From the NCBI RefSeq assembly GCF_000725425.1, contig NZ_CP006019.1:1772480-1836479 (forward strand): DNA of 64,000 bases. The letters run 5' to 3'. Under the pieces are notes generated by a model, which worked only from the letters and a program-made list of their open reading frames with translations, had not been told where the DNA came from and ran no database searches. The stretch is from Palaeococcus pacificus DY20341. Its GTDB lineage: Archaea; Methanobacteriota_B; Thermococci; Thermococcales; Thermococcaceae. Positions within the stretch are counted from its first letter, which is position 1, and each line of letters begins with the position of its first letter. Made by a program: the position numbers and the translations under genes. Of this stretch, positions 1 to 64,000 are shown piece after piece.

Positions 1-1062
1 TGGGCTCTAGGTGGGGTTGAAAGAGTAGTTAAGGAAACTACACTTCGCATAGCCAAAACGAGGGAAATAAATATTGAAATATGGTGCAAAGGATCCAAAA
101 ATGAAATCTTGTTCTGGAATGGAATAAAAGTTAGAGTATTCAAATCTTTTTTTGGACTTAGTCTAACTTTGATTGGGGAGCTAAAAAGGGCACAAAAAGA
201 ATTTGATGTTATTCACATTCATGGAACCTCAAATCTATACCCTCTCGAGGTGTTAATGGCTATAGAAAACTGGAGTAAAGTAGTTGTTTCCTCTCATTAT
301 CATCCACAAGGGAGCACTCTACTGTTTAGATTAACAAAGCCAATTTATGATAAATTCATTGTTTCTCAGTATCTTAACAAAGCTAAGAAGATTATCTGCG
401 TTTCAAACACTGAAAAGAACATCCTATTAGATACCTTCAAATTATCAAGAGACAAAATGAGAATCATATACAATGGGGTTCCAATAGAGAAAATTAAGAA
501 ATTCAGAAACAAAAGAAAAATACTGCATGATAAAGTTTGTATTCTATATTTTGGGAGATTAGAGAAATATAAAAATGTGCATATCCTTATAAAATCCTTA
601 AGGTATCTTCCAGAGTCCTTTATTCTTACTATTGTAGGCGATGGTTCATATAAAAGAGAATTAGAATATCTCACAAAAAGAATAAATTTAAAAAATAGAG
701 TAAAATTCCTAGGGGTGCTTTCTGAAGAGGAGTTATATACCACACTACATTCTTGCCATATAATTGTTAATTTATCCAATATCGAAGCTTTTGGACTTAT
801 GGTTGTGGAAAGTTTAGTTGCTAATAAACCAGTAATAGTTAATAATAAGCTGGGGCTTAGAGAGCTGGCAGAGTACTTTACTGAAAGCATCGTCCCAATT
901 AATGAACCTACACCTGAAGATGTTGTTAGAGCTATCAGAATGTTGTCTTCAAAAAGAAAAGTCAAGGTAAGAGGACTAAAAAATTTTAAGTGGGAAAGAA
1001 TCGCAAAATTGTATTATGTCCTTTACAAAAGCGAATTAAAGAGGGAAGGTGGGGCAGAATGA
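1..1062 (+). CDS. Glycosyltransferase family 4 (5' end outside window)
   Basis: The frame is open from base 1, so this is the C-terminal 353 residues of a larger protein; the TTG at 109 is internal. The first visible residues include GGVERVV, the glycine-rich N-terminal loop of GT-B glycosyltransferases. Near residue 262 comes EAFGLMVVE, the EX7E motif that binds the nucleotide-sugar donor. GNGV-type YNGVP and FGRLEKYKN segments also fit GT4. It should transfer a sugar from a nucleotide donor to a lipid-linked glycan at the cytoplasmic membrane face. Its stop overlaps the next start (ATGA), so the two are probably one operon. Family is secure; donor and linkage cannot be read. Confidence 0.88.
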   Translation, partial: WALGGVERVVKETTLRIAKTREINIEIWCKGSKNEILFWNGIKVRVFKSFFGLSLTLIGELKRAQKEFDVIHIHGTSNLYPLEVLMAIENWSKVVVSSHYHPQGSTLLFRLTKPIYDKFIVSQYLNKAKKIICVSNTEKNILLDTFKLSRDKMRIIYNGVPIEKIKKFRNKRKILHDKVCILYFGRLEKYKNVHILIKSLRYLPESFILTIVGDGSYKRELEYLTKRINLKNRVKFLGVLSEEELYTTLHSCHIIVNLSNIEAFGLMVVESLVANKPVIVNNKLGLRELAEYFTESIVPINEPTPEDVVRAIRMLSSKRKVKVRGLKNFKWERIAKLYYVLYKSELKREGGAE

Positions 1063-2933
1063 GATTCACAGAAATATCGAAGAAAATAGCCGCGTTCACC
1101 TTAGTCATTTCTCTTTCTGTCTTACTATATGTATTCACAAAACAAGGAGATAAACTTAGTTTAACGTTTTTCCAGGTCTTATCTGTCGTTATTGGAAGTT
1201 TTGGTTATTTGATGTTACCCAAAAGTTCTGAAATACTTAGAATAAGAAAAGTTTCGAAGTTTAAGATGTTCTTTTTACTTTTGATATCTTTAGGGTTGTT
1301 TATGCTATCTGTAATTAGTATATTAGCACAAGAAAACACCAATAGGGGAGCTATTACTCTCCTTGTGTTTTCGATAGCACTCAGTCTCTTAATCTTTTAT
1401 GGAATTATATCCCCCCCTATTACATCTAGATATATCCTACTTACAATACTATTGCTCACGGGTTTCATCTCAACATTTTATGTAGGGGGAATCATTCAGT
1501 ACCAAGACGATCCTGGTGCATATTTAGTAATGACTAAATCCCTTATCACTCATAGCAAGGTTACACCAATTCCTTTGTGGTTTCACCACTATGGTATACC
1601 TAACTACAACATATGGCAAGCTATACTATTGTTAGTGCCAGAAATCCACGAAGCAAATTTGCAGCTAATTTCAACAGTAATACTAGTATTTAATTTTCTT
1701 CTTCTATCATATATTCTGTTCAAAAAAAAGTTTAACAAAAAAATTGCTTACGTTGCTATGGTACTCTCATTAATTTTCCCTATAACTTTAAAATGGGCAT
1801 ATGTCCAAGACAGCAGGGCTTTTGCTATGATTTTCATATTGCTTGGTTTGATATCCTATCTCTCCTTTGAAAAATCGCCTGCCTATATTATCATATTAAT
1901 TCTCTCATGGTTTTCAATCCTAAATTCCCACTATTTTTACTCTCTCGTGTTTGTAATTTTAATCTTCATACCGTTAATTGTTCTAGTAGCATTGCCAATA
2001 AGCAACAACAATATACAACATCTAAAAGCACTATCCAGGTGGATAATTATGTTGGCTATTATTAGCTATGTTGGTAAAGTCTCAATGTATCGAGATGTTT
2101 TTTCTCCTTTTGTATTGGGGTTTTACAAGTTACTATATGGCGGAAGCTTGAAAAATTTGACAATAGCGTCCACTACACATTTTACACTAGGCGAGCTTCT
2201 TATGTACCTCCCATTCTTGGTATATGTCAGTTTTTCCATAATAGGTGGTCTTCTTTACCTTGAAAATTTTGATTTTAAATCGACCGAGGATACGAGAATC
2301 CTGTTATCCCTGATTTCCCTCGGAGTCTTATCTATCCCTCTTCTTAAAATGGGAATGTATATGCTTAATCCGAGGAGAATATTCTACTTTTTAGGATTAA
2401 TTTTTGGATTATTATCTTCCATTGCTATTTGGAGAATCATCGCTGTGATAAGAACTGAAAAGTTACGAGATGCTTTGATATTCGTTATAGCCCTATTTAT
2501 TTGCTTTTTGTCAATCTCCTCAAATCTTAGCAATCAGTTGGATCCTGTTTTTTATAGTGGAGAGTACCCTGTTTTATATTACCACGCTTCTTCAGAGAAA
2601 TACAGTATTTGGGGCATTAGCAATCGCATCGATAGAGAACTTCCTATTTGTTCTGACTACAAGACCACGTCGAGATACGTGGTGCCTATGTGGATGTATA
2701 TAAATAGAAGAGTTATTACAGACATTTCAGACCTTGATAAGTGCTCAGGCTATGCTATTTTCTCTTATATTGCACTTAATAGTAGCTTTCTGGTGGATCC
2801 TAATACCCAGTATGCTGAAGGAACAGTCTCTTTATTTACCTTAAGAGACAGAATCAACAGAAAATTGTTATATAAGGATAAGATCTATGATGGTGTTATT
2901 GTAGTATATAGTCTATGGAGGTCAGAAAAATGA
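1059..2933 (+). CDS. GT-C-type integral membrane glycosyltransferase (ArnT/PMT-like)
   Basis: The protein has 624 residues with roughly a dozen hydrophobic segments and a soluble C-terminal tail. The ATG at 1059 is chosen because it overlaps the previous stop as ATGA and follows a G-rich SD; a longer reading from 990 would overlap the upstream gene by 70 nt. In the first large extracytoplasmic loop (about residues 145-155) the motif QYQDDPGAYL gives the acidic pair expected of GT-C enzymes that use polyprenyl-phosphate sugars. It lies between two GT4 genes, so I infer a role in building or modifying a surface glycan. It could instead be a non-catalytic membrane protein of the same fold. Confidence 0.72.
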   Translation: MRFTEISKKIAAFTLVISLSVLLYVFTKQGDKLSLTFFQVLSVVIGSFGYLMLPKSSEILRIRKVSKFKMFFLLLISLGLFMLSVISILAQENTNRGAITLLVFSIALSLLIFYGIISPPITSRYILLTILLLTGFISTFYVGGIIQYQDDPGAYLVMTKSLITHSKVTPIPLWFHHYGIPNYNIWQAILLLVPEIHEANLQLISTVILVFNFLLLSYILFKKKFNKKIAYVAMVLSLIFPITLKWAYVQDSRAFAMIFILLGLISYLSFEKSPAYIIILILSWFSILNSHYFYSLVFVILIFIPLIVLVALPISNNNIQHLKALSRWIIMLAIISYVGKVSMYRDVFSPFVLGFYKLLYGGSLKNLTIASTTHFTLGELLMYLPFLVYVSFSIIGGLLYLENFDFKSTEDTRILLSLISLGVLSIPLLKMGMYMLNPRRIFYFLGLIFGLLSSIAIWRIIAVIRTEKLRDALIFVIALFICFLSISSNLSNQLDPVFYSGEYPVLYYHASSEKYSIWGISNRIDRELPICSDYKTTSRYVVPMWMYINRRVITDISDLDKCSGYAIFSYIALNSSFLVDPNTQYAEGTVSLFTLRDRINRKLLYKDKIYDGVIVVYSLWRSEK

Positions 2934-4219
2934 AAATTCTACAAGTCGGTTCGGGAATTCCCCCAGATTTTATTGGAGGAGCCGAGATTTATATGTATAA
3001 TTTGGCAAAAGAGATAAGTAGATCGCATGAAGTTCATGTAGTTTACCCCACATATGCAAAGACGATTAAACAACCCCAGATTGTTAGCAAAATATACGGC
3101 AACCTTCATATACACACTCTGCAAATTCCACAGTTTGCATTGTTTAAGGCAATTCAAATAAAAAATACATATACCAACAAAAGCATAGAACAAAAGTTCA
3201 TGGATTTTTTAATTCACATAAAACCAGATGTAATTCACTTTCATAATTTGTGGAGGTTCAGGTCAGCCAAATTAATTGATGTTGCCCACCAATTAAATAT
3301 TCCAGCAGTCATCACTCTTCATGATTACTGGTTTTTATGTCCATTTTCCACTATGATTAATTATAAAAATAATATTTGTGATATGCCTGAACCAGATAAG
3401 TGTTATAGATGTTGGGTTGAAAAACTCTCCGCAAATACTCCAGTTAAGCAATTAAGACCTTTTTTGAAATTCACATTAAAAAGGCTCAATCACCCCCAAG
3501 ACTTCAAAAAAAGGAATGAATTTTTAAAACATATGCTTTTAACTGTTGACAAAATTATAGCCCCTTCAAGGTTCTTAAGGAAAATGCTCATTAGATATGA
3601 TGTGCCAGAGGGGAAAATAATATACTTGGAAAATGGATACAATCTAGACGAATTCAAGGGATTTAAGAAAAGAGCGAAAGATACTGACAAAATTATTTTT
3701 GGATTTGTTGGACGGGTTAGCAAAGAAAAAGGTCTCCACATTTTAGTTGATGCATTTATGGATATACCTGAAGACAAAGCAGAGTTAAGGATTTATGGAA
3801 ATTACGACCCAAACTCAGAATATATCAAAGAACTTCTGGAAAAAATAAAAAGCAAGAAAAATATAAAGCTTATGGGTAGGTTTAAGGATGTGAGAGAACC
3901 ATACTCGGAAATTGATGTTCTAGTGTTCCCTTCAATATGGTATGAGAACTGTCCTTTAGTTTTAGCGGAAGCACGAGCTACTAAAACTCCTGTTATAGCC
4001 TCAAACTTGGGTGCAATCCCAGGATTTGTAAAAGATGGAAAAACGGGATTATTATTTAGGCCGAGAGACTCAAAAGATTTATACGAGAAAATCATGCGTA
4101 TTATCGAAAATCCATGGTTAATAAAGAAATTCAAGAAGAACATAAAACCTCCAAAGAGCATGAAAGAGCATGCAAAAGAGATAGAAAGCTTGTATATATC
4201 ATTACTCGCTGGAAGGTGA
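2930..4219 (+). CDS. Glycosyltransferase family 4
   Basis: A GT-B glycosyltransferase of 429 residues. The ATG at 2930 overlaps the upstream stop and follows a strong GGAGGT at 2917-2922 with 7 nt spacing, so it is preferred to the upstream start. Visible are the N-terminal loop PPDFIGGAE, the HDYWFLCPF segment typical of mannosyl/glucosyl GT4 enzymes, and YENCPLVLAEA, an EX7E donor motif near residue 340. A small cysteine pair (CYRCW) sits near residue 165. It is co-directional with, and overlaps, the GT-C gene; the next gene starts 4 nt after its stop. Confidence 0.87.
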   Translation: MKILQVGSGIPPDFIGGAEIYMYNLAKEISRSHEVHVVYPTYAKTIKQPQIVSKIYGNLHIHTLQIPQFALFKAIQIKNTYTNKSIEQKFMDFLIHIKPDVIHFHNLWRFRSAKLIDVAHQLNIPAVITLHDYWFLCPFSTMINYKNNICDMPEPDKCYRCWVEKLSANTPVKQLRPFLKFTLKRLNHPQDFKKRNEFLKHMLLTVDKIIAPSRFLRKMLIRYDVPEGKIIYLENGYNLDEFKGFKKRAKDTDKIIFGFVGRVSKEKGLHILVDAFMDIPEDKAELRIYGNYDPNSEYIKELLEKIKSKKNIKLMGRFKDVREPYSEIDVLVFPSIWYENCPLVLAEARATKTPVIASNLGAIPGFVKDGKTGLLFRPRDSKDLYEKIMRIIENPWLIKKFKKNIKPPKSMKEHAKEIESLYISLLAGR

Positions 4220-4223
4220 TCTC

Positions 4224-5669
4224 ATGAATGAGCACTTGAAAATAGTCATAATTGGCCTTGATGGCGCAAGTAAAACAACAGTCCAACTTGTTGGACTAAA
4301 GAAGGATACGATTTATGATTTCATATCAACAATCCCCCCATACACTCCCCCAGCATGGACTTCAATTTTTACTGGAGTTAATCCAGCAAAACACGGCATA
4401 ATTGGATGGCAAAAGATTGATATTAATACACTAAAAACAAAGCTTGTTACTTCACATGATGTTAAATATTCCCGATTATCAGAACTTTTAGATACTTCGG
4501 GACTGAAGAGTATAGTGATAAATCTTCCAATGACATATCCTTTTTCTGGAATAGTCAATAAGAATAACACAATTATCGTTTCTGACTGGGCGGCTCCTGA
4601 ACAGACAATCTATCCTAAAAAGCTATCTCAGACATATAAAGAATACCTTATCAACCCACCACACGATTGGGCGAGCCACATTGAAAACAAAAAAGAATAC
4701 GCTTCACTTGTCAAGGAATATATCCAAATTAGACTTAATTTTTACTATGAATTGCTGGAGAAAGAAGATTGGGATTTATTTTTTGTAGTGTTTAGCGAAA
4801 CAGATTGGTTCTCACATATATATCCGCATATTCTGGAAGGGAAAGACAAGGGGTTAGTTGCTCCCATTTTTAAGATCCTTTATAAGTTCATACAAGATGC
4901 CCAAGAAACTGCAGATATAACATTTGTAGTTAGCGACCATGGATTTGAGATTAAAAACAAAGTATTTTATGTTAACTCCGCCCTCGCTAAGGGTGGATTT
5001 ATTAGCTACAGTAAAACCAAGCTTAAGTTGGCAAGATTAGTTAACAAAGTATTTCCGAAATCTTTACTCAAGAGAGCAGTTGAATCTTCAAATGCTCCCT
5101 CTAATATTCTTGAAGCAACACTAAACCCTGAGAAAACTCACGCCTTTATGCCCCCAGAGCCCACAACATGGGGAATGTATACTAAAGATGCGTCAATAAA
5201 AGAGAAAGTCAAGCAGTATCTTCAAAATTTCGAAGAAATCAAAACGATCGTTGAATCAAGCAAACTCTATAACGGCCCACATGTTGATAACCTACCCTCA
5301 TTATTCATTATTCCTGCTAAGGGTGTGGAATATTCATACAAGCTCTCGGAGAAGATAACTGAAGCAAAGTACATGGCCGACCATGAAATTCATGGCATTT
5401 TCTCAGTCACTGGAAAAGGAATTTCCGAAGATATTAACTTTAGTAGGTTGCCAACTGTTTATGATATTGCCCCAACAATCCTCCACATCTTTGGCTTACC
5501 AATTCCAAACGATATGGATGGAAGAGTTTTAATAGAAATTTTTGAAGAAGATTCGGAATTCGCTAAAAGGAAACCAAAATATGTTGACCCAAGCTACTAT
5601 GAGAAAAGACAAGAAGATGAAAAGCTTAAAAAAGCAATCAAAAACCTAAAACTAAAAGGCAAAATCTAA
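4224..5669 (+). CDS. Alkaline-phosphatase-superfamily phosphodiesterase/phosphotransferase
   Basis: The protein has 481 residues and the fold signature of type I phosphodiesterases/nucleotide pyrophosphatases. IGLDG (Asp13) and TPPAWTSIFTG (Thr41 as likely nucleophile) form the first metal site. SETDWFSH, SDHGFE and a late ADHEIHG supply the remaining Asp/His ligands. No signal peptide or membrane span is evident, so it is probably cytosolic. The SD is GGAAGGTGAT. It is the last gene of the glycosyltransferase run and converges with the flippase, overlapping it by 4 nt. Substrate is unknown; the setting suggests a phosphorylated sugar or lipid carrier. Three relatives occur within 19 kb. Confidence 0.75.
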   Translation: MNEHLKIVIIGLDGASKTTVQLVGLKKDTIYDFISTIPPYTPPAWTSIFTGVNPAKHGIIGWQKIDINTLKTKLVTSHDVKYSRLSELLDTSGLKSIVINLPMTYPFSGIVNKNNTIIVSDWAAPEQTIYPKKLSQTYKEYLINPPHDWASHIENKKEYASLVKEYIQIRLNFYYELLEKEDWDLFFVVFSETDWFSHIYPHILEGKDKGLVAPIFKILYKFIQDAQETADITFVVSDHGFEIKNKVFYVNSALAKGGFISYSKTKLKLARLVNKVFPKSLLKRAVESSNAPSNILEATLNPEKTHAFMPPEPTTWGMYTKDASIKEKVKQYLQNFEEIKTIVESSKLYNGPHVDNLPSLFIIPAKGVEYSYKLSEKITEAKYMADHEIHGIFSVTGKGISEDINFSRLPTVYDIAPTILHIFGLPIPNDMDGRVLIEIFEEDSEFAKRKPKYVDPSYYEKRQEDEKLKKAIKNLKLKGKI

Positions 5670-7195
5670 ACAAATCTTCTCAACACTCTTTTTATTATTC
5701 CTGAATCCACTCCTAATTTCTTTTCTATCGCCAAGAACAGTTCAATATCCTCTTTATCAATACTCTTACTGAGTAAAACTAAGAAGAAGTATATCAAAAG
5801 AAAAACAGCTAAAATTAGAATTGCATACCATATACTTGGCACCCTCAAGTGCAAACTCTGAATCAGTCCCAACAACACAAAACTAATAACTAACGGCTTC
5901 ACGTAATTCCAACTAAAGGGATGAATTTTGGTTCTCCGATAAAGCCTAAAAGAATTCAAGACATTGGAAATAAAGTAGGAAACAGCAGTGGCAACAGCCG
6001 CACCTTTCATGCCATAAGGAGGGATCAGCAGAGCATTTAAAATGATGTTAAAGACTGCTGCAATGAATGTAGAAAAAGAAATAAACTTGCTCTCCTTTAC
6101 TATTATCAAGCTCCATCCATTTAAACCTAAGAAAGTGTGAAACATAAAACCTAACGCTAAAATCCGAAGTGCTGGTGCCGCTGAAGTATACTTAGCTCCA
6201 AAGAAGAATCCTATTGTAGCCTCGGGAAAGAGAAACATCACTGCAAAGAGGGGAAGAGTAAGCAAGAACACCCACTTAGTCAAAATCTGATAAACTCTGC
6301 CCATCTCTCCAATCTTCTCCTGGGCATAGAGTCGTGACGCTATCGGGACATAAAGGAACGATGCAGAGCCTAAAAATATTGGAAGCAGTTTAGCTAAGGG
6401 AGAAGCAGCATTATAAAGCCCTACAACTTCAGAAGACTTGTAATAACCAAGCATTAAAGTATCAGCCCACGTCATTACAAAGCCTAAAAGTCCAGTAAAC
6501 AGCAGGGGAAGAGAAAAGACAATTAACCCTCTCCCGAGCTTTAAATCCAGCGAAGTCTTAAACTCAAAGAGCTTAACCTTCAGGACATCAAAAATCAAGG
6601 CTAAAAGCGTGAAAGCCTGAGCAGCAATGTATGCGAAGAAAACATAAGCAAAGGGGAGGTTTAAGAGAGCTCCAGCTATAACAAAGATTAAAAACAGTGT
6701 GGGATAAACCACGTTCTGAAAATACACTTTCTCCCTAACCCTTCCAAAACCCTGGGAGATCGGAATTATCGTTCCAATTAAAGCCGAAAACGGCAAAGCA
6801 AAAGCCACTATTTTCAAAGCGTAAGCTAACCTCGTTTCATTAAAAATTTGAGCAATATCCTCAGCACCAAGAATTAAAACTATCACCCAAATTATGCTGT
6901 TCACTGCTACAATTATCAAAGCTGTTGAAATCAAATCTCTAACTCTCGAAGGCTCTTTCTCCCTATAAAATGCAACTTCCCTAGGAAGAGAATTTTGAAA
7001 GCCAAGCGTAGCTATTACAAGAGCAATACTCAAAACAGTCAATGCTAAATTAAAAACACCATATTCAGAAGTTGAATAATGCCTCGCTATTATTGCCCTG
7101 CTCAAAAACTCAAAAAACAACCAAAATACAGTTCCAAAAAATACAATCCCCGTCCCTTTAGCAATCCTCTGCAGAGCTTGGCTTGCTTCGCTCAT
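5666..7195 (-). CDS. Wzx/RfbX-like polysaccharide flippase (copy 1)
   Basis: A membrane protein of 509 residues with about 12-14 predicted spans and the MATE/MOP-type polysaccharide transporter pattern: N-terminal SEYGVFNLALT, then SLPREVAFYR. It should flip lipid-linked oligosaccharide across the membrane for AglB or a polymer pathway. The ATG at 7195 follows AGGTGAAATCC. A clear paralog of the same length lies at 18788-20317 on the opposite strand; the C-terminal parts share KIHPFSWNYVKPLVISF and are the most similar section. It lies immediately downstream of aglB on the same strand. Confidence 0.88.
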   Translation of the reverse strand: MSEASQALQRIAKGTGIVFFGTVFWLFFEFLSRAIIARHYSTSEYGVFNLALTVLSIALVIATLGFQNSLPREVAFYREKEPSRVRDLISTALIIVAVNSIIWVIVLILGAEDIAQIFNETRLAYALKIVAFALPFSALIGTIIPISQGFGRVREKVYFQNVVYPTLFLIFVIAGALLNLPFAYVFFAYIAAQAFTLLALIFDVLKVKLFEFKTSLDLKLGRGLIVFSLPLLFTGLLGFVMTWADTLMLGYYKSSEVVGLYNAASPLAKLLPIFLGSASFLYVPIASRLYAQEKIGEMGRVYQILTKWVFLLTLPLFAVMFLFPEATIGFFFGAKYTSAAPALRILALGFMFHTFLGLNGWSLIIVKESKFISFSTFIAAVFNIILNALLIPPYGMKGAAVATAVSYFISNVLNSFRLYRRTKIHPFSWNYVKPLVISFVLLGLIQSLHLRVPSIWYAILILAVFLLIYFFLVLLSKSIDKEDIELFLAIEKKLGVDSGIIKRVLRRFV

Positions 7196-7244
7196 TGGAT
7201 TTCACCTTTTGCATCTTTTGCACTAGTATTGCTCCATTTTTGAA

Positions 7245-9584
7245 TCATCTTCCATCAATCCTAAAAACTCCCCTATCTAATACCGTTTTCTTTTTGGAGT
7301 AGATATATCTAATAATTGTCCCATTGACTTCAGCCGGAAGCTCAAACTCCTTCAAGTCTTTTACAGGATACCACTTCTCAAAGACCAGTGTTCCGTTCTC
7401 CAAATACGCAAACACTCCCAAGTCAGTTCCCGTAGCATTCTCAAACTTGAAAATTATCTCGCTGTTATTTCTTTCAACAACAACATTTGGATGCTTGAAC
7501 TTAAATATCTTGATATATCCGCCATCCGAATAGACTAGCTCATAATCCTTTGCATACTCATCGGTGAACATGAGTTTAGCTAAAGTCGTGTTGAATGTCT
7601 TCTCACTCATTAACACAGCATAACCGTAGTTTAAGTTTATATAAATGTAAGCATTTCCAACTTTTTCACCTTTAAAAGTGAGCTTTGTTAAGTTGTTCCT
7701 ATACTCTAAAAAGACTTCTCTCGGCGAGAATACTTGGCCACCAGCGTTTACCAAAATTTGCCACCTCTCACCAGGCTGGGCAACTATTTTGTATCCATCC
7801 TTTTCAAAAAGCAGAGTTCCGAATTTAGAAACCAAGGGCAAAACTACCAGAGCATGATCCTCTTTTGAAACATTGACAGTATCTAAAACCGCACTAAACT
7901 TTAGGGCTGTGTCATAAGAAACGATTATATAATCAACGCCGGAGTTCATGGCCCATCTTTCGCTCAAATCACCCAACAAGTATCGAGCCACACCCTGATT
8001 CGGAACCATCTGTGCAACAGTTCCCCTCCTTGCATAATATTCAACCCAAGCCCCATAATCCCACCATGCTAAAACAATATCGTTTTCATAGGAGTTGTTT
8101 TCCAGCCAGGTTAGAGAACCAACCCAATGATCGTTAATTAAAGGCCTCTCTGCTTTAACCCTACTAAATCCAATGGCAAAGCCCATTGAAAGCAAAATCA
8201 CTATGCTGAGATTTAGTGCCAAAATCTTTCTCTTATCTAAATTGAAAGCACTCAATTGTTCATAAAGTGCAATTAGTCCTGCCCCACTCATTAATGCAAC
8301 TGCCATCGAACCTATGAATAAGAATCTCGTCCATGTATAAATCATATAGATGCTTGGAAATATTAAACCGAGGCTTAAAAAGTCCGCAATTTTCACTCTC
8401 TTTGGTGTAAGTCTCAGAATGAACAAGAGACTGAGAAGCATCCCAATATTGTATGCACTCCAAAGGTCAGAAAATGTTGAATGCTGTGTCTCCAAGATAG
8501 GTGATTCTTTAAAGATTCCAAAACCCGAGGAAAGCTCCTTCAATATTTCAAACTTACTGAACACTAAAAGCACTCCCACAATGGAGAATATCAAAATAAG
8601 TACAGCCCTCTGTTTTTTATCCTTTATAACTCTACTAATCATCATGAGTACGAGAATCACAAGCAAAGCCAATGGGACAAGGTATTTCAAGTGGATTAAT
8701 AGATAAACATCCTTAATTCTGCCTAAGTTTAAACCAAATTTCTCGACTAATTTTTTAGCAAGCCATTTCTTCCCTCCAAGCATTCCATATCTAAGATGCC
8801 CACCGAGATAATTAGCAAATAAAACACCAAGAGCTGTGGAGAGTGTTAAAGCAATCGAATGCTTGAAATAATTCCTTTTATCCAAAATAAACGCCCCGAT
8901 TGCTAAAAACATGGCATTTCCAAGCAAAAAGAGAAATATCGGATAATACGCTGTCCAAAAAGCGCTCGCAAACCCACTTGCAAAAGCTGGAATTAAATAG
9001 AACATATAACGTTTGTATCTCCAAGCTCTCCTTTTGTATTTAAACGCCAATGAAATCCCAAACAAAGCCACGCTGTACCAGAAAAGCATGTAATTATCAC
9101 CGCGGTAATAATTGGCCATTGACCTAAAAACGTGCCCATACATTATCGCAAGGAAGAATGAGGAGAAAAACGCCTCCTTTTTTCCGTAGAAGTTGAGCAC
9201 TGCCAAATAAAAGAAAGCTACTGTTAAAACACCAAAAATTGGTGCTGTCACCCTAAATGCATCATATAAAGAGACTCCAAAAATCTTCAAAAGTTTCCAA
9301 ACAAAAACTGGAGTTGCATAAAAGCCCAGAGGATGCCATGAATTATCAAACAATTGTCCCCAAGGAGCACTAGCCAAAGGATAAAAGTTAATCCAATACC
9401 CAGCCCTCAAGCTCTCCTCAATGTAAGCCAAGTGAAAATAGGGGTCATAACCGAAAAGGTAGTGATATCTCAATGGGAGAAGCCTAAATATCGCAGCAAT
9501 AATCACCACAAAAGAAAGCGCATACCTCGGCTCGAGTATTCTCCCACTCAAGTTCACTACCTTTTCAAACTTCTCGTTCCTCAT
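7245..9584 (-). CDS. aglB: AglB/STT3 oligosaccharyltransferase, short form
   Basis: Catalytic subunit of N-glycosylation; it transfers a glycan from dolichyl (pyro)phosphate to Asn in N-X-S/T sequons outside the membrane. The 779 residues comprise about 13 N-terminal spans and a C-terminal globular domain. The first-loop acidic motif is GYDPYFH (Asp47), a second acidic site GDNYM lies near residue 159, and the sequon-binding WWDYG is near residue 507. Archaeal AglB proteins are often about 850-980 residues, so this resembles the shorter paralog known in Pyrococcus. The start follows GAGGGGTATTC. The downstream flippase gene, 49 nt away, fits the same pathway. Confidence 0.92.
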   Translation of the reverse strand: MRNEKFEKVVNLSGRILEPRYALSFVVIIAAIFRLLPLRYHYLFGYDPYFHLAYIEESLRAGYWINFYPLASAPWGQLFDNSWHPLGFYATPVFVWKLLKIFGVSLYDAFRVTAPIFGVLTVAFFYLAVLNFYGKKEAFFSSFFLAIMYGHVFRSMANYYRGDNYMLFWYSVALFGISLAFKYKRRAWRYKRYMFYLIPAFASGFASAFWTAYYPIFLFLLGNAMFLAIGAFILDKRNYFKHSIALTLSTALGVLFANYLGGHLRYGMLGGKKWLAKKLVEKFGLNLGRIKDVYLLIHLKYLVPLALLVILVLMMISRVIKDKKQRAVLILIFSIVGVLLVFSKFEILKELSSGFGIFKESPILETQHSTFSDLWSAYNIGMLLSLLFILRLTPKRVKIADFLSLGLIFPSIYMIYTWTRFLFIGSMAVALMSGAGLIALYEQLSAFNLDKRKILALNLSIVILLSMGFAIGFSRVKAERPLINDHWVGSLTWLENNSYENDIVLAWWDYGAWVEYYARRGTVAQMVPNQGVARYLLGDLSERWAMNSGVDYIIVSYDTALKFSAVLDTVNVSKEDHALVVLPLVSKFGTLLFEKDGYKIVAQPGERWQILVNAGGQVFSPREVFLEYRNNLTKLTFKGEKVGNAYIYINLNYGYAVLMSEKTFNTTLAKLMFTDEYAKDYELVYSDGGYIKIFKFKHPNVVVERNNSEIIFKFENATGTDLGVFAYLENGTLVFEKWYPVKDLKEFELPAEVNGTIIRYIYSKKKTVLDRGVFRIDGR

Positions 9585-9898
9585 GAATACCCCTCAATTA
9601 GTTTACATACCTTTGGGAATAAGATGCAGAGCGTGATAAGGGCATTCCTATAACCTGCCAAAATAAAATAACTCAGACGAAAGATAAAAATGTTGTGCTC
9701 CCCGCACTGTGTTTTGAAGTATCCAGAATGACCAATGGAGCATAAATATATCTAATGCATTGCACAAAGGACATTTTCACTTTGTTATAATTCCACTTAA
9801 ATACCACATTATTTTTAATAAATTCAAATTTAATTTTGCTTTAAATAAAAATAATGGAACAGAAAACTTTATATATTCCAAAGCCAACATTAGTATGA
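9585..9898. other. Intergenic: aglB promoter region and ncRNA promoter
   Basis: About 310 bases without a supported protein gene. The left part must hold the minus-strand promoter of aglB; no single TATA box stands out. The right end holds the TATA box of the structured RNA that follows. A 99-residue plus-strand reading (9354-9653) is mostly antisense to aglB and has no family signature, so it is left out. Confidence 0.5.
9867..9878 (+). promoter_or_regulatory. TATA box of the structured RNA
   Basis: The sequence CTTTATATATTC is centred about 27 nt before the first paired base of the RNA at 9899, the usual archaeal TATA-to-start distance. An A-rich BRE-like stretch (GAAAA) precedes it. This placement is independent support that 9899 is close to a real transcription start. 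Confidence 0.75.
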
Positions 9899-10062
9899 GG
9901 GGTACTGTGTAGGAAGGGACCGAAGCGAAAGCTTCACCCTGACCCAGAGTTCATACCTAAACATGGGTCTTGCAACTTACCCAGAGTTGTAAGGTTCATG
10001 TGTGAAGGTGTGGACCCTGCCTCAGAGCGAAACTCACTGAGGCCCCACCTATATAGTACCCC
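9899..10062 (+). ncRNA. Structured non-coding RNA with 15-bp closing stem
   Basis: A GC-rich island in AT-rich surroundings. The ends 9899-9913 and 10048-10062 pair over 15 bp (13 Watson-Crick, 2 G-U). Inside are a GAAGC-GAAA-GCTTC hairpin (9922-9935) on a GGG/CCC base, a GACCCA/TGGGTC hairpin (9941-9969), a CTTAC/GTAAG hairpin, and GCCTCAG/CTGAGGC (10019-10043). A T-rich run follows at 10066-10071. It has its own TATA box. It fits the class of high-GC ncRNAs found in AT-rich hyperthermophiles (the hgc RNAs, or sscA of Pyrococcus abyssi), but I cannot say which from sequence alone. It is not 5S, SRP or RNase P RNA by size and motifs. Confidence 0.82.
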
Positions 10063-10096
10063 TCATTTTTTCTATAGCACCTAAAAACAAAAGTTA

Positions 10097-10292
10097 TCAA
10101 AGCACTTTTTTAAATCTAAAAATTGCTCCCCTTAGAGGTTTTTCTGGAATAAAATACTTTTTATCTCTCTTTTCAACCATACCCGCACCAATAAGATTAT
10201 TCAGCATTCTGTAGAAAACCCTCTCAAAGCCTTTCTATGAGCATCCCATGAAGCTCGTCAATTCTTGAAACCGGCCTATCCCGAAACCTCAT
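10097..10292 (-). pseudogene. Remnant of a small HTH-like protein gene with a frameshift
   Basis: Read on the minus strand, an ATG at 10292 with GGGGTGA in front gives 22 residues (MRFRDRPVSRIDELHGMLIE...) to a TGA at 10224-10226. One frame over, an uninterrupted reading continues through ERVFYRMLNNLIGAG and YFIPEKPLRGAIFRFKK to a stop at 10097. The second part looks like the end of a winged-helix domain. Together they make about 65 residues, so the intact ancestor was either a small protein or is also truncated. Nearby minus-strand codons (10300-10390) keep a further protein-like stretch ending in a stop. The frameshift could also be a sequencing error. Confidence 0.45.
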
Positions 10293-10653
10293 AAGTTTCA
10301 CCCCTGAAACCTATTAAGACTTTCACGGAGGAGCTGAAGAAAGTCTTTCAGGTCAAAAACATAGAAGCCTTCCTCCTGAAAGCATCTTTTTCTTTCAAAG
10401 ATTGCCGAGAAATATAAACAAGTTTCGACTAATCGTGATTATAATAAAGGGAAAGCATAAATCTGTAGAATAACCGCTAATTTTTTCTAACAACGAACAG
10501 CTAGGTCAAAAGGGGGAAGAGAGCTCTAAATGAGTAGTTGGCAGGGAAAAGAGAGCTTATAGTTACCGTTAAATGGAAACTGGCTAAAGAAAATATTTAT
10601 AAATCCTTGAATTATTCCTTAATGATATTTGATTATAATACGGTGATATAGTG
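10293..10653. other. Intergenic: decayed sequence and DUF835-gene promoter
   Basis: About 360 bases. The left third keeps protein-like but broken reading on both strands, probably debris of the same decayed locus. The right end holds a TATA box (AATATTTATAAATCC, about 10589-10602) for the DUF835 gene. Nothing else recognisable. Confidence 0.45.
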
Positions 10654-11502
10654 ATGCTGGATATACTCCTCGATGGTATTGAATTTGTAACAATAGCAGG
10701 TCTTTTCATCATTTTAGTTTTGGCAGTAAAGTTTAGAAGGCGATTTATTGAAAAGTATTCCCGATTAAAAAAGTTTTATGACGTAATTTTAGCCAGCATA
10801 ACCCTCGACTTTGTGTCGGAATTCTTTTATCTCCCGGATTATATTGACTTTCAGCTTAGCGAACAACAGCTTGAAGCAATCCAAACAATAGGAGATTCAC
10901 TCTATGCGTTATCGGTCTTATTATTCATAATCGGATTTGGATACCTCTTCTCAACACTCTTAGAGCGGTATGAACTAATTCCCATCATCATGGAATTTAA
11001 AGAAGAAAAAATAAAAAGTGAAGCTGTAAAGCAAATCCCGCCGGGAGTTTACTTGTGTAACACTGAAATAGATTGCTATTCTCTGTTTTTGGAAATCCTC
11101 AAAAAGAGGCCGGGATTAATAGTTTCCAGAAGACCTCCATATATTATTAGGGAAACATTCGGACTAAAGGAAACTCCTGTATTGTGGATCACCAAGGTTG
11201 ATGGTGAAAACACCATTCACCCAACGCGGTTGGAGTATTTAATGCAGATCCTAGTCGATTTTATGAAAAAAGAAAATATTCCAAAGGCTATTCTGTTAGA
11301 CGGTTTGGAGTATTTGATTCTAGAAAATGGTTTTGATCCAATGTTCAAGGTTCTAACCAAGCTTAAAGACTATGCGATTATAAATAACACAATAATTCTG
11401 GTTCCGGTTATTAAACACGCCTATAATGAGAAAGAATTTGCCCTAATAGCGAGGGAATTCACAAACATTCGTGAGATATTAACCACTAATAAGCGTGCCT
11501 AA
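10654..11502 (+). CDS. DUF835-family membrane-anchored protein (copy 1)
   Basis: The protein has 282 residues: two to three N-terminal membrane spans (about 5-25, 37-57 and 78-98), then a cytosolic DUF835 domain. Signature segments are ALWITK-like VLWITKVDGENTIHP, LLDGLEYLILENGF and LKDYAIINNTIILVPV. ATG 10654 is preferred to GTG 10651 because GGTGA lies 7 nt before it. The family is common in Thermococcales and has no established function. It resembles a degenerate KaiC/DUF835 signalling fold. A second copy lies at 33902-34681, after kae1. The gene stands alone with its own TATA box. Confidence 0.8.
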   Translation: MLDILLDGIEFVTIAGLFIILVLAVKFRRRFIEKYSRLKKFYDVILASITLDFVSEFFYLPDYIDFQLSEQQLEAIQTIGDSLYALSVLLFIIGFGYLFSTLLERYELIPIIMEFKEEKIKSEAVKQIPPGVYLCNTEIDCYSLFLEILKKRPGLIVSRRPPYIIRETFGLKETPVLWITKVDGENTIHPTRLEYLMQILVDFMKKENIPKAILLDGLEYLILENGFDPMFKVLTKLKDYAIINNTIILVPVIKHAYNEKEFALIAREFTNIREILTTNKRA

Positions 11503-11558
11503 AGACCAGAAGATTTCATATTAAAAAGGAAAAATTTGTTGGGACATAAAACCTTAAG

Positions 11559-12554
11559 CTAATCTCCCCTCTGTATTTTCGCATGTCCTCCAACGAGGCT
11601 CTTCTTAAGCTCCAAATTCCTTATCTCGCACTTTTCATCGATTATGGAACGCCAGATCGTTGAGTTCCTGATTATCGTGTTCCTAAAAATTATGGAGTCG
11701 CTTACATCGGAACTATCAATTACGCAGTTTTCGCCTATATACGCATAGGGCCCTATCATAGACCTCCCCAAAATCCGGGCACCCTTCTTTATCACCACAG
11801 GAGGGATTATTTTGGAGTATGGGCTAATTTGAATCTCTTCTATGTGGCTTTCCTTTAGCAAAGTTCTCAACGCCTCAAGATAGCTGTCGGAAGAACCTAT
11901 ATCGTACCAGTAGTTATCGAACTTGTAAGCGTAGATATCAACCCCATCAGAAAGCAACCACTGAATAAAATAGCCCGGGGAATCCCTATTGCCATTTTTT
12001 AAATACTCATCAATCCTGGCCATTATCTCCTTGGGGAATGCATAAACACCTGTGCTTATCAGTGTAGATTTGGGCTCAGCAGGCTTTTCTTGGAAGTCTA
12101 TAACCCTGTTCTCCTCAAGCACCACCACACCATATCTCTTTGCCAGCTCAAAGTCGCCAACATCATAGACAGCTATCAGCGGTTTGCCTGAGTAGTGCTT
12201 TAAGAACTCGTTTAAGCTGAAGGAGAACAAATTATCACCTGCTATTACGAGATAATCGTCCAAGCCTAGTTCGTCTATAGCTAACTTCAGCGCTCCAATA
12301 GTGCCGAGCTTCTCCTCCTCGTGGAGCGTATCTTCAACTAAAAGCTCCACGCCCTTATCTTCAGCATAGCTCTCAAAATACTTGGCGAAGAAGCGGTTTG
12401 TGGATATATAAACTTCCATATCAAGCTCTTTTGTCTTCTCAAGGATGTAATCGAGAATAACCCTATCCCCCACAGGCAGCAACGCCTTGGGATTATCTTT
12501 GGTTATGGGCCACAAACGAGTAGCATAGCCGCCAGCCATAATCAATACTTTCAT
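11559..12554 (-). CDS. Sugar-phosphate nucleotidyltransferase with left-handed beta-helix
   Basis: Makes an NDP-sugar from NTP and a sugar 1-phosphate. The N-terminal Rossmann-like domain starts with MAGGYATRLWPITKDNPKALL, split here as GGYATRLWP (nucleotide loop) and KALLPV. LAGDNLFSF gives the catalytic/metal Asp, and FQEKP and YWYDIGS follow. The last 80 or so residues are hexapeptide-like repeats (IGPYAYIGENCVI) of a beta-helix. The ATG at 12554 is chosen since AGGTGAT overlaps the upstream GTG. It is divergent from an epimerase gene 87 nt away, a natural partner. The sugar (glucose, mannose or other) is not determined by sequence. Confidence 0.85.
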   Translation of the reverse strand: MKVLIMAGGYATRLWPITKDNPKALLPVGDRVILDYILEKTKELDMEVYISTNRFFAKYFESYAEDKGVELLVEDTLHEEEKLGTIGALKLAIDELGLDDYLVIAGDNLFSFSLNEFLKHYSGKPLIAVYDVGDFELAKRYGVVVLEENRVIDFQEKPAEPKSTLISTGVYAFPKEIMARIDEYLKNGNRDSPGYFIQWLLSDGVDIYAYKFDNYWYDIGSSDSYLEALRTLLKESHIEEIQISPYSKIIPPVVIKKGARILGRSMIGPYAYIGENCVIDSSDVSDSIIFRNTIIRNSTIWRSIIDEKCEIRNLELKKSLVGGHAKIQRGD

Positions 12555-12641
12555 CGCTATCACCTTGATTCACAACTCGAGTGTTAAAATTTACGCCAAA
12601 GATATTTAAATCATTTTGCATTAATAGTTGTGGTGGTAAAA

Positions 12642-13589
12642 GTGAAAATCCTCGTAACAGGCGGTGCTGGATTTATCGGTTCACACTTGGTTGATGCGCT
12701 AATGGAGAGGGGCCATGAAGTTAAAGTTGTTGATGACTTAAGCGCCGGGAGCCTGGAAAACATTAAAAGGTGGCTGGATAACGAGCGCTTTGAATTTATA
12801 AAGGGCGACTTGAGGGAGCCGAGCGTTTGCAGCGAAGCTGTTAAAGGAGTGGAGGCTGTTTTTCACTTGGCAGCTAACCCCGAGGTTAGGATTGGCGCCC
12901 AAAGTCCAGAGCTTCTCTACGAAACCAATGTTTTGCTCACGTACAACATCCTAGAGGCCATGAAAAGAGAAAATGTTGAATACCTCATCTTCACCTCATC
13001 ATCAACCGTTTATGGTGACGCTAAAATAATTCCCACACCTGAGGACTACGCTCCTCTAGAACCCATAAGCGTCTATGGAGGAGTAAAATTAGCGGCTGAA
13101 GCTTTAATCAGCGGCTACGCTCACACCTTTGATATAAAGTCGCTCGTCTTTCGTTTGGCAAACATAATTGGAGAGCGCTCCAACCACGGGGTAATCTACG
13201 ACTTCATAAACAAGCTCAAAGCAAATCCAGGGGAGCTTGAAATTTTGGGCGATGGAACGCAGAGAAAGAGCTATCTCCACGTTAGCGACACGGTTGAAGC
13301 TATGTTATACCTCTTCGAGCGCTTTAAAGAAGAAGGAAAAATTTTCGACGTCTACAACCTCGGCAGTGAAGACTGGATTACGGTTAAGGAAATAGCAGAG
13401 ACGGTGAGCAAAGGAATGGGCTTAAATCCAAAATTCCGCTTCACCGGTGGAGTTGATGGAGGAAGGGGCTGGAAGGGCGACGTAAAGTTCATGCGTCTGA
13501 GCATAGAAAAAGCCAAAGCTAAGGGATGGAAGCCAAGGATGAACAGCTATCAAGCCGTAGAAAGGACTGTGAAAGAGCTCTTGGGTTAA
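12642..13589 (+). CDS. NAD-dependent sugar-nucleotide epimerase/dehydratase (GalE-like)
   Basis: An extended SDR enzyme of 315 residues. TGGAGFIGSHL binds the NAD ADP moiety, FTSSSTVYG carries the catalytic Ser/Thr, and YGGVK is the YxxxK catalytic pair. It probably epimerises or dehydrates a UDP- or GDP-sugar for glycan assembly. GTG 12642 is chosen because GGTGGT lies just before it and homologs begin with (M)KILVTGG; GTG 12630 would add four residues. A TATA-like GATATTTAAATC lies about 12600-12611. It is divergent from the nucleotidyltransferase. Confidence 0.85.
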   Translation: MKILVTGGAGFIGSHLVDALMERGHEVKVVDDLSAGSLENIKRWLDNERFEFIKGDLREPSVCSEAVKGVEAVFHLAANPEVRIGAQSPELLYETNVLLTYNILEAMKRENVEYLIFTSSSTVYGDAKIIPTPEDYAPLEPISVYGGVKLAAEALISGYAHTFDIKSLVFRLANIIGERSNHGVIYDFINKLKANPGELEILGDGTQRKSYLHVSDTVEAMLYLFERFKEEGKIFDVYNLGSEDWITVKEIAETVSKGMGLNPKFRFTGGVDGGRGWKGDVKFMRLSIEKAKAKGWKPRMNSYQAVERTVKELLG

Positions 13590-13669
13590 AATGCATAATT
13601 TATCAATCGTTACTTTTTGTTCCATTTTTGAATATTTCTCCTAACAGATTTTCAACTTTCAAACGAAAT

Positions 13670-13682
13670 CTTTATATATTTC
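13670..13682 (+). promoter_or_regulatory. TATA box of the sulfate-activation operon
   Basis: CTTTATATATTTC lies about 25 nt upstream of a tandem repeat at 13692-13710, where transcription should begin. It drives the RHH gene and, by spacing, the whole run to 20317. Confidence 0.6.
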
Positions 13683-13691
13683 TTTGTTGGC

Positions 13692-13710
13692 TAATTAAAT
13701 GTAATTAAAT
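13692..13710 (+). repeat. Tandem TAATTAAAT repeat, candidate operator
   Basis: TAATTAAAT occurs at 13692-13700 and again at 13702-13710, exactly 10 bp apart, so both face the same side of the helix. It covers the expected transcription start and lies 25 nt before the start of an RHH protein gene. RHH regulators bind such short repeats cooperatively, so autoregulation is likely but inferred. Confidence 0.5.
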
Positions 13711-13735
13711 ATCATTAAGGTTGGAGGTGTTTGTG

Positions 13736-13963
13736 ATGGCTGATGAAAAGAAGTACACAACAGTTTCAATTCCAAAGCCCCTCTATGATAAGATTAAGGC
13801 AAGAATAGAGGGAACAGGATTCACTTCAGTTTCAGACTACGTTACATACGTTTTGAGGGAAGTTTTGGCAAGCCTTGAGGAAGAGGAGAAGGAAGAGGTC
13901 TTCAGCGAAGAGGAAGAAGAGAAGGTTAAGGAGAGACTGAGGGCTCTTGGGTACCTCGACTGA
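13736..13963 (+). CDS. Small ribbon-helix-helix (CopG-like) protein
   Basis: The product has 75 residues. The N-terminal KYTTVSIPKPLYDKI strand and FTSVSDYVTYVLREVL helices match the RHH DNA-binding fold. The C-terminal third is a highly acidic Glu-rich helix (EEEEKEEVFSEEEEEK). The ATG at 13736 follows GGAGGTG (13723-13729); the upstream TTG would overlap the SD. It is the first gene of the run that continues with sulfate adenylyltransferase 28 nt later. I infer that it controls this operon through the tandem repeat in its leader. A structural role instead of a regulatory one is possible. Confidence 0.75.
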   Translation: MADEKKYTTVSIPKPLYDKIKARIEGTGFTSVSDYVTYVLREVLASLEEEEKEEVFSEEEEEKVKERLRALGYLD

Positions 13964-13991
13964 TTCTTTAACTCTTTCTTAGGTGATGGTC

Positions 13992-15131
13992 ATGGTTTCT
14001 AAGCCGCACGGTGGCAGGTTAGTTAGGAGAGTAGCCGCTGAAAAGACTAGGGAGAGAATTCTAAGCGAGCAGCACGAGTTCCCAAAGGTGCAGATTAGGC
14101 ACGGTTTAGCTATCGACCTTGAGAATATAGCTCACGGAGTCTATTCACCACTCACTGGCTTTTTGAGGAGTGATGAGTTCCAGTCCGTTCTCGACCATAT
14201 GAGATTATCAAACGATATTCCCTGGAGCATTCCAATAGTTCTCGACGTTGATGAGCCCAACTTTGAAGAGGGTGATGCAATTTTGCTCTACTATGAAAAC
14301 ACTCCAATAGCGAGGATGCACGTTGATGAGATTTACACCTACGACAAGAAGGAATTTGCCCAAAAAGTATTCAAGACCACCGATGAGGCCCATCCTGGTG
14401 TCGCAAAGGTGTATTCAATGGCCAAATACCTCGTCGGCGGTGAAATCGAGCTCCTCAATGAAGTGCCAAACCCCTTCGAGAAGTACACCCTAAGGCCAGT
14501 TGAGACGAGGGTGCTCTTTAAGGAGCGCGGCTGGAAAACCATTGTGGCTTTCCAAACAAGGAACGTGCCGCACCTCGGGCATGAATACGTGCAGAAAGCA
14601 GCTTTAACCTTCGTTGACGGTCTCTTCATAAACCCAGTCCTCGGAAAGAAGAAGAAAGGAGATTATAAAGATGAAGTGATAATCAAGGCCTATGAGACTC
14701 TCTTCGAGCACTACTATCCAAAGAACGCCGCGACGCTCGCGACGGTCCGCTATGAGATGCGCTATGCTGGGCCAAGAGAAGCAATCCACCACGCAATAAT
14801 GAGGAAGAACTTTGGGGCAACTCACTTCATAGTTGGAAGGGATCACGCAGGAGTTGGCGATTATTATGGGCCATATGAAGCATGGGACCTCTTTGATGAG
14901 TTCCCCGACTTGGGCATAACCCCAATGTTCATACGTGAGGCTTTCCACTGCAGGAGATGCGGAGGAATGGTTAACGCGAAGATATGCCCCCACGATGAAG
15001 AATTCCACATCAGGATAAGCGGCACGAAGCTCAGGAGGATGATAACGAGCGGTGAGAAGCCGCCAGAATACATGATGAGGCCAGAGGTCTATGAAGTGAT
15101 AAGGAGCTTTGAGAAGCCCTTCGTAGAGTGA
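13992..15131 (+). CDS. sat: Sulfate adenylyltransferase (ATP sulfurylase)
   Basis: Converts ATP and sulfate to adenosine 5'-phosphosulfate (APS) and pyrophosphate. The 379 residues include FQTRNVPHLGHEY (about 186-198; Gln-Thr-Arg-Asn and the two His of the HxGH motif) and GRDHAGVGDYYG (about 282-293). A C-terminal zinc-knuckle-like group CRRCGGMVNAKICPHDEEFH has three Cys and His residues, as in archaeal and thermophilic enzymes. ATG 13992 is used; the AGGTGAT SD overlaps the upstream GTG/ATG. There are no dissimilatory reductase genes nearby, and an APS kinase follows in the operon, so the product is most likely PAPS rather than an electron acceptor. Confidence 0.94.
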   Translation: MVSKPHGGRLVRRVAAEKTRERILSEQHEFPKVQIRHGLAIDLENIAHGVYSPLTGFLRSDEFQSVLDHMRLSNDIPWSIPIVLDVDEPNFEEGDAILLYYENTPIARMHVDEIYTYDKKEFAQKVFKTTDEAHPGVAKVYSMAKYLVGGEIELLNEVPNPFEKYTLRPVETRVLFKERGWKTIVAFQTRNVPHLGHEYVQKAALTFVDGLFINPVLGKKKKGDYKDEVIIKAYETLFEHYYPKNAATLATVRYEMRYAGPREAIHHAIMRKNFGATHFIVGRDHAGVGDYYGPYEAWDLFDEFPDLGITPMFIREAFHCRRCGGMVNAKICPHDEEFHIRISGTKLRRMITSGEKPPEYMMRPEVYEVIRSFEKPFVE

Positions 15132-15136
15132 TCCCC

Positions 15137-16069
15137 ATGCTAATAGTTCACCACTGGGACACGGACGGCATAACTTCAGCGGCCCTCGTTATCAAAGCTT
15201 TGAGGTTAGAGGACTTCATGAACTTGAGCCCTCCAATCGGAGAGTTCCGTCTTGACGAGAGGATTAGAAAAGCCATTGAAAAGTCTGAAAAGATCTACAT
15301 CCTCGACCTCAATTTAGTCCACGAAGTTGAGGGAATAGAGAAAGAGATTATATTCATAGACCACCACATCCAGCCGAGAATCAAAAACCCAAAAGTTAAG
15401 CAGATAAACCCGGCACTGGAGGGAAATGAGGCTCCTTCAGCCTCTTTCGTAGTCTCCTCTTATTTTTCCCTTTGGAACGCTTGGAGTGCTTTGGGGGTAA
15501 TTGGTGATATTGGAAGCAAAGCCTTTGAAATTCCAAAAGTTGGAGAGCTCTTAGAAAAAGAAGGACTCACAAAGGAGGAAGCTCTGAGGTTAGTTCAGCT
15601 CATTGATTCAAACTACATCGTGATGGAAAGAGAGAGCGTGGAGAAGGCCGTTGGAATACTTTTAAGCTCAACTCTCAGGGAGCTTTTGGAGTACGAACCG
15701 TGGATTAAGAATGTTGAGGCGATAGAAAAAGCAATCCAAGACGCTTTCTCAAGCGTAGAGCTGAAGGAGGGTTTTGCGTTCATAGAGTTCACGAGTTCAT
15801 TCAATATAATCTCAAAAATCGCAAGGAAAGCGGTTTGGGAAGTGGGCTATAAAGGGGCAATCGTGGTAAACAGGGACTTCCACGGGAAAGGCCAGATATA
15901 CTTTAGAATCTCCCACGAGCTGAAAGAGAGAATAAACATGGGTAAGATTATTGGCGCTCTCAAAGAAAAGGGCTTCAACGCGGGTGGAAAGAGTGAGGTT
16001 TTGGGCTGCGTTTGCGAAAGGGATAGAATAAGCGAAGCTTTAGAGATAATTAACGCCCATTTGAGGTGA
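15137..16069 (+). CDS. DHH/DHHA1-family phosphoesterase (candidate PAP phosphatase)
   Basis: The protein has 310 residues. VHHWDTDGITSA (about 4-15), DLN (57-59) and IDHH (74-77) are the metal-binding motifs of the DHH domain. The C-terminal DHHA1 domain ends with FNAGGKSEVLGC, the GG substrate-binding motif. Relatives of the NrnA type cleave short oligonucleotides and dephosphorylate 3'-phosphoadenosine 5'-phosphate (pAp). pAp is the by-product of PAPS-dependent sulfation, and this gene sits between sat and APS kinase, so pAp removal is a good inference, not shown. The ATG at 15137 lies 5 nt after the sat stop. Confidence 0.85.
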   Translation: MLIVHHWDTDGITSAALVIKALRLEDFMNLSPPIGEFRLDERIRKAIEKSEKIYILDLNLVHEVEGIEKEIIFIDHHIQPRIKNPKVKQINPALEGNEAPSASFVVSSYFSLWNAWSALGVIGDIGSKAFEIPKVGELLEKEGLTKEEALRLVQLIDSNYIVMERESVEKAVGILLSSTLRELLEYEPWIKNVEAIEKAIQDAFSSVELKEGFAFIEFTSSFNIISKIARKAVWEVGYKGAIVVNRDFHGKGQIYFRISHELKERINMGKIIGALKEKGFNAGGKSEVLGCVCERDRISEALEIINAHLR

Positions 16070-16074
16070 TCGGG

Positions 16075-17466
16075 ATGGAAAACGTTAAGAAAGTCTTTGT
16101 TATCGGTTTAGATTCAGCTCCTCCAGAGCTGCTCTTCGATAGGCTTTTGGATGACCTACCAAACATAAAGAAGCTCTTGGAAAAATCAATTTACGGCCCA
16201 ATGCAGAGCACAATCCCAGCAATCACTATTCCCGCATGGATGGTCATGGCCACGGGCAAAACACCTGGAGAGCTTGGATTATACGGCTTTAGACATAGAA
16301 AGAAGGGCACATACAACGATATCTGGATTGCCCATGCCCTAATGGTTAAGGAAAAGGCCGTTTGGCACTACATAGCTGAAAAGGGCAAAAAATCAATTTT
16401 AGTTGGCGTTCCGCCGAGCTATCCACCAAGGCCAATCAACGGCTACCTCGTGAGCTGTTTTATAACCCCAGATGCTTCAGTTGATTATACTTACCCAAAA
16501 GAGCTTAAAGGCGAGATTGAGCGCTTAGTCGGTGAGTACATCTTTGATGTAGTCTTTAGAAAAGAGAACAGGGATGAGGTTAAGGAGCAACTCTGGGAGA
16601 TGACGAAAAAGAGGTTCGAGGTTATTCGCTACCTAATCCAGGAGAAGGAGTGGGACTACTTCCAGTTCGTGGATATAGGGCTTGACAGGGTGCACCACGC
16701 CTTCTGGAAGTACTTCGACGAGAACCACCACCTATATCCCGGTGATGACAATCCCTACAAAAACGTCATCCCAGATTACTACAAGCTCCTCGATGAGGAG
16801 ATAGGAAAAACATTGGAGCTCCTGGATTTAGATGAGACCGCTGTCATAATAGTTTCAGACCACGGAATAAAGGCTATGAAGGGAGCTTTCGCAATAAACC
16901 AGTGGCTGATTGAAGAAGGCCTACTCAAAATCAAGAACCCCGAGATTCTCAAGGAAGGGAGGCAGGTTAGATTCAACGAGCTTAAGGTTGACTGGAGCAA
17001 GACGATTGCTTGGGCTTGGGGCGGCTACTACTCAAGGGTCTTCCTCAACGTCAAGGGAAGAGAACCCCACGGAATCATCGAGCCCGAGAACTATCACAAG
17101 GTTAGGGACGAGGTTGCCGAGCTCATAAAGGGCATTAGAGGGCCAAACGGTGAGAAGTGGAATACTAAAGTGTTCTATCCAGAGGAGATATATCCAATTG
17201 CTAAAGGAGACAAACCCGACATGATGGTTTATTTGGACGATTTGAACTGGAGAGCTGCTGGAACTCTCGGTTATGAAACACCATACCTCTTAGAGAATGA
17301 CTTGGGCCCAGATGATGCCGTCCACGCTGAGTATGGAGTGTTCTCCCTGTATCTGCCAGGTATGGAGGAGGCTAAGCAAACCCAGCTCACAATTTACGAC
17401 TTTGCACCAACAGTGCTCAAGCTCTTTGGAATGAAAAAGCCGCTTAGAGGGAGGAGTGTAATATGA
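16075..17466 (+). CDS. Alkaline-phosphatase-superfamily phosphodiesterase-like protein
   Basis: The protein has 463 residues. GLDSAPP (Asp13), TIPAWMVMATG (Thr51, likely nucleophile), DIGLDRVHHAFW, SDHGIKAMKG and HAEYGVFSLY supply the expected metal ligands. The C-terminal DFAPTVLKLFGM is typical of this archaeal group. It lacks the Cys/Ser-x-Pro-x-Arg of formylglycine sulfatases, so a phosphodiesterase or phosphotransferase is likelier than a sulfatase. SD GGTGATC precedes ATG 16075. The stop overlaps the APS kinase start as ATGA, which ties its function to sulfate activation in some way not known. Confidence 0.75.
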   Translation: MENVKKVFVIGLDSAPPELLFDRLLDDLPNIKKLLEKSIYGPMQSTIPAITIPAWMVMATGKTPGELGLYGFRHRKKGTYNDIWIAHALMVKEKAVWHYIAEKGKKSILVGVPPSYPPRPINGYLVSCFITPDASVDYTYPKELKGEIERLVGEYIFDVVFRKENRDEVKEQLWEMTKKRFEVIRYLIQEKEWDYFQFVDIGLDRVHHAFWKYFDENHHLYPGDDNPYKNVIPDYYKLLDEEIGKTLELLDLDETAVIIVSDHGIKAMKGAFAINQWLIEEGLLKIKNPEILKEGRQVRFNELKVDWSKTIAWAWGGYYSRVFLNVKGREPHGIIEPENYHKVRDEVAELIKGIRGPNGEKWNTKVFYPEEIYPIAKGDKPDMMVYLDDLNWRAAGTLGYETPYLLENDLGPDDAVHAEYGVFSLYLPGMEEAKQTQLTIYDFAPTVLKLFGMKKPLRGRSVI

Positions 17467-18035
17467 GCGAGAAAGTAGGAGCAAATGCCCAAGGAGCATC
17501 TCTTAGGACGTTGGAGCGGGGATTTACCATTTGGCTCACTGGGCCAAGCGGTGCTGGAAAAACAGTTTTGGCACACGCTCTAAAAAAGAAGCTCAAGGGA
17601 ATGGGCTATAGAGTGGAGATTTTAGATGGCGATGTGATAAGAAAAACCCTCTATCCAAACTTAGGTTTTAGCAAGGAAGCGAGGGAGATGCACAACCGCA
17701 TAGTTATCCACATGGCCAAGCTCCTATCGAGAAACGGCGTTATAACGATAGTATCACTAATCTCCCCTTACAGAGCCGTCAGGGAGTACGCGAGGAAGGA
17801 GATAGGCAACTTCATTGAAGTCTATGTTTATGCTCCCCTCGAGGTGAGGATCCAAAGGGATCCAAAGGGTCTCTATGCTAAAGCCATAAGGGGAGAAATC
17901 AAGGGATTGACGGGCTACGACGGCGTTTATGAGGAGCCAGAGAGCCCGGAAGTTAAGGTGGACAGCTCAAAGATGACTCCCGAGGAAGAGGTAGAGGCAG
18001 TCTTAAGCAAGGCCAGAGAGCTTGGCTATCTTTGA
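17463..18035 (+). CDS. cysC: Adenylylsulfate (APS) kinase
   Basis: Phosphorylates APS at the 3' position to make PAPS. The 190 residues include the P-loop GPSGAGKT (27-34), LDGDVIRK (54-61), LISPYR (about 98-103) and the mobile-lid region ending KGLTGYDGVYEEPE, all hallmarks of CysC. Length matches the stand-alone bacterial and archaeal kinase. The start overlaps the previous stop by 4 nt. With Sat upstream the operon makes PAPS from sulfate and two ATP. Confidence 0.93.
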   Translation: MSEKVGANAQGASLRTLERGFTIWLTGPSGAGKTVLAHALKKKLKGMGYRVEILDGDVIRKTLYPNLGFSKEAREMHNRIVIHMAKLLSRNGVITIVSLISPYRAVREYARKEIGNFIEVYVYAPLEVRIQRDPKGLYAKAIRGEIKGLTGYDGVYEEPESPEVKVDSSKMTPEEEVEAVLSKARELGYL

Positions 18036-18044
18036 GGTGATGCC

Positions 18045-18782
18045 ATGCTCTCTTTCATTTTTCTTGGCTTCCTCGTTGGCATTTTAGTCGGCCTCACGGG
18101 TGTCGGCGGAGGAGCATTAATGACACCTTCGCTCATCTTTTTTGGAGTTGAACCGTTAACAGCTGTTGGCACTGATTTGGTTTACGCCACGATTACAAGG
18201 GTTTTTGGGGTGTTCTTCCACAACAAAAAGGGCCACGTTAAGAAAGATATTGCCCTAAAGCTCTTCACGGGCAGCGTTCCTGCCATAGTGTTAGCTTCAA
18301 TTATTTTAAGGATAGTAAGTAAGAAGGAGATTAATCAATATTTAACTCTCGTATTGGGAATTATACTTGTTGCCACATCCACGATAACCATTTTAAAAGG
18401 AGAGTTTAGGAAGAGAACGTTTAGCTCCCATACTTTGATTATTCTCGGGTTTGTGGTGGGTTTGATTGTTCAATTCACATCGGTTGGCGCCGGCGTTATT
18501 GTCAGCTTTGCGCTCATGAACTTCACTGATTTAGAGCCGAGATACGTTGTTGGCACCACGATTTTCTACGGCCTTTTGCTTGCCTCACTAAGCGCTTTGA
18601 GCCACATAACTCTTGGAAATGTGGACTATCTTTTAGCGCTCTCCTTGATTGTAGGAACGATTCCAGGGGTTTATATGGGCACACATATAAACTCAAGCAT
18701 TCCCAAGGATAAGCTTAAGAGCTTCGTTAACATGATAATCCTAGGGATAGGACTGGTGATACTCCTAACCGAACTTGGGTGA
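18045..18782 (+). CDS. TauE/SafE-family membrane transporter
   Basis: The protein has 245 residues with about eight spans. GFLVGILVGLTGVGGGALMTP is the first of two family repeats, split here as GLTGVGGGALMTP; the second is FVVGLIVQFTSVGAGVIVSF. The family moves sulfite, sulfoacetate or related organosulfur anions. Its place directly after APS kinase suggests sulfate or sulfite movement, although direction is unknown. SD GAGGTGATGCC precedes the ATG. The next gene starts within 6 nt of its stop. Confidence 0.85.
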   Translation: MLSFIFLGFLVGILVGLTGVGGGALMTPSLIFFGVEPLTAVGTDLVYATITRVFGVFFHNKKGHVKKDIALKLFTGSVPAIVLASIILRIVSKKEINQYLTLVLGIILVATSTITILKGEFRKRTFSSHTLIILGFVVGLIVQFTSVGAGVIVSFALMNFTDLEPRYVVGTTIFYGLLLASLSALSHITLGNVDYLLALSLIVGTIPGVYMGTHINSSIPKDKLKSFVNMIILGIGLVILLTELG

Positions 18783-18787
18783 GTTTT

Positions 18788-20317
18788 ATGAGTGAGGCAA
18801 GTCAAGCTCTGCAGAAGATTGCTAGGGGGATCAGCATTATATTCATCGGAACCATTATCTCAACACTCTTCGGATTCTTTAATAAAGCGATTATTGCCAG
18901 GTATTTTGCCACGGCGGAGTATGGCGTTTTTAATTTAGCCCTAACAGTTTTCAGCATAGCTTTGGTTATTGCCACACTCGGTTTTGGAAGTTCTCTTCCA
19001 CGGGAAGTTGCGATTTATAAGGAGAAGAAGCCCTTCCAGCTGTGGGATTTGGTCTCAACAGCGATTACTATCCTTATTTTCAACGGTGTGCTGTTGGCAC
19101 TTTTTCTAATTATCGGGGCAAACAGTGCTGCTCAGATATTTCATGATGCGAGACTTGAAGAGCCCTTAAAAATAATAGCCTTTGCACTCCCTTTTTCGGC
19201 TTTAACTGCAGGCATAGTCGCAATTTCAAGAGGATTTGGGAGAGTCAGGGAGAAGGTTTACTTCCAGAACATTTTCTATCCAATGGTGTTTTTTGCCCTT
19301 ATTTTAACCGGCGCACTTTTGAAGTTTGATTTTTCGTACATATTCTTCGCTTACGCCGCTGCACAGGGATTAACACTAATTTTTCTGCTTTTCGATGTTT
19401 CGAGAATTAGGCTGATTAAGTTTAGAATTAAACTCATTCCATCTCTAGGAAAAGAACTTGTGGTGTTCTCCTTACCCTTAATGTTTACGGGAATTTTAGG
19501 GTTTATAATGACCCGTACTGACACGTTAATGCTTGGGTACTATTTAAATTCGGAAATTGTGGGGATTTATAATGCTGCCGCTCCTTTAGCCAGCATGCTT
19601 CCAATTTTCTTGAATTCTGCGGGCTTTCTCTACATGCCTATCGCTTCTCAGCTTTATGCTCAGGGAAAACTTAGAGAGATGGGAAGGGTTTATCAAATTC
19701 TTACAAAATGGGTGTTTTTGCTAACTCTACCCGCTTTTGCGGTGATGTTTCTCTTTCCAGAGGTCGCAGTTAATTTCTTCTTTGGAGAAAAGTACTTAGG
19801 GGCAAGCAAAGCCCTCCAGATTTTAGCCCTTGGTTTTATGTTTCATACTTTCCTCGGATTGAATGGGTTGAGCTTAACTGTAATCGGGGAGCCGAAGTTG
19901 AATTTAATTGGGAACTCCTTTGCAGCTGTCCTTAACGTTATACTCAATATCCTGCTGATCCCAGCATACGGGCTTGATGGTGCCGCCGTTGCCACTGCAG
20001 TTTCTTATTTTGTTGCTAACGTTTTTAGGTCATTTTGGCTCTATAGAAATGCTAAAATTCATCCTTTTAGCTGGAATTATGTTAAGCCGTTGGTGATTAG
20101 TTTTGTATTGCTGGGATTAATTGAGAGTTTACACTTAAGAGTGCCTAATATCTGGTACGCAGTGCCTGTTTTGGCGGTGTTTTTAGGAATTTACTTTTTG
20201 CTCGTCCTGCTCAGTAAAAGTATAGATAAAGAGGATGTTGAGCTGTTGTTAGCGGTGGAGAGGAAGTTAGGGGTAAATTTGGAGATAATAAAGAAAATTT
20301 TGAGGAGGTTTGTTTAG
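18788..20317 (+). CDS. Wzx/RfbX-like polysaccharide flippase (copy 2)
   Basis: The protein has 509 residues, the same length as copy 1 at 5666-7195 and similar throughout. Shared parts include MSEASQALQ at the N-terminus, YGVFNLALTV and the C-terminal WNYVKPLVISFVLLGLI. The paralog's start supports ATG 18788 over GTG 18779; GGGTGAG lies before it. It ends the sulfate operon, so the exported glycan may be the one that receives sulfate. The two copies form a 13-kb inverted pair. Confidence 0.88.
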   Translation: MSEASQALQKIARGISIIFIGTIISTLFGFFNKAIIARYFATAEYGVFNLALTVFSIALVIATLGFGSSLPREVAIYKEKKPFQLWDLVSTAITILIFNGVLLALFLIIGANSAAQIFHDARLEEPLKIIAFALPFSALTAGIVAISRGFGRVREKVYFQNIFYPMVFFALILTGALLKFDFSYIFFAYAAAQGLTLIFLLFDVSRIRLIKFRIKLIPSLGKELVVFSLPLMFTGILGFIMTRTDTLMLGYYLNSEIVGIYNAAAPLASMLPIFLNSAGFLYMPIASQLYAQGKLREMGRVYQILTKWVFLLTLPAFAVMFLFPEVAVNFFFGEKYLGASKALQILALGFMFHTFLGLNGLSLTVIGEPKLNLIGNSFAAVLNVILNILLIPAYGLDGAAVATAVSYFVANVFRSFWLYRNAKIHPFSWNYVKPLVISFVLLGLIESLHLRVPNIWYAVPVLAVFLGIYFLLVLLSKSIDKEDVELLLAVERKLGVNLEIIKKILRRFV

Positions 20318-21651
20318 AGCTTTATCTTTGGAATTTTAGTTATAGTAGTGGTTTTTAGGAACTTTACGATCTCTTTTTTCATATGTTTTACAATATCTTC
20401 TGTGACTTCGATAGTTGGGTCATATGATATTATATTTTCAAAGTTCCACTCAGTGACGTTGAATATTCCTTTGAAACCTCTGTGATACACTGCTATCCGA
20501 TATCTGTTGAGTTCTGAGTAGCGAATCTTCTCAGCCTCTGAAAGTAGGGAAGGATCTATGGGATTTGACACACCGTACGATTCAGCGAAAACCGTTTCTG
20601 AGTACAGCTCTCCATCCGAGTGAACTTGACCCTCGAGAAGCCCTATTAGGAAGGATGCCAAGGAGGTCAAGCTTACGTAGCCTTCGCGCTTTTCTATCTC
20701 TACATCCCATGAAGAGGGATACTTTATCATCAGAGGGACCCTAAGGAGTTCATCATAGAGGAACGTCCCATGGAGTGTCTTCCCACGCTCCCCAATGAGT
20801 TCACCATGATCACTAACTACAACTACCAGGGAATCCTCAAAAACTCCCTTTCTTTTCAGTATGTTCATTATATCCAAGAGACGGGAGTTTAAGTAGACCG
20901 TAGCCTCTCAATACTTTTGTCTCCATAAGTTTAAAAGCTTCTCATCAATTCCTTTCTCTTTAAAGTTCAAGTAAAAAGAGATGGGAGGATTTAGAAATAA
21001 AGGATGATGAACTTCCATAAGATTGAGAAAGACAAAAGTGGGCTCTTTAAAATTCAATCCCCTAAGTATATTGACAGCCTTTTTTGAACCCTTTTCTATT
21101 GGCCACTTACGAAAGTATCTCCGATAATAGTGTTGAATGCGTATCCATAAGAAGTTAAATGGAAGCTTAAGGAGAAGTTTGTATCTTCCAGAGCCTGCGA
21201 GACGCTTTATAAGGCGTAGTTTTGAACTGTTACATTCCACCCATGTCTTAAAAACAATGTTCCTCTCCTTTTTGGTAAGAATCGATGAAGGTTGCGACGG
21301 ATAGATATCCCAAAATTTTTCAAACTGAGAAAAACCAAATTCCGGCCTCACAAACATGTTAGCACTTAGAAGGTATGTTTCATACTCCTGTTCAATAAGA
21401 TAACTAAGCAGAGAATTAGGGCCATTAAATTTGACTTGAAAATTCTTTCGATCTTTAGTCTCATGAGCGCCATGAAGTAACGGGTATAATCCACTAAAAA
21501 TAGAAGCATGTGCCGGAAGAGTCCAAGGAGATGGTGTTATTACCTTATTATAACTAATAAAACCCAATTCAGAAAGAGACTCCCGTATTATATTCCCATA
21601 ATCATCCCGAAGGGTATCCAATACTATGAAGACAATATGAGGATTCTTCAT
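20314..21651 (-). pseudogene. Sulfatase-like alkaline-phosphatase-superfamily gene interrupted by in-frame TGA
   Basis: Both halves lie in one frame. From ATG 21651 come FIVLDTLRDD (Asp12), SPWTLPAHASIFSG (Thr44 at the nucleophile position) and LNLMEVHHP, then a TGA at 20908-20910 (codon 248). Reading on without a frame change gives EATVYLNSRLLDI, VVVSDHGELIGERG and a normal C-terminus, 445 codons in all. Only one base need differ to restore the gene. The nucleophile position is Thr-Leu-Pro-Ala-His, not Cys/Ser-x-Pro-x-Arg, so it was more likely a phosphatase or phosphotransferase than a formylglycine sulfatase. Recent nonsense mutation, sequencing error or readthrough are all possible; no SD supports a separate second gene. 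It follows the GT2 gene by 14 nt. Confidence 0.8.
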
Positions 21652-21665
21652 TTTGATTTCCCCTA

Positions 21666-22511
21666 TTATGGCAATAAACTTGCTAGATTTAATGGCAACT
21701 TTTGTTTTAACCTGATTAACATCAGTCGCTTTAATGAAGGATAGCTTAATCCGTACTCCATAGAGACAACTCCTTTTAAATTCCACTTCCTCAAGAAATA
21801 TTGTTTGGACTGAGATATTCTCTTTTTGTTGAACCTATACATGCTCAGATACTCTCTGCCCCCTCCTGGAAAATGGAAAAAGAAAACAGAGGGCACGATA
21901 GCAAATCTCCACCTTCCAAGCCTTTTATGGGCTAAATAAAAATCAAGATGCTCAAACCCGATTTTATAAGTTGGATCCCATGAATAGTCGTTTAGGACTT
22001 TTCTCCTTACCAGAATTGCATTGGGAACTAGATCAAACTCTAAATATCCAACATCTTCTGAAAACTTAGGCTTAAGAGGGGGATCGTATTTTATCAAATA
22101 TCTATCCTTAATCCTTAAATTACATGCAAAACACCTATATCTCCCCTTCTCTATTAAACACCCCGCAACACCACCTAAATGTTTTTCCCTTTCAAGAACT
22201 CTTTTTAAAACTTCCACATTGTTAACTGTCATATCATCGTCAATTACCAATAGATATTTAGATTTAGAGGCCCTTACAGCCTCATTTCTTCCAAAAGCTA
22301 AACCGGAATCATAGGGAAGCTTAAGAACTTTCAAAGGAAGGCTATTCTCAAATTTTTTGTAAATGAAGTCTTTCAAGGGATTCTGCTCACCGTCATCTGC
22401 AACGATAATCTCTCCAAATCCTTTTCCAACTAATGAACCTAAGACTGACTCTAATTTGTCCGGCCGGTTAAATGTTTTTATAATCACACTTATATCGTTA
22501 AGATAACTCAT
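21666..22511 (-). CDS. Glycosyltransferase family 2
   Basis: A GT-A glycosyltransferase of 281 residues. SVIIKTFNRPDKLES starts the Rossmann-like fold, IVADDGE binds the nucleotide, and VIDDDMTV gives the metal-binding DxD. A later GFEHLDFYLAHKRLG holds the acceptor-side acidic residues. SD GGGGGT lies before ATG 22511. It is first in a two-gene minus-strand unit with the interrupted sulfatase-like gene, and is divergent from another phosphodiesterase-like gene. Confidence 0.86.
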   Translation of the reverse strand: MSYLNDISVIIKTFNRPDKLESVLGSLVGKGFGEIIVADDGEQNPLKDFIYKKFENSLPLKVLKLPYDSGLAFGRNEAVRASKSKYLLVIDDDMTVNNVEVLKRVLEREKHLGGVAGCLIEKGRYRCFACNLRIKDRYLIKYDPPLKPKFSEDVGYLEFDLVPNAILVRRKVLNDYSWDPTYKIGFEHLDFYLAHKRLGRWRFAIVPSVFFFHFPGGGREYLSMYRFNKKRISQSKQYFLRKWNLKGVVSMEYGLSYPSLKRLMLIRLKQKLPLNLASLLP

Positions 22512-22595
22512 TAGTTATACCCCCTATGTATCAAAGACTGCAAAGTATACAAAAACTTTATTATCTCTGCATCAGGAAGAGATTTGGGAAATAAA

Positions 22596-23486
22596 ATGAA
22601 TAGAAAAATAGTCATACTAGGTATTGATGGCTTGGAGTATAACCTAGTAAGGGAGTGGAATCTTAAGTATATCACACAAAAGGCGTACACTAAAACCAAT
22701 CTCTCTGATTTTGAGGTTATAGTAACCCCCCCTATTTGGGCATCTATGATTACTGGAGAAAGGATACCTGAGATAGAAGAACCATTCATAAAAAGACATA
22801 GATTCATTGCTCACAAAGGCAAGTCCAGCAAAGTAAAAGTTCCATGGTATGTAAGACTGGGTTCAAAGATATTGCCATTAGGAATAAGGAGAAAAATAGG
22901 AGAAGCAATAATAAAGAGAGTGACTGGAGACCCATTTTTAGCTACCCACGACTACCTGCTAAGAACACGGAAGTATAAGACAATTTTTGACTACTTTGAT
23001 AAGACCTGGACAAACGGGATCCCATCCTATGGAAGAAACGTCTCGACGCCTAAAGTCAAAACAGCTATGGCAGAGGCCGTGAAGGGAAACCTAAAGCCTC
23101 TTGTAGAATATGCAATGAAGACTTATGAACAGGATAGAAGAGCTCTCTTTGAGGCACTTGATAAAGATTATGAATTAATATTCTGGTACACTCCATTCCT
23201 CGATGAGATTTCTCATTTTTACATTAGAAAAAAGCTAAAGCTTATGAATATTTACTTTGATTTGAACAAACTTGTTAAGAAAGTCTCTGAGAAACTTGAT
23301 GAAACCGATGTGCTCTACATAATCTCAGATCACGGAATGGAACCAATTTCAGAAGATCCACGAGGTGGCGATCATTCAGATCATGGATTTTTCAGTAGTA
23401 ATACTGGTGAACTTATCAAGAAGCCTCAAGATCTCTTTAAATTAGTTGTTAGTAAATCTCCAAGATCAAATTTTAACTATCCGTAG
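22596..23486 (+). CDS. Alkaline-phosphatase-superfamily protein (short form)
   Basis: The protein has 296 residues. GIDGLEYN (Asp11), VTPPIWASMITG (Thr44), FLDEISHFY, ISDHGMEP and GDHSDHGFFS supply the expected metal ligands, although it is some 160 residues shorter than the two full-length relatives in this window. ATG 22596 lacks a strong SD; a TATA-like ACTTTATTATC is about 30 nt upstream, so a short or absent leader is likely. The 3' end runs 21 nt into the convergent GT2 gene. Substrate unknown. Confidence 0.7.
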   Translation: MNRKIVILGIDGLEYNLVREWNLKYITQKAYTKTNLSDFEVIVTPPIWASMITGERIPEIEEPFIKRHRFIAHKGKSSKVKVPWYVRLGSKILPLGIRRKIGEAIIKRVTGDPFLATHDYLLRTRKYKTIFDYFDKTWTNGIPSYGRNVSTPKVKTAMAEAVKGNLKPLVEYAMKTYEQDRRALFEALDKDYELIFWYTPFLDEISHFYIRKKLKLMNIYFDLNKLVKKVSEKLDETDVLYIISDHGMEPISEDPRGGDHSDHGFFSSNTGELIKKPQDLFKLVVSKSPRSNFNYP

Positions 23487-24371
23487 TATTTTCTGGATAT
23501 TACTTGTTACACTCATATCTTTTTTTACAAGCTCCAATATCCACTTGTTATCAACTCTATTCTCTTTTTTCTCCAATTTCTCCAGATATCCCTTGAGAAA
23601 CCCGGAAGCTTTTATTGGATTATCGAGTATTCCCATATACAGAACCCATAACAAAACTGATAATGTAGGTGTTCCCAAATAATAATTAACATATCCCCGT
23701 TTTATGGATGACTTATAATACCCATATCTCTCTTGTGTTGGCCTCATTTGAACTGCAATGGCATTAACAATTTGCTTCACCTTCCAGCCTTTTATTCTAG
23801 CCATATAATTCGAAAGAACATCTGGAGCATAGAATTTTTTATATCCTCCAATATCATTAAAGCACTCTCTTCTGAAAACACGTGGGCTTCCTCTGGCAAA
23901 TTTTGGGTTAGTACGTTCCCAAACTAATTTCTTTCCACGTAATATATAAACCCCTCCACTGGTAATACCTAATTGGGGATCTCTTCTAAATTCATTTAAA
24001 ACTTTTTCAAAAAATTTTCGTTCTAAAATAAAATCCGCATCTACAAGTCCAATAAATCCATAAGGAAACCCTGCTTCACGTGCAATTTTTCTAGCAATTT
24101 TAAATCCCTCTCTAACAACGACAGAATACCTATATGTGGGATCATACTCAAAAACTTCATCCTTAAGCTCATGACTTATAATCCAGCTGTGTTTTTTTGA
24201 AAGATTATCAATAATCGTTTTAGTATTGTCAGTGCTGTTATCATTCACAATAACCCACAAGCTTGGCCTAATGCTTTGGTTAATAACACTTTTAGCAAGT
24301 AGGGGTAATGTTTCTTCTTCATTTTTTGCTGGGGTTACTAAGATGTATTTCTTAGTTTTCATGCTTCTCAT
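23466..24371 (-). CDS. Glycosyltransferase family 2
   Basis: The protein has 301 residues: ILVTPAKNEEETL (fold start), VIVNDNSTDNT (nucleotide binding), GLVDADFIL (DxD metal motif) and ERTNPKFARGSPRVFRREC, typical of archaeal GT2. ATG 24371 is chosen with GGTGGAG about 6 nt upstream. The start overlaps the upstream GT4 gene by 20 nt, so they are cotranscribed. It converges with the phosphodiesterase-like gene. Confidence 0.86.
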   Translation of the reverse strand: MRSMKTKKYILVTPAKNEEETLPLLAKSVINQSIRPSLWVIVNDNSTDNTKTIIDNLSKKHSWIISHELKDEVFEYDPTYRYSVVVREGFKIARKIAREAGFPYGFIGLVDADFILERKFFEKVLNEFRRDPQLGITSGGVYILRGKKLVWERTNPKFARGSPRVFRRECFNDIGGYKKFYAPDVLSNYMARIKGWKVKQIVNAIAVQMRPTQERYGYYKSSIKRGYVNYYLGTPTLSVLLWVLYMGILDNPIKASGFLKGYLEKLEKKENRVDNKWILELVKKDMSVTSNIQKILRIVKI

Positions 24372-25563
24372 TATTATCTCCACCGTGAACTTTCTGTAAG
24401 ACTTTTATAAATCTTTTAGCGGAGCTTTCTCTGCTGAATCTCTTAACATATCTGAGAGCTTGAACCCTCAGCTTTTCAAAATTTGAGTTTAAAAGTTTCC
24501 TAATACACTCAGCGATTTCTTCTGGAGTTCTCCCTACGCATCCAACCTTGCTTTCCTCTGCAATCCTCTCTATCTCTCCAACACCTACTCCTATGAATGG
24601 CAAACCGCATGCTAAATACTCATAGATTTTTGAGGGTATTGCATATTTTAAGCTCTCATCGGCTTTTATTGGGGCCACACCAATGGTGGAAGAGCAGAGA
24701 AGATTGACGACTTCCTTTCTTGAAAGCATTCCGATGTAGCTTACCCACTTGGACAAACCAAGTTTTTCAGCCTTTTTTAGAGTTTCTTTGAGGTTTTCCC
24801 CACTCCCTGCAAGGATCAAGGGTATTCTATCTTTTTCCTCAACTAGAGCATAGCCTTCTAAAAACGTGTCGAAATCCTGAGCATGTCCAAAATAGCCAGT
24901 ATAGACCATTTGGGGTTTTCTTTTAGATTTTTCGCATTTGAATGTTTCTAGATCAACGCCATTCGGAACAACATAACATTTGGTGGGGTCTATTCCATAT
25001 TCCTCAACCAGTTGACGTCTTATCTTGGGGGTAACAAGGGTTACAGCATTAGCGGTTTGAAGGGCTTTGGACTCCAGAAACCTAAAAACTCTCTCAACAA
25101 TACTCCCCCTTTTTATAAAGCCGAGACTAACACTGACATCCAAAAATAGATCTCTAATATCTACTATAACTTTTTTTCTTAGGAGTTTACCAATAAGAGC
25201 AACCACGTACATTTGAGGTGGTGGTGAAGTGATCAAGATCACATCTGAATGTTTTCTATTGAAAACCAGCCATATGTTTGCCAAAACTGGAAAAATAGTG
25301 TAATACAAAACTCTCTCAATGCTTGAAGCATCTTTTTTAATCGGTTGATATGTAAACAACCGAATAATATCCCCCTCTTTTTTAATTAGCCTAGATTCCC
25401 GGGGAAATGTTCCAAAGGGATAAGTTTCAACTGCAGAAACAACAATAACTTTGACTCCAAATTTGGTTAGATACTTGTACAAATCCCCTATTCTTGATGC
25501 ATTGCCTCCTTTTTCCGGAGGAAATACTTGGGAAAACATTACTACAGTTATGTTCGTTTTCAT
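24352..25563 (-). CDS. Glycosyltransferase family 4
   Basis: A GT-B enzyme of 403 residues. FPPEKGGNASRIGDL is the N-terminal glycine loop, DIRDLFLDV and VPNGVD are typical of WbuB-like GT4 enzymes, and YTGYFGHAQD opens the donor domain. SKIYEYLACGLPFIGV takes the place of the usual EX7E region with Glu before the loop. It is the first gene of a two-gene glycosyltransferase operon at the right edge of the glycan region. Confidence 0.88.
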   Translation of the reverse strand: MKTNITVVMFSQVFPPEKGGNASRIGDLYKYLTKFGVKVIVVSAVETYPFGTFPRESRLIKKEGDIIRLFTYQPIKKDASSIERVLYYTIFPVLANIWLVFNRKHSDVILITSPPPQMYVVALIGKLLRKKVIVDIRDLFLDVSVSLGFIKRGSIVERVFRFLESKALQTANAVTLVTPKIRRQLVEEYGIDPTKCYVVPNGVDLETFKCEKSKRKPQMVYTGYFGHAQDFDTFLEGYALVEEKDRIPLILAGSGENLKETLKKAEKLGLSKWVSYIGMLSRKEVVNLLCSSTIGVAPIKADESLKYAIPSKIYEYLACGLPFIGVGVGEIERIAEESKVGCVGRTPEEIAECIRKLLNSNFEKLRVQALRYVKRFSRESSAKRFIKVLQKVHGGDNNEKHEN

Positions 25564-25731
25564 TTAATGTGCCTCACCGCTAAATTTAATTAAAAGAGAT
25601 TTTTTAAGTTTTAGGTTCGGAAAGATAAATGAATCCTAGGTATATCCTTTGGTATTACACTTCTTATCAAAGTTAAAAGCATTCAATTTCAGGAAAATCT
25701 ATTTAAGCTTAAGTGTACTATATCTCACTCC

Positions 25732-26454
25732 ATGAGGCAATTGAAAAGAATAGCTTTGAGTTCAAGCGTTGTAATCTTATTAATAACTTTATGGGGATTG
25801 TATAGAGCAGACATCATTGATAAAGTAGATATTCTTTTAACGGCTGCATCCACTATTGCAACGGTAGTAATGGCCATAACTATATATCAGTTAGATCTTA
25901 CGCTTAAACAGTTAAGATTTGAAGCACTCAATAGAGTTTATGACATTTTGAACAATGACATTAAAGAGGAATTAAATACGATTTTTGAATGGGCAAAGAA
26001 GGACATGAGAGCCGAAGAAATCTTAGGAGACACCAAGAGTAACGATAACTCAATAAAGAAGAATATAGATGCAGTTAGATACGTTAGTGTGGCGTTTAAT
26101 AAGGTAGGTTATTACGTGTACAAGGATTTTATAGACGTATCGTTTATCCAAGAAGAGCTAGGGGGACTTGTAGTTAAGTCTTTCCTCGCGATTAAACCCT
26201 ACCTCTCGTACATGAGGAATCAAAACGAGAGTCCGGAGGAACCGTGGTTCATGAGAAGATTCTATTTAATGATTACAGTTGCGTGTGAGAGCTATCTCAA
26301 GAAACATCATCCTCAGACTTTTGAAAAGATTTTGGAAGACTACGGAAGAGACGAAGATAAAACCGCTTATAAGAATAAGCAAAGCATTGTTCCCGACAAA
26401 TGGCTCGCAGATGACGTTAAAAGTTGGCTCAAAAAACATGGATTCAAGGCATAA
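25732..26454 (+). CDS. Uncharacterised two-span membrane protein
   Basis: The protein has 240 residues. Two spans (about 8-26 and 34-55) are followed by a mainly helical, charged cytosolic domain (KEELNTIFEWAKKDM). I do not recognise the family with confidence; it has the general plan of DUF4760-like bacterial proteins. TATTTAAGC at about 25702 is roughly 25 nt upstream of the start and no SD is visible, so a leaderless mRNA is likely. It stands between the glycan region and the protease gene. Confidence 0.65.
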   Translation: MRQLKRIALSSSVVILLITLWGLYRADIIDKVDILLTAASTIATVVMAITIYQLDLTLKQLRFEALNRVYDILNNDIKEELNTIFEWAKKDMRAEEILGDTKSNDNSIKKNIDAVRYVSVAFNKVGYYVYKDFIDVSFIQEELGGLVVKSFLAIKPYLSYMRNQNESPEEPWFMRRFYLMITVACESYLKKHHPQTFEKILEDYGRDEDKTAYKNKQSIVPDKWLADDVKSWLKKHGFKA

Positions 26455-26494
26455 TTTTTAAACCCTCTTTCCAATGAAATTTTAGGTGAGTCAA

Positions 26495-27640
26495 ATGAAC
26501 TTTAATCTAATCATCGCAATCACGGCAATCATCGGCTTTTGGGTCGTGATGTACGCGTTATTTGGGAGAAAATCCGAAGGGATAGAACTTGAGGAAGAAG
26601 GACTTCAAGTGGACTTATTCGTAGCAATGTGGAGGACTAAGAAGCTGTTAAACTTTATAAACAACCTCGCGAGAAAGTGGAGGAAGTTCTGGAAGGCATA
26701 TGCAACAATTGGAATTGTTATAGGATTTGTTGGGATGGCATTCGTCTTTTATATGCTCTTTAAAACCGCTATGAACACTTTAAGCACAAAAGCTCCAAGC
26801 GCTGGAGTTCAACTGGTAATTCCTGGAGTTACAATCCCTCTTTGGTATGGTTTAATAGGATTGGTAGTCGTTATGGTCGTTCACGAGCTCAGCCACGGCG
26901 TCGTCGCAAGAGCGGAAAAGCTCAGGTTAAAATCCGTCGGACTGGTTCTCTTTGCAGTGATTCCAGGAGCATTTGTTGAGCCCGATGAAGACGAGCTTAA
27001 AAAAGCTCCTCTCCTGAGCCGTCTTAGAGTCTACGCCGCGGGCTCAATGGCAAACATAGTAGTAGCACTCTTAGCAATCGTCCTCTTGAACTATGCCCTA
27101 ATGCCCGTTTTAGCACCGAGTGGAGTTGAAATCACAAACTTGGACTCAAGCGGCCCAGCAAAGGACTTTTTGATGAAAGGAGACATAATAATCGGCATAA
27201 ATGGCGAGCAGATAAAAACAATAGAGGACTTTCTAAACTTTATGAACAAAACAGCACCCGGAGAAACAATAGAGCTGGAGATTTTGAGGAATGGAGAGGT
27301 TAAGCACTTCCAGATAACGCTTGGGGAGCATCCAGAAAAAGAAGGTAAAGGCTACTTGGGCATATATCCCGCTCAAAGCTTGAAGTCAAAGATAGGCTTT
27401 GACAGCGTTGTTCTTCCTTTGGCGTTCTCGCTCTACTGGATATATCTCCTAAACTGGGGCATTGGGTTGATGAACCTTTTCCCACTAATCCCTCTCGATG
27501 GAGGGCGAATGCTGGACGATTTGCTTAAAGAGTACCTCCCAGAGAAAGTCGCAAAGCCAATAAGCTATGCATTCATAGGCATAGGACTCTTCCTGCTTAT
27601 GGTGAACCTCTTCCCCGCTTTAAAAGGCCTCATCGGGTGA
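26495..27640 (+). CDS. Site-2-type membrane metalloprotease (M50) with PDZ domain
   Basis: Intramembrane zinc protease of 381 residues. HELSH (130-134) is the HExxH zinc site in a membrane span. A PDZ domain covers about 200-290 (DIIIGINGEQIKTIEDF), and NLFPLIPLDGGRM near 330 gives the third-ligand Asp motif. It should cut membrane-anchored proteins, for example anti-sigma-like or signal remnants; targets in archaea are mostly unknown. ATG 26495 follows AGGTGAG. The LOG-like gene starts 4 nt after its stop. Confidence 0.9.
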   Translation: MNFNLIIAITAIIGFWVVMYALFGRKSEGIELEEEGLQVDLFVAMWRTKKLLNFINNLARKWRKFWKAYATIGIVIGFVGMAFVFYMLFKTAMNTLSTKAPSAGVQLVIPGVTIPLWYGLIGLVVVMVVHELSHGVVARAEKLRLKSVGLVLFAVIPGAFVEPDEDELKKAPLLSRLRVYAAGSMANIVVALLAIVLLNYALMPVLAPSGVEITNLDSSGPAKDFLMKGDIIIGINGEQIKTIEDFLNFMNKTAPGETIELEILRNGEVKHFQITLGEHPEKEGKGYLGIYPAQSLKSKIGFDSVVLPLAFSLYWIYLLNWGIGLMNLFPLIPLDGGRMLDDLLKEYLPEKVAKPISYAFIGIGLFLLMVNLFPALKGLIG

Positions 27641-27644
27641 TTGC

Positions 27645-28169
27645 ATGAAACAAATCGCTATAGCGGGCTCAAGCGATAGGAACCCTCTAGAAAAAGCGGC
27701 TGAAAAGACTAGAGAGTTTGCAAGGGAACTAGCGAGGTACAAAGACGATGTAGTTCTGCTGACCGGAGGAAGAGAGGGAATAATGCGCCTAGCTAGTGAG
27801 GAGTTTTCAAAGCTCGGAGGGATTGTTGTAGGCATTTTACCAGATAGGCAAGAAGGAAACGAGTTTAACAAAATACGCATAAAAACAGGGATGGACTTTG
27901 TCGAGAGGAGCGGCGTTTTGGTGAACTCAGCTGATGTCCTCGTTGTCCTAGGCGGGGGAGTTGGGACGATGATCGAGGCCTTGATGGCCTACAACCTCGG
28001 CATTCCTCTCGTTGTTCTAACGGATACGGCATATGAGAGCGATGAACTTGAGGGTTTAGCAAAAGATGGCTACTTCGACCACAAGAAAATAGAGAAGGTT
28101 TACTTCACGAGCGATCCAAGAGAAGCAGCTGAGCTGGCTTTAAGGCTCGCAAAAAATAAAAGGTCATAG
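27645..28169 (+). CDS. LOG/SLOG-family nucleotide-binding protein
   Basis: The protein has 174 residues. AIAGSSDRNP, TGGREGIM and VVLGGGVGTMIEAL are the SLOG Rossmann-type nucleotide-binding motifs (TIGR00725-like). Relatives include cytokinin-activating phosphoribohydrolases, but the PGGxGT catalytic core here is LGGGVGTMIE, so that activity is not assured. It may bind a nucleotide ligand. SD GGGTGATTGC overlaps the protease stop. The end overlaps the convergent KaiC-like gene by 6 nt. Confidence 0.8.
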   Translation: MKQIAIAGSSDRNPLEKAAEKTREFARELARYKDDVVLLTGGREGIMRLASEEFSKLGGIVVGILPDRQEGNEFNKIRIKTGMDFVERSGVLVNSADVLVVLGGGVGTMIEALMAYNLGIPLVVLTDTAYESDELEGLAKDGYFDHKKIEKVYFTSDPREAAELALRLAKNKRS

Positions 28170-28901
28170 TATCCTTATACTTCCTCCCCGCAGTCTAAAT
28201 TCATAGGCTTGGGGATCAAAATTTGGCAGGGGAGACTTCCTTACAACCATCTTTTCTGTTTCAGAGCCTTCAGATGACTGGAACTCTATGATATATTGGC
28301 TATAGAGCGCAATCCAAGAAATAAATTTCCTTGAAACTCTATCTCTATTTAGAAGCATAATATTTAGTGGTCTTTTTCTAGTTTCAGTCATTCGTGCAGT
28401 TTCTTTTAGCGTTAAATTTCTTTGCAGAATCTTTATCACCTGATCTTCTCCAAATAAAAACGCAGACCCATCCATTGTTATAGTAACACCCACTGGCCGT
28501 CTGTCTTTTATGCGTTCCTTAAGCATTCTTCTGTATAAATTCGCATACTTGGGGAGAAAAGTTGAAACATCCATCTCTTCAGCAGAGTAGATAAAGGGAT
28601 AGGGATATGTTATTTTATTAACCGAGGCAAATATATCTATTATACCTAGATCTCCGCTTTCAGCGCATTTATATATGTTAAATCCTGTCATCCCTAGTTC
28701 CGTGGCAAGTGAAGAGAGAGGAAGAACTGAATTTATGATCACGCCAAAATCTCCATTCTTGATTCTATTTTCCAGAATTTTAATTGCCAAGCCCCATCCA
28801 AGAGAATATGTATCATAGACTATCAGAGTAACGCTGTCCTCTAAAAGGCCCCCACCTAATGCATTATCTAACTTTTCAATCCCTGTGCTTAGAATTTGCA
28901 T
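28164..28901 (-). CDS. KaiC-like protein without a Walker A motif
   Basis: The protein has 245 residues and the KaiC/RadA plan. STGIEKLDNALGGGLLEDS aligns with the usual GxxxLDxLxGGGxPxGS opening, but the P-loop that should follow is YDTYSLGWG, with neither Gly-Lys-Thr nor its glycines. The Walker B region is VGVTITMDGSAFL. ATP hydrolysis is therefore unlikely; a regulatory or ligand-binding role is inferred. The intact relative at 50395-51108 shows what is missing. SD GGAGGTGCC precedes the ATG. Divergent from ttuA. Confidence 0.78.
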   Translation of the reverse strand: MQILSTGIEKLDNALGGGLLEDSVTLIVYDTYSLGWGLAIKILENRIKNGDFGVIINSVLPLSSLATELGMTGFNIYKCAESGDLGIIDIFASVNKITYPYPFIYSAEEMDVSTFLPKYANLYRRMLKERIKDRRPVGVTITMDGSAFLFGEDQVIKILQRNLTLKETARMTETRKRPLNIMLLNRDRVSRKFISWIALYSQYIIEFQSSEGSETEKMVVRKSPLPNFDPQAYEFRLRGGSIRIL

Positions 28902-29008
28902 AGTGGCACCTCCACAGAAAAATTTTGCATAATTTGTAAAAAAAGTTTTCTATATTCCAACCTCAATCCTTTTAAAATCTAACCCTCTTTGAAAATTAAG
29001 GTGAGCCT

Positions 29009-29974
29009 ATGAAGTGCAGTAAGTGTGGAAGAGACGCTGTATATCATGCCAAATATGAGGGAAGATATTACTGTCACAAGCACTTTAACGAATTAGTGGA
29101 GAGCAAAGTAAAGCAGACTGTGAGGAAATACCACCTCATTGAGCGAGGCGAGAGGATAGCCGTTGGCGTAAGTGGGGGTAAGGACAGCGTTGTTTTGCTT
29201 CACCTCTTGGCGAAGCTCAGAAAGAAGCTCCCCTTCGAGCTCGTGGCGATAACGATAGACGAGGGGATAGCAGGTTACAGGCCGCCGAGTGTTGAAGTTG
29301 CAAAGAGGAACGCGGAAATACTCGGGATAGAGCACCGTATATACTCCTTTAAGGAATATTTCGGCTTTTCTTTAGATGAGACCGTTGAGATAATGGGGAG
29401 CTTTGAGAGAGGCGAAAGGGTTGGAGCATGTTCTTACTGCGGTGTGTGGAGGCGCTGGCTGTTAAACTACGCGGCTTTGGATGTTGGAGCCGATAAATTG
29501 GCCGTTGGCCACAATTTGGACGATGAAGCTCAAGTGTTCCTCATGAACATAATGCGCGGCGATATAGCCCGATTGGGAAGAACGGGCCCCTACTATGAGG
29601 TAATCCACGAAGGCCTCGTCCCAAGGATAAAGCCCCTAAGGGAAGTTCCGGAGAAGGAGATTGTCCTTTATACGCTGCTCAACGACATCGAAGTGGATTT
29701 AGAGGAGTGCCCCTATGCTGTCGAGGCCTTCAGGGCTGAGATTAGAGATTGGGTAAATGATATGGAAGAGAAGCATCCGGGAACGAAGTACCAAATCCTA
29801 AGGAGCTACGACAAGATGTATCCCCTCTTAGCGAAAGCCTATGCAAAGCGCGATTTGGGAAGATGTAAGATATGCGGCCAGCCCACAAACGGCGAGATAT
29901 GCAAGGCATGCCAGTTCAAGCTCAAAGTCCAAGAAAAAGCAAAAGAAAAGGGCCTGACGTTTAGGGTTGAGTGA
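29009..29974 (+). CDS. ttuA: tRNA 2-thiolation enzyme TtuA (PP-loop, zinc fingers)
   Basis: Adenylates and thiolates tRNA, in thermophiles at m5U54 to give s2T54. The 321 residues comprise an N-terminal zinc finger (CSKCG, CHKH), the PP-loop SGGKDS (55-60), the cluster cysteines CSYC (141, 144) and LEECPY (234), and a C-terminal zinc finger CKICGQ...CKAC. These match the TtuA/Ncs6 family; three conserved Cys hold a [4Fe-4S] cluster in Pyrococcus. SD AAGGTGAGCCT precedes the ATG. The close relative Ncs6 (wobble U34) is the main alternative. Confidence 0.85.
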   Translation: MKCSKCGRDAVYHAKYEGRYYCHKHFNELVESKVKQTVRKYHLIERGERIAVGVSGGKDSVVLLHLLAKLRKKLPFELVAITIDEGIAGYRPPSVEVAKRNAEILGIEHRIYSFKEYFGFSLDETVEIMGSFERGERVGACSYCGVWRRWLLNYAALDVGADKLAVGHNLDDEAQVFLMNIMRGDIARLGRTGPYYEVIHEGLVPRIKPLREVPEKEIVLYTLLNDIEVDLEECPYAVEAFRAEIRDWVNDMEEKHPGTKYQILRSYDKMYPLLAKAYAKRDLGRCKICGQPTNGEICKACQFKLKVQEKAKEKGLTFRVE

Positions 29975-30042
29975 TCCGCTTTTTTGAAATTTTATTTAAA
30001 GTTGAATAATCCAAAGCCGCATAATTTAAGAAAAGAAAAAGT

Positions 30043-30740
<698 letters not shown>

Positions 30741-30828
30741 CTACTTTAAAGCTTAAATGCTTTGCCTATTAAAACGCACTCTGAGTAGGATACTCATGAG
30801 TAAGTTTTTAGAAAAAGAGAAATTGAGA

Positions 30829-32790
30829 TCAAATGCTCCAGTCAACACCGAGAGCATTGCCGTAAGCTTGGAGCACTCTCCTAAGATACTCCTTGGCAGT
30901 TCCGACTTTGTCCTCTTCGAAGCGCTTAGCCCACTTCTCGTTTCCAAACTCCTCCGCGCCTTTAGCAACTAAGTCTATAACGCGCATTGAGTCCCAGAAG
31001 ACAGGCTCATAGCCAGCTTTTTTGGCGTAGTTCACAATCTTTCTAAGCATCTTTCTAGCGTGAGCATCTAAATCCACATTTTCACCGTAGGCCTCCATGA
31101 AGAGGGGCTTTAATACAGCGCCCATCCATCCCCTATGGAAGCGGCACCAGCCAATGTTGTCGTACCAGAACTCCTTTAATGCACTCCCAAGGCTCTTTTG
31201 TGCAAGCTCTTCCGGCTCAAGGAAAACACCAAATTGGTAGAACGTCCAGTAGCGCCCTTGGATTGGATAGGGGATGTAGTTTCCAATGGCCCAGTACATC
31301 GTAGGCGTGATTTCTCCATCCTCACCTATGGGCGTGAAGACAGCGTAGTCCTTAAAGCTCTCGCCGTAGTTTAAGCGATCTTTAAAGTACTCATCCAAGA
31401 TTTTGCTGGCTTTCCTCTTTCCTAAACCGAGGATTTTGGCTATTTCGGTCTCAGCAAAAGCAACTCTATGAGCTAACTCCGCAACAAGCTTGGCGTTCTT
31501 CTCACTCGCCTCAACAGGCCTCAACAGCAATGCCTCTTTATCAAAGTCAGGCTTATCGCTTAGCCCAACTTCCTCAGGCTTTAACAAATCCCTATAAACG
31601 AGTTCGAGAACCCAAGAAGCCAAACCTCCAAACTCTATCGCATCGAAGCCCATCGCATCTACAGCATGAACGCTTATATCGCTCGCCCTGAGGCTTATAC
31701 TTCCACTCAGTGGGCCGTTGGCTTCATAGGGCTCGTATTCAACATGGTGACCTCTCCTGTGCTTCTTACATAAAACCGGGCATGGCTCTCCACAAGTAGT
31801 CCAATTCTTCGTCTCTATAGCTTCCTTATTGAAAGGCTCCCAGTAGTGCTTTATTATATTCTCATGAATCTTAATGCGCTCTTCCTTTGGAATGTACGGC
31901 ATCTGCCAGTTTAGAATCGGAACGAAGTCTCCTTCAGCGGGATAGTTCCCTCCAAAGGTTCCACCGGTTTTGAGCTTGGGATTGTACTTATACTTAACCG
32001 TCTTCTCGTTTATTACATCAAGCATAGGCTTCTTGTGAACTCCTTCAACTATCTCCTTCGCTATCTTAATGTTGCTTATGTCCTCATTGGGGAAGCTCTT
32101 CTTCACTTTTCCACCGAACATTATCGCTACAACGTTGTGTGCCCTAAACAAAACACTTCCGCTTCCTCCTCTTGCCGCCCAGTCCTCGCTTCCCTCCAAG
32201 CGCTTGCCCTTTCTAAGGGTTTGAGAGAATATAGCACCGAAGTTTGAGTTGAGTGCGGAAGGACCAACACAAGCTATCCTGTACTCCATACCATCAAACT
32301 TGTGCCCAAGGTTGTCGATGAGGTACTGGGTGAGGGCATAAACTCCTTCTTCACCTTTATATCCGCGCCAAATTTCAATGAGCTTTTCCTCTTCGATCTG
32401 ATGGAGCTCAACGCTTATATTTTCGCCATCGTTCTTTAAAATAACGACCGTTGGCTTCTCCGCCTTTCCTTCAATGACCACAAAGTCAACGCCGACTCTT
32501 TGGAACTGGTAAGCGGCACCGCCCATAGCTGAGGGAAAAATTCCTCCCCACAAGGGAGATCTAAAAACGAACATTAATCTATGGGCACCTGGAAGGGGGG
32601 AGCCTGCAAAAGGACCTTTTCCAAAAACGGTTACATTGTTAGGATCGTAAGGATCGAGCTCGTAAGTTTTGTAAACTTCATCGTGAAGGTGCAGAGCATA
32701 ATCGATGATGCCGTAAACGCCTTCCTTCTCGAACTCTTCGCTCCTAACTTCACCTCTCTCAACGTTAAGTTTGAGAACGTTGAACTTCAT
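30829..32790 (-). CDS. gor: Glyceraldehyde-3-phosphate:ferredoxin oxidoreductase (GAPOR, tungsten)
   Basis: Oxidises glyceraldehyde 3-phosphate to 3-phosphoglycerate with reduction of ferredoxin, replacing two glycolytic steps in Thermococcales. From ATG 32790 (SD GGAGGTGG) it has 653 residues, the length I recall for the Pyrococcus furiosus enzyme. The N-terminal region has PFAGSPLPGAHRL and GGAAYQF for tungstopterin binding. TTCGEPCPVLCKKHR carries the cluster cysteines, and NGPLSGS and WCRFHRGWM are typical of the GAPOR branch of the AOR family. It is divergent from kae1 and followed by tpiA. Confidence 0.9.
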   Translation of the reverse strand: MKFNVLKLNVERGEVRSEEFEKEGVYGIIDYALHLHDEVYKTYELDPYDPNNVTVFGKGPFAGSPLPGAHRLMFVFRSPLWGGIFPSAMGGAAYQFQRVGVDFVVIEGKAEKPTVVILKNDGENISVELHQIEEEKLIEIWRGYKGEEGVYALTQYLIDNLGHKFDGMEYRIACVGPSALNSNFGAIFSQTLRKGKRLEGSEDWAARGGSGSVLFRAHNVVAIMFGGKVKKSFPNEDISNIKIAKEIVEGVHKKPMLDVINEKTVKYKYNPKLKTGGTFGGNYPAEGDFVPILNWQMPYIPKEERIKIHENIIKHYWEPFNKEAIETKNWTTCGEPCPVLCKKHRRGHHVEYEPYEANGPLSGSISLRASDISVHAVDAMGFDAIEFGGLASWVLELVYRDLLKPEEVGLSDKPDFDKEALLLRPVEASEKNAKLVAELAHRVAFAETEIAKILGLGKRKASKILDEYFKDRLNYGESFKDYAVFTPIGEDGEITPTMYWAIGNYIPYPIQGRYWTFYQFGVFLEPEELAQKSLGSALKEFWYDNIGWCRFHRGWMGAVLKPLFMEAYGENVDLDAHARKMLRKIVNYAKKAGYEPVFWDSMRVIDLVAKGAEEFGNEKWAKRFEEDKVGTAKEYLRRVLQAYGNALGVDWSI

Positions 32791-32805
32791 ACTTCCACCT
32801 CCACA

Positions 32806-32822
32806 TATCACTCCCAGTGTTA
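32806..32822 (-). promoter_or_regulatory. Glycolytic-regulator site (TGM) in gor promoter
   Basis: Read on the minus strand: TAACAC-TGGGA-GTGATA, 11 of 12 matches to TATCAC-N5-GTGATA. It lies just downstream of the gor TATA box (CCTTAAATATTG, 32834-32845) and covers the expected transcription start. In this position the TrmB-type regulator represses glycolytic genes when sugar is absent. Confidence 0.75.
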
Positions 32823-32927
32823 TTGAGCAACCACAATATTTAAGGCTTGTCCTCTAACTACCAAAGTACGTCGGCAATGCTTATTAATTTTGACCCAAGC
32901 TTTTTAAATCAAAACTGCAGAGGGTAA

Positions 32928-34677
<1,750 letters not shown>

Positions 34678-34681
<4 letters not shown>

Positions 34682-35514
34682 AACTTCTTCTTTATCTTTA
34701 AGGTATACCTTGGATAGATTCCCTTTGAAAAGCGCACAAACTTTGTCTTTCTCGGGGACTTCTTTATGCTAATCTCCACTTCAGGATGGATGTATGTGTA
34801 GAACTGCCCATCAACCGTCAAAATCACATCCCTTCCCTTTGTTAAAACCGCGACATCAATCGTAGAGTCCGCAGGAACAACCATTGGGCGTGCATTTAAA
34901 GCTATAGGTGCCAGTGGAGCAATAACAACTCCATCAATCCTTGGATCTAAAAACGGGCCCCCAGCAGACAGTGCATACCCTGTAGAACCTGTGGGGGTTG
35001 AGATAATCAATCCATCCGCTCTAATCTCCTCGGCCAAACTCTTGTCAACGTAGTACTTTAAGTGCACAATCTTTCCGGGGATTCCCGTGAGTATAGCCAC
35101 TTCATTGAGAGCATCAGGGATATTGCTCTCGCCATTGAGATATACCCTGAGCTTAATTCTCTCATCGATATAATAATCTCCCTCAATAACTTTGTTTAAA
35201 GCAAAGAATGTTTCACTCGGATCCACCTCGGCTAGAAATCCCAACGTGCCCATATTTATTCCCAAAATTGGGATGTTATTTTTTACTTTGTGCTCTATCC
35301 TCAAAATAGTTCCATCCCCACCGATAGCGACTATAACATCGACGTCCATTTCCTCTAAAGGCTTCAAATCCGCCTCCTCAAAGTGGGGAAAGTGCTCATA
35401 TGTCTCCACATCGACGTAAACATCGTGGTCGCTAACCTTGAGGAAATCATAAACACGATACGCAAGCTTTAATGCCTCTTCCTTATCTCTCCTTGCTACT
35501 ATTCCGAACTTCAT
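34678..35514 (-). CDS. nadK: NAD kinase
   Basis: Makes NADP from NAD. The 278 residues from ATG 35514 include GGDGTILR (65-72), the NAD kinase/diacylglycerol kinase loop, and [15 protein letters not shown] (about 175-189), the second conserved region. A C-terminal beta domain contains VDGQFY. SD GGGGGAG ends in the stop region of the Trm112-like gene. It is the last gene of a five-gene minus-strand operon. Confidence 0.94.
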
Positions 35515-35515
35515 A

Positions 35516-35659
35516 TTACTCCCCCAGAGGCTTGGCTTCTTCAATCAGGAGGGATGGAACTCCTTCCACAATTGGGTATTTAAGCTTACACCTCTCACCC
35601 TCTCTCTTCAGCTCACCTCTGCACTTTGGGCAAGCTAAGATGTCAGCTATCCTCTTCAC
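35516..35659 (-). CDS. Trm112-like small zinc-binding protein
   Basis: A 47-residue protein below usual gene-calling length: [31 protein letters not shown]. This is the Trm112/YcaR pattern (CPxCxGEL ... YPIxxGVPxLL). Three Cys (10, 13 and 24) are kept; the usual fourth is absent. In eukaryotes and haloarchaea Trm112 stabilises methyltransferases for tRNA, rRNA and release factors. Start GTG 35659 follows GGGTG, overlaps the AglD-like gene by 17 nt, and the stop is 1 nt before nadK. The NSUN-type methyltransferase lies in the same operon. Confidence 0.78.
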
Positions 35660-36653
35660 CCTTAGCACCCAGGTAAAAACTTATTAGCCCCCCAACTATT
35701 GTAGGTAGCCAAAAGGATATAAATCTATCCAAAATTGTTCCAGTTACTGCCAGCTCTTTATTTATGGATAGACTCAAGTATAGCGCAGAGTTAACACCTT
35801 CGGTTATGCCAACACCTCCCGGAAGGACACTAATCATTCCCAAAGCTATTCCAGCCATCTGAACCATCAAAACTTTGTAGATCTCCAAAGGATACCCTAT
35901 GCTCCTAAACACAAAGAACGTCCTGAAAACCATGACCACCCATAGAATGAGAGAATAAAAGAGAGTTTTGAAAAAAACACCCGGGTCCTTTGAGAGATCG
36001 GATAATGTTTCTCTAAACTCAAAGATTGCCTTTTGAAGTTTTTCTTCAAGCTTCTCCTCAATTCCAGCGAACTTTTGTGGGAATATGCGCCTTAAGAGTG
36101 AGATTATCCGTCTGAGCAGCCCCATAGCAAGCCTTTCATTGAATGAGAAGAGCAAAGTTAAAGCCAGTACCAAGAAAAGAACAAACGTGGAAATAGCCAA
36201 AACAACGAGTAGAAGATGTATCTTCAAGCTCAGAGCATATTTAAACGCAATAAACGTGAACAGCATTACAGGGATGACATCCAAAATTCTATCTGCCATC
36301 ACGGTGGCGAATATTGTTGCATATCTCTTATCACTCCTTTTGCCGACTATATAAGTCCTCGCAGGCTCACCGCCAGCTCTAGCGCCCGGGGTTATGTTGT
36401 TAACGAAAATCCCAACGAGAACGGCCATCAGAATCCTGCTTACACTCACATCTATGTTCGCTTTTTTGAGGAAAACCTTCCATCTAAGAGCCCAAGCTAG
36501 AACCGCCAAAATCTGCATTAAAAGGGCTAGGAGAAGGTATCTAACATCCGCACTCATAGCTATAGCTAGCGTTTCCTCTACCCCTGCCCACCATATGAGG
36601 AGGAGGATAACCACAACTCCTATCAAAATTAAAGTGATCCTCCTTCTCTCCAT
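35643..36653 (-). CDS. AglD/UPF0104-type lysylphosphatidylglycerol-synthase-like membrane protein
   Basis: The protein has 336 residues with about eight spans. NNITPGARAGGEPARTY and LPGGVGITEGVN are the conserved signatures of the MprF/UPF0104 membrane domain, found in flippase-like proteins and in the C-terminal part of AglD. A role in moving or scanning lipid-linked intermediates is plausible but unproven. Its ATG overlaps the methyltransferase stop by 1 nt. Part of the 38.4-34.7 kb operon. Confidence 0.82.
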   Translation of the reverse strand: MERRRITLILIGVVVILLLIWWAGVEETLAIAMSADVRYLLLALLMQILAVLAWALRWKVFLKKANIDVSVSRILMAVLVGIFVNNITPGARAGGEPARTYIVGKRSDKRYATIFATVMADRILDVIPVMLFTFIAFKYALSLKIHLLLVVLAISTFVLFLVLALTLLFSFNERLAMGLLRRIISLLRRIFPQKFAGIEEKLEEKLQKAIFEFRETLSDLSKDPGVFFKTLFYSLILWVVMVFRTFFVFRSIGYPLEIYKVLMVQMAGIALGMISVLPGGVGITEGVNSALYLSLSINKELAVTGTILDRFISFWLPTIVGGLISFYLGAKGEEDS

Positions 36654-37804
36654 CAGCTCACCTTCCTAAGCTTCGCTATGAAAAATCCCTGCGTCAGGTG
36701 TTTGTGTGGATAAAAGCGCTGCACCTCTTTAATCCCAATGCCCGGTGAGCCTATGAAAAGCTTCTGCTCCTCGAGTTTTAAGCCTTTTTTGAGCATGTAT
36801 CTGACGTTGGCTTCATTCTCTTCATAGCTTAGCGTGCATGTCGAATAAACTAAGACTCCTCCTTTCCTAAGGCTCTTTATCGCTGCATTGATGAAGTGCT
36901 TTTGATACCTCGCCGTTGCCTCTATTTCCTTAGGAGTCCTGCTTTCCCATAGCTTGGGCCTTATGCCGAGGGCAGTGCAGGGAGCATCGAGAAGTATCTT
37001 ATCGGCTTTTATCCCCAGTTCAGGGAGCTTCCTCGAGTCCATGTGGATGAGCTCAACGTTCTTAACGCCCAAGCGCTTAAGCTCTTCCTCCATTTTCTTT
37101 AGACGGTTCCTCGACTTGTCCATAGCTATGATTTTACCGCGGTTCTGCATGAGCTGGGCTATGTGAGAGGTTTTTCCGCCAGGAGCAGCGGCCATATCAA
37201 CTATAAGCTCCTCTTCACTCGGCTCTAAAACATGAGCGACCACCATGGAGGGCAGGCTTTGGGCGTAAAAGAGGCCTTTCTCATAGCTTTTCAGCTCACT
37301 CAAACTGGGGAGCTTGAACTTTGGGAGGGTAACTTCAACGGCTATGCCCCTCGTGGATAGAATCATCTCCTTAGCACTCATCCTTGCGATACCAACTCCT
37401 ACCAGCAGCCCGCGGGGGTCTCTAATTTGAACCTCATCCCCTTCCTTTATTCCCTTGTCGGCCTTTAAAACTCCCGGAGCGTAGAGCATTGCACCTTGGT
37501 AAACGCTTTCAGAGGCAAATTTGTTGGCTATTACCTTTGGGAGCTTTGGGTCGTAATCATCAGAAAAGTTTGGACCTTCCCTGTCGAAGTAAATACCCTC
37601 TTCCAGGTAAGGGCTCCTCTTGGGTTTAAGTCCCTCTTTTCTAAGCTCCTCCATGAGCTTTTCTCTGCTTATCTTAAGCGTATTTACCCTTATGTAGTAC
37701 TTTTCAACGGGCTCTCTAAGCTTCTCCATTATTATCTCTGCCTCATCGCCAAAGAGGCTGCGGTAGTAGGATTGAAGCTCCTCCGGAAAGGCCTCTAAAT
37801 ACAC
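36653..37804 (-). CDS. NSUN6-like tRNA (cytosine-5) methyltransferase with PUA domain
   Basis: SAM-dependent RNA m5C methyltransferase, 383 residues from GTG 37804 (AGGTGAT upstream; GTG 37813 adds three). A PUA-like domain is inserted near residues 90-165 (GALLYAPGV-type GAMLYAPGVLKADKGIKEGD). The SAM motif is DMAAAPGGKTSHIAQ. LDAPCTALG and YSTCTLSYEENE carry the two catalytic-region cysteines (Pro-Cys and Thr-Cys). The Pyrococcus horikoshii homolog methylates tRNA C72, so the same target is likely here. Confidence 0.85.
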   Translation of the reverse strand: MYLEAFPEELQSYYRSLFGDEAEIIMEKLREPVEKYYIRVNTLKISREKLMEELRKEGLKPKRSPYLEEGIYFDREGPNFSDDYDPKLPKVIANKFASESVYQGAMLYAPGVLKADKGIKEGDEVQIRDPRGLLVGVGIARMSAKEMILSTRGIAVEVTLPKFKLPSLSELKSYEKGLFYAQSLPSMVVAHVLEPSEEELIVDMAAAPGGKTSHIAQLMQNRGKIIAMDKSRNRLKKMEEELKRLGVKNVELIHMDSRKLPELGIKADKILLDAPCTALGIRPKLWESRTPKEIEATARYQKHFINAAIKSLRKGGVLVYSTCTLSYEENEANVRYMLKKGLKLEEQKLFIGSPGIGIKEVQRFYPHKHLTQGFFIAKLRKVS

Positions 37805-37813
37805 TAAAATCAC

Positions 37814-38374
37814 CTACTCCTCCTTAAAGACCGGCAAAAGTTCGTACTTCTTTGCAAGATCAAGGAATCTGTAGAATTTCAGCTTTAGGGCTTCCCTTGG
37901 GTTCTTAAAATCCTTGATTTCAACCTCAAAGTTGAACAAAACCTCGTCGCTCATCTTAATGCGCTCAAAGACCTCCTTATAGCTTGCGGGGTTTGTTTGA
38001 TAGTTGTAAACATCCTCCAAAAAGCTCTCGCTGCCGTAAATGTAGCTCCTGGGGAATGTTGTTAAGAACTCATCTAAAAACGCTTTGTTTATCTTCCTCG
38101 TAGGAATTCCAAAGACAAAGTAGAATCCATGTATTGTGGCACCTACTTCTCCCTGAGGCTTAACTTCAAAAGCGGGATAAGGGTAGGTCATTTCTCTCCA
38201 CTCGCCATTTAAAAAGATGTAGCCGTTAAAAACTTCCTCAATTGGCTCAACCTTAAAGCCCAGCGGCTTCAGCTCCTCTCTAAGCTCCTCGTTGAGTTCG
38301 ATAAGTTCTCTCCATATGAGATTTAAGAGTTCATGAACTTCCAATGAATGCTCTTCTACAAATCTCTCAAGCAT
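37814..38374 (-). CDS. Conserved protein of unknown function
   Basis: A soluble 186-residue protein, rich in Glu, Lys and aromatic residues, with GATIHGFYFVFGIP and FPRSYIYGSESFLEDVY as the most distinctive parts. I think it belongs to a family restricted to Thermococcales (DUF3201-like), but cannot confirm. No membrane span or metal motif is seen. It is the first gene of the minus-strand operon; the methyltransferase starts about 10 nt after its stop. Confidence 0.7.
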   Translation of the reverse strand: MLERFVEEHSLEVHELLNLIWRELIELNEELREELKPLGFKVEPIEEVFNGYIFLNGEWREMTYPYPAFEVKPQGEVGATIHGFYFVFGIPTRKINKAFLDEFLTTFPRSYIYGSESFLEDVYNYQTNPASYKEVFERIKMSDEVLFNFEVEIKDFKNPREALKLKFYRFLDLAKKYELLPVFKEE

Positions 38375-38591
38375 TTTCTCACCTCTAAGAAGATAAGCAG
38401 GGAAAGCTTTAAAATTTAACTCAAAAATTCACCGGAGATACAACTTAAAATATCAACCCCCAATAACTTGATGTTAGCAAAGCAAATGTCCAAAATTTTC
38501 CGAAATTTTTCCTATGTAAATCATTTCATAACTAAGAAACCCTTTTATGTTCGCCTCACCATTATAATACACCCGTGAGAGGTGATGAGCA

Positions 38592-39542
38592 ATGAGGAAA
38601 AGAGTTGTTATTGCTTTAGGGGGAAACGCAATTCTTCAACGAGGGCAAAAGGGAACTTATGAGGAGCAAATGGAGAATGTAAAAAAGACTGCAAAGCAGA
38701 TTGTTGATATAATCCTTAATAACGATTATGAGGTAGTTATAACTCACGGAAATGGTCCTCAAGTGGGTGCTTTACTCTTGCAACATGATGCTGGTCAAAC
38801 ACACGGCATTCCTGCCCAACCTATGGACGTCTGCGGAGCCATGACCCAAGGGCAGATAGGCTACATGATCCAGCAAGCAATTAAAAACGAGCTTAAGAGG
38901 AGAGGTGTTGATAGGCCCGTTGCCACAGTGGTGACTCAGGTGCTGGTTGATAAAAACGATCCCGCCTTTGAGAACCCATCAAAACCCGTTGGGCCTTTCT
39001 ATGATGAAGAAACAGCTAAAAAGCTCGCAAAGGAAAAAGGATGGGTAGTTATAGACGACGCCGGAAGAGGATGGAGAAGAGTGGTTCCCTCGCCAGATCC
39101 AAAAGACATAATCGAGAAGGAAGTAATCCAAGATCTAGTGGAGAAAGGAGTTATAGTCATAGCGAGCGGTGGCGGTGGAATACCCGTTATTGAAGAAGAT
39201 GGAGAGTTAAAGGGTGTTGAAGCCGTTATAGACAAAGACTTGGCGGGCGAGAAGCTAGCAGAAGTCGTCAACGCGGATATCTTCATGATTTTAACCGATG
39301 TGAATGGTGCTGCGATAAACTATGGAAAGCCGGAGGAAAAGTGGCTCAGCAAAGTGAGCGTCGAGGAAATGAGGCGCTACTATGATGATGGGCACTTCAA
39401 GAAGGGAAGTATGGGGCCCAAGGTTCTAGCCACGATAAGATTCGTCGAGTGGGGAGGAGAGAGAGCAGTTATAGCAGCTTTGGACAAGGCTGTGGACGCT
39501 CTAGAAGGAAAAACAGGAACACAAATAGTTAAAGAGCTTTAG
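38592..39542 (+). CDS. arcC: Carbamate kinase / carbamoyl-phosphate synthetase (CpkA)
   Basis: The protein has 316 residues of the amino-acid kinase fold. [36 protein letters not shown] and [13 protein letters not shown] are the family motifs. In Pyrococcus the homolog is a carbamate kinase able to make carbamoyl phosphate from ATP, bicarbonate and ammonia. SD GAGAGGTGATGAGC precedes the ATG. It stands alone with T/A-rich promoter candidates at about 38550-38572. Confidence 0.93.
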
Positions 39543-39636
39543 AGTCTTCTCTTCACACTTTTCTACACAGTCCAATCGCAATGTTTTTATACATTTTTGC
39601 CCAAATTACCTCGAAGTCCGAGGTATGGTGATGGTG

Positions 39637-40743
39637 ATGAAAAAAGTTGCTGTAATGTTAATATTTCTGCTGTTCCTAGGGTTTGCCCTTGCAGAGAGGC
39701 CCTATGATGAAGCAGCCAAAGCAACTTTTGAAAGTCTCAAAAGCGGAGACTACGCGCTCTTAGAGCCTCATTTGGATAGCGAGATGAAAAAAGCATTTAC
39801 CGAGAGCTACTTCAAAGCATTTAGAGATCAGCTGATTTCAAAATATGGGGAGCTGAAAAGCTATGAATTCACTAAAGAGGGAAAACAGGGCGAGTTTATT
39901 ATAGCATACTACCGCTTTGAGTTTGAAAAAGCATATCTCACACTTAGGCTCGTTTTTAGAGAGGTTAATGGAGAATACAAGCTTTCTGGACTTTGGATAG
40001 ATGCTGTGAATCCAACGGAGGGAGAGAAAGGAATTCCAACGCCTGTAGCTATGGCTTTTCCAATGCTGGGAGGCATTTTAGCCTTCCTCACATTCTACCT
40101 CATGGGATTTAAGAAAATCCACTGGGCAGAGCTCATTTTAGGCTTCTTTCTGGTGCTGGTGACGCTTTTTGTGCAGAGCCCAATACAGCAGGTGCCCTTC
40201 CTAATTATGGGCATAAAGTCAAACACTGATGTAATAGCAAAAGGCGCCATGTTTATAGTCCTAACATCAATTTGGCTCGGTTTCGTTGCAGGCTTCTTCC
40301 AAGAGGGCCTTAAGTATGTCTTCTCAAGGAACAAGAGCCTTAGGATAGCTCTCTTCATAGGGCTTGGCTTTGGAGTCGGCGAGGCCATAATAATTCCACT
40401 GCTCCAGCTTGTCCAATCTATGACTTTGGGGATTCCACCTTCCCAAACTCTTTCAATGACACTCTTAGGAGGCGCAGAACGCTACTTAGTTACCCTATTC
40501 CACGCTGGAACTACGATAGTTTTAGCTTATGCTTACAAAAACGGCTTTGGAAGGAAAGCATTTTTAAGCCTGAGCATAGCTCATGGAATAATAGACACCT
40601 TCGCAGCTCACTACCAGCTGACACAGTCTCAAACGAGCTTAATCTTGACTTACATTGTCCTAATTGCTGTTACCCTAATAATACTCCGCTATGCGCTACC
40701 AAAAGCGAAGGAAGAAAAGGAGGAAGAAAAGGTTGTTTGGTAA
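39637..40743 (+). CDS. DUF3887 plus YhfC-type membrane protein
   Basis: The protein has 368 residues. A signal peptide (MKKVAVMLIFLLFLGFALA) leads to an extracytoplasmic DUF3887/NTF2-like domain (about 25-125: ATFESLKSGDYALLEPHL, FRDQLISKYG). Seven to eight spans follow with YhfC features FFQEGLKY, GFGVGEAI, ERYLVTLFHAGTT and AHGIIDTF. YhfC relatives look like CPBP-type glutamic intramembrane proteases: Glu, Glu, His and His in membrane spans. ATG 39637 is chosen after GGTGATGGTG. TATA TTTTTATAC is near 39583. A PadR gene overlaps its 3' end. Confidence 0.75.
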   Translation: MKKVAVMLIFLLFLGFALAERPYDEAAKATFESLKSGDYALLEPHLDSEMKKAFTESYFKAFRDQLISKYGELKSYEFTKEGKQGEFIIAYYRFEFEKAYLTLRLVFREVNGEYKLSGLWIDAVNPTEGEKGIPTPVAMAFPMLGGILAFLTFYLMGFKKIHWAELILGFFLVLVTLFVQSPIQQVPFLIMGIKSNTDVIAKGAMFIVLTSIWLGFVAGFFQEGLKYVFSRNKSLRIALFIGLGFGVGEAIIIPLLQLVQSMTLGIPPSQTLSMTLLGGAERYLVTLFHAGTTIVLAYAYKNGFGRKAFLSLSIAHGIIDTFAAHYQLTQSQTSLILTYIVLIAVTLIILRYALPKAKEEKEEEKVVW

Positions 40744-41092
40744 CGGGAAGAGGAGAGCCATTAAAAAGCTCAAAAAAGAGCTCAGGGCAGGTACTTACTC
40801 ATTTATTATTTTATCCCTCCTCAAGGATAAGCCTATGCACGGTTATGGGATAAGAAAGGCCTTCAGCGAGCTCAGCGAAGGAAGAATAGTGCCGAGTGAG
40901 GGCACTCTCTATGACCTGCTCAAAAGTCTCGAAAAGTACAAGCTGGTCGAGAGCTTTTGGGCCGAAGTTGGGGGGAGGGCGAGGAAGTACTATAAAATAA
41001 CCTCCCTAGGAGAGGAGGTCCTGAGTGAACTCAAGGAAGAGGTTTCGTTTATTGGTGAAATTCTAGAGAGGCTCGGTGAGGGATATGAATGA
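40733..41092 (+). CDS. PadR-family transcriptional regulator
   Basis: The protein has 119 residues from TTG 40733, chosen because GGAGGAAG lies 9 nt upstream; the ATG at 40691 has no SD. LRAGTYSFIILSLLKDKPMHGYGI, split as YSFIILSLLKDKPMHGYGI, and EGTLYDLLKSLEKYKLVES with GRARKYYKIT are the PadR winged-helix signature. The basic N-terminus is unusual. It overlaps the YhfC-type gene by 11 nt and the SdpI-like gene by 8 nt, so it probably controls this membrane module. Confidence 0.88.
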   Translation: MFGNGKRRAIKKLKKELRAGTYSFIILSLLKDKPMHGYGIRKAFSELSEGRIVPSEGTLYDLLKSLEKYKLVESFWAEVGGRARKYYKITSLGEEVLSELKEEVSFIGEILERLGEGYE

Positions 41093-41891
41093 GGTTCAAA
41101 TCTTAGGAATAACAATGTTTTTAGCTGGGCTGCTCAGCTACGGCTTCAGAAATAAGAAGGAGTTCAGGAGGGGGCTTAGAGTTGGGTTTAGAATTCCTTA
41201 CACCTTAGCATCTCAGGAGGCCTGGAGAGCGGGGAACACCTTCGTGGGAATAGGATTTATGGCATTAGGTGTGCTCGTGATCTTCTTGAGCTTTTCACTG
41301 AGTGAGAATCAAGCTGTGCTTATAGCCACATTTGGAGGTTTTGTCATAATAGCCCTCGGTGCCTACGTCTCAAAGATAGCCCTTGAGAGAGAAACGTTTA
41401 AGCCTGCTGAAGGTGAGATAAAGCCTTTAAAAGAATTTAACGTCAAACCTTGGCTCTTCAGCGGTGCACTTATCATGATAATTTACTTACTCATCGCCCT
41501 CTATTACTACCCCAAGCTCCCCGAAGTGATAGCGATCCACTTCACCTCTTCCGGAGCCCCGGACAGCTTCGGCTCAAAGCTCCCTTTTGTCCTAATAGTT
41601 CCACTCACAATCATGTCCTTCTTTTTAGGCCTGATTTACCTAGCAAAAGAACCATTCAAGAGAGCGTACATCTCAATCTACTCAAAAAATCCAGAACAAA
41701 CAAGGAAGTGGACTTTGAATCTACTCCTCGCAGGAATGTTTGTCCAGTTTATTGCATACACCGACATAATCTGGTTCAGCCTCAACGGAGCACATTTGCT
41801 TTCCATTAGCTCTCTCACCACGCTCTCATTACTGTTCATCGCTATTCCCTCTGCGATGATTCTCCTCTCACTGTTTCGCCCTCCAGCTTAG
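41085..41891 (+). CDS. SdpI/DUF1648-family membrane protein (copy 1)
   Basis: The protein has 268 residues and about seven spans. The N-terminal part carries the SdpI pattern GFRIPYTLASQEAWRAGNTF, split as RIPYTLASQEAWRAGN. The C-terminal part carries DUF1648 (LPEVIAIHFTSSGAPDSF). In Bacillus, SdpI gives immunity to the SdpC toxin and, with a PadR-like or ArsR-type partner, controls its own gene. Here no toxin gene is visible. ATG 41085 is preferred; GTG 41076 is possible. Confidence 0.78.
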   Translation: MNEVQILGITMFLAGLLSYGFRNKKEFRRGLRVGFRIPYTLASQEAWRAGNTFVGIGFMALGVLVIFLSFSLSENQAVLIATFGGFVIIALGAYVSKIALERETFKPAEGEIKPLKEFNVKPWLFSGALIMIIYLLIALYYYPKLPEVIAIHFTSSGAPDSFGSKLPFVLIVPLTIMSFFLGLIYLAKEPFKRAYISIYSKNPEQTRKWTLNLLLAGMFVQFIAYTDIIWFSLNGAHLLSISSLTTLSLLFIAIPSAMILLSLFRPPA

Positions 41892-41954
41892 GAGGTGAAA
41901 TTTCTTTCACCGGAAGTATTTTAAATAAGTTCGGTAAAGATAAGCAAGGTTGGC

Positions 41955-42770
41955 ATGGAAGGAATCGAAATCATAAACATCATGTTTAATATTTTCATAG
42001 CGCTCCTGATGCTCACAGCCGGCCTTTTAACATATCTCTTCCGGGATAAGCCAAACTATGCGATAGGAGTTAGAATAGGCTACACATTTGCCTCAAAAGA
42101 AGCCTGGCGCAAAACCAACACTTTTGCTGGAAAAGCATTTATGGCTCTTGGAGCGCTCATGCTCATCCTGAGCCCCTTTGTTGATATGATGCAGAACACG
42201 ATAATAATGCTCGCAGGGATAATTGTAATCTTCTACAAAGGCTACAAGATAGCAAAAGAGACGTATGAACTCGAAGAGTTTAAAATTGAAGCGCCAGAAA
42301 TCATCCCCCAAAACATCCCCGAGCTGAATGTAAGGCCATATCTCTTCGGAGAGTTTGCCATCTTAAGTATTTACTTCCTCTTTCTTGCCCTCAGCTACGA
42401 CAAAATGCCCCAGAACATAGCGTCCCACTTTGATTTCTACGGAAACCCCAATGGCTTCATGGAGAAAAGCATAACCTCCCTCGTGGCATTTCCGCTGGTC
42501 ATCTCCGCTCTGATAATAGGAATAACGTACCTATCAAAAAAGCCCCTATTTGTGCAGTTCACGCCGAAATTCAACCCAAAGGCAGGCAAAATTTTCGTTG
42601 AGCTCATGTTTTTCACGGAGCTCCTTATAATCTCAGCATGGGCCTACATAATAGCCTACAACGCTTATAACATCCACAGCGGAGCCATCATAAGTGGGAT
42701 AAGCTTTGGAGCAATCATAATAATATTGGTTGAGATGTTTAGGCTTTTACTGGCGATTGGAGAGAGTTGA
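41955..42770 (+). CDS. SdpI/DUF1648-family membrane protein (copy 2)
   Basis: The protein has 271 residues with the same order as copy 1: SdpI part (RIGYTFASKEAWRKTNTFAG) then DUF1648 part (DKMPQNIASHFDFYGNPNGF). A TATTTTAAATAAG box about 30-35 nt before ATG 41955 suggests its own promoter, unlike copy 1. SD AAGGTTGG. It probably arose by tandem duplication. Confidence 0.78.
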   Translation: MEGIEIINIMFNIFIALLMLTAGLLTYLFRDKPNYAIGVRIGYTFASKEAWRKTNTFAGKAFMALGALMLILSPFVDMMQNTIIMLAGIIVIFYKGYKIAKETYELEEFKIEAPEIIPQNIPELNVRPYLFGEFAILSIYFLFLALSYDKMPQNIASHFDFYGNPNGFMEKSITSLVAFPLVISALIIGITYLSKKPLFVQFTPKFNPKAGKIFVELMFFTELLIISAWAYIIAYNAYNIHSGAIISGISFGAIIIILVEMFRLLLAIGES

Positions 42771-42802
42771 ATTGCTGAATCTCTTTAAATAATAAAGAGA
42801 AT

Positions 42803-43597
42803 TTAGAGTTCGTAATACTGCCTCTTCCTATCCTTAAAGATGTCATTAAACTCATTGAGCATCTTATTTCTCGCTTCCTCCACGTTTATCTCAACGATAC
42901 CAACCTCTTCTTTGTCCTCACTGGCCCTAAGGAGAATCTCCGCTTTAGGTGAGTTAATTTGGCTCATCCCTATAAAGCGAAGCCCTCTCTCCTCGCCAAT
43001 CCTGTTGGCCGTTATTGAGAAGACTCTGTTCTCCAAGCTTCTAATTGGCATTGCCCTTGGTGCGTAGGGCATGACGAGGTTAGCGGGATGGGCAACTATA
43101 TCAGCGCCTTTCAAAGCCAGAGTCCTCATAGCCTCCGGGAAAAACCAGTCGAAGCATATCATTACTCCAACCTTTGCTATACCTATGTTGAAGACATGAA
43201 AGCCCAAATTGCCCGGCTCAAAGAAGAGCTTTTCCCTGTAGAAGAGGTGTATTTTACGATATTTTCCTATGTAACTGGAACCTATTGGGCCTACAATCAC
43301 AGCCGAATTATAGAGCTTTCCTTTCTCGTCTTTTTCAGCTGTCCCAGCCACAATGAAAAGCTCGTGCTCCCTCGCCTGCTCCATCAAAAAGAGTGTTGTT
43401 TCACCATCGGGTATCTGCTGAGCTATCTCTTCAACTTCTTCCTTGCTCTCAAAATTGTAACCTGTATCAAAGAGTTCCGGAAGAACGATGAGCTTGGCTT
43501 CTTTTTTTGCAGCTTCCTTGATGAAGCGCTCGGCCTTGCTCAAGTTCGCATTTAAGTCCAAAAGCTTTGGTTCCATCTGAATGAATCCTACTTTCAT
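42803..43597 (-). CDS. Nitrilase-superfamily amidase
   Basis: Carbon-nitrogen hydrolase of 264 residues. The catalytic triad is Glu41 (LPELFDTGY), Lys115 (KYRKIHLF) and Cys148 (MICFDWFFPE). Length and motifs agree with the characterised Pyrococcus abyssi and P. horikoshii enzymes, which act on small aliphatic nitriles or amides. Soluble, probably dimeric. It stands alone on the minus strand. Confidence 0.9.
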   Translation of the reverse strand: MKVGFIQMEPKLLDLNANLSKAERFIKEAAKKEAKLIVLPELFDTGYNFESKEEVEEIAQQIPDGETTLFLMEQAREHELFIVAGTAEKDEKGKLYNSAVIVGPIGSSYIGKYRKIHLFYREKLFFEPGNLGFHVFNIGIAKVGVMICFDWFFPEAMRTLALKGADIVAHPANLVMPYAPRAMPIRSLENRVFSITANRIGEERGLRFIGMSQINSPKAEILLRASEDKEEVGIVEINVEEARNKMLNEFNDIFKDRKRQYYEL

Positions 43598-43961
43598 GCC
43601 ACCACCGAGGTTTCTTTAGCACTTCTCATTTATTGCGTTTTTTATTGGGTGTTATTATATCAACAGCCTCAAAAATGCCCCAATAAGTATGCTGAGCTAC
43701 AAGAATACTAAATTTTGTCATTGCAATAGCAACAAAATTGCAAATTTAGTAAAAGATGTATAAAAGACGCAGTTCAAAATTAAAATGGATTAAAAGTCCG
43801 AAAATTCTAAAAATTAAAACAAAGTCCTGAAGAGCCAGATTTTCCCATTGAAGCCCCATAAGTGTCCTTTTGCCCAGTAGTTTAGTCGAATGCTAGATAG
43901 GGAAAAGTTTAAAAAGGCTCCTATAAGAAGGGAGGATGGAACGATTATCGAGGTGGTCATC
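43598..43961. other. Intergenic upstream of eL41
   Basis: About 360 bases. It holds an imperfect palindrome (43708-43749), a TATA-like GATGTATAAAAGAC at 43756-43769 with no gene directly after it, and a closer TATA-like AAGTTTAAAAAGG at about 43905-43917 for eL41. The region between the two boxes could be an unrecognised RNA or a long leader; I see no clear box C/D or H/ACA pattern. Confidence 0.45.
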
Positions 43962-44075
43962 ATGAAGAGGAGACCAAGGAAGTGGAAGAAGAAAGGAAGA
44001 ATGAGATGGAAGTGGCTGAAGAAGAGGATTAGGCGCTTAAAGAGACAGCACAGGAAAGAGAGAGGATTAATCTGA
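43962..44075 (+). CDS. rpl41e: Ribosomal protein eL41
   Basis: A 37-residue, extremely basic peptide ([34 protein letters not shown]) matching archaeal and eukaryotic L41e, the smallest ribosomal protein, which sits at the subunit interface. ATG 43962 follows GAGGTGG with 5 nt spacing; a 61-residue reading from 43890 has no SD and adds 24 non-conserved residues. A terminator-like hairpin follows its stop. Confidence 0.88.
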
Positions 44076-44094
44076 GGTTCTTGACCTCTTTTTA
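44074..44094 (+). terminator. Hairpin and T-run after eL41, merging into next TATA box
   Basis: GAGGT-TCTTG-ACCTC (44074-44088) is followed directly by TTTTTATATT. The T-run can end the eL41 transcript, and TTTTTATATTCC lies about 25 nt before the next gene's ATG at 44115, so it doubles as that gene's TATA box. Confidence 0.5.
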
Positions 44095-44114
44095 TATTCC
44101 CTTTGGTGCCTCAC

Positions 44115-44762
44115 ATGGAGCATTTCAAAACCTTTGAAAGGCTTTCTTTAGAACTGGACACCTCCAAAGGGAAGACGCTTATTTTAGCAGACTTGCATAT
44201 TGCTTTTGAGCTTTCAAGGGGTTTGAGAGTTAGAACGTATTTTGAGAAAAGCTTAGTGGAGTTTATAAAGTCAAGGAATCCTGATCTAGTGATTTTGCTC
44301 GGTGATGTTAAGGAACCCTTAAGTCTAAAACCATTCACAAAGAAGCTTCTCCTAGAGTTCTTCAGCGAGCTGGAGGAATTTAAAATCCTGATAACCAAAG
44401 GAAACCACGACGGCAACATTGAAAAGCTCGAGGAGGAATTCAGAAACATTGAGGTCGAGAACTACTTCCTCATTGATGACACCCTTTTCATCCACGGTCA
44501 TCAAAATCTTCCAAAAATAGATTTTGAGCGGGCCATTTTAGGTCATATACACCCAGCGGTAAGCGTTAAAATCGGGAGCATCGTTAAAAAGACAAAGTGC
44601 TTCATTAGGGTGGATAAATTTTTGATTCTCCCCACAGTAAATCCCTACATAGAAGGCTTTGATGTTAGGGAAGGCATAAAGATGATACCTTTCTTGAAGA
44701 AGGCTAAGAAAGGAAAAGCTTTCCTTCCTGACTGGACATACTTGGGGGAAGTAATGTTTTAA
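44115..44762 (+). CDS. Calcineurin-type metallophosphoesterase
   Basis: The protein has 215 residues. ILADLHIAFE (Asp26, His28), LLGDVKEP, TKGNHDGN, FIHGHQN and LGHIHPA form the two-metal site. It belongs to the archaeal SbcD-related group (TIGR00024-like) of unknown substrate. ATG 44115 is used; the TATA box about 25 nt upstream leaves little or no leader. Monocistronic. Confidence 0.88.
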   Translation: MEHFKTFERLSLELDTSKGKTLILADLHIAFELSRGLRVRTYFEKSLVEFIKSRNPDLVILLGDVKEPLSLKPFTKKLLLEFFSELEEFKILITKGNHDGNIEKLEEEFRNIEVENYFLIDDTLFIHGHQNLPKIDFERAILGHIHPAVSVKIGSIVKKTKCFIRVDKFLILPTVNPYIEGFDVREGIKMIPFLKKAKKGKAFLPDWTYLGEVMF

Positions 44763-44860
44763 TTTGAAAAACTAAACAAACCGCAAGTTTTATGAAGTTT
44801 AAACGTATAAAATATATGAAGAGAAGATTGCATAGGTGGGAAAATTAGAGGGTGAGGTCA

Positions 44861-45196
44861 ATGCACGAAAAGCTCGAAAGCCTGTTGCGCTCACTTGGGG
44901 TCAAAAAAAGCGAGATAAGGATTTACAAACTGCTTTTGGAGAAAAATATTCCCTTAAGAATAAAAGAAATACAGAGGGAAGTGGGGTTAAGCGAGAGGAG
45001 CGTTAGGGCACATGTTCTAAACCTCTACCGCAGAGGATTCCTAAAGAGGAAGCTCATTGAAGAAGGCTGGCTCGGCTACACTTACACAGCGGTGTCTCCC
45101 CAAGAACTCCTCGAAAGGTTAAAAGAAAACGTTGTGAAGAAAATCAACGAAATTGAGAGAGAGCTAAAGGAAACTGACGAAGTTAAGGGCCCCTAA
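44861..45196 (+). CDS. Winged-helix transcriptional regulator (TrmB/MarR-like)
   Basis: The protein has 111 residues. SLGVKKSEIRIYKLLLEK and IQREVGLSERSVRAHVLNLYRRGFL, split as GLSERSVRAHVLNLYRRG, make a helix-turn-helix with a wing (GWLGYTYTAVSP). A C-terminal coiled-coil-like helix (KENVVKKINEIEREL) suggests a dimer. No ligand domain is present. ATG 44861 follows GGGTGAGG. The end overlaps the convergent peptidase gene by 33 nt. Confidence 0.8.
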   Translation: MHEKLESLLRSLGVKKSEIRIYKLLLEKNIPLRIKEIQREVGLSERSVRAHVLNLYRRGFLKRKLIEEGWLGYTYTAVSPQELLERLKENVVKKINEIERELKETDEVKGP

Positions 45197-46840
45197 AATC
45201 TCCAGAGCTTTCTCAAGACTTTCTCTTTTAAACTTGCCGTATTCTTCTTCCAAGGCTTTAAAAGCATCATCCTTAGGCAAAAGCTCCCCTAACATCAAGA
45301 GTTCATGGAGCAAAGCCATCAATGGACGCTCCTTTAAAAGCTCCCTCATCTCCTTTCCCTGTGCTTTATCAATTCTCATGATGTCCCTAGGGGATAGTAT
45401 ACCCTTTTGTTTCCACTGGAGCCAAGGGTTGGACTCAAACTCATGACCAATATCAACACCCAAAAAATGTCCATCCCTAGCAAGTCCCTTCATGACGAGC
45501 TTTTCCGCCACATCCAGCTCATTAGTTAGGCCCAGCTCACCGAGATACTTCATGGCATATGCCTTCGCAAAGCGTTGGAGCTCTTCTTTGCTGGCTTTTG
45601 CCAAGGCCAAAGCCGTCGCCAAAACAGCTTTTCCAATTATTTCGAGTGTTTCTTTGCTCAGCTTTTCTATTGAGTCCTCACTTGAGTGATAAAAACTGTC
45701 GGGCCAAGTTATGGGCATTACCGAAGGAATCCCAAAGAAGCTGAACACGTCGTGGTCACTCCCCATCTCATAGGGATAGCTCTTAAGGGGCACCTTTGGA
45801 AGAGAGCTGCCGCCAAAACTCTTTCCTCTAGAGTTGGCCAAGTCCAAATAGTATTCCATGATGCCCTCTATTACTGAAAACCTCGAAAGAGGCGTTCTTA
45901 TTAGCATGACAACTCCTTCCCGTCCTCCCACCATGTCGAGGTTTATTACCACATAGTAATGCTCGAGCTCAGCAAAGCTCTCTATGAAGGCTTGTGTGCC
46001 ATGATACTCAGGAATCCAGAGGAAGGCAAAGCCGAAGCGGAATGATTCGTCGTATAATTTAGAGAGTGCTCTCGCGAGCTCCAAAAGCGCTGCACTCCCG
46101 CTCGCATTGTCGTTTGCTCCGGGCTTGGGATGGCACAGGTGAGCAGTGAAGAGAATATACGGCGGTTTGCCCACTTTAGCATAGACCATAGGGAGCACTT
46201 GCTTCTCTCTAATCTCGCTCACTACTTTGAGCCTGGCCTCAACGCTTTCACCCTTCTTGAGCTTGGCGATGACTTCATTGGCCCACTCCTCACTTATCGC
46301 AACCGCAGGAATTTTTGCCCACTCCAAATCTTCCTTTGCCAAGAAGAGTCCAACGTAGGGGAAAGCCTTTCCAGTGCCTTTGCGGTAGATTATGAAGCCT
46401 TTAGCACCGCTCTTGTTAGCTTTTTCGTAGTTCTCTCTCCATTCTTCTCCCACTAGAACGATCCTGTCCTTGGCTTTCTCCCAATCTTCTTCTCTTTCGA
46501 TTAGAACTACTTCTCCCTCAGCTTCGCCGCTCGGAGAGTGCGCCATCACTACAAGGGGCGTTTTTTCTGTGGTTGCTTTTCTCTCTCCGATTTCGATTTC
46601 ACCATGGATTAAATCCCAAGCTATGGGAGATTTTAGAGTTAAGTGCCACCTTTCCCCATCATAGACATCCTCTAAAAGCTCTGCTTCAATCCCCCAAATC
46701 CTCAGATCCTCTAGAACATAGTTGGCTGCCTCAAAAAGCTCTTTTGAACCCTGAATTCGGTGGAATTTTGTTATATCCGCAATGTTCTGCAATACTCTAT
46801 CCGAGCTAAAAACTTCGGCTTCCTTCAAAAAGCGCTCCAT
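45164..46840 (-). CDS. M28-type aminopeptidase with PA domain (DUF4910-like)
   Basis: The protein has 558 residues. A protease-associated domain (about 100-200) interrupts the peptidase fold. The zinc site is TAHLCHPKPGANDNASG (His, Asp), PEYHGT (Glu), NLDMVGG (Asp) and YHSSED (late His). No signal peptide, so cytosolic. A C-terminal helical region holds a winged-helix-like segment (EEEYGKFKRESLEKAL). ATG 46840 follows GGTGAGCCT. Likely acts on short peptides; specificity not evident. Confidence 0.82.
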   Translation of the reverse strand: MERFLKEAEVFSSDRVLQNIADITKFHRIQGSKELFEAANYVLEDLRIWGIEAELLEDVYDGERWHLTLKSPIAWDLIHGEIEIGERKATTEKTPLVVMAHSPSGEAEGEVVLIEREEDWEKAKDRIVLVGEEWRENYEKANKSGAKGFIIYRKGTGKAFPYVGLFLAKEDLEWAKIPAVAISEEWANEVIAKLKKGESVEARLKVVSEIREKQVLPMVYAKVGKPPYILFTAHLCHPKPGANDNASGSAALLELARALSKLYDESFRFGFAFLWIPEYHGTQAFIESFAELEHYYVVINLDMVGGREGVVMLIRTPLSRFSVIEGIMEYYLDLANSRGKSFGGSSLPKVPLKSYPYEMGSDHDVFSFFGIPSVMPITWPDSFYHSSEDSIEKLSKETLEIIGKAVLATALALAKASKEELQRFAKAYAMKYLGELGLTNELDVAEKLVMKGLARDGHFLGVDIGHEFESNPWLQWKQKGILSPRDIMRIDKAQGKEMRELLKERPLMALLHELLMLGELLPKDDAFKALEEEYGKFKRESLEKALEILGALNFVSFL

Positions 46841-46909
46841 AGGCTCACCAATTAGAGTTCTCACGAGAATATAATAGGTTTCCGGTGGTAGGATTAATTA
46901 TTCATTAGA

Positions 46910-46932
46910 AACTATCAAGATACAACTATCAA
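46910..46932 (+). repeat. Direct repeat AACTATCAA upstream of secreted-protein gene
   Basis: AACTATCAA at 46910-46918 recurs at 46924-46932 (14 bp apart), just upstream of a TATA-like ACCTTATAAAGG (46942-46953). It may be a regulator site for the gene at 47020. A second TATA-like TTGTATAAATG lies at about 46969-46979. Confidence 0.4.
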
Positions 46933-47019
46933 ACATGGTAAACCTTATAAAGGTAGAAGGGGTAATTATTGTATAAATGCAAAATAGATCCCCCGAATAC
47001 TAGAAGAGGGTGATACTCA

Positions 47020-48084
47020 ATGGGGAAAACCAAGAAGTTTTTAACCCTTCTTCTTTTTCTCTCAATCGTTATGCAGAGTGCACTTGCAACACCATACTGG
47101 CTCAAACCGGGCGTTTACGCTTCATACAAAGCGTGCAGCGCAGAGGCCCTTGAAGGAGACATAAAGTACGGAAACGAAGTCATCATCAGGGAGGAAAACG
47201 AGACAACACATCTACTGAGCCCCTGCATCTACTTTAAGTGGACAGTTCTCGACATAAAGGGCGATAAAGCTGTTTTAGGAATTCTCCTTCGAAGTGAAAA
47301 CAGCAGCAGGATCGTTGAGAGGAAGGTAAGCGCTGAGGAGGGGAGGAAGCTCCTTGAGAAATACCAGAGAATGTACGACTACTCCGGCGAGATGTGTGTT
47401 AACAAGTTCGTCAACGACACTTTAATAACGATGTGCAAGAACGTCTATAGGGAAAAAGGCCCTAAAGGGGAGCTGCTCATCGGTGTTGATGAGGGTTATG
47501 CATACATAATGAACACCACACACACCGGAAAAGACCACAGCTGGAGCGGGGTCGTTGAGGTCGACCTTAAGACCGGCGAGCTCTTAATAAACGGCACTCC
47601 TGTTGGAGTTAACTTCCTCTTCTCCGATAATCCGGCAGAGCTCAAAGGGAAGGAGATTATGGAGGGAGTTACATTTGAGGAAACCAGAGAGCTGAACATG
47701 ACCGTTATGACATACTATAGAGATTTTGTACCGCCCATATCTTTCACTAAGAGCGAGAAGATAGATACAGGTGGGGGATGGGCAATTGATGCGGTTGCTT
47801 TCGACGGGACGAGCGGGCTGGCCATAACGATATACATGCCTGTAAGCCCCCTCTGGGAGGCCCTAGGCATTGAAGAAGTCTATTCCGCGGATACACTCCT
47901 TCAGCGGAGCAAATCAGAGAAGAGCAGCGACAGGACGGTGCTCGTAGGCTTCCTCCTTGAAGACACGAATGCAGAGCTCATAAAACCCGAGGCACTGGAG
48001 GAAGGGAGTATTTCAAAGAAGGCCCTCGCACTTCTCCTCGGGGCGTTTGCAGCTTTTCTGGTTGTATGGAGGTGGAAAAGGTAA
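47020..48084 (+). CDS. Secreted, C-terminally anchored protein of unknown function
   Basis: The protein has 354 residues. A signal peptide ends near ALA-TPYW (about residue 23), and a final span plus basic tail (LALLLGAFAAFLVVWRWKR) anchors the C-terminus. The body is beta-rich with five Cys and several N-X-S/T sequons (NTT, NSS, NMT, NDT), so it may be glycosylated by AglB. Thermococcales have many such surface proteins of unknown role. SD GAGGGTGATACTC. Its stop is 36 nt from the convergent GH57-like gene. Confidence 0.75.
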   Translation: MGKTKKFLTLLLFLSIVMQSALATPYWLKPGVYASYKACSAEALEGDIKYGNEVIIREENETTHLLSPCIYFKWTVLDIKGDKAVLGILLRSENSSRIVERKVSAEEGRKLLEKYQRMYDYSGEMCVNKFVNDTLITMCKNVYREKGPKGELLIGVDEGYAYIMNTTHTGKDHSWSGVVEVDLKTGELLINGTPVGVNFLFSDNPAELKGKEIMEGVTFEETRELNMTVMTYYRDFVPPISFTKSEKIDTGGGWAIDAVAFDGTSGLAITIYMPVSPLWEALGIEEVYSADTLLQRSKSEKSSDRTVLVGFLLEDTNAELIKPEALEEGSISKKALALLLGAFAAFLVVWRWKR

Positions 48085-48120
48085 AGCGATTTCATGGGAG
48101 GAAAAGGAAAAAAACATAGT

Positions 48121-49920
48121 TCACTCCTTCCCTTTGTGCTCGCACCACTCTTTGTTCGCCCAGTCTCCATGAAACTCTCCCGGAATATGTCCCGTGTCAG
48201 GGACAGCTTGGCTGAAGTCGTAGAGAGCCTCTAACGCTGATACTATGTCTCTTGGGAAGTCCTTCTGGGCCACATATAAAGCCGCTCTCGTAACGACATT
48301 GTAGCGCGAGTTGGGGACGAGGCTTTTCAGTGAAGCAAACCAAGCTTCCTCCGTAGATTCCCATCCTTCCAAGCCCTCTAAGCGGAAGAACTCGTAATCA
48401 TAGTAGAGCTGTGGAAAAGCGAGCAACTTCATGTACTCGAGGAATAGATAGTGAGCTCTCTCCTCAATGCCCTCCTCAAGGTAAAGGTCTATAAGCTCGG
48501 CGAGTGCCTTGCTTATGGCAACGACATTGCCGAATGTGACTCTCGTATCTATGTGCTCCCAAAATCTCGGGCATGAGTGGTTGCCGAGCAAAGCTAAGTA
48601 GTAAATTCTTCCAAGCTTGAGACTTATAGCCGGATCAACATCTTTGATTGGCTCCGTGACATATTCAACGCTCGTATCAATCTCAAAATACTCATAGTGC
48701 TCCCTAAAGAATATCCTAGCATACCTAACAAGAAACTCCTTTAATGAATCGAGCGTAGCGCTTGAATCATTGCGCTTTATCAAATCAAAGACCGCGTATC
48801 TTATGCTCCTGTTCAGCTCTTTAAACACCTTTGTGAAGGCTAACTTCCAAAGCTGGGAGTACTTTTTACCCCTGTAAAAGCGGTGTATCACCTTATTATC
48901 TTCCCTCCGGACGCCTAGCCAGCGTGTATCACTCGTTGTCCCATCTAAGCTCAAATCAAAGTAGTCGCTCCAGCTCGAGTAGTCTTTCACGTGGAGCTCA
49001 AACTTCTCTGTGCACTCCCCTTCGAGACACTTAAACCCACCGCTGAGCTTTTTCCTAACGAATTCGGCCGCGTTTATGAGCTCAACGCCCTTATCCTCCA
49101 ATCCCTTCAACCAAGTCATGAACCTGTCGAGCTGCTGGGGGTTGCTGACCAAGGCCTCCAAATCACTCGCTAAGTAAACGAGATAAGGAATGTTCTGGGA
49201 TTCTTTGAAAACGTCTATCCTCCCCTCTGCAACAGCCCTAATTAAGCCCTCAACATCAAGCGTGTTGAATGCAAAGGCATCACTAAGCTGGTGGTCTCTC
49301 CCAAAGATGTAGCAGAGCTTACCATTGGCTTTGAATGTGTTGCATGAAAACTTAGCCTGAAAAAGGTGAAGCTCCCTGAACTGCCGCTCATCCACGAGAA
49401 AGAGGAGTTTCTTATCAGTGGAGTCGCTTATTATTTTAGCACTATCTCTGGCTATGACATTTTCAGGAAGCCAGTAACCAACAACCTCCTTATCTTTAAT
49501 GAAAGGTTTGTAGAAGTCAAAAGACACTCTCGCGAGAACTTCTTGAGCAAACTTGCTTATATGGGGCATTATTGGGTGAAAGGGGGTAGTAGGGACAGCT
49601 TCGACGTGATTCTCCAAGAGTTCGATAATTTCTCCGTAAATTCTCGGTTTATATCTCAAGACCATGTAAAGCGTAAAAGGTTCGATATCAACACTTACCG
49701 CCCCTTTCTTAAGGGCACCCAAAGTGTCATCCACGTAATCGTAGGCTTTTATGACCGCCCTAGTCCAATTCCTACCTTCAACATCAACATCCCTAATCTT
49801 CAGTGAGACAGGACTTAAGCGCTCCGAATACTTTATAGGATCCCATCCCGTGCCATCATGGATATAAATTATATCTCCCGGCTGGTAGCCATGAAAGTGA
49901 TAAGCGAACTTCTGCATCAT
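48121..49920 (-). CDS. GH57-like glycoside hydrolase-family protein
   Basis: The protein has 599 residues. YHFHGYQPGD (His8, His10) resembles the first GH57 motif HxHQP, and GYWLPEN (Glu153) resembles the nucleophile motif. VYLASDLEALVSNP may give the acid Asp. The C-terminal 250 residues are helical, as in GH57 amylases and branching enzymes. Activity cannot be assigned: the first motif is HFHGYQP, not HxHQP. The ATG overlaps the stop of the upstream gene by 1 nt (TGATG), so it is in the operon of the KaiC-like ATPase. Confidence 0.78.
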   Translation of the reverse strand: MMQKFAYHFHGYQPGDIIYIHDGTGWDPIKYSERLSPVSLKIRDVDVEGRNWTRAVIKAYDYVDDTLGALKKGAVSVDIEPFTLYMVLRYKPRIYGEIIELLENHVEAVPTTPFHPIMPHISKFAQEVLARVSFDFYKPFIKDKEVVGYWLPENVIARDSAKIISDSTDKKLLFLVDERQFRELHLFQAKFSCNTFKANGKLCYIFGRDHQLSDAFAFNTLDVEGLIRAVAEGRIDVFKESQNIPYLVYLASDLEALVSNPQQLDRFMTWLKGLEDKGVELINAAEFVRKKLSGGFKCLEGECTEKFELHVKDYSSWSDYFDLSLDGTTSDTRWLGVRREDNKVIHRFYRGKKYSQLWKLAFTKVFKELNRSIRYAVFDLIKRNDSSATLDSLKEFLVRYARIFFREHYEYFEIDTSVEYVTEPIKDVDPAISLKLGRIYYLALLGNHSCPRFWEHIDTRVTFGNVVAISKALAELIDLYLEEGIEERAHYLFLEYMKLLAFPQLYYDYEFFRLEGLEGWESTEEAWFASLKSLVPNSRYNVVTRAALYVAQKDFPRDIVSALEALYDFSQAVPDTGHIPGEFHGDWANKEWCEHKGKE

Positions 49921-50384
49921 CAGTCATCACCATCCTGTATGTACCCTATGGAAGAAGGAAAACCAAGAGTCTTAGGCTTCTTTAACATCCCCATAAGCTC
50001 TAAAATTTCAGGTGGTTCTAGAATTGACGGACTGTTTAAAATCCGCGCAAACTCTATATTGAACCGTCCCTCAGATTGAATCTCCTCTTCAATAAATGCT
50101 TCCTTTAATTTGGATTTAGACTCATCCAAAGGAGAAAGCTTAACAGCCAGTCCAGACTGCACATCTTCCATTCTCTTCCTCTCACCATCAAGTTTTCCCC
50201 GCTGGTATGCTTTCTTAGCTTTTTCATAAACTCCAAGTTCCCTGGCTTTTTCATATATCTCAGATTTCTTATGTCCAACCCACGATATCCACTCACTGTG
50301 TCCTTTGTAGCCAATAAAGTACCCAAAACGATACGCTTCCCTAATTATTTCCTGAATTTTTTGAGTATCCTTTTTCTTTACCAT
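49920..50384 (-). CDS. Hypothetical protein in KaiC-like operon
   Basis: The protein has 154 residues, charged and helical, with REAYRFGYFIGYKGHSEW and ARELGVYEKAKKAYQRGK as the clearest parts. No family is recognised. ATG 50384 follows GAGGGGATC and overlaps the end of the KaiC-like gene by 12 nt; the stop overlaps the GH57-like start. The tight coupling suggests that it partners the ATPase. Confidence 0.72.
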   Translation of the reverse strand: MVKKKDTQKIQEIIREAYRFGYFIGYKGHSEWISWVGHKKSEIYEKARELGVYEKAKKAYQRGKLDGERKRMEDVQSGLAVKLSPLDESKSKLKEAFIEEEIQSEGRFNIEFARILNSPSILEPPEILELMGMLKKPKTLGFPSSIGYIQDGDD

Positions 50385-50394
50385 TTCGATCCCC

Positions 50395-51108
50395 TCAGAA
50401 CGGCGCCTCATTGTAAACCCTAATGCCTTCTTTTGAGAACCTAACTCTCTTTATATTACTGTCATGAGGTGTGCCACGCATTTTTAATATCTGAAGCGCT
50501 CTTATCATCGTATAGTTTCTCATAAAGTGATGCAAAACTATGACACCGCTGGCCAAATAATATTCATCAGTATAATTATCTGAGCTCAGCATTTCAGATA
50601 TTACTAACGTGGTAACATCTAACTCTTCAAGAGACCTTATAAAGTTGCCAATCTCTCTTCTCTTGTTTTCGGGATCCGCAACAAGCTGTTCTATTGAAGT
50701 GAATGAATCTATTACCACTCTTTTTGGCCTTTCTGCTGAGACTACATCTTTAATCTTCACGAAAAGCTCTCTCCATGTCAATTTTTGTTCTATTCTTAGG
50801 AGGTGGTAGCCAATATCATAGAAAACAATCTTCCCAGATTTTGCGTAAGGTAGGATGTTGAGATCATATTTCATCATGTCTTGAATTATAACTTTAGGAT
50901 CATCAACGAGAGAAATGTAAAGGCCTTTTTCATTATTCCTAGCACCTGCTACAAGAAACTGAACTCCAATTGTAGTTTTACCACTCCCAGGAGGCCCACT
51001 TATAAGGTAGACCCTCCCCGGGATTAAACCCCCACCAATCAGCTCATCTAACCCCGGAACCCCAGTTGAAACACGATCTAAGGTTTTTAGTATTTCTCCA
51101 ATGTACAT
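50395..51108 (-). CDS. KaiC-like RecA-superfamily ATPase
   Basis: The protein has 237 residues. STGVPGLDELIGGGL opens the fold, GPPGSGKTT (38-46) is Walker A and RVVIDSF is Walker B. A single KaiC domain, as in many archaeal signalling ATPases; the catalytic Glu pair is not obvious. Role unknown, perhaps regulatory. First gene of a three-gene operon with the 154-residue protein and the GH57-like protein. Confidence 0.88.
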   Translation of the reverse strand: MYIGEILKTLDRVSTGVPGLDELIGGGLIPGRVYLISGPPGSGKTTIGVQFLVAGARNNEKGLYISLVDDPKVIIQDMMKYDLNILPYAKSGKIVFYDIGYHLLRIEQKLTWRELFVKIKDVVSAERPKRVVIDSFTSIEQLVADPENKRREIGNFIRSLEELDVTTLVISEMLSSDNYTDEYYLASGVIVLHHFMRNYTMIRALQILKMRGTPHDSNIKRVRFSKEGIRVYNEAPF

Positions 51109-51177
51109 GAGAATAACCTCCCAAGGTTAATCCCCTAAGAAATAAATATGAACGAAGATATTTATATCACTTTTGAA

Positions 51178-52239
51178 CTAACCCCAAGCCCAATGTCTGC
51201 TCACAATAAAGCGGACTATAAACGAGATGAGAATTCCTATGAGGTTAGAGATCAAATAGGGGATTCCTATGTACGTTAACCCATAGAGAAACGCAAGCTG
51301 AACTGCACCCCCAGCTATTGAAGCTAAGTGAAAGTTAACTAAGCGTTTCAAAAAGGGCACGTTTTTCAAATCCCTAAACGTCCAGATGTCATTCCAAAGG
51401 AAGTTGTTCAAAACGCTGAGCTCATAGGAGAAGAGTCCAGCCAAAACTAACCCTAAATCAGTTTTCTCAAAAAATAACCAGAGAAAGAACTCATTTACAA
51501 TAACACCTGTGAAGCCAACGATGGAAAATTTAACTAGTCTGTCTATCTCACCTTCCCACTTCATTAGACGCCACAGGTGCCTCAGATAATTAAAAATCTG
51601 CTTTTGGCTTAATTTACTCTCTCCTGCGTTTCTTAGGCCAAAAGTAAACGGAATTTCTTCAATTCTACTATATCTTCCCTTTATGAGAATTTCCAAGAGT
51701 ATTTTAAACCCAACAGGGTTGAGCTCTATCCCTTCAACGACTTCTCTTTTGAGGGCAAAGAATCCACTTACGGGGTCTCTAACGTGCCTAATTTTAGGCA
51801 AAGCTACACGTCCAATCATTATGGCACCTTTTGATATTAACCGCCTATACCAGTACCAGTTCTCCACCTTTCCTCCTTTAACATAACGGGAAGCAACGGC
51901 TATATCCGCCCCATTTTCTATTCTTTCAATGAGTTTTGGAATTACCTCAGGAGGATGCTGCAAATCCGCATCCATAACAACAAATACATCCCCTTCCGCT
52001 TCGCTAAATCCCCTAATTACTGCGGAAGAGAGCCCTTTTTCATTTTTTCTCCTAATTACTTTAACAGGATATATTTTGGAGAGTTTTTGGGCTTTTTCCC
52101 AAGTTTTATCGGGAGAATCATCGTCAACTACTACTATCTCAAAGTCATGACCTCTCAGAGAACCACTTATCCTTTTGAAAAGCTCCTCGAGATTGTCTCT
52201 TTCATTATAAGTAGGGACGATGATTGAAATTCTCACCAT
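51178..52239 (-). CDS. Dolichyl-phosphate mannose synthase (GT2 plus GtrA-like membrane domain)
   Basis: Transfers mannose from GDP-mannose to dolichyl phosphate. The 353 residues comprise a GT-A domain (IIVPTYNERDN, VVVDDDSPD, VMDADLQHPPE with the DAD metal motif, RYVKGGKVENW) and four C-terminal spans (about 225-350) of GtrA type. This matches the crystallised Pyrococcus furiosus enzyme in order and length. ATG 52239 follows GGGAGGCGAAA; an upstream start would add 27 unlikely residues. Supplies Dol-P-Man to GT-C enzymes and the N-glycan pathway. Confidence 0.93.
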   Translation of the reverse strand: MVRISIIVPTYNERDNLEELFKRISGSLRGHDFEIVVVDDDSPDKTWEKAQKLSKIYPVKVIRRKNEKGLSSAVIRGFSEAEGDVFVVMDADLQHPPEVIPKLIERIENGADIAVASRYVKGGKVENWYWYRRLISKGAIMIGRVALPKIRHVRDPVSGFFALKREVVEGIELNPVGFKILLEILIKGRYSRIEEIPFTFGLRNAGESKLSQKQIFNYLRHLWRLMKWEGEIDRLVKFSIVGFTGVIVNEFFLWLFFEKTDLGLVLAGLFSYELSVLNNFLWNDIWTFRDLKNVPFLKRLVNFHLASIAGGAVQLAFLYGLTYIGIPYLISNLIGILISFIVRFIVSRHWAWG

Positions 52240-52297
52240 TTTCGCCTCCCAGAGTAATGCATCTTTAAGAATTAATAACCTTTTCCTTCCGCAATGT

Positions 52298-52305
52298 TTA
52301 TAATA
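52298..52305 (+). promoter_or_regulatory. TATA box of tRNA-Pro
   Basis: TTTATAAT ends about 29 nt before the first base of the tRNA, within an otherwise unremarkable spacer. Confidence 0.55.
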
Positions 52306-52333
52306 CCTCCAAGTATTCATAGCATAGGGAGAT

Positions 52334-52411
52334 GGGGCCGTGGGGTAGCTTGGTCCATCCTTTGGGCTTCGGGAGCCCGAGACCCGGGTTCAAATCCCGG
52401 CGGCCCCACCA
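52334..52411 (+). tRNA. tRNA-Pro (CGG)
   Basis: Acceptor GGGGCCG/CGGCCCC pairs perfectly. The anticodon stem TGGGC/GCCCG encloses TTCGGGA, anticodon CGG. The T-arm CCGGG-TTCAAAT-CCCGG is canonical. Discriminator A, then CCA is encoded (52409-52411). No intron. Confidence 0.96.
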
Positions 52412-52431
52412 GCATTACAAACTTCGCCTGC

Positions 52432-52460
52432 GCGAATTTTGATCAATTCGCTTATTTTTC
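52432..52460 (+). terminator. Hairpin plus T-rich run after tRNA-Pro
   Basis: GCGAATT-TTGATC-AATTCGC (52432-52451) forms a 7-bp stem and is followed by TTATTTTTCC. It lies about 20 nt past the tRNA 3' end and probably ends its transcript. Confidence 0.5.
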
Positions 52461-52592
52461 CATAAGTGATTTTTAGGGGATTCCTCATTATCAAGAGCTT
52501 CCATGGAAGATGCACAACTTTAATCACTCCTCATGCAGCTAAATGTTGCTAAGAAAGCTTTGGCTTATTGAGACTCGAATACCCAGAGAAAG

Positions 52593-52602
52593 ATTTATAA
52601 AC
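52593..52602 (+). promoter_or_regulatory. TATA box of tRNA-Tyr
   Basis: ATTTATAAAC lies about 38 nt before the mature tRNA 5' end, leaving a short 5' leader for RNase P. Confidence 0.55.
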
Positions 52603-52639
52603 CCTTCACTAATGATTAACTATCGGGCGGGCTTAGGGT

Positions 52640-52717
52640 CCCGCGGTAGCCTAGCCTGGGAGTGGCGGCGGACTGTAGATCCGCAGGTCGCCGGTTCAAA
52701 TCCGGCCCGCGGGACCA
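52640..52717 (+). tRNA. tRNA-Tyr (GTA)
   Basis: Acceptor CCCGCGG/CCGCGGG with C1-G72, the archaeal tyrosine identity pair. The anticodon stem GCGGA/TCCGC encloses CTGTAGA, anticodon GTA. A long variable-side D region (AGCCTGGGAGTGGC) and T-arm GCCGG-TTCAAAT-CCGGC are seen. Discriminator A and encoded CCA. No intron. Confidence 0.96.
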
Positions 52718-52873
52718 CCAAAAATAAACTCTTCTAATAAAGAATTACCTCGCATCAATCCTGCAATTTTAGAGTCTTATTCTCAAATTTAGCCGATTTA
52801 GAAGGTCTTCTTTCCGTTCCCAATAAAAAAAGTATTTAAGCACCTTCATTGCATAAATAGATTGGGGGTAGTG

Positions 52874-53434
52874 GTGGAGAAAGCGGGGGATAAGCTTGAA
52901 AAAACTGCTAAGGCGAAGACCAAAAAGATGCAGATTATAGTGGGAAAGAGGCGACATGTGCAACTCGAAAAGAGAAAAGAGATGAGCCACAACATCAAAT
53001 ACATAAGCAAAGTTCCTGTCAAGCTCGTTATGGATAAAGACTTTCTCAAAGTTCATCCTGAGGACAGCTTAGTTGAGCTGGTTGGAAAGCTAAGAGGGGA
53101 AGAGACTTCGGCTGTTGTTGTTGATGATGAAGGCAAGCTTTTAGGCTTTATTACTGCAAAGGACTTGTTAAAATTCTTTGCACCTCTCCACAGACACACA
53201 GTTATAGGGCTGGGGCTCTTAAAGAGATATTCTTTAACCAGAGCCTCATATGTAAGGGACATAATGATAACAAAGCCCATTACGATAACTATTGATGATT
53301 ACTTGGATCACGCCATTAAACTCATGGTTGAAACCGGAAAGCACCATCTTCCCGTTGTGGATAAAGAAAAGAGAGTACACGGTGTCCTGGAAGTAAAGGA
53401 CATTGTAAGGCTCATCAGAATTGTAAGTCTCTAA
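52874..53434 (+). CDS. Two-CBS-domain protein with basic N-terminus
   Basis: The protein has 186 residues. A Lys-rich N-terminal tail (about 1-40) precedes two CBS domains (about 48-105 and 120-185): VHPEDSLVELVGKL, GFITAKDLL, ITIDDYLDHAIKLM and GVLEVKDIVRL. CBS pairs bind AMP, ATP or SAM. The start is uncertain among TTG 52862 and GTG 52871/52874; GGGGGT sits at 52864-52869 and a TATA-like GTATTTAAG is at 52831. The antiporter starts 17 nt after the stop, so it may regulate that protein. Confidence 0.78.
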   Translation: MEKAGDKLEKTAKAKTKKMQIIVGKRRHVQLEKRKEMSHNIKYISKVPVKLVMDKDFLKVHPEDSLVELVGKLRGEETSAVVVDDEGKLLGFITAKDLLKFFAPLHRHTVIGLGLLKRYSLTRASYVRDIMITKPITITIDDYLDHAIKLMVETGKHHLPVVDKEKRVHGVLEVKDIVRLIRIVSL

Positions 53435-53451
53435 CCCATGTGGCGATAAAA

Positions 53452-54582
53452 ATGGAAGACCTGCTATTGATTGCTTTGATATTAATTACAGCAAAGATAA
53501 CAGGATACGCATTTGAAAAGATAGGACAGCCGACTGTTTTAGGGCAAATTCTAGGTGGGATAGCCATAGGATTATACTTTAAGAGTGACGAAGTTATACA
53601 CGCATTCTCAAACTTAGGAGTTCTCATTCTGCTGTTTTTGGCGGGTCTTGAAAGTGATCTTGAAGAGTTTAAGAGAGTCGGAAGGCCCAGCATGCTTATA
53701 GCAACTATAGGTGTTATCACAGCATTCTTATTTGGATTTTTAATATCATTGCCGTTTGTTTCGACTAACGAGGCCCTATTATTCGGTGCCATAATGACCC
53801 CAACAAGTGTCAGCATAACGGTTAGAGTTTTGATGGAGTTAAGAAAGCTCAGAACTAAAGAAGGCGCTGCTATTCTAGCTGCTGCTGTTATAGATGATGT
53901 TTTTGGAATTTTGGCGCTGACTATAGTAATCTCCGTGCTTAAAGAAGGGAGTGTGCACATCATCGGCATATTGGAAATATTGATAAAAGTAGTTGGCTTT
54001 TTGTTTATACTATTGAAGTTTGGCGTTCCTCTTATGGAGCGCTTATTCCACCAAGTGAGCAGAATAAAGCTGCCCGAGACCACCACAACCTTCGCATTAA
54101 TAACGGCAATATTTTTTGCCATTTTAGCCGAAAGAATGAATATAGCATCGATTTTGGGAGCTTATATGACAGGTTTAGTCCTAGGACAGACTTACTACGG
54201 AAAGCAAATTATAGAGAAGATTTCCACGTTGGGATACGCAATTTTCATACCTATATTTTTCGTCGAAGTTGGCATGAGCATAGATTTGGGATATATTTAC
54301 AGCGCAGGCCTCTTCGCAGTTTTATACACAATAATGGCCATATTGAGCAAGATAGTCGGCTGTGGGGCAGGAGCTTATTTAGGCGGCTTCAACTTAAAAG
54401 AATCGCTTGGGATTGGTATCGGAATGATACCAAGATTGGGTGTGGAATTAGCAATGTTAGCAATTGCAATAAAGAGCGGCGTAGCCAATCAAGACATGCT
54501 CACCATAGCCGTTTTCATGGTGTTTGTAACGACGATAATAACGCCTCCAATGCTCAAGTGGGCTCACACAAAATTGAAATAG
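53452..54582 (+). CDS. CPA2-family cation/proton antiporter
   Basis: The protein has 376 residues with 12-13 spans. GQPTVLGQILGGIAIG is the first conserved span, GALMTPTSVSI-type GAIMTPTSVSI the crossing region, and AAVIDDVFGIL carries the two neighbouring Asp that mark electrogenic Na+/H+ exchangers such as NapA. LVLGQTYYGK and IPIFFVEVGMSI follow. It should exchange Na+ (or K+) for protons. Paired with the CBS gene upstream. Confidence 0.88.
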   Translation: MEDLLLIALILITAKITGYAFEKIGQPTVLGQILGGIAIGLYFKSDEVIHAFSNLGVLILLFLAGLESDLEEFKRVGRPSMLIATIGVITAFLFGFLISLPFVSTNEALLFGAIMTPTSVSITVRVLMELRKLRTKEGAAILAAAVIDDVFGILALTIVISVLKEGSVHIIGILEILIKVVGFLFILLKFGVPLMERLFHQVSRIKLPETTTTFALITAIFFAILAERMNIASILGAYMTGLVLGQTYYGKQIIEKISTLGYAIFIPIFFVEVGMSIDLGYIYSAGLFAVLYTIMAILSKIVGCGAGAYLGGFNLKESLGIGIGMIPRLGVELAMLAIAIKSGVANQDMLTIAVFMVFVTTIITPPMLKWAHTKLK

Positions 54583-54726
54583 TCTAAATTAGATGACCAA
54601 ATTTTAGATTAATTTTTGTCATTCTGTTGAAAATATGGCCAATAAAATGAAATATCTATCATAAATTCAACATATTTTGCATAAAAGACATAAACCTTAA
54701 AGACAATGCTGAAAATAGGTGATAAC

Positions 54727-55638
54727 ATGAACGCAGTTCAGCTGATTAGTAGAGATATAAGTCCAATCCTGAGAGTACAAACGAAGGTAATTGGATATAT
54801 GACTGACTATTTCATAAAGAAGGGCTTTAAATGGCTCTTACCTGTAATGCTAAGCTCTATAACCGATCCACTGTGGCCAGATCCCGCAGCGAGCAAAATG
54901 AGGGCCCCAGAGATTGAGGCCTATGGAACTAGGCTTAAATTAATGCACAGCATGATCCTCCACAAGCAGATGGCTATAGCGATGGGCTTGGAAAAGATTT
55001 TCGTACTCTCTCCAAACATTAGGCTTGAAGAGAGGGATAGAGACGATGGAAGACACGCTTATGAGTTCACCCAGCTCGACTTCGAGATGGCCTACGCAAG
55101 CATGGACGATGTGATGGGTCTTATAGAAGGCTTAATAGTAGGTTTATTTGACTATGCAAGAGGATTACCAGAGATGAGAGAGCTGGATAGAGAGCTCCCA
55201 AAGATAAAAGCTCCTTTCAAGCGCTTCACCATGGCAGAGATTGAAGAGGAATATGGCGACGATGAGGAAGCAAGCAAAGCTATGGACGAGCCTTTCTGGA
55301 TAATCGACATCTCAAGAGAGTTCTATGATAGAGAAGACCCCACAAAACCAGGACACTTTAGAAACTATGACCTAATAATGCCCGAAGGCTATGGCGAAGT
55401 CTCAAGCGGCGGCGAGAGGGAATGGCAGTACGAGGTAATCTTAAGGAAGCTCAAAGAGAGTGGACTCAGCTTGGAGGCATTTAAGCCCTATCTAGAGGTA
55501 GCAAAAGCGAGAAAGCTTAAGCCCTCAGCAGGCGCGGGCATTGGAGTGGAGAGAATCGTTAGGTTCATAGTAGGAGCAAAGCACATAGCGGAGGTGCAAC
55601 CTTTCCCAAGAATTCCGGGAATTCCTGCAGTGATTTAA
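54727..55638 (+). CDS. asnA: Archaeal asparagine synthetase A (aspartyl-tRNA-synthetase-like)
   Basis: The protein has 303 residues of a class II aminoacyl-tRNA-synthetase core without an anticodon-binding domain. Motif 1 is in the N-terminal part, motif 2 around FVLSPNIRLEERDRDDGRH, then YEFTQLDFEM, and motif 3 GAGIGVERIVRF. In Pyrococcus abyssi the homolog makes asparagine from aspartate with ammonia and ATP. ATG 54727 follows AGGTGATAAC. It converges with the PIN gene, overlapping by 4 nt. Confidence 0.9.
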   Translation: MNAVQLISRDISPILRVQTKVIGYMTDYFIKKGFKWLLPVMLSSITDPLWPDPAASKMRAPEIEAYGTRLKLMHSMILHKQMAIAMGLEKIFVLSPNIRLEERDRDDGRHAYEFTQLDFEMAYASMDDVMGLIEGLIVGLFDYARGLPEMRELDRELPKIKAPFKRFTMAEIEEEYGDDEEASKAMDEPFWIIDISREFYDREDPTKPGHFRNYDLIMPEGYGEVSSGGEREWQYEVILRKLKESGLSLEAFKPYLEVAKARKLKPSAGAGIGVERIVRFIVGAKHIAEVQPFPRIPGIPAVI

Positions 55639-56048
55639 TTTATCATCCCCTCCAGGACTAAAATTTTCTTTTGCCTCAAATAAACAACGGGAATTCCTTT
55701 TTCCCTCAACTTTTTCTTTAGCCCCTTATCGTTTGTGCAGACGATTACATTAGGCGTTTTTAAGGCAAACTCTAAAATTAGCTCATCCGTTGGCTTTTCA
55801 CCAAACCTGCCCACTTCCACGATCTTAAAACCCTCTATTAGCCTCTTAGCCATTCTAATCGCTAAAAGATCTTTGCCGCGGGATTTTCGCTCTATGACAT
55901 CGAGCTCTTGCTTTACAACATCTGGAACACATACCTCAAACTTGACATCCAAAATGCGGTAGAGTTCTCTTACAATATCCACTCCAAACTGGCCGGGAAC
56001 TAAGAGAAAGTTCGTGTCGAGTACAATCAAATAATCATTTTTAACCAT
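55635..56048 (-). CDS. PIN-domain ribonuclease (FCF1/Utp24-like)
   Basis: The protein has 137 residues. VLDTNFLLVPGQF (first Asp), VKQELD (Glu), KPTDELI (Asp) and VCTNDKGLKKKL (last Asp) make the four-acid active site. Its place after aIF2-gamma and eS6 is the conserved archaeal order for the FCF1-like PIN protein thought to cut rRNA precursors. ATG 56048 follows GGTGATTTTT. It overlaps or abuts the upstream gene closely. Confidence 0.85.
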   Translation of the reverse strand: MVKNDYLIVLDTNFLLVPGQFGVDIVRELYRILDVKFEVCVPDVVKQELDVIERKSRGKDLLAIRMAKRLIEGFKIVEVGRFGEKPTDELILEFALKTPNVIVCTNDKGLKKKLREKGIPVVYLRQKKILVLEGMIN

Positions 56049-56074
56049 AAAAATCACCAAAAGAAAGAAGAAAA

Positions 56075-57307
56075 TCACTCCTTAATAAGACCATATCCAA
56101 TGAGGCGCCACCTTGAGCCCACTTGCCTGCTTATTGCAACCCTATCTCCAGGCTCTGCACATATTGGTATTTGAAGCTTTATCTCTGCCTCGTCCTTTCC
56201 TAAGTTCGTGACAAGACCAACTGTTCTAGCAGTTCCCACGTTCAACAACAGCATCTCTCTCCTCTTTATGGGCTCAACTTTGAGCTCTTCCTCAGTTCCA
56301 ACCACCCTATCCAAAAGATGCACTTCTAAGCGGAGGTCTTCCCAAACAGGCGGCAATTGTCCGGGCTTTCCTACGATGTTACCTGCCATCAAGTCTCCCT
56401 TAGTTAGGTATGGATCGAGCTTAGTCCCGACACCTACTAGCCCACCTGGAAAGGCCTCATCGACGAACTTACCTCCTGCTTGAAGAGAGACTATCTCCGT
56501 AGTTATTGGCTCATACTTAATCCTTCCATGCTCCTCATAAGGCACACCAGGCCTTATTTCGATTTCATCCCCTACCTTGAGCTTTCCTTGGACTATTGAA
56601 CCTCCCAAAACGCCACCTATGAGCTTCTCAGGTGTAGTTCCGGGTTTATTAACGTCGAAGCTCCTGAGGACAAACATCTTTGGCGGCTTATTTGGATCGC
56701 GCTTAGGTGTTGAAATGAAGTCCTCAATAGCTTTCATCAAAACATCGACGTTTGCACCGTGTAGAGCCGAGATCGGAATGATTGGAGCATTCTCTGCAAC
56801 AGTTCCCTTAACAAACTCCTTTATCTGGTTGTAGTTTTCTATGGCCTTTTCTTTGCTGACGAGCTCGATTTTGTTTTGGGCAATTATAATGTTCTTGTTT
56901 CCAACAATTTGCAGAGCCATCAAGTGCTCTCTAGTCTGGGGCTTCGGACATGGCTCATTAGCTGCTATGACAAGAACAGCACCATCCATTAGAGAAGCTC
57001 CAGCGAGCATTGTGGTCATCAAAGCCTCATGACCGGGTGAATCTATGAAGGAAATCCTCCTCTCAAACTCTGTTTCAGCACCGCAGTAGGGGCACTTTGG
57101 AGAAGTAGAGTACTTCCCACAGCTCGGACACTTCCTAATCTCCGCATCTGCAAAACCTATCTTTATTGTGATACCTCTTCTAAGCTCCTCACTGTGAGTA
57201 TCGGCCCAAATTCCCGTCAAAGCTTTAGTTAATGTAGTTTTACCGTGATCAACGTGACCAACCATACCAATGTTAACTTCAGATTGTTTAAACTTCTTTT
57301 TTGCCAT
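56075..57307 (-). CDS. eif2g: Translation initiation factor aIF2 subunit gamma
   Basis: GTP-binding subunit that delivers Met-tRNAi to the small subunit. The 410 residues include GHVDHGKTT (17-25, G1), RRGITI (switch 1), DSPGH (G3), AQNKIE (G4, NKxE-type) and SALHG (G5). A zinc knuckle CPSCG...CPYCG (about 59-76) is typical of archaeal gamma. ATG 57307 follows GAGGTGATGGGG. Followed by the PIN gene, preceded by eS6. Confidence 0.97.
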
Positions 57308-57363
57308 CCCCATCACCTCTCTAAAGTATAGAATAGAATTTTGCTTTATTAACCTTGCCTTAT

Positions 57364-57403
57364 TTGAGCCAAGACATCATCCGAAAAGATGTGAGAGGCT
57401 CAA
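57364..57403 (-). other. Stem-loop between eS6 and aIF2-gamma genes
   Basis: TTGAGCC (57364-57370) pairs with GGCTCAA (57397-57403), and ACATC (57374-57378) pairs with GATGT (57388-57392) inside. Transcribed from the minus strand it sits between the two reading frames, upstream of a T/A-rich box for aIF2-gamma (about 57335-57345). It may end or process the eS6 transcript. Function inferred. Confidence 0.4.
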
Positions 57404-57436
57404 CAAAAGCAAATGGATTGAAAGAAGAGGGAGCCT

Positions 57437-57820
57437 TCACTCCCCGTAGACAATCTTGGTGTTTATTTGCATTATTTCAGGGCTTATGGTGTTGCCTCTA
57501 ACTGTCTTCTTCCTTCTCTCTCCTTTCTTTGTCGGCCTGAAACCTGGGCCTCTTGAAACCAAAATCCTTATCTTCCTTGGGCCGTGTACGTCAGGCCTCA
57601 TTGGGAAGCCGTCCTTGTCTGTTCCGCCGGTTATCTTTAGCTTTACATTGCTTGGTATCTCTTCGCCGAAAACTTCACTTAAGTCAACACCCAAGAGGCT
57701 CGCGTCAAAGGTGTCGCCAATCCTCAAACCTATCAAAGCTTCGGCTTTCTTGTCGCTAACTTCGATTTGCTTAGCTTTTCCACTCTTTGGGTCTGAAATA
57801 ACTACCTTAAACGTAACCAT
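57437..57820 (-). CDS. rps6e: Ribosomal protein eS6
   Basis: The protein has 127 residues: [65 protein letters not shown] and [10 protein letters not shown]-type [10 protein letters not shown]. These are the archaeal eS6 hallmarks. ATG 57820 follows GGTGGGAGG. First gene of the eS6-aIF2-gamma-PIN block. TATA TTTTTAAATATTT lies at about 57890-57903. Confidence 0.96.
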
Positions 57821-58321
57821 TTCCTCCCACCTCTTTCTGTTCATTAGCGGGATTCATTGGGGAAACCCCTTACCCAGGGGTGCTTAAGAGGAAATATTTA
57901 AAAACCTTTCTCTCGAGGGGCATTGTTCTGATTATTTTTCAGCGTTCTCTCGTGCCCCTTACGTTAACCCCGTATTCTGACATCCCGCTGAAATGAAGGG
58001 GTAAAGGGGAAGGCCGAAAGATGCCAGAATGGTCAAACTGCAACCCATTCCCCTTTTAAAAACCTTTCCATGCAGGACCGGGGGACTTCGTCCCCCACGT
58101 CCTTGCCAACCCCCTCCCCCTCTCAAGTGGGGTTCCACCCCACACCCCATTCTCTCTCAAAAACGGAAGGGCTCCGCCCCTACAACCCCGAGGACACTCT
58201 CTGGCTGCAAACAGCTTAGAATACTAAAAATTGTCCCTCAAACGAGCTTTGAACTAGAAATGTCCTAATCAAAGAATACTAAATAAGAAGAGTAAAAGGG
58301 AGATTTGAAGATGCTTCCCAT
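57821..58321. other. Intergenic between fbp end and eS6 start: leader, promoter, GC-rich hairpins
   Basis: About 500 bases. From the eS6 side: a 45-50 nt leader with alternating GGGG/CCCC arms (57861-57882), the eS6 TATA box (about 57890-57903), a GGGGCA/TGCCCC inverted repeat around 57916-57958, then a strikingly GC-rich block with three short hairpins (58080-58179). Two readings over the block (57959-58150 minus, 58029-58268 plus) are Pro/Gly-rich low-complexity shadows without SD. Confidence 0.55.
58080..58179. repeat. Cluster of three GC-rich triloop hairpins (REP-like)
   Basis: GGGGGAC-TTC-GTCCCCC (58080-58096), GTGGGGT-TCC-ACCCCAC (58127-58143) and GGGC-TCC-GCCC (58169-58179). On the minus strand the loops read GAA, GGA and GGA. 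They follow the fbp stop by about 145 bases, so they might be in its 3' end, or be a small repetitive palindromic element. Confidence 0.55.
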
Positions 58322-59446
58322 TCAAAGCTCCTCAAACCTATCCTTCAGCTTCTCCAAAATGCCTGGAAGTGTTGTGTACTCCATCTCTTCGAGAGGCAAG
58401 CGGTGTGGTTCGAATGGACCGTGCCTCCTCATGTAGTCTGTTATCTCTAAAGCCTTTCTTCTTGCATCGTCGAATGCTACATCATCGAAAAGGTCAACTG
58501 GGCCTATAAGTCTTCCATTCTTGTTTATTTGCCATCCTAAAGCAATCACCCTTGGAGGTCCGTCGAATCTTGATGGTGTCGCGTATTTGAGTGGAACCGG
58601 GATGATTGGGCCGTTGTGTGAGCCTCTCATCCATCCGCTTACTAAGTGTGGGAACGCAAAAGGTTCAAGAACTTCACCGAGAGCTGGAAGACCGCTTTGT
58701 GCCCTAACAATAGCCACAGGATCATCTTTTCCTACATACTCTCCAGCTATCTCAAAGAGCTTCTCCGTGCTTATAACTGCAACAGGCTCATCACTTGGTA
58801 TTGCATGGCCCTCTTTGGGGAAAACATGCTTTATAACGTACCTTGACTTGGCACCTATCAACGCCAAGAGATCGTAGAGTTCCTCTGGGGAGTTAAGAAT
58901 TACTCTCTTGTGTTCCATAATGTCCCAAACTTCAAACCTAAAGCCCATGTGCATGTGTGGGTCTATAACGAGCCCAGCTGTGTTGAATGGATCAGCGAAC
59001 ATTCTAAAGATTGGCAAGTTAAAAGCTCCTGGCTCCGTCTTATCCATGTGGAATGTCACTATTGGCTCGCTCCTCCTTAAGGTAATCTCCATCTCAGCTA
59101 CTCCTGGTCCCATGCCCCTAATGTTTCCACTAAAAGCGTCTTTTAACAAGTCTTGACCTGCTCCATAGAGGCCAAGCTCCTTTGCAATCTCAGTTGCTTC
59201 TTTAAATGTGTCCCAAGCCAAACCGTGGATTTCCTCGCTGTCAACACCTTTCTTGTGGGTCATTATCAACTGAAGGTCGTCTCCACAGTAGGTAACGTGG
59301 AAGTCGATAATGGTTCCCTCTTCCTTAGATTTGGCCAATAATTCGTTTGCCTTTTCTATGAGAGCTGGGTGAACCTTATGGTGGCCTGGCCATCCCCCTA
59401 TGTCGGCCTTTATAACACTAATGGTTATCTTCTCTCCAATAGCCAT
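58322..59446 (-). CDS. fbp: Fructose-1,6-bisphosphate aldolase/phosphatase
   Basis: Bifunctional gluconeogenic enzyme: condenses triose phosphates and dephosphorylates FBP. The 374 residues match archaeal FBPA/P. ADIGGWPGHHKVHP holds metal ligands, HVTYCGDDLQL and RRSEPIVTFHMDKTEPGAFN, split as VTFHMDKTEPGAFN, add more, SRYVIKHVFPKEGHA holds the aldolase Lys/Tyr region, and GSHNGPIIPVP the phosphate site. ATG 59446 follows GTGGTGATTAAC. A glycolytic-regulator site lies upstream of its TATA box. Confidence 0.96.
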   Translation of the reverse strand: MAIGEKITISVIKADIGGWPGHHKVHPALIEKANELLAKSKEEGTIIDFHVTYCGDDLQLIMTHKKGVDSEEIHGLAWDTFKEATEIAKELGLYGAGQDLLKDAFSGNIRGMGPGVAEMEITLRRSEPIVTFHMDKTEPGAFNLPIFRMFADPFNTAGLVIDPHMHMGFRFEVWDIMEHKRVILNSPEELYDLLALIGAKSRYVIKHVFPKEGHAIPSDEPVAVISTEKLFEIAGEYVGKDDPVAIVRAQSGLPALGEVLEPFAFPHLVSGWMRGSHNGPIIPVPLKYATPSRFDGPPRVIALGWQINKNGRLIGPVDLFDDVAFDDARRKALEITDYMRRHGPFEPHRLPLEEMEYTTLPGILEKLKDRFEEL

Positions 59447-59504
59447 GTTAATCACCACTCTTAACTATAATTTCAAGTTTATAAAATTTTACTATGAGAA
59501 AATA

Positions 59505-59521
59505 TATCACTAAGAATGACA
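59505..59521 (-). promoter_or_regulatory. Glycolytic-regulator site (TGM-like) upstream of fbp
   Basis: Read on the minus strand: TGTCAT-TCTTA-GTGATA, 10 of 12 matches to TATCAC-N5-GTGATA. The TATA box AATTTTATAAAC is at about 59478-59490, so this site is about 15 nt upstream of it, the activating position known for gluconeogenic genes under Tgr/TrmBL1. Confidence 0.65.
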
Positions 59522-59567
59522 CAAAAATGCCAAGAGCATCAGAAAAAATAAACAAAATTAAAGCAAA

Positions 59568-59807
59568 TCAGCAGAGGTCAGTCCATCCAAATTCTTCTTT
59601 TGCTATCTTTATTATCTCTTTGAGCTCTTCTTTTTTGATGTTGACGCTGCTAACTCCCCCAATTGCTGCTATAATTCCATGAACTTCTTCTTGAACTTGA
59701 ATAACGTCTTCATCAATTTTTGTAATTTTGAGTTCCCTTCTGGCAACTTCGTCATCACTAATCTTGAACTTATCCTCACCAACCTTTATGTGTTTGAGTT
59801 CTACCAT
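59568..59807 (-). CDS. Small conserved protein of unknown function
   Basis: A 79-residue acidic/basic mixed protein: VELKHIKVGEDKFKISDD, VQEEVHGIIAAIGGVSSV, AKEEFGWTDL. No domain is recognised. ATG 59807 follows GGTGATTTT; a longer frame that reaches 59945 would run into the tRNA-Trp gene and is rejected. It stands alone. Confidence 0.7.
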   Translation of the reverse strand: MVELKHIKVGEDKFKISDDEVARRELKITKIDEDVIQVQEEVHGIIAAIGGVSSVNIKKEELKEIIKIAKEEFGWTDLC

Positions 59808-59882
59808 AAAATCACCATAAATATCTATGAGTGTCATTCCTAATAAGAATTTCCATCGCTTGTAGAAATAATGCCCGCAAAG

Positions 59883-59891
59883 CTTATAAAT
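59883..59891 (+). promoter_or_regulatory. TATA box of tRNA-Trp
   Basis: CTTATAAAT ends 27 nt before the first tRNA base at 59918. Confidence 0.6.
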
Positions 59892-59917
59892 GCCCGAAGC
59901 CCTAAGAGATAATGGCT

Positions 59918-60066
59918 GGGGGCATGGTGTAGCCTGGTCTATCATCGCGGGCTCCAGAGGCCATGAGGAGGAGCGGGTTTGCTGACTCGGGGCATGATGA
60001 CCCTTTGGAGCCCCGAGCGGCTGGAGAAACCCGCGGACCGGGGTTCAAATCCCCGTGCCCCCACCA
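59918..60066 (+). tRNA. tRNA-Trp (CCA) with 71-nt intron
   Basis: Acceptor GGGGGCA/TGCCCCC, anticodon stem GCGGG/CCCGC, anticodon CCA at 59954-59956, T-arm CGGGG-TTCAAAT-CCCCG, discriminator A and encoded CCA. The anticodon loop is split after G37; the intron is 59958-60028. The exon/intron folding gives helix GCGGG/CCCGC, bulge AAA, helix CTCCA/TGGAG, bulge GAG, helix GCC/GGC, a bulge-helix-bulge for the archaeal endonuclease. Confidence 0.95.
59958..60028 (+). ncRNA. tRNA-Trp intron containing box C/D guide RNA
   Basis: Box C ATGAGGA (59963-59969), D' CTGA (59982-59985), C' ATGATGA (59994-60000) and D CCGA (60013-60016). The guide before D' (GCGGGTTT) pairs with AAACCCGC, its fifth base facing C39. 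The guide before D (TGGAGCCC) pairs with GGGCTCCA, its fifth base facing C34. Guidance of 2'-O-methylation at positions 34 and 39 by this intron is established in other Euryarchaeota. The D box is a variant (CCGA), placed by the N+5 rule. Confidence 0.85.
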
Positions 60067-60108
60067 CTTCTCGCTCTAGTATAAAACTTTGCTGAACAGT
60101 TTTCTCGC

Positions 60109-60129
60109 CATAAAAAAGACTTTTTTATG
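60109..60129. terminator. Perfect A/T palindrome between tRNA-Trp and lrp-side sRNA
   Basis: CATAAAAAAG-A-CTTTTTTATG, 10-bp arms around one base. It lies between two convergent units (tRNA-Trp on plus, the Lrp/sRNA unit on minus) and gives a T-run on either strand, so it could stop both transcripts. Confidence 0.45.
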
Positions 60130-60220
60130 AAAATACTCTTTTAAAGGTGTTTCTTCACTTATTTACAAAATAATAAACAACAAAAAGAAAAACAAGTCTA
60201 TCAATTCTCTTAAGATTGTT

Positions 60221-60280
60221 AGGCTCATTCATTCCTCGCTTCATCATAAAATCAGAAAGGAGAACGCTAATCATCGCCCT
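60221..60280 (-). ncRNA. Candidate box C/D sRNA after the Lrp gene
   Basis: On the minus strand: stem GGGC, box C ATGATTA (60268-60274), 12-nt guide GCGTTCTCCTTT, D' CTGA (60252-60255), 4-nt spacer, C' ATGATGA (60241-60247), 12-nt guide AGCGAGGAATGA, D ATGA (60225-60228), closing GCCT. Both guides are exactly 12 nt, as in archaeal C/D sRNAs. Boxes C and D each differ by one base from consensus. It begins about 5 nt past the Lrp stop, so it may be cut from that mRNA. Targets, probably rRNA, not identified. Confidence 0.6.
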
Positions 60281-60285
60281 CTTAA

Positions 60286-60738
60286 TTAAACATCCTCTTT
60301 TACCGTAACAAACGATACCATAGTTACCGTTTGTCCAATTCCTTTGATCTCCCTTAGTTTATCTACAACTATTTTCCCAATATCCTCAGCTGATGGTGCC
60401 CTAACTTTTATCAGCAAGTCCCATTCGCCTGCTATAATGTGAACCTCGTAGATCCACTCTAGTTGTGCTATTCTTTCAGCGACTTCCCTTTGAGTTAGGC
60501 CAGATGCTGGATCATACCTCGCCAATATAAATGCAGTTGTTCCCAAATTGAGCTTTCTATAATTCGGCTTTATAGTAAACTTTTCAATTATTCCCTCTTC
60601 AACGAGCTTTTTAATACGATAATGAACAGTAGTCCTTGGAATACCAAGTTTTTTGCTTAAAGCTGCTATATTCTCCCTTGAGTTGTCTTTCAATTCGTCC
60701 AACAGTCTCATATCAACTCTATCCAACGTATCCCCCAT
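60286..60738 (-). CDS. Lrp/AsnC-family transcriptional regulator
   Basis: The protein has 150 residues. The N-terminal HTH is LLDELKDNSRENIAALSKKLGI plus PRTTVHYRIKKLVEEGII, given here as LSKKLGIPRTTVHYRIKKL. The C-terminal RAM domain (about 65-145: TAFILARYDP, WIYEVHIIAGEWDLLIKV, TMVSFVTVKE) binds effectors such as amino acids. SD GGGGGAAAGT. No neighbouring target is obvious; autoregulation is common for the family. Confidence 0.92.
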   Translation of the reverse strand: MGDTLDRVDMRLLDELKDNSRENIAALSKKLGIPRTTVHYRIKKLVEEGIIEKFTIKPNYRKLNLGTTAFILARYDPASGLTQREVAERIAQLEWIYEVHIIAGEWDLLIKVRAPSAEDIGKIVVDKLREIKGIGQTVTMVSFVTVKEDV

Positions 60739-60795
60739 ACTTTCCCCCTCTTTTGTTTGTCATATTTTCAATATAAACCTATCGCATTTGGATAT

Positions 60796-61356
60796 CTATT
60801 CACTCCCCAAATTCTCTTTTAGCCACTTTGAAAATTCACTTAGAGCCCGCCCCCTATGAGATATATTGTTCTTCTCTTCCGTTGTCATTTCTGCAAAAGT
60901 TTTAGAGAACCCCTCAGGAATGAATATAGGATCAAAGCCAAAGCCCCTATTTCCCCTCTTCTCATGCCCAATGGAACCATGAACTATCCCTTTAAAAATA
61001 TGGAGCTTACCATTGTAATAACCAATAACACTCTCAAAATATGCTCTCCTATTTTCAATACCGTCCATGAGTTTTAAAATACCTTCATTGCCCAGAGTTT
61101 TAAAAATATAGGCTGAATAAACCCCAGGAAAACCCCCAAACGCTTCGATGAAAAGGCCAGAGTCATCTATAAAAAAGGGCATGTCTATCTCATCCTTCAG
61201 CCACTCAATCCCAAATTTCACCACATCCTCAAGCTTGCTTGCTTGTATCTCCGGATATTCAAACTTTTTTTGGATGAGCTCAACTCCAAGGGGCTCCAAA
61301 TACTTCTTTGCTTCTTCAAACTTGCCTCTATTCGAAGTTATGAACAAAACTCTCAT
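60796..61356 (-). CDS. rdgB: XTP/dITP pyrophosphatase (HAM1/RdgB)
   Basis: Removes non-canonical purine triphosphates. The 186 residues include [13 protein letters not shown] (substrate loop), [12 protein letters not shown] (metal Asp pair), GFPGVYSAY and [10 protein letters not shown] with ISHRGRAL near the C-terminus, all HAM1 motifs. SD AAGGTGATTGG. Upstream of the Lrp gene on the same strand. Confidence 0.94.
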
Positions 61357-61383
61357 CCAATCACCTTCTAAAAAAGTTAAAGA

Positions 61384-61872
61384 TCAGTCAATGGTATATC
61401 CAATTTTTTCCACTAACTCCCTTCTCTCCTGTTTTTGCTCATCGGTCTCGATTTTATTCGCGGCTTTTCCATCGACTATCCCCAAAACAGACCTACCAAG
61501 CTCCGTTTCAGCAACTATAACCTGCAGAGGATTCTCACTCGCCCCATAAACCATTACAACAGCTGGATGAAGTTTTATTGTATTCAAAACGTTAATTGGA
61601 AACGCATTCTTCATTAGAATCACAAAAACATGTCCTGCACCAATTTTTAAGGCATTCTTTGCTGCCAACTGCTCCAGCTCTTTATCATTGCCGGTGTACC
61701 TAGTCAATTGTGGCTTTGCTTCATTCATTGCAATGCCGAACTTTATACCCGGCACTGTTGTTAAAAGAGATTTAGCTAAGTCATCCACTGTAAATATAGA
61801 AAAATTCCCCTGTCCTATTATGCATTCGATACCTTCAGGCTTTTCTATGTCCACAACTTCAATTTTGACCAT
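61384..61872 (-). CDS. Adenosine-specific kinase family protein
   Basis: The protein has 162 residues: VDIEKPEGIECIIGQGNFSI, AMNEAKPQLTRYTGNDKELE, GAGHVFVILMKNAFPINVLN and VVMVYGASENPLQVIVAET, the pattern of the DUF355/adenosine-specific kinase family (PF04008). Biochemical evidence for that name is thin. SD GGTGGTGCAGA. Precedes rdgB by 27 nt, same strand. Confidence 0.85.
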   Translation of the reverse strand: MVKIEVVDIEKPEGIECIIGQGNFSIFTVDDLAKSLLTTVPGIKFGIAMNEAKPQLTRYTGNDKELEQLAAKNALKIGAGHVFVILMKNAFPINVLNTIKLHPAVVMVYGASENPLQVIVAETELGRSVLGIVDGKAANKIETDEQKQERRELVEKIGYTID

Positions 61873-61932
61873 TCTGCACCACCAAAAAAATAATATATGT
61901 TCAACTGATAAAACGTTTTCTGTGAGATAAAA

Positions 61933-62862
61933 ATGATGGAAGTTAGTAATAACAATAGCATTAACTATGAAGAACTTGATTTTTTGGTTGAAATCCTTAC
62001 CAAATATCCCAAGGAGAGCCTGAAAAAAATTTCAGAGTTGGAAGGTATCGAGTATTATAAGCTGAAACGGATCTACGATAAATACTACGGCCCAGATAAA
62101 TATGTTCAAGTTAGTACAATTTATAACATAGCAAAAATTGGGCTAAAGAGCTTTGTAGCGTTTATAAGCGTTCCTAGAGATGAACTTAGAAGTAAGGCCC
62201 TTGAGATTCTAAAAAATCCTTTCTGTAACTATTTAAATGCTTCCTTTGGATTTAAGCTTGGCATAGCTGCATACTACCATATCCCTGTCGATCAAGTAAA
62301 ATACATAGACGAGCTATTATCAAAGTACAGTGATGATTACGAGTACTATGAGGTTAGAGGATACCCAAAGAGGCCAAGACAATTCGGAAAGTGGAATTTA
62401 AGCTACGACTATGCCATTTTGATGGATATTTTAAAAGAAGACGCAAGAACAAGTATTTCAAAAATTTCTCAAACGCTCGGAAAAACAAGGCCCACCGTAA
62501 AATACATGATTGAAAGGCTCGAATCCCTCGAGATAATACTAAACTACATCGCCGTTTATGATGATTATGCATACAACAGAGCATTCGTGGGAATAGCGGA
62601 AGACCTGGACGAATCCATAATACAAGAGTGGATAAAGAGATACGACTTCCACATTGGGGCTATAGTTCCAAAGGGCTACTTGATAGAAATGTACTTCACT
62701 TCAAAAGAGGACATTGGTCTAAAAATATTGGAGATGAGCAAATACGTAAACAAGTTTTCCGTGGAGTACTTGGATATACTTAGGGACATAAACAGATGGG
62801 GAAAATTCTCAGAGAGAGTTAGAAGGGATGGAAAAGGGTACAGATCAATCCTAGATTTCTAG
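61933..62862 (+). CDS. Two-domain winged-helix/Lrp-like regulator
   Basis: The protein has 309 residues (or 308 from the second ATG). Two HTH units are seen: LKKISELEGIEYYKLKRIYDK near residues 30-52, given as ISELEGIEYYKLKRI, and ISKISQTLGKTRPTVKYMIERLE near 178-200, given as SQTLGKTRPTVKYMIERL. Each is followed by an alpha/beta domain. Tandem duplication of an Lrp-like unit is likely. No SD; short A/T-rich promoter upstream. Overlaps the convergent radical-SAM-like gene by 12 nt. Confidence 0.75.
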   Translation: MMEVSNNNSINYEELDFLVEILTKYPKESLKKISELEGIEYYKLKRIYDKYYGPDKYVQVSTIYNIAKIGLKSFVAFISVPRDELRSKALEILKNPFCNYLNASFGFKLGIAAYYHIPVDQVKYIDELLSKYSDDYEYYEVRGYPKRPRQFGKWNLSYDYAILMDILKEDARTSISKISQTLGKTRPTVKYMIERLESLEIILNYIAVYDDYAYNRAFVGIAEDLDESIIQEWIKRYDFHIGAIVPKGYLIEMYFTSKEDIGLKILEMSKYVNKFSVEYLDILRDINRWGKFSERVRRDGKGYRSILDF

Positions 62863-63783
62863 CTGGCAATACTCAATGCCAAAGGGATCTCCTGAAGCTT
62901 GATACTCCAATGCCCTGCAATCATGGCAAATATACTTGAAAGGACATAACGAGCATCCTTCAATTTTATCCTTCTTCAGCTTCCAGAAATTCCTCAAGCG
63001 TGTTTTTCTTACGAGCTTTTTAATGCCCTCTCTCTTGGCATCACCGATGATAAAGTTCCTCAGCAACGGACACACCAACGCATACCCATCGGCGCTTATT
63101 ACTAATGTTCCAGAGAGACAGGGATGGTATTTATTTGCTGTTGGATTTCTTATTCTCTTCAGCTCAATTGAATTTATTTTAAAGCTCCTGAGGCTGGGAG
63201 GATAAATTATATCCAAGTAAATATCGGTGCGGAAGCTAGTCCCATGCTTCATAAACTCTAAGTAATCCTCTTGAGTCATTATTAGCAAAACCCCATCGAT
63301 GAAAGACAATTTCTCCAGCTTTTTAAGATTCTCCTCATTGTACTCAGCCTCAACTATGATCTTAACGCCTTCTATAGGTGATATCCCCTCCATGTCCTCA
63401 ATCCTCACAATCATGTACACATTCTCAATTCCAAGCTTACCAGCGTAGTCAGCTACTCTAACGAGCATTTCAACATCGTCATAATTCGTGAGATAAAGCT
63501 CATCTCCCCGCGTAAACGAGAACTCATAGATCAGCTCCTTTATTCTTTCCTCGCTTAAAGGCTCCCTTCGGAGAATAAAGCTGTTGTTGCCTATGCAACC
63601 AATAGAGCGCCTTATACCATCAATTTCCGAGTATTTTCCTTTACCTTTCCCTAGCTGGATTATCAATCTCTCTAACTTCCCATTGTGCTCTCGGTTAGTC
63701 CAAGGAGGCTTTGCTATCGAGATGAACCTACCCTCAACAAGGGTGGAATCAACCATAACAGGCTCAATTTTAGTTCTCTCCAT
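62851..63783 (-). CDS. Radical-SAM-like protein with SPASM-type cysteines but no CX3CX2C
   Basis: The protein has 310 residues. The N-terminal part reads like a radical SAM barrel (SIGCIGNNSFIL, ELYLTNYDDVEMLVRVADYAGKLG), yet the cluster motif keeps only the first Cys; the other two are Asn and Ile. The C-terminal SPASM-like part is intact: HPCLSGTLVISADGYALVC and GCSLCPFKYICHDC, then a last Cys. It may bind auxiliary clusters without SAM chemistry. ATG 63783 follows GGTGAGTATA. Confidence 0.7.
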   Translation of the reverse strand: MERTKIEPVMVDSTLVEGRFISIAKPPWTNREHNGKLERLIIQLGKGKGKYSEIDGIRRSIGCIGNNSFILRREPLSEERIKELIYEFSFTRGDELYLTNYDDVEMLVRVADYAGKLGIENVYMIVRIEDMEGISPIEGVKIIVEAEYNEENLKKLEKLSFIDGVLLIMTQEDYLEFMKHGTSFRTDIYLDIIYPPSLRSFKINSIELKRIRNPTANKYHPCLSGTLVISADGYALVCPLLRNFIIGDAKREGIKKLVRKTRLRNFWKLKKDKIEGCSLCPFKYICHDCRALEYQASGDPFGIEYCQLEI

Positions 63784-63928
63784 TATACTCACCAAAGATA
63801 ACAAAGGAAAGACTCATATATTAACTTTTTCTATTCGGATTTTTGTTACCACTTGTAAAAGTGTGCAAAAAATGAATAGTAAACACAATCATTTAAAGAA
63901 AAGAAAAAGGTTAAATAGAATCAGGAAA

Positions 63929-64000
63929 TCATGAGGATATGCTTTCTTCATATTGGAGGATTAGTGCTCCCAAAATAATCAGTACAGCGCCTATGGTTTG
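63929..64000 (-). CDS. C-terminal end of a membrane protein (EamA-like?), cut by window edge
   Basis: On the minus strand the last 23 codons read QTIGAVLIILGALILQYEES and a short tail, then TGA at 63929-63931. The other two frames contain stops. A final hydrophobic span of this form (xxIGAxLIxxGxLL) is typical of EamA/DMT transporters, but only this much is visible. Confidence 0.5.
   Translation of the reverse strand, partial: QTIGAVLIILGALILQYEESISS

Follow-up and report, generated by a model that had tools for sequence, protein, structure and literature searches.

The HgcC, HgcE, HgcF, and HgcG RNAs of hyperthermophilic archaea are GC-rich, structured products of stand-alone genes, and their functions are largely unknown. 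The structured RNA sscA of the same archaeal order is located in Thermococcus kodakarensis in the 5' untranslated region of the EF-1-alpha mRNA (PMC4247193). Mapping in T. onnurineus NA1 located 57 intergenic noncoding RNA starts, only 22 of which matched Rfam, and the accessible part of that study describes no RNA family like the one reported here (PMC5316973).

Here we describe a structured RNA of about 172 nt encoded at positions 9895 to 10066 on the forward strand of a 64,000-nucleotide stretch of DNA (the window) from the hydrothermal-vent archaeon Palaeococcus pacificus DY20341. The window (1,772,480 to 1,836,479) is part of a single chromosome of 1,859,370 bp, the size published for CP006019 (PMC4574382), and places the RNA gene at about 1,782,373.

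Fold and promoter of the RNA gene

The segment extending from 9899 to 10062, proposed in an earlier note on this DNA to be an RNA gene of 164 nt, folded with an energy of -83.2 kcal/mol versus -46.6 ± 4.1 kcal/mol for dinucleotide shuffles (z = -8.9), and none of 200 shuffles performed as well. The z values ranged from -4.7 to -15.4 across the 12 family members tested. The proposal of a structured RNA was borne out, whereas the length had to be revised to the limits given above: the closing helix, described as comprising 15 bp, holds within the shorter segment and reaches 19 bp with four bases added on each side. This helix (P1) pairs positions 9895 to 9913 with positions 10048 to 10066 in P. 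pacificus and comprises 17 to 19 bp in the family, its outermost part (TGAGG/CCTCA) being almost invariant. The long distal arm P3 (9946 to 10016) is variable in sequence and retains its apical pairing.

Covariation was analyzed with 37 copies for the 18 modeled pairs of P1 and the 15 pairs of the apical part of P3. Standard pairs occupied 94.7% of the P1 cells, and the closing helix displayed the compensatory, two-sided changes called for in the earlier note at 11 of its 18 pairs, compared with 13 of 15 for apical P3. Taken together, the two helices had standard pairs in 90% of the cells and two-sided changes at 24 of the 33 pairs. Their covariation score was 0.531 versus 0.345 ± 0.012 after shuffling (observed value reached by 0 of 500 shuffles) in an alignment that is not independent of the homologue search, which partly relied on models of the same family. 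Sliding the partner by 1 to 3 columns reduced pairing to 40 to 50%. On the evidence of this alignment, P1 and P3 are conserved by compensatory change. The same helices contained 233 G-U cells versus 37 A-C cells; since both oppositions should be treated alike at the DNA level, this large excess marks the forward strand as the RNA.

The core located between P1 and P3 comprises a 5' arm (9916 to 9945), which is the most conserved part of the RNA, and a 3' arm (10017 to 10047). Two foldings are possible, since the arms may form two hairpins, giving a cruciform, or pair with each other in a continuous rod. The first hairpin, P2 (GAAGC-GAAA-GCTTC, 9922 to 9935), is the GAAA-loop hairpin that had been reported among the internal helices, and its loop is almost invariant in the family; the second, P4 (GCCTCAG...CTGAGGC), is a candidate. 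The rod pairing involves identical columns in all clades and is retained in copies from two genomes, presumably of the T. barophilus type (G018 and G006), in which P2 has disappeared. Covariation was modest for the rod (0.211 versus 0.176 ± 0.009), the covariation test gave no signal for the P2 and P4 hairpins, and a cross-pairing test supported the rod in some clades only. The energies of the two forms are close at 37°C in many members, and a temperature of 80°C usually favors the cruciform, so that energy does not decide between them. As read from the alignment, covariation weakly favors the rod and does not favor the cruciform at all. In the rod form, the pairing of 9916 to 9945 with 10017 to 10047 contains five conserved, regularly spaced A-C oppositions, which count against this form. 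The rod core had 128 A-C cells versus a single G-U cell, the reverse of the preference detected in the other helices.

A TATA box (TTTATATA) is present on the forward strand at 9868 to 9875, i.e., 20 to 28 bp upstream from the RNA, the distance being appropriate, as previously claimed. In nearly every intact copy, whatever the clade, the box lies at the same distance from the RNA, and it was missing from the decayed copies. Further upstream, the 19-bp element AATTTTGCTTTAAATAAAA (9832 to 9850, forward strand) belongs to a region that aligns at the same place 5' of most homologues and is conserved across genera. In the genomes of P. pacificus and of a strain that we take to be T. onnurineus (G071, two RNA copies), sequences matching this element with at most two mismatches were found only upstream from copies of this RNA, and this restriction makes the element a candidate activator site dedicated to the promoter of the RNA. 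Transcription would begin at about position 9895 and stop in the T-run that follows P1. This run, correctly recognized in the earlier note, is located at 10066 to 10071, directly 3' of the RNA, and belongs to a T-rich 3' end (TTTTTTCTATA, 10066 to 10076, forward strand) that is a probable termination region; pyrimidine-rich tracts also follow P1 in relatives. RNA-seq reads of the P. pacificus strain exist under accession numbers SRR10749089 and SRR10749090 (PMC6981617). From this arrangement, the RNA is predicted to have its own promoter and not to be the leader of a gene. In view of the fold, the covariation, the strand-specific tolerance of G-U pairs, the conserved promoter, and the scarcity of downstream genes in the leader orientation, the locus is almost certainly the gene of a stand-alone structured RNA, as had been proposed, and this RNA represents a new family.

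Distribution among relatives and genomic setting

A covariance model built on the first 17 copies matched 43 of the 94 Thermococcaceae genomes and gave no match in the other genomes of the class. Full-length matches in relatives reached an E value of 2e-41. The RNA was present in 36 of the 74 near-complete Thermococcaceae genomes, a count that omits decayed fragments in three genomes (G007, G062, and G069). A second, better model produced only subthreshold matches in 37 genomes devoid of a strong match, and the absences therefore hold at the sensitivity of that model. Genomes bearing the RNA include those that we take to be T. onnurineus, T. barophilus, and T. sibiricus, and genomes lacking it include those that are presumably T. 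kodakarensis, Pyrococcus abyssi, P. horikoshii, P. yayanosii, and T. gammatolerans. The presumed T. barophilus genome G018 has a single copy, at 1,843,490 to 1,843,664. Scanning of 85,000 GTDB genomes for the pattern of the P2 hairpin also retrieved 24 contigs from outside the Thermococcales, which were judged to be chance matches; their best covariance model score was 28 bits versus 104 to 183 bits for the Thermococcales contigs.

On a tree based on a single gene, aIF2-gamma, with many weak branches, about 11 changes were needed to explain the distribution of the RNA, and supported branches made at least 6 of these unavoidable. As read from this tree, the RNA is passed on by inheritance, with repeated loss or gain. 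Since about half of the Thermococcaceae genomes are devoid of the RNA, it is not generally essential. P. pacificus has one copy, as do most genomes, and the others have at most two copies or a tandem pair. Tandem pairs, with copies about 155 bp apart, occur at loci L113 (9108 to 9590), L115 (8921 to 9400), and L119 (9144 to 9631), where the upstream copies form a subfamily of their own, with 88% identity between species and 55 to 60% identity to the adjoining copy. Decayed copies were identified at loci L128 (8804 to 8925, genome G007) and L126 (9207 to 9367, genome G072); one is reduced to the 3' half, and the other lacks the TATA box. The genome holding the isolated 3' half also lacks the APS kinase gene.

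In the window, the RNA gene is divergent from aglB (7245 to 9584, reverse strand), which encodes an oligosaccharyltransferase (Pfam STT3-PglB_core, 24.3 bits for a cutoff of 23). Sugar-nucleotide and sulfate-activation genes, assigned for the most part with Pfam, occupy positions 11559 to 18782 and encode an NTP-transferase, an NAD epimerase, a small ribbon-helix-helix-like protein, a sulfate adenylyltransferase-like protein (named from its sequence alone), a DHH phosphoesterase, a phosphodiesterase, an APS kinase, and a TauE exporter. The same set of genes accompanies the RNA in relatives. Genes of glycan assembly (aglB or genes for a nucleotidyl transferase, sugar epimerases, or flippases) or of sulfate activation were located at 8 kb or less from 44 of the 45 full-length copies of the RNA, the sulfate (PAPS) operon having the order sulfate adenylyltransferase, DHH phosphoesterase, phosphodiesterase, APS kinase, and TauE. 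The position of the RNA, inside such an island or on its border, is nearly constant. A divergent second copy (L101) has no recognized glycan genes beside it. The ribbon-helix-helix-like protein (13721 to 13963), for which the Pfam search gave no match, is highly conserved and heads the sulfate activation operon in 23 of the loci examined; it is a candidate regulator of the island. In many Thermococcaceae genomes, one border of the glycan island is formed by a tRNA-Glu(ctc)/tRNA-Ile(gat) pair, which is located upstream from the RNA in L102 to L108 and L117 and downstream in L097, L099, L100, L114, and L118. This edge is likely to be a hot spot of island turnover.

Among the 74 near-complete genomes, 34 had both the RNA and the APS kinase gene, 2 had the RNA only, 18 had the APS kinase gene only, and 20 had neither (Fisher P = 8e-6, kinship being ignored). 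Pairs of genomes that are independent of one another on the tree gave about 3.3 agreements and 0.1 disagreement, which are too few to reach the 0.05 level, and the association is therefore not established once the tree is considered. Since the RNA and the APS kinase gene are physically linked in some copies, loss of the island explains part of the co-occurrence.

Alternative explanations for the locus

The locus could be a border or recombination element of the glycan islands, in which near-identical copies present at the edges allow cassettes to be swapped by homologous recombination and any transcript is incidental. Two RNA copies in the same direction, i.e., direct repeats, bracket the whole glycan island in genomes G082 and G085 (22 and 28 kb, respectively), and two copies located 15 kb apart flank the PAPS operon in G010. 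In G085, the RNA bodies of the two copies, L108 (8826 to 8988) and L109 (9123 to 9285), share 99.4% identity and the promoters differ, which suggests that gene conversion was limited to the RNA body. The presence of the tRNA pair at an island edge and the location of the decayed copies at rearranged junctions also fit this explanation. It does not account for the compensatory changes with tolerance of G-U but not of A-C, which are the signature of an RNA made from one strand, for the conservation of a dedicated promoter across genera, for the single copy found in most genomes, or for the location of the RNA inside the island in the P. pacificus window. The evolutionary signature at the RNA level disfavors a purely DNA-level role, and we consider a border element unlikely. 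A double role, in which the RNA gene is also a target for recombination, is quite possible.

Antisense regulation of a convergent neighbor, usually encoding a sugar-nucleotide transferase or a dehydrogenase, by overlap with the 3' end of its mRNA is less likely still. In 37 of 44 copies, the first gene downstream has the convergent orientation, and the gap is often only 5 to 30 nt, but the identity of this gene varies among clades and conservation concerns the RNA core rather than the overlapping end alone. In the window, the next gene, located about 580 bp downstream, has the same direction as the RNA, and the convergent gene is 1.5 kb away.

The location of the RNA between differently directed transcription units and the T-run that follows it could also indicate that the locus serves a neighboring operon in cis as a leader, terminator, or insulator. 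However, most copies are not followed by a gene in the leader orientation, and the conserved TATA box and upstream element belong to the RNA itself. Because the downstream gene is mostly convergent and the nearest upstream gene mostly divergent (35 of 45 copies), the RNA is not a riboswitch-like leader, and a cis-acting role appears decidedly improbable. The 19-bp terminal inverted repeats and the patchy occurrence are reminiscent of a transposon-like element (MITE), an explanation that has very little chance of being correct given that copies are single or at most paired in each genome, that the flanks show no visible target site duplication, that conservation extends about 60 to 80 bp upstream beyond the terminal repeat, and that the plasmid, phage, and viral-contig collections searched contained no match.

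Proposed function and relationship to known RNA classes

The explanation that we favor combines a new RNA gene with an RNA-protein particle acting in trans on the island, and we assign to this combination a probability of about 0.5. In this mechanism, the helices of the RNA would provide a scaffold and the conserved core would be the binding site of at least one protein. The particle so formed would act in trans on the island of glycan and sulfation genes, most probably through adjustment of its expression. A particle is suggested by the fact that conservation concerns the internal core of the RNA rather than an exposed guide sequence. Unpaired apical sequences vary among clades, and the combination of a conserved core with variable apical loops appears to fit protein binding better than antisense guiding. 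Action in trans is suggested by the observations that the RNA is not a leader and that its neighbors differ between clades. The more precise assignment as a protein-binding, trans-acting RNA with a regulatory or structural role in the service of glycan/sulfation islands is tentative, and any specific regulatory mechanism exerted by the RNA on the island is to be regarded with similar reserve. A more speculative and rather doubtful version is that the particle is dedicated to the surface glycan sulfation island of the Thermococcaceae, is gained and lost with this island, perhaps switches between the rod and the cruciform, and controls which cell coat is made.

If this were true, archaeal glycosylation would have a regulator of a new kind in this dedicated RNA particle. 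The link with N-glycosylation and sulfate activation islands makes it possible to test whether an RNA contributes to the control or diversification of the cell surface in archaea. T. barophilus and T. onnurineus are genetically manipulable, and both appear to carry the RNA. Structured RNA families that are found from a single genome and backed by covariation are uncommon in archaea. The RNA would be missed in the usual model species because it is undetected in the presumed genomes of T. kodakarensis, P. abyssi, P. horikoshii, and T. gammatolerans.

Searches with the 4227 families of Rfam 15, performed at gathering and relaxed thresholds, matched no family at the RNA in P. pacificus, including the HgcC, HgcE, HgcF, HgcG, and sscA models and the C/D and H/ACA families. 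Twenty homologous loci likewise gave no match at the RNA. In agreement with the previous exclusion of tRNA, 5S, SRP, and RNase P RNAs, no family attained its gathering score. The sole weak match, rliD (12 bits), was attributed to chance. Inspection of the RNA sequence by eye, without a motif program, revealed neither an RTGATGA box nor a 3' ACA. Elsewhere in the window, a C/D box RNA (59959 to 60018) matches Rfam sR40 and overlaps sR3. As judged by these models, the RNA family is new, absent from Rfam, and so far specific to the Thermococcaceae. The two copies of genome G071 may be among the noncoding RNAs that were mapped in T. onnurineus and had no match in Rfam (PMC5316973); their starts would lie on the minus strand near 1,724,085 and 1,724,399.

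The earlier suggestion that the RNA belongs to the hgc or sscA class would fit its archaeal order, which is the same, its richness in GC, and its length, which is close to that of HgcF (168 positions). Sequence and structure models refute this suggestion, which retains a negligible probability, and the true sscA and HgcF genes are located elsewhere on the same chromosome, at 477,243 to 477,342 (76.4 bits) and 1,251,124 to 1,251,294 (114.9 bits), respectively. HgcF is thus a separate gene in P. pacificus, with a different predicted fold and no sequence similarity to this RNA, and HgcC, HgcE, and HgcG likewise have no sequence or covariance model match to it. Unlike sscA, which is located in a leader in T. 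kodakarensis, this RNA is not in a leader, although both are structured RNAs of the same archaeal order. The RNA described here resembles the Hgc RNAs in kind, as all of them occur in hyperthermophilic archaea, stand alone, are structured, and have a high GC content.
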